This document shows positions 1 to 7,185 of a stretch of 7,185 nt of DNA, one piece after another. How positions within the stretch are numbered: position 1 is the stretch's first letter; every line of letters begins with the position of its first letter. The translations under genes and the position numbers were made by a program. This stretch comes from Pseudomonadota bacterium (GTDB lineage: Bacteria; Desulfobacterota; Syntrophia; Syntrophales; JADFWA01): NCBI GenBank assembly GCA_030610915.1, contig JAUWQS010000080.1, forward strand, positions 1 to 7,185, given 5' to 3'. The notes under the pieces are model-generated. The model ran no database searches. It saw nothing but the letters and a program-made list of their open reading frames with translations, and was not told the DNA's origin.

Positions 1-21
1 TTTTTCTCGAATAAATGTAGA

Positions 22-40
22 GGAGGGCTTTATGCCCTCC
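22..40 (+). promoter_or_regulatory. Perfect 7-bp hairpin ahead of the cytochrome gene
   Basis: GGAGGGC (22-28) and GCCCTCC (34-40) form a perfect stem around a 5-nt loop. The stem contains a strong ribosome-binding sequence (AGGAGGG), and the loop carries part of an ATG at 32 that is in frame with the cytochrome gene. If transcribed, the hairpin would hide that Shine-Dalgarno, which favours initiation at the ATG at 65. No T-run follows, so it is not a typical terminator. It could be a leader hairpin tuning translation or the remnant of an upstream intergenic repeat. Confidence 0.45.
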
Positions 41-64
41 GGAATGCTTTCTTTTAAGGGACCA

Positions 65-967
65 ATGAAAGAGAAAAGAGTTGTCATAAAAGATTTTTTT
101 TGGGTATTAACTGTGGTGGGAATCTCCTTTTTAGTGGGTTGTAATCTCAATCCGACGGAGCGGTCAAACTACTGTAAAAGCTGCCATGAAGGAAAGGGGG
201 TTTCTTATGTTGAGTCATCCCGCTTTCATGAAGATTTTCGTCTTGGGAAGAGAGAGTGCATCGATTGCCATAGCGATAAAGGAGTAATTGGCTCTGCGGA
301 AAATCAGGCAAGAGGTATCTCACACTTCTTAATTCGATATACCGGCAGTGAGCTTTATGCCTCTGCCCTGCCAGGTAAAAGATACTCCAATGATCAGTGT
401 CTTTTCTGTCATGAAAGTTCCTCAAAGATTGAGAAGATGGAGAGTATAGATCTTCCTGAAAAGCTTAAAAAGACCGGGTTGAAGTTTGATCACCTGACCC
501 ATTTGGATTTAAGTGATTTTTCAAAAGATGATCAACATGAACTGAAAGCGCTGGAAGGAAAAACAGCTCTTTCCCCGGAAGAAAAAGAGAAACTGGAATT
601 TCTGCAGAAGGTGAAGAGGGCCAATTGTGCTCAATGTCATGGGAAAGATAAGGTTGCGCCGGACGGCAAGAAATATGTAGATAAGTATGTAAATTATATT
701 GCCGAAGATCCCATGGTCTGTACCGCTTGCCACCAGGATATCGATTTCCTGCGGCATCCTGGCCGGCCTAATGAAAAACCGGGAATTCCTCGAGAAGAGT
801 CGTGTCGACGCTGCCATGACGGCAAGTTACATGGAAGCGCAAATCTTAGAATTTTTCTTTCAGATTGTGAAAGCGCTGACAAAGAGAACTGTTCAAAATG
901 TCATCCGGGTTATGTAGTGCCTGAACGAAAAACCCGTTCAGGCACGGTTTCGAGTTTGGGGTTTTGA
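65..967 (+). CDS. Heptaheme c-type cytochrome lipoprotein
   Basis: Probable extracytoplasmic electron carrier of 300 residues. Residues 1-26 form a lipoprotein signal: a basic start (MKEKR), a hydrophobic stretch, and lipobox LVGC with the lipidated Cys at 26. Seven CxxCH heme-binding motifs begin at Cys 37, 65, 112, 188, 219, 247 and 276, with a charged helical linker at about 120-185 between hemes 3 and 4. Extra His residues could be axial ligands. The class is closest to cytochrome c3/NapC-like multiheme proteins, but I cannot name a specific family. An in-frame ATG at 32 is less likely: its ribosome site lies in a hairpin, and it would put 11 residues before the lipoprotein signal. AAGGG at 56-60 serves the ATG at 65. 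The last 16 residues (285-300) and the stop come from an inserted repeat element; the native tail was probably AEKAVSPQGRKGK. First gene of a four-gene set with iron-sulfur proteins and a fumarate reductase-type flavoprotein, suggesting it exchanges electrons with that complex. Confidence 0.9.
   Translation: MKEKRVVIKDFFWVLTVVGISFLVGCNLNPTERSNYCKSCHEGKGVSYVESSRFHEDFRLGKRECIDCHSDKGVIGSAENQARGISHFLIRYTGSELYASALPGKRYSNDQCLFCHESSSKIEKMESIDLPEKLKKTGLKFDHLTHLDLSDFSKDDQHELKALEGKTALSPEEKEKLEFLQKVKRANCAQCHGKDKVAPDGKKYVDKYVNYIAEDPMVCTACHQDIDFLRHPGRPNEKPGIPREESCRRCHDGKLHGSANLRIFLSDCESADKENCSKCHPGYVVPERKTRSGTVSSLGF
917..945 (+). repeat. 11-bp perfect inverted repeat at the element's left end
   Basis: GTGCCTGAACG (917-927) and CGTTCAGGCAC (935-945) flank a 7-nt loop and can form a strong hairpin inside the last codons of the cytochrome gene. 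The right end of the element lacks such a local partner, so the two ends are structurally asymmetric. The following bases are mixed G/T, not a clean T-run. It may slow transcription or stabilise the upstream mRNA segment, but it is not a convincing terminator. Confidence 0.7.
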
Positions 968-1058
968 GTTTCGAGTTAAAAAGAGAAAGTAATCTCAGCG
1001 AGTTGGGAATCTCTAAACAAAATCGAAAAACCATATTTCAGGGTTTTCGTTCAGGCAC
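917..1058. mobile_element. 142-bp MITE-like insertion in the cytochrome gene's 3' end
   Basis: The left end reads GTGCCTGAACGAAAAACCC (917-935). The right end (1041-1058), reverse-complemented, reads GTGCCTGAACGAAAACCC, identical except for one A. The element is flanked by the direct repeat TATGTA at 911-916 and 1059-1064 (TATGTAG if the shared G is counted), which looks like a target-site duplication. Inside are an AT-rich stretch with GAGTTT/CGAGTT repeats and a second copy of CGAAAAACC at 1024-1032. There is no transposase gene, so it would be non-autonomous. It supplies the present stop codon of the cytochrome gene. The donor transposase family is unknown. Confidence 0.8.
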
Positions 1059-1102
1059 TATGTAGCAGAAAAGGCAGTTAGTCCACAAGGGAGGAAGGGG
1101 AA

Positions 1103-1588
1103 ATGAAACCTGTAACCGCAATTGAGGAAGACTTAACTCACCCTCAAAAAAGGATAGTAGATAGAATCCTTGACATTAAAGAACCGCCGGTTGCTCGCTG
1201 TCGATTGCTTTCCAAAGGTATGGAATCATATTATAGACTCTACCTCGCGGATGGTGATATCGATATAGCGGGTGACAAGGCCTGTATTGGCTGTGGGAAT
1301 TGTGTTGATTCCTGCCCGGTCTTGAGGAGAGAGCCGGAACGAAGAGAAAAGACGGTTCAACGCACCTCATTTGCCCTGGAGACAATCGTGGCAGATGATT
1401 GCGAGCAGTGTTATTCATGTGTCCTTGCCTGCCCGCAGGTGGATACAAACATTAAGGATTATATTGTAGATGAAAGGGTGCCTGAGGCGATTCCGCAAAA
1501 TAAGAAGGTGACCCTTATGGATAATTATTATATGGTGATCGCCGCCCTGGTTCTTGGGATTATAATTGGCGTATTTCTGGTAAGATAA
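1103..1588 (+). CDS. Tail-anchored protein with two [4Fe-4S] motifs (HdrC-like)
   Basis: A 161-residue electron-transfer protein. It has two CxxCxxCxxxCP motifs: Cys 61, 64, 67, 71 and Cys 100, 103, 106, 110. This is the HdrC/ferredoxin arrangement for two [4Fe-4S] clusters. There is no signal peptide. Residues about 142-160 form a single C-terminal transmembrane helix, so the clusters are expected in the cytoplasm, tethered to the membrane. The start is preceded by GGGAGG (1089-1094) at a good distance. It lies 13 bp before the next iron-sulfur gene and two genes before the flavoprotein, so it probably passes electrons between the membrane side and the soluble Fe-S/flavin subunits. No heme b or quinone-binding membrane subunit is visible in the window, so its direct partner in the membrane is unknown. 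Before the upstream repeat insertion, its ATG probably overlapped the cytochrome stop codon (ATGA). Confidence 0.85.
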   Translation: MKPVTAIEEDLTHPQKRIVDRILDIKEPPVARCRLLSKGMESYYRLYLADGDIDIAGDKACIGCGNCVDSCPVLRREPERREKTVQRTSFALETIVADDCEQCYSCVLACPQVDTNIKDYIVDERVPEAIPQNKKVTLMDNYYMVIAALVLGIIIGVFLVR

Positions 1589-1601
1589 AAGGAGGAAAAA
1601 G

Positions 1602-2360
1602 ATGAGTGATGCAGGTGAAAAATCCAGGATAGAGGGCGGAGAAGCTCCTCTGGTGCCTATTTATATAATGGGAAGCAAGTATGATGTCCCTGATACATTA
1701 ACTATCCAAAAGGCCTTGGAATATGCGGGATATCAGCTTATCAGGGGTTGTGGCTGCAGGGGAGGGATATGTGGCGCCTGCGGGACCGTCTATCGATTTC
1801 CCGACAGTCCCAAGATAGAGGTTGGTCTGGCCTGCCAGACCGTTGTCCAGCCAAACATGTATATTACCCAGATTCCATTCTTCCCGGCCAATAAGACGGC
1901 TTATGACATAGATGAAGTAAAGCCCACGGGGGAAGAGGTAATAAAACTGTATCCCGAGCTGTTAAAGTGTATGGGTTGTAATACATGCACTAAATCCTGT
2001 CCGATGGATATTGAGGTGATGGAGTATATATCGGCCGCTATCAAGGGGGACGTCGCAAGGGCGGCAGAGTTGTCCTTCAGTTGTGTGATGTGCGGCTTAT
2101 GTGCCTCAAGGTGTCCGGCAGAGCTGTGTCAATATAACATCGCCATCTTGTGCAGAAGATTGTATGGTAAGCATGTAGCCCCAAGGGCGCAACATACACA
2201 AGAACAGGTGAAAAAGATTGAAGAGGGGTATTTTGATAAGGCCCTGAAGGAGCTTATGGAAACGGACAGGAAAGGTTTGGAGAAGCTTTACACCGACAGG
2301 GAAAATGAACCGGAGATGGCGGATGAGTACTGGGAGCCGTCCGATAAAACATATTTGTAA
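1602..2360 (+). CDS. Iron-sulfur subunit, [2Fe-2S] plus two [4Fe-4S] (SdhB/TfrB-like)
   Basis: A 252-residue soluble iron-sulfur protein. The N-terminal part (about 18-95) is a plant-type [2Fe-2S] ferredoxin fold with ligands Cys 52, 57, 60 and 78 (Cx4Cx2C then a distal C); Cys 50 is extra. The second part has two [4Fe-4S] motifs, CMGCNTCTKSCP (Cys 123, 126, 129, 133) and CVMCGLCASRCP (Cys 161, 164, 167, 171). The tail after 190 is charged and helical. This is the layout of fumarate reductase/succinate dehydrogenase iron-sulfur subunits and the N-terminal part of thiol:fumarate reductase TfrB. Two full CxxCxxCxxxCP motifs differ from the [3Fe-4S] site of canonical SdhB/FrdB, and there is no C-terminal CCG (HdrB-like) domain. 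GGAGG at 1591-1595 sets the start. It should carry electrons between the tail-anchored Fe-S protein upstream and the flavoprotein encoded 18 bp downstream. Confidence 0.88.
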   Translation: MSDAGEKSRIEGGEAPLVPIYIMGSKYDVPDTLTIQKALEYAGYQLIRGCGCRGGICGACGTVYRFPDSPKIEVGLACQTVVQPNMYITQIPFFPANKTAYDIDEVKPTGEEVIKLYPELLKCMGCNTCTKSCPMDIEVMEYISAAIKGDVARAAELSFSCVMCGLCASRCPAELCQYNIAILCRRLYGKHVAPRAQHTQEQVKKIEEGYFDKALKELMETDRKGLEKLYTDRENEPEMADEYWEPSDKTYL

Positions 2361-2378
2361 TAGAATTTGGGGGAAATT

Positions 2379-4052
2379 ATGGGATATACACCGGAACTGA
2401 AAAATCTTATAAAGATAGTTGAAAAGACGAGGCCGGGGCGTGTAGAGAAAAAAAAGAGGGGTGAGGAGATGCCCGCTTTATCCCTTGCCGAAAGGGAAGA
2501 GAGGCTGAGAAAATACCATCCCGATTTTATAGAGGGCAACCGGAGGGAAATCACGTTAGGCCCCAGCAAAGGTTACGCTATCAGCAGGGAGATAGTGGAT
2601 CTTTTGGAGGCGAAGAGCCGGTACGAACCTGATGATATCAATCTTTCGGAGGTAGATTACGAGACCGATGTCCTGGTTATCGGAGGAGGCGGGGCGGGAA
2701 CTGCCGCCGCCCTTCTGGCCCAGGAGCAGGGAGCAAAGGTGCTTATTGTCACAAAGCTTCGCCACGGCGATGCCAATACCATGATGGCCGAAGGAGGCAT
2801 CCAGGCGGCCGACAAGGGAGAGAAAGATTCCCCCTATTACCATTATCTCGACGTAGTGGGAGGAGGTCATTTCGTTAATGATCCTGAGCTGGTTTATACC
2901 CTTGTTACTGAAGCGCCCAAGGTACTGGAGTGGTTCGATAGATTGGGTATGATGTTTGACAAGCTGCCCGATGGAAGGTTTTACTCGCTGCATGGTGGAG
3001 GCACCTGCAGGAAAAGGATGCATGCCGCCGGGGATATCAGTGGCGCAGAGATTATGAGGACCCTTCGGGATGAGGCCAGAAATCGAAAGAAGGATATTAC
3101 AGTATTGGAATTTTCCCCTGTTGTGGATCTGATCTTGAATGAGCACGGTCATTGCGCAGGGGCGTTGCTTTACAATCTGGAGACTAAAGAATATCATACC
3201 GTAAAGGCAAAGGCGACAATAATTGCCACCGGTGGTTCAGGAAGGTTGCATATCCAGAATAGTATGACTACCAACCATTATGGAGCTACCGGAGATGGTT
3301 TGATTATAGGTTATCGGGCCGGCGTCAAACTCTGCTTTCTGCACACGGTTCAGTACCATCCAACAGGCGCAATATTTCCGGAACAGGCGGAGGGGCTGTT
3401 AATCACTGAGAAGGTAAGAGGAGCAGGGGCTAATGTCTTAAATATTGATGGTGAGCAGTTCGTTTACGAAAGGGAGCCCAGAGATGTGGAGAGCGCTTCC
3501 TTTATCAGGGAATGCACCGATGTAGGAAAAGGAATCCCCGTTTCCGGAGGAAAGTGGGGAGTCTGGCTTGATTCACCTATGATCGATATGCTGTCAGGAC
3601 CGGGAACGGTGGCGAAGGAACTTCCCGGTAAGTTAATACTTTTCAAGAGATACGGTATCGATATCTCCAAAGAGCCTATGCTGGTTTATCCTACTCTCCA
3701 TTATCAAAATGGCGGACTGGAATATGATAGCAAAGGTGAAACCTGTGTTCCCGGGCTGTTTGTTGCCGGCGAGGTAGGCGGAGGTGTCCATGGAGAGAAT
3801 CGCCTGATGGGGAATTCACTTCTCGATATAAATGTTTTTGGAAGAATTGCAGGGGTGAACGCCGCTGTTTATGCCGGTGAGAAAGCAAAGGAAGGAAAAC
3901 TGACCTTAGATCATGTAAGAGATTATAACAAAGAAGTGGACAAGGTGGGGGTTGGTCCTGCCAAGGTTGCTCCGATGCTGCTTCCCGATTACAGTAACCC
4001 GGAGGTAAGAAAGAGACAGATTACCGCTTGCTATGAAGGGACATTGAGGTAA
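2379..4052 (+). CDS. Fumarate reductase/succinate dehydrogenase-type flavoprotein subunit
   Basis: A 557-residue FAD-dependent oxidoreductase, predicted cytoplasmic (no Tat or Sec signal). An N-terminal extension of about 95 residues precedes the Rossmann motif DVLVIGGGGAG (97-107). The catalytic region is intact: HPTG (His327), PRD (Arg368, matching E. coli FrdA Arg287), LHY (His441, matching His355) and HGENRL (Arg475, matching Arg390). These support interconversion of fumarate and succinate or a close analogue. In the loop that carries the covalent FAD-His of SdhA/FrdA (HTxxAxGG), this protein has Asn133 (NTMMAEGG), so FAD should be non-covalent, as in L-aspartate oxidase. Its context with Fe-S subunits and a cytochrome argues against NadB. 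Only about 80 residues follow Arg475, so the C-terminal helical domain of FrdA is short or absent. The ATG at 2379 has GGGGGA at 2369-2374; an in-frame TTG at 2367 is less likely. Direction in vivo cannot be told from sequence. Confidence 0.9.
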   Translation: MGYTPELKNLIKIVEKTRPGRVEKKKRGEEMPALSLAEREERLRKYHPDFIEGNRREITLGPSKGYAISREIVDLLEAKSRYEPDDINLSEVDYETDVLVIGGGGAGTAAALLAQEQGAKVLIVTKLRHGDANTMMAEGGIQAADKGEKDSPYYHYLDVVGGGHFVNDPELVYTLVTEAPKVLEWFDRLGMMFDKLPDGRFYSLHGGGTCRKRMHAAGDISGAEIMRTLRDEARNRKKDITVLEFSPVVDLILNEHGHCAGALLYNLETKEYHTVKAKATIIATGGSGRLHIQNSMTTNHYGATGDGLIIGYRAGVKLCFLHTVQYHPTGAIFPEQAEGLLITEKVRGAGANVLNIDGEQFVYEREPRDVESASFIRECTDVGKGIPVSGGKWGVWLDSPMIDMLSGPGTVAKELPGKLILFKRYGIDISKEPMLVYPTLHYQNGGLEYDSKGETCVPGLFVAGEVGGGVHGENRLMGNSLLDINVFGRIAGVNAAVYAGEKAKEGKLTLDHVRDYNKEVDKVGVGPAKVAPMLLPDYSNPEVRKRQITACYEGTLR

Positions 4053-4159
4053 ACGTATTAGCTCAATAAATAGGGGCAAACCCAGGTATGTAAGAGTGAG
4101 CGTGGATTGTAGCCATTCACAGCTTGAAACTTGAAATTGGAAAATAGAAATTTGGAAGG

Positions 4160-4201
4160 CCTGTCTGCGTGCGGGTACCTGTCTGCCGTGCTGGCACAGG
4201 T
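4160..4201. repeat. Tandem GC-rich motif with hairpin in the core of the element
   Basis: CCTGTCTGCGTGC (4160-4172) is followed by CCTGTCTGCCGTGC (4178-4191), an imperfect direct repeat. The second copy can fold: ACCTGT (4177-4182) pairs with ACAGGT (4196-4201), and GCC/GGC extends the stem inside. Its composition is unlike the A/T-rich arms around it, so it may be a separate repeat that inserted into, or was captured by, the larger element. Confidence 0.55.
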
Positions 4202-4240
4202 AGGGATGAAACGAGTTGACAGTACAAAAGTATGAAGGCC

Positions 4241-4272
4241 AAATTTCTAATTTCAGTGAACGCTTACCGTGG
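4241..4272. repeat. Direct repeat copy 1 (AAATTTCT...AACGCTTACCGTGG)
   Basis: AAATTTCT at 4241-4248 and AACGCTTACCGTGG at 4259-4272 reappear in the same order and orientation, with one base less spacing, at 4468-4498. The second block matches at 12 of 14 positions. Copy 1 lies in the right arm of the 264-bp element and copy 2 lies outside it, next to the ompA-like gene's stop. This suggests that a dispersed repeat family seeds this spacer. Confidence 0.5.
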
Positions 4273-4380
4273 AGCCCAACATTTCAAAGATGTAATCCCC
4301 TATTTATTGAACTGATACATGTAAACATTATCTGATTATTACAGGCTTGGCCGAAAGTGTAAAAAGCACTGATAGAGGGG

Positions 4381-4436
4381 GTCAACTCTTGATTCCACCC
4401 TCTGGTGTGAGAGTGTATCAAGGGCTGACTTTTTTT
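4381..4436 (+). terminator. Rho-independent terminator of the reductase operon
   Basis: GTCAACTCTTGAT (4381-4393) pairs with ATCAAGGGCTGAC (4417-4429) as a 13-bp stem with one mismatch and one G-U pair, immediately followed by seven T's (4430-4436). The loop can fold further (CACC/GGTG at about 4397-4408). It lies 328 bp after the flavoprotein stop, but 264 bp of that is the inserted repeat element, so the original spacing would have been about 64 bp. Confidence 0.75.
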
Positions 4437-4447
4437 GTGGGGGTACC

Positions 4448-4480
4448 AAAAAAGGAGGGGTTCACAAAAATTTCTGAACC
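4448..4480 (-). terminator. Weak terminator-like hairpin after the OmpA-like gene
   Basis: On the minus strand, GGTTCA (4480-4475) pairs with TGAACC (4464-4459) around a 10-nt loop; five bases later comes a run of six T's (4453-4448). The stem is short and the T-run is displaced, so efficiency is doubtful. Its position, 34 bp after the OmpA-like stop, fits the end of that transcript. Confidence 0.35.
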
Positions 4481-4498
4481 TGTAAACGCTCACCGCGG
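4468..4498. repeat. Direct repeat copy 2 (AAATTTCT...AACGCTCACCGCGG)
   Basis: Second copy of the motif pair seen at 4241-4272: AAATTTCT at 4468-4475 and AACGCTCACCGCGG at 4485-4498. It sits 15 bp beyond the stop codon of the minus-strand OmpA-like gene and overlaps the weak terminator-like hairpin. Confidence 0.5.
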
Positions 4499-4513
4499 TA
4501 ATGATCTTTCTTA

Positions 4514-5317
4514 CTACTCAACCCTCACGCCTATCATATCAACACGTCGATTAAGAGTCCGACCTTTTTCAGAACTATTTGAGGCGACAGGTTCACTCTC
4601 CCCATAAGCCTTCATAGTGATCCGTTCTGGGGCAATTCCCTGTCTTTCTAAAAGATATTTCCTTACAGCCTTTGCTCTTTTCAGAGAAAGATCATAGTTA
4701 TGTTTTTCCGTGCCTGTACTGTCGGCGTGACCTGCTAAAATGATCGTCACTTTTGGCAGACTTCCTTTCAGTACCATTCCAATCTCGTCAAGAAGGGAAT
4801 AATAAGGAGGATTGATATCAGCAGAATCGAAGTCAAAATGAACGACATGCCCATTCTTTGAAGAAAGGTAGTTGTCTAAGTGAATATATTTTATTTCCCC
4901 TTTTTCCTTTAAGCCCAACCATTTTCTGGCGCCTTTGTGTCCCAGCCTGGCCGCCATCTCCATGTCGCTTCTTGCCTGCTCGTTGTTGATCATATAAGCA
5001 TTTACAATCCCGCGTTCATAGTAGGCATCGGCATTTTTTGAATCAAGCTTTATGACAACATTAAAATCTTCAAGGGCCTTTATACAGTTGCCTGGTTTCA
5101 GGAAAAAGTATACCTTACCCTTGCGGAAATAAGCCTGTGCATATTTTGAATTGATGTCAATTGCTTTTTTATATGCCGCGATTGCCCCTATAGGATCGTT
5201 CTGTTTTTCAAGATCGGTTCCCCTTTTAAACCACTCCTCTGCCGTCATAGCCCCTGCAGATTGCCAGAAAATTACGAAGACAAAAATAAGAACAGAACAA
5301 AAAAGAATTTTTTTCAT
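4514..5317 (-). CDS. TPR and OmpA-like domain protein, periplasmic/cell-envelope
   Basis: A 267-residue envelope protein. Residues 1-23 are a Sec signal peptide (MKKILF..., hydrophobic core, AGA before the cut); no lipobox is seen. Residues about 26-130 hold three tetratricopeptide-like repeats starting near 26, 60 and 95. Residues about 157-264 are an OmpA C-terminal peptidoglycan-binding domain: HFDFDSADI, AGHADSTGT, the helix NYDLSLKRAKAVRKYL, the AYGESEP loop and NRRVDM, including the Asp and Arg expected to contact peptidoglycan. The likely role is to tie a TPR protein-binding scaffold to the cell wall; no partner is evident from neighbours. The reading frame stays open upstream to a GTG at 5386, but that extension lies within a repeat element and would bury the signal peptide, so the ATG at 5317 (GGGGTG 5 bases upstream) is chosen. 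It ends with tandem stops TAG TAA and is convergent with the reductase operon. Confidence 0.92.
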   Translation of the reverse strand: MKKILFCSVLIFVFVIFWQSAGAMTAEEWFKRGTDLEKQNDPIGAIAAYKKAIDINSKYAQAYFRKGKVYFFLKPGNCIKALEDFNVVIKLDSKNADAYYERGIVNAYMINNEQARSDMEMAARLGHKGARKWLGLKEKGEIKYIHLDNYLSSKNGHVVHFDFDSADINPPYYSLLDEIGMVLKGSLPKVTIILAGHADSTGTEKHNYDLSLKRAKAVRKYLLERQGIAPERITMKAYGESEPVASNSSEKGRTLNRRVDMIGVRVE

Positions 5318-5344
5318 AACGCACCCCGTTTTTAGAATTGGTTG

Positions 5345-5507
5345 GTAACTACTCACGTAGTCAGGCTGAAGGTCCCCGAAAAACACGATTGCCGCACTTT
5401 GGCAGAGAAACGGAAGATTTTTGCATCAAACATGGCCTCAAAGTGTGCAGTATTCCCGCTTTTCCTACGCAGTCTTCAGCCTTCAGTCTATCCACCTGAA
5501 TAGTTAC
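5345..5507. mobile_element. 163-bp MITE-like element upstream of the OmpA-like gene
   Basis: The ends at 5345-5371 and 5481-5507 are inverted repeats, matching at 21 of 27 positions. Both begin GTAACTA and finish with CTGAAG. Inside, CACTTTG (5395-5401) has a complement CAAAGTG (5441-5447), so the whole element could fold as one long stem. The local hairpin ACTAC/GTAGT lies at about 5348-5360. No clear target duplication and no coding capacity are seen. It begins 27 bp before the OmpA-like start codon, so it must form part of that gene's leader or promoter region. No convincing -35/-10 pair is visible. Confidence 0.6.
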
Positions 5508-5581
5508 TAATAGTATAACCACTCAAGCATACTGTCCCAAATGCGGCCTTTGCCGTTGGGGGGATATCAGTATCCTTCAAT
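5508..5581. other. Spacer with two small hairpins, no gene
   Basis: Between the 163-bp element and the repeat relic next to ahaH there is no coding sequence. CCCAA/TTGGG (5536-5540/5556-5560) with CGGC/GCCG (5544-5547/5552-5555) forms a bulged hairpin, and GGATA/TATCC (5562-5566/5571-5575) forms a small one. On the minus strand neither is followed by a T-run, so a rho-independent terminator for the ATPase block is not evident here. Confidence 0.45.
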
Positions 5582-5607
5582 CTACAGCCTAAACAACCTG
5601 AGCAGTT
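5582..5607. repeat. Degenerate end copy of the 163-bp element family
   Basis: This stretch aligns with the right terminal repeat of the neighbouring element (5481-5505) at about 19 of 25 positions with one gap, sharing CAG, CTA, ACCTGA and AGTT blocks. It directly abuts the stop codon of the minus-strand stalk gene (5608-5610). It is probably a relic or a related family member. Confidence 0.45.
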
Positions 5608-5922
5608 TTAATAAACCCCTCTGATGTGGTTTACGATTAACTTTACCGTCTCATCAGTCTTTGCCAGGGCATCTGCTTTAATCTGAAGCGCCTGCCTTTT
5701 TGAATTCTCAATCTGTTTATTCGCCTCTTTCTCGGCCGTATTGATGATTTTGTCTCGCTCTATTCTGCTTTCATCCACAGGAAACTCTGAGGACAGTATC
5801 TCGCCGGCCTTTTTTCCGGCATCGCGGAGTACCTGTCCGGCCCTGACACTCGTCTCCTCAAGAAGTTTCTCCGCCTCGCTTTCGATTTCCCCTATCGTGG
5901 CAAGCATCTCGTCCTCAGGCAT
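5608..5922 (-). CDS. ahaH: V/A-type ATPase peripheral stalk subunit (AhaH/G-like)
   Basis: A 104-residue, almost entirely charged, Ala/Glu/Lys-rich protein predicted to be one long coiled coil. It starts EIESEAEKLLEE and ends LAKTDETVKLIVNHIRG, the pattern of V/A-ATPase subunit H (AhaH)/V-ATPase G proteins that pair with subunit E to form the peripheral stalk joining the catalytic head to the membrane part. The length is normal for the family. The context agrees: subunit D lies three genes upstream on the same strand. The start is uncertain. The first ATG (5922) has no clear ribosome site, while the ATG at 5907 has GAGG five bases upstream and would remove five residues. It lies 14 bp after the RsbRD-like gene. 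In archaeal ATPase operons this subunit is often encoded first, so its place after D is a rearranged order. Confidence 0.72.
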   Translation of the reverse strand: MPEDEMLATIGEIESEAEKLLEETSVRAGQVLRDAGKKAGEILSSEFPVDESRIERDKIINTAEKEANKQIENSKRQALQIKADALAKTDETVKLIVNHIRGVY

Positions 5923-5936
5923 GACATGAGCCGTTA

Positions 5937-6377
5937 TTATTTGCCCAGATCCTCGTATCTTTTAATGACAATATATATGCCATGATCAAAGATGCGTATT
6001 GTTTTATTAATGCTTCCCACTGCCTTTTGCTGATCAAGACCTGTAAGAACGACTGCCTGGAAATCGGCATAGATCCACATGTGCCTTCTCATCATAATGA
6101 GGGCGTATATGGCTTCGTGCAGGGGGATGCCTTCCTTATGTCTCTCTTCAGCGTACTTCGTAAAATAATCAGATATTTCGGTATATGGCTTCTCGCTAAA
6201 GTATATACGTCCCAGATTCTTATAGAAGTCCATGGCATGCAGGACACACTGATCCTGCATTATAGAATGATATGATGGTGTTCTGGGATTTGACCTCACT
6301 GCTTTGCTCCACTGGTTGGAAATTTCTTCCGCGTGTTGTTCTGTAATATTGATCAGCTTGTCTTCAAATGCTCTCAT
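5937..6377 (-). CDS. RsbRD N-terminal-like stand-alone helical regulator
   Basis: A 146-residue all-helical soluble protein. It resembles the N-terminal domain of RsbRD-type stress-sensing proteins: an early Trp (NQWSKAV), a Tyr-rich middle, and the signature-like stretch HKEGIPLHEAIYALIMMRRHMWIY, in which an acidic-Gly-hydrophobic turn leads into a long helix with paired Arg and Trp. The STAS domain that follows in full RsbR proteins is absent, so this is a stand-alone domain. The start has a strong site, GGGAGGG (complement of 6386-6392), 8 bases upstream. It lies between a UPF0216 gene and an ATPase stalk gene, so it may sense cell state and modulate the ATPase, but nothing in the sequence proves that. 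The family assignment rests on remembered motif patterns. Confidence 0.6.
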   Translation of the reverse strand: MRAFEDKLINITEQHAEEISNQWSKAVRSNPRTPSYHSIMQDQCVLHAMDFYKNLGRIYFSEKPYTEISDYFTKYAEERHKEGIPLHEAIYALIMMRRHMWIYADFQAVVLTGLDQQKAVGSINKTIRIFDHGIYIVIKRYEDLGK

Positions 6378-6416
6378 TATATATACCCTCCCTTTTTTAA
6401 GTTTTCAGCAGGAATT

Positions 6417-6827
6417 CTAAAGGAAAAAAACGTACTGTGTAGTTGTTTCTAGCGCCTTTCTCACTATCCTCAACTGAGATCTGCCTATCGTTATCATATC
6501 TTGTTTACACACTACAGACATACCGAGAACCTTTGAGAATATCTTCGCTTCAATCCCCTTCTTTGATCTTATGGTTACCCCGTTTTGATCCGGGCTGACC
6601 TCAATAATCAAGGGAAGCAGAAGAGAATCTTGCTCTTGCTTATCTAACATTTGGGATAGATAGTCAAGTTCTTTTCTTTTGAAAAAATGAGCGTTACCAT
6701 CATTGCATATTACATGTGGGTGCCTTTCCTTCAAGAGTTCGGTGAGTGATCTTTGTTTGCGTGGGAGGTGTGCATTCAGGACTCTGAATTCGCCCTTCAG
6801 GCGCCCTGCAAAATTATCAATAGGCAT
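6417..6827 (-). CDS. UPF0216/DUF61 family protein (archaeal-type)
   Basis: A 136-residue soluble protein of unknown function. It matches the UPF0216/DUF61 pattern known mainly from archaea: LNAHLPRKQRSLTELLKE near the N-terminus (residues about 17-34), a DGNAHFFKRKELDYLSQML segment (about 43-61), a hydrophobic LLLPLIIEV strand (about 69-77), and a C-terminus ending ALETTTQYVFFL. The length is typical and the frame intact. It overlaps the subunit D gene by 11 bp (6817-6827), which implies translational coupling and co-expression with the V/A-ATPase; a weak purine-rich site (AGAGAGAAG) precedes its ATG. Finding it inside a bacterial ATPase cluster hints that ATPase and neighbour were transferred from an archaeon together, or that the protein works with the enzyme. 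No catalytic motif is recognised. Confidence 0.75.
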   Translation of the reverse strand: MPIDNFAGRLKGEFRVLNAHLPRKQRSLTELLKERHPHVICNDGNAHFFKRKELDYLSQMLDKQEQDSLLLPLIIEVSPDQNGVTIRSKKGIEAKIFSKVLGMSVVCKQDMITIGRSQLRIVRKALETTTQYVFFL

Positions 6828-7185
6828 GTGCTTCTCTCTGCTCGATTAGCAGTTTGACCCGCTTGAGCCGTGCGGACTCTTCACGGTCCCTCTCTTCAAA
6901 TTTCATGGTTAAGTACCTTATGGTGGCATCAAGATCCGGGACCACGATATGCTCCAGGGCGTTGTTCACCCTTTTTACTTTATTGATCTCCATCCCCAGG
7001 AGTTCTAAGGATTTTTGAAGTTCAGCCAGTTCGATAGAGGTCGCAAGACATTTTTGGGAGAGCATGGCGGTATGATCCATAATGGAAGATGTGCCGGCCT
7101 GATTCTGCGCATCCAATTGCCGATCATCGGTCTTTTCAATCTCGAAAAGCGGCAAAATAACCCCCGCAACATTTCTTGTCATGGT
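6817..7185 (-). CDS. atpD: V/A-type ATP synthase subunit D, C-terminal part (partial)
   Basis: Central rotor shaft subunit of the V/A-type ATPase, cut by the window edge: 122 residues are visible and the N-terminus lies beyond 7185. RNVAGVILPLFE near the visible start is the conserved segment between the two long helices. The rest (SIELAELQKSLELLGMEINKVKRVNNALEHIVVPDLDATIRYLTMKFEERDREESARLKRVK region) is the second shaft helix with the characteristic VNALEH..P.L..TI.YI..LEERERE pattern of NtpD/AtpD; here it reads VNNALEHIVVPDLDATIRY. The ATG at 7182 is internal, not the start, because Thr precedes it in an open frame. Subunits A and B would be expected just outside the window to the right. 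The stop overlaps the UPF0216 start. Confidence 0.9.
   Translation of the reverse strand, partial: TMTRNVAGVILPLFEIEKTDDRQLDAQNQAGTSSIMDHTAMLSQKCLATSIELAELQKSLELLGMEINKVKRVNNALEHIVVPDLDATIRYLTMKFEERDREESARLKRVKLLIEQREAHAY

Follow-up and report, generated by a model that had tools for sequence, protein, structure and literature searches.

What happened at the 3′ end of the cytochrome gene in this locus, and what kind of DNA now stands between it and the next gene? The original prediction was that a MITE-like insertion had rewritten the cytochrome C-terminus, and this is borne out by the tails of relatives and by copies of the element elsewhere. All positions refer to the window, meaning the whole stretch of 7,185 nt that was analysed. 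We regard it as very probable that 917–1058 is a MITE with the ends of an ISNCY-type IS, which inserted at TATGTA, replaced the protein tail and split the gene junction. The class assignment follows from copies with TANNTA duplications of their own and from ends in common with ISNCY loci.

Structure of the element and its insertion site

The features of the locus are as follows.

65–967, forward strand: gene for a heptahaem c-type cytochrome whose N-terminus is lipoprotein-like; at present 300 aa, seven CxxCH motifs, domains Cytochrome_C7, Cytochrom_c3_2 and Paired_CXXCH_1
911–916, forward strand: left copy of the target duplication, TATGTA; its length was set by the agreement of the empty-site reading with the homologue P0001
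917–1058, forward strand: the element, very probably a MITE; 142 bp, holding at most 47 codons, below the size of a transposase gene
917–935, forward strand: left terminal inverted repeat, GTGCCTGAACGAAAAACCC, 19 nt
917–964, forward strand: new coding tail VPERKTRSGTVSSLGF from the element, followed by the stop TGA at 965–967
935–945, forward strand: inner inverted copy CGTTCAGGCAC, which pairs with 917–927
1041–1058, forward strand: right terminal inverted repeat, GGGTTTTCGTTCAGGCAC, 18 nt; its complement GTGCCTGAACGAAAACCC is one A short
1059–1064, forward strand: right copy of the target duplication, TATGTA
1065–1106, forward strand: severed stretch that used to close the cytochrome gene, 13 codons AEKAVSPQGRKGK and TGA, now untranslated in that frame
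1103–1588, forward strand: next gene, a 4Fe-4S dicluster protein of 161 aa

The terminal inverted repeats and the direct copies of TATGTA had been pointed out before, and every coordinate held on re-reading. The inner copy at 935–945 was absent from that account. As it is a third copy of the element end, 917–945 forms a perfect 11-bp hairpin. The inner copy and the outer end at 1048–1058 are direct repeats of each other. The left hairpin was also present in all seven relatives aligned with the window element (L031, L041, L038, L040, L037, L008 and L016), and the element as a whole can form a long stem (−48 kcal/mol).

A chance origin of arms and duplication was rejected. In simulated windows with the window's dinucleotide frequencies, exact 11-nt arms (60–400 nt apart) occurred alone with a mean of 0.72 per window. 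Together with identical flanking 6-mers they occurred in 0 of 400.

The properties expected of a MITE were found. The element is short (roughly <500 bp) and transposase-free, and its terminal inverted repeats differ in length by a single nucleotide. It has a target duplication with a known empty site, seen at the protein level in P0001. Many copies exist in genomes other than that of the window, and the ends are shared with an autonomous element.

Replacement of the cytochrome tail

The reading frame crosses the left junction as TAT GTA followed by GTG CCT GAA CGA of the element. The final 16 codons of the cytochrome are element sequence, which agrees with the earlier count of 16 new residues and a stop (TGA 965–967). 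All seven CxxCH motifs lie upstream of the insertion.

As predicted, removing 917–1064 (148 bp, i.e. 142 plus 6) leaves the frame open, and the TGA at 1104–1106 then overlaps the ATG at 1103–1105. The tail predicted for this empty site is GYVAEKAVSPQGRKGK. The nearest homologue found, P0001, is a cytochrome with 91% identity, and its C-terminus, GYLAEKAVSPQGRKEK, is as predicted for the site before insertion. Because the 148-bp removal gives the tail of P0001, the target duplication is taken to be 6 bp. The next homologue, P0002 (53% identical), ends in YSPEKVVGFYRREKGETSNNR. Orthologues that all shared the present tail would have spoken against an insertion; the VPERK tail was found in none of the eight homologues, nor in a distant ninth (P0004).

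Seven CxxCH motifs were present in the window cytochrome and in each of the eight homologues. The number of residues after the last haem motif varied from 8 to 23 among the homologues, and the tail is thus probably free to change. Cytochrome relatives in genome contigs were found at seven loci, with no more than 26–31% identity.

The junction with the next gene

The original prediction also gave a gap of 135 nt between the cytochrome stop and the next gene, and this was verified (968–1102). The start of the next gene and its GGAGG (1090–1094, 8 nt upstream of the start) are both intact.

P0001 and P0006, an Fe-S protein 90% identical to that of the window, each lie on a contig 4049 bp long. 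Other pairs of cytochrome and Fe-S protein were found on equal-sized contigs as well: P0003/P0015 (32528 bp), P0126/P0012 (5149 bp) and P0129/P0104 (1966 bp). On the strength of the matching contig sizes, P0001/P0006 and the other pairs are taken as genetically linked. An ancestral ATGA overlap of stop and start is likely, because the P0001 protein ends just where the window sequence would have it end; this is read at the protein level, from P0001 and P0006. From the stop position of P0001 and the presence of P0006 on a contig of 4049 bp, we infer that the two genes would once have been translationally coupled and that the coupling has since been lost.

The gene set to which both genes belong extends over 65–4052 and comprises the heptahaem cytochrome, the 4Fe-4S protein, a 2Fe-2S/4Fe-4S protein and a TfrA/FrdA-like flavoprotein. 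A relative of the flavoprotein (63% identical) comes after an Fe-S protein in genome G332 (L125). By our reading only, HdrC- and HdrB-like genes stand there in place of a cytochrome. No cytochrome was found at this locus among ORFs ≥120 aa in 8.5 kb, and hence there is no junction for comparison.

Directly after the flavoprotein stop, at 4050–4323, lies an inverted repeat with 27-nt arms (85% complementary, 220 nt apart). Pieces of it, including the first 26 nt, had dispersed matches in 12 of the 46 genomes of the G278 family, and it is probably another, composite, repeat element. The reverse strand of 5608–7185 encodes a V-type ATPase subunit D (cut by the window end), a DUF61 protein and a small protein whose AhaH match is below the cut-off.

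Copies in other genomes

The absence of any other copy would have weakened the case for an insertion; copies with 6-bp duplications of their own do exist, in other genomes. As a DNA query, the window element matched 23 of the 46 genomes in the family of G278 (E ≤1e-4). Among the matches listed, at least 10 of the 46 genomes had one covering ≥120 of 154 bases, and the others mainly matched an end. The best copy among the matches listed (L154 in G317) is identical in 129 of 142 columns. It lies at an unrelated site beside unrelated genes, outside long ORFs, and has its own duplication (TAAATA/TAAATA). Identity to the window element was 86.7% for L031, 78.9% for L041, 77.5% for L038 and 75.5% for L040; further copies reached 74.6% (L037), 64.6% (L008) and 61.9% (L016).

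The hairpin core was found in 11 of the 46 genomes of the G278 family. Across the phylum of G002 it was found in 2 of 297 genomes, with the reversed pattern in none. A stricter hairpin pattern was found in 7 of 85 genomes of the order, all of them inside the same 46. The hairpin pattern was found in 0 of 5 genomes reached via the distant relatives of the cytochrome.

Flanks were compared in 31 rows in which the ends alone defined the boundaries. These rows represent 30 distinct copies, since the L022 copy appears on both strands, and L018 was set one base out in this table. The 6-bp flanks were identical in 11 rows, differed at no more than one base in 17 and differed at two or more in 14. Over 2000 re-pairings, agreement with at most one of six bases different averaged 6.3 rows with a maximum of 13, against the 17 observed. 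When copies were selected for identical 6-bp flanks (22 in all), the flank was TANNTA in 20.

Position 4 of the left hairpin was compared in 83 copies (61 C-G, 8 T-A, 5 T-G, 8 C-A and 1 G-G). This hints weakly at covariation in the hairpin: the copies were chosen by likeness, and genome G075 alone accounts for seven of the eight T-A cases.

Among viral contigs, a scan found one from a phage (L008) that shares the left hairpin, differs in its interior and has TATCTA on either side. The family copy at L008:193–327 thus carries a TATCTA duplication of its own, and the phage might ferry it between hosts. A second viral scan returned L008 alone again, and a third brought in one more phage contig (L024, L025), whose repeat is unrelated. 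The element had no match at E ≤1e-5 in annotated phages and plasmids.

Two further kinds of related sequence were seen. Hairpins of 29 bp with direct, identical flanking 6-mers occur at L188:1503–1531 (TAATTA; the same copy as in L010) and at L189 (TATTTA). These are the two inspected of 11 such places, and some of the other nine are left ends of full elements. As the inner arm and the right end are direct repeats, the 29-bp hairpins could be remnants of deletions between them. At L069:1507–2328, ends of this kind enclose a stretch of 822 bp that lacks ORFs ≥90 aa and has TAATTA flanks. It is perhaps a longer non-coding relative.

An ISNCY-family transposase as the likely partner

A search with PF01609 gave 29 loci in 9 of 11 genomes, and two of them (L079 and L094) were picked for matching ends. 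The guess behind this search, an IS1634-like parent, was rejected, as NCBIfam assigned the two end-matching loci to ISNCY. The L079 transposase belongs to the ISNCY family (NF033593, 508 bits vs a cut-off of 325), and the L094 fragment scored 288 bits, below that cut-off. As controls, the 27 other PF01609 loci had no end at ≤4 mismatches, even within 600 bp.

With the L079 transposase as query, matches were found in 9 of the 46 genomes. The close set comprised nine loci with ≥57% identity; L115 was left out as the second fragment of the L105 copy. Within 400 bp, eight of the nine close loci had an outward end resembling TANNTA followed by GTGYCTGAACGAAAA, with ≤2 mismatches to TANNTAGTGYCTGAACGAAAA. 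The unbiased figure is six of seven, because L101 and L104 (the copies in L079 and L094) were first spotted by their ends. The end at L102 is an exact match and is flanked by TATGTA, the same target as in the window. The locus without an end, L105, is a broken fragment, and several further loci are likewise fragmentary, lying at contig ends. Both ends were seen in one transposase locus only (L101, 1931 bp), where the flanks TACTTA/TAATTA are one base different.

Five distant ISNCY relatives (24–26% identity; L108, L109, L111, L113 and L114) had ends with 5–7 mismatches. They were left uncounted because the best control (L087) also has 5 mismatches. L109 and L113 have TANNTA flanks that are alike on both sides.

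The likely parent of the MITE, judged by its ends, is an IS with an ISNCY-family transposase. The window element resembles this IS (NF033593) in its terminal ~20 bp and its TA-flanked target, and these ~20 bp at the ends are the only sequence that the two have in common. It differs in being 142 bp long, in having no transposase and in its left-end hairpin, which the inspected IS ends lack. The home of this ISNCY-type IS is presumably the ISDol1 group of ISfinder. An ISNCY subfamily by the name of ISDol1 does appear in excerpts of PMC8147514.

Proposed course of events and alternatives

An ISNCY-family DDE transposase, acting in trans, would have moved the 142-bp non-autonomous element into the window. 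The insertion would have occurred at TATGTA (the family target being TANNTA), 13 codons ahead of the cytochrome stop, with duplication of 6 bp. The cytochrome frame would then run into the element and end at TGA 965–967, with VPERKTRSGTVSSLGF taking the place of AEKAVSPQGRKGK. The next gene would keep its start and GGAGG, but the overlap of its start with the stop would give way to a distance of 135 nt.

We find it hardly credible that the inverted repeat is the operon's own intergenic hairpin, serving as a terminator or in mRNA processing and deleted in the relative. A long stem between two genes of the same direction would suit such a role, but the same sequence stands at unrelated sites in other genomes with duplications of its own, P0001 has the pre-insertion tail and none of the eight homologues has the present one. 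An intrinsic terminator and an Rfam RNA were both rejected as the identity of the hairpin: no terminator-like site was detected at 800–1300, and the window had no Rfam match at gathering scores. It is very improbable that the element belongs to another transposed class, be it REP/RAYT palindromes, paired ends of the IS200/IS605 type or IS630-type MITEs with their TA duplication. REP and IS605 ends are hairpins, as is the left end of the element at 917–945, and the arms can be lengthened by TA. However, IS200/IS605 are not known to make a target duplication, and the ends lie beside an ISNCY transposase in eight of the nine close loci. With a TA duplication, 144 bp would be removed, and the frame, read by hand, would give GYVCSRKGS and a stop. 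As this differs from the tail of P0001, which the removal of 148 bp fits, a TA-only duplication was rejected.

The insertion of a MITE with ISNCY-type ends might in addition have been adaptive, with the spacer or the new tail tuning the ratio of the cytochrome to the downstream Fe-S protein and flavoprotein. A 4-nt ATGA overlap has been replaced by 135 nt that can fold, and an influence of MITEs on prokaryotic gene expression, as reported in excerpts of PMC11448079, was counted in its favour. We nevertheless consider it unlikely: the homologues have 8 to 23 residues past their last haem motif, so the tail looks changeable, and the next gene still has its own start and GGAGG. We infer that the change of tail and spacer was close to neutral.

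Effect of the family on protein ends

Seven of the 22 copies with identical flanks span an ORF with ≥60 codons upstream, and the other 15 span none. These ORFs are mechanical calls, not proven genes. The window copy cost its ORF 13 codons and added 16; for L011 the figures are 18 lost and 20 gained, and for L022 17 and 19. L014, in the opposite orientation, lost 4 codons and gained 11. Losses were 39 codons in L035, 23 in L183 and 430 in L146, with gains of 1, 1 and 8, respectively. L008 lost 22 and gained 13; with 56 codons upstream it is among the 15 below the threshold. A frame bias of the insertions was dropped as an idea, since frame 0 and frame 1 both occur among the seven ORF-spanning copies.

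Since TA closes the target duplication and GTGCCTGA opens the element, the three frames across the junction give TAG, GCC TGA and, in the third case, VPERK... followed by an early stop. It is conceivable, though rather doubtful, that the family ends are compact translation-ending modules that settle at the 3′ ends of genes and swap tails with little harm (window, L008, L011, L014 and L022).

Comparison with known elements and significance

According to excerpts of PMC5896051, QMITE1 and QMITE2 of Coxiella burnetii overlap the 3′ ends of functional genes, contributing 33 residues in the case of EnhC. Like the window element, they are MITEs that supply C-terminal residues; compared by description, they are 300–400 and 150–190 bp long with direct repeats of 2–3 or 7–11 nt, against 6 in the window. 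The Chunjie MITE of Geobacter uraniireducens, named in the review PMC10969869, is reported in the title of its original paper to be inserted in an operon. In this it resembles the window element; by description it is longer (235 vs 142 bp). Passages of the same review describe Rickettsia palindromic elements of ~150 bp that lie in-frame in genes and change the product, and call in-frame fusions not unusual. Those elements give in-frame fusions, whereas the window element ends the protein inside itself.

A MITE family with a left hairpin and ISNCY-type ends was not found described in the literature searched, mostly titles and the starts of abstracts, nor in the passages of PMC8147514, PMC10132070, PMC10045372, PMC10969869, PMC11448079 and PMC5896051. 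We therefore rate the change of C-termini by a MITE as already on record, and this family as apparently undescribed in the literature searched.

The locus is a well-resolved case of a redox protein with a replaced end and of a split operon junction; the tail from before the insertion can still be read in the DNA and occurs in a close relative. An ISNCY transposase would have moved the window copy in trans. The prolific MITE family, with its left-end hairpin and TANNTA target, is linked to an ISNCY transposase, and the pairing is therefore open to laboratory test. If the family ends did act as translation-ending modules, protein C-termini in these bacteria would repeatedly have evolved by tail replacement.
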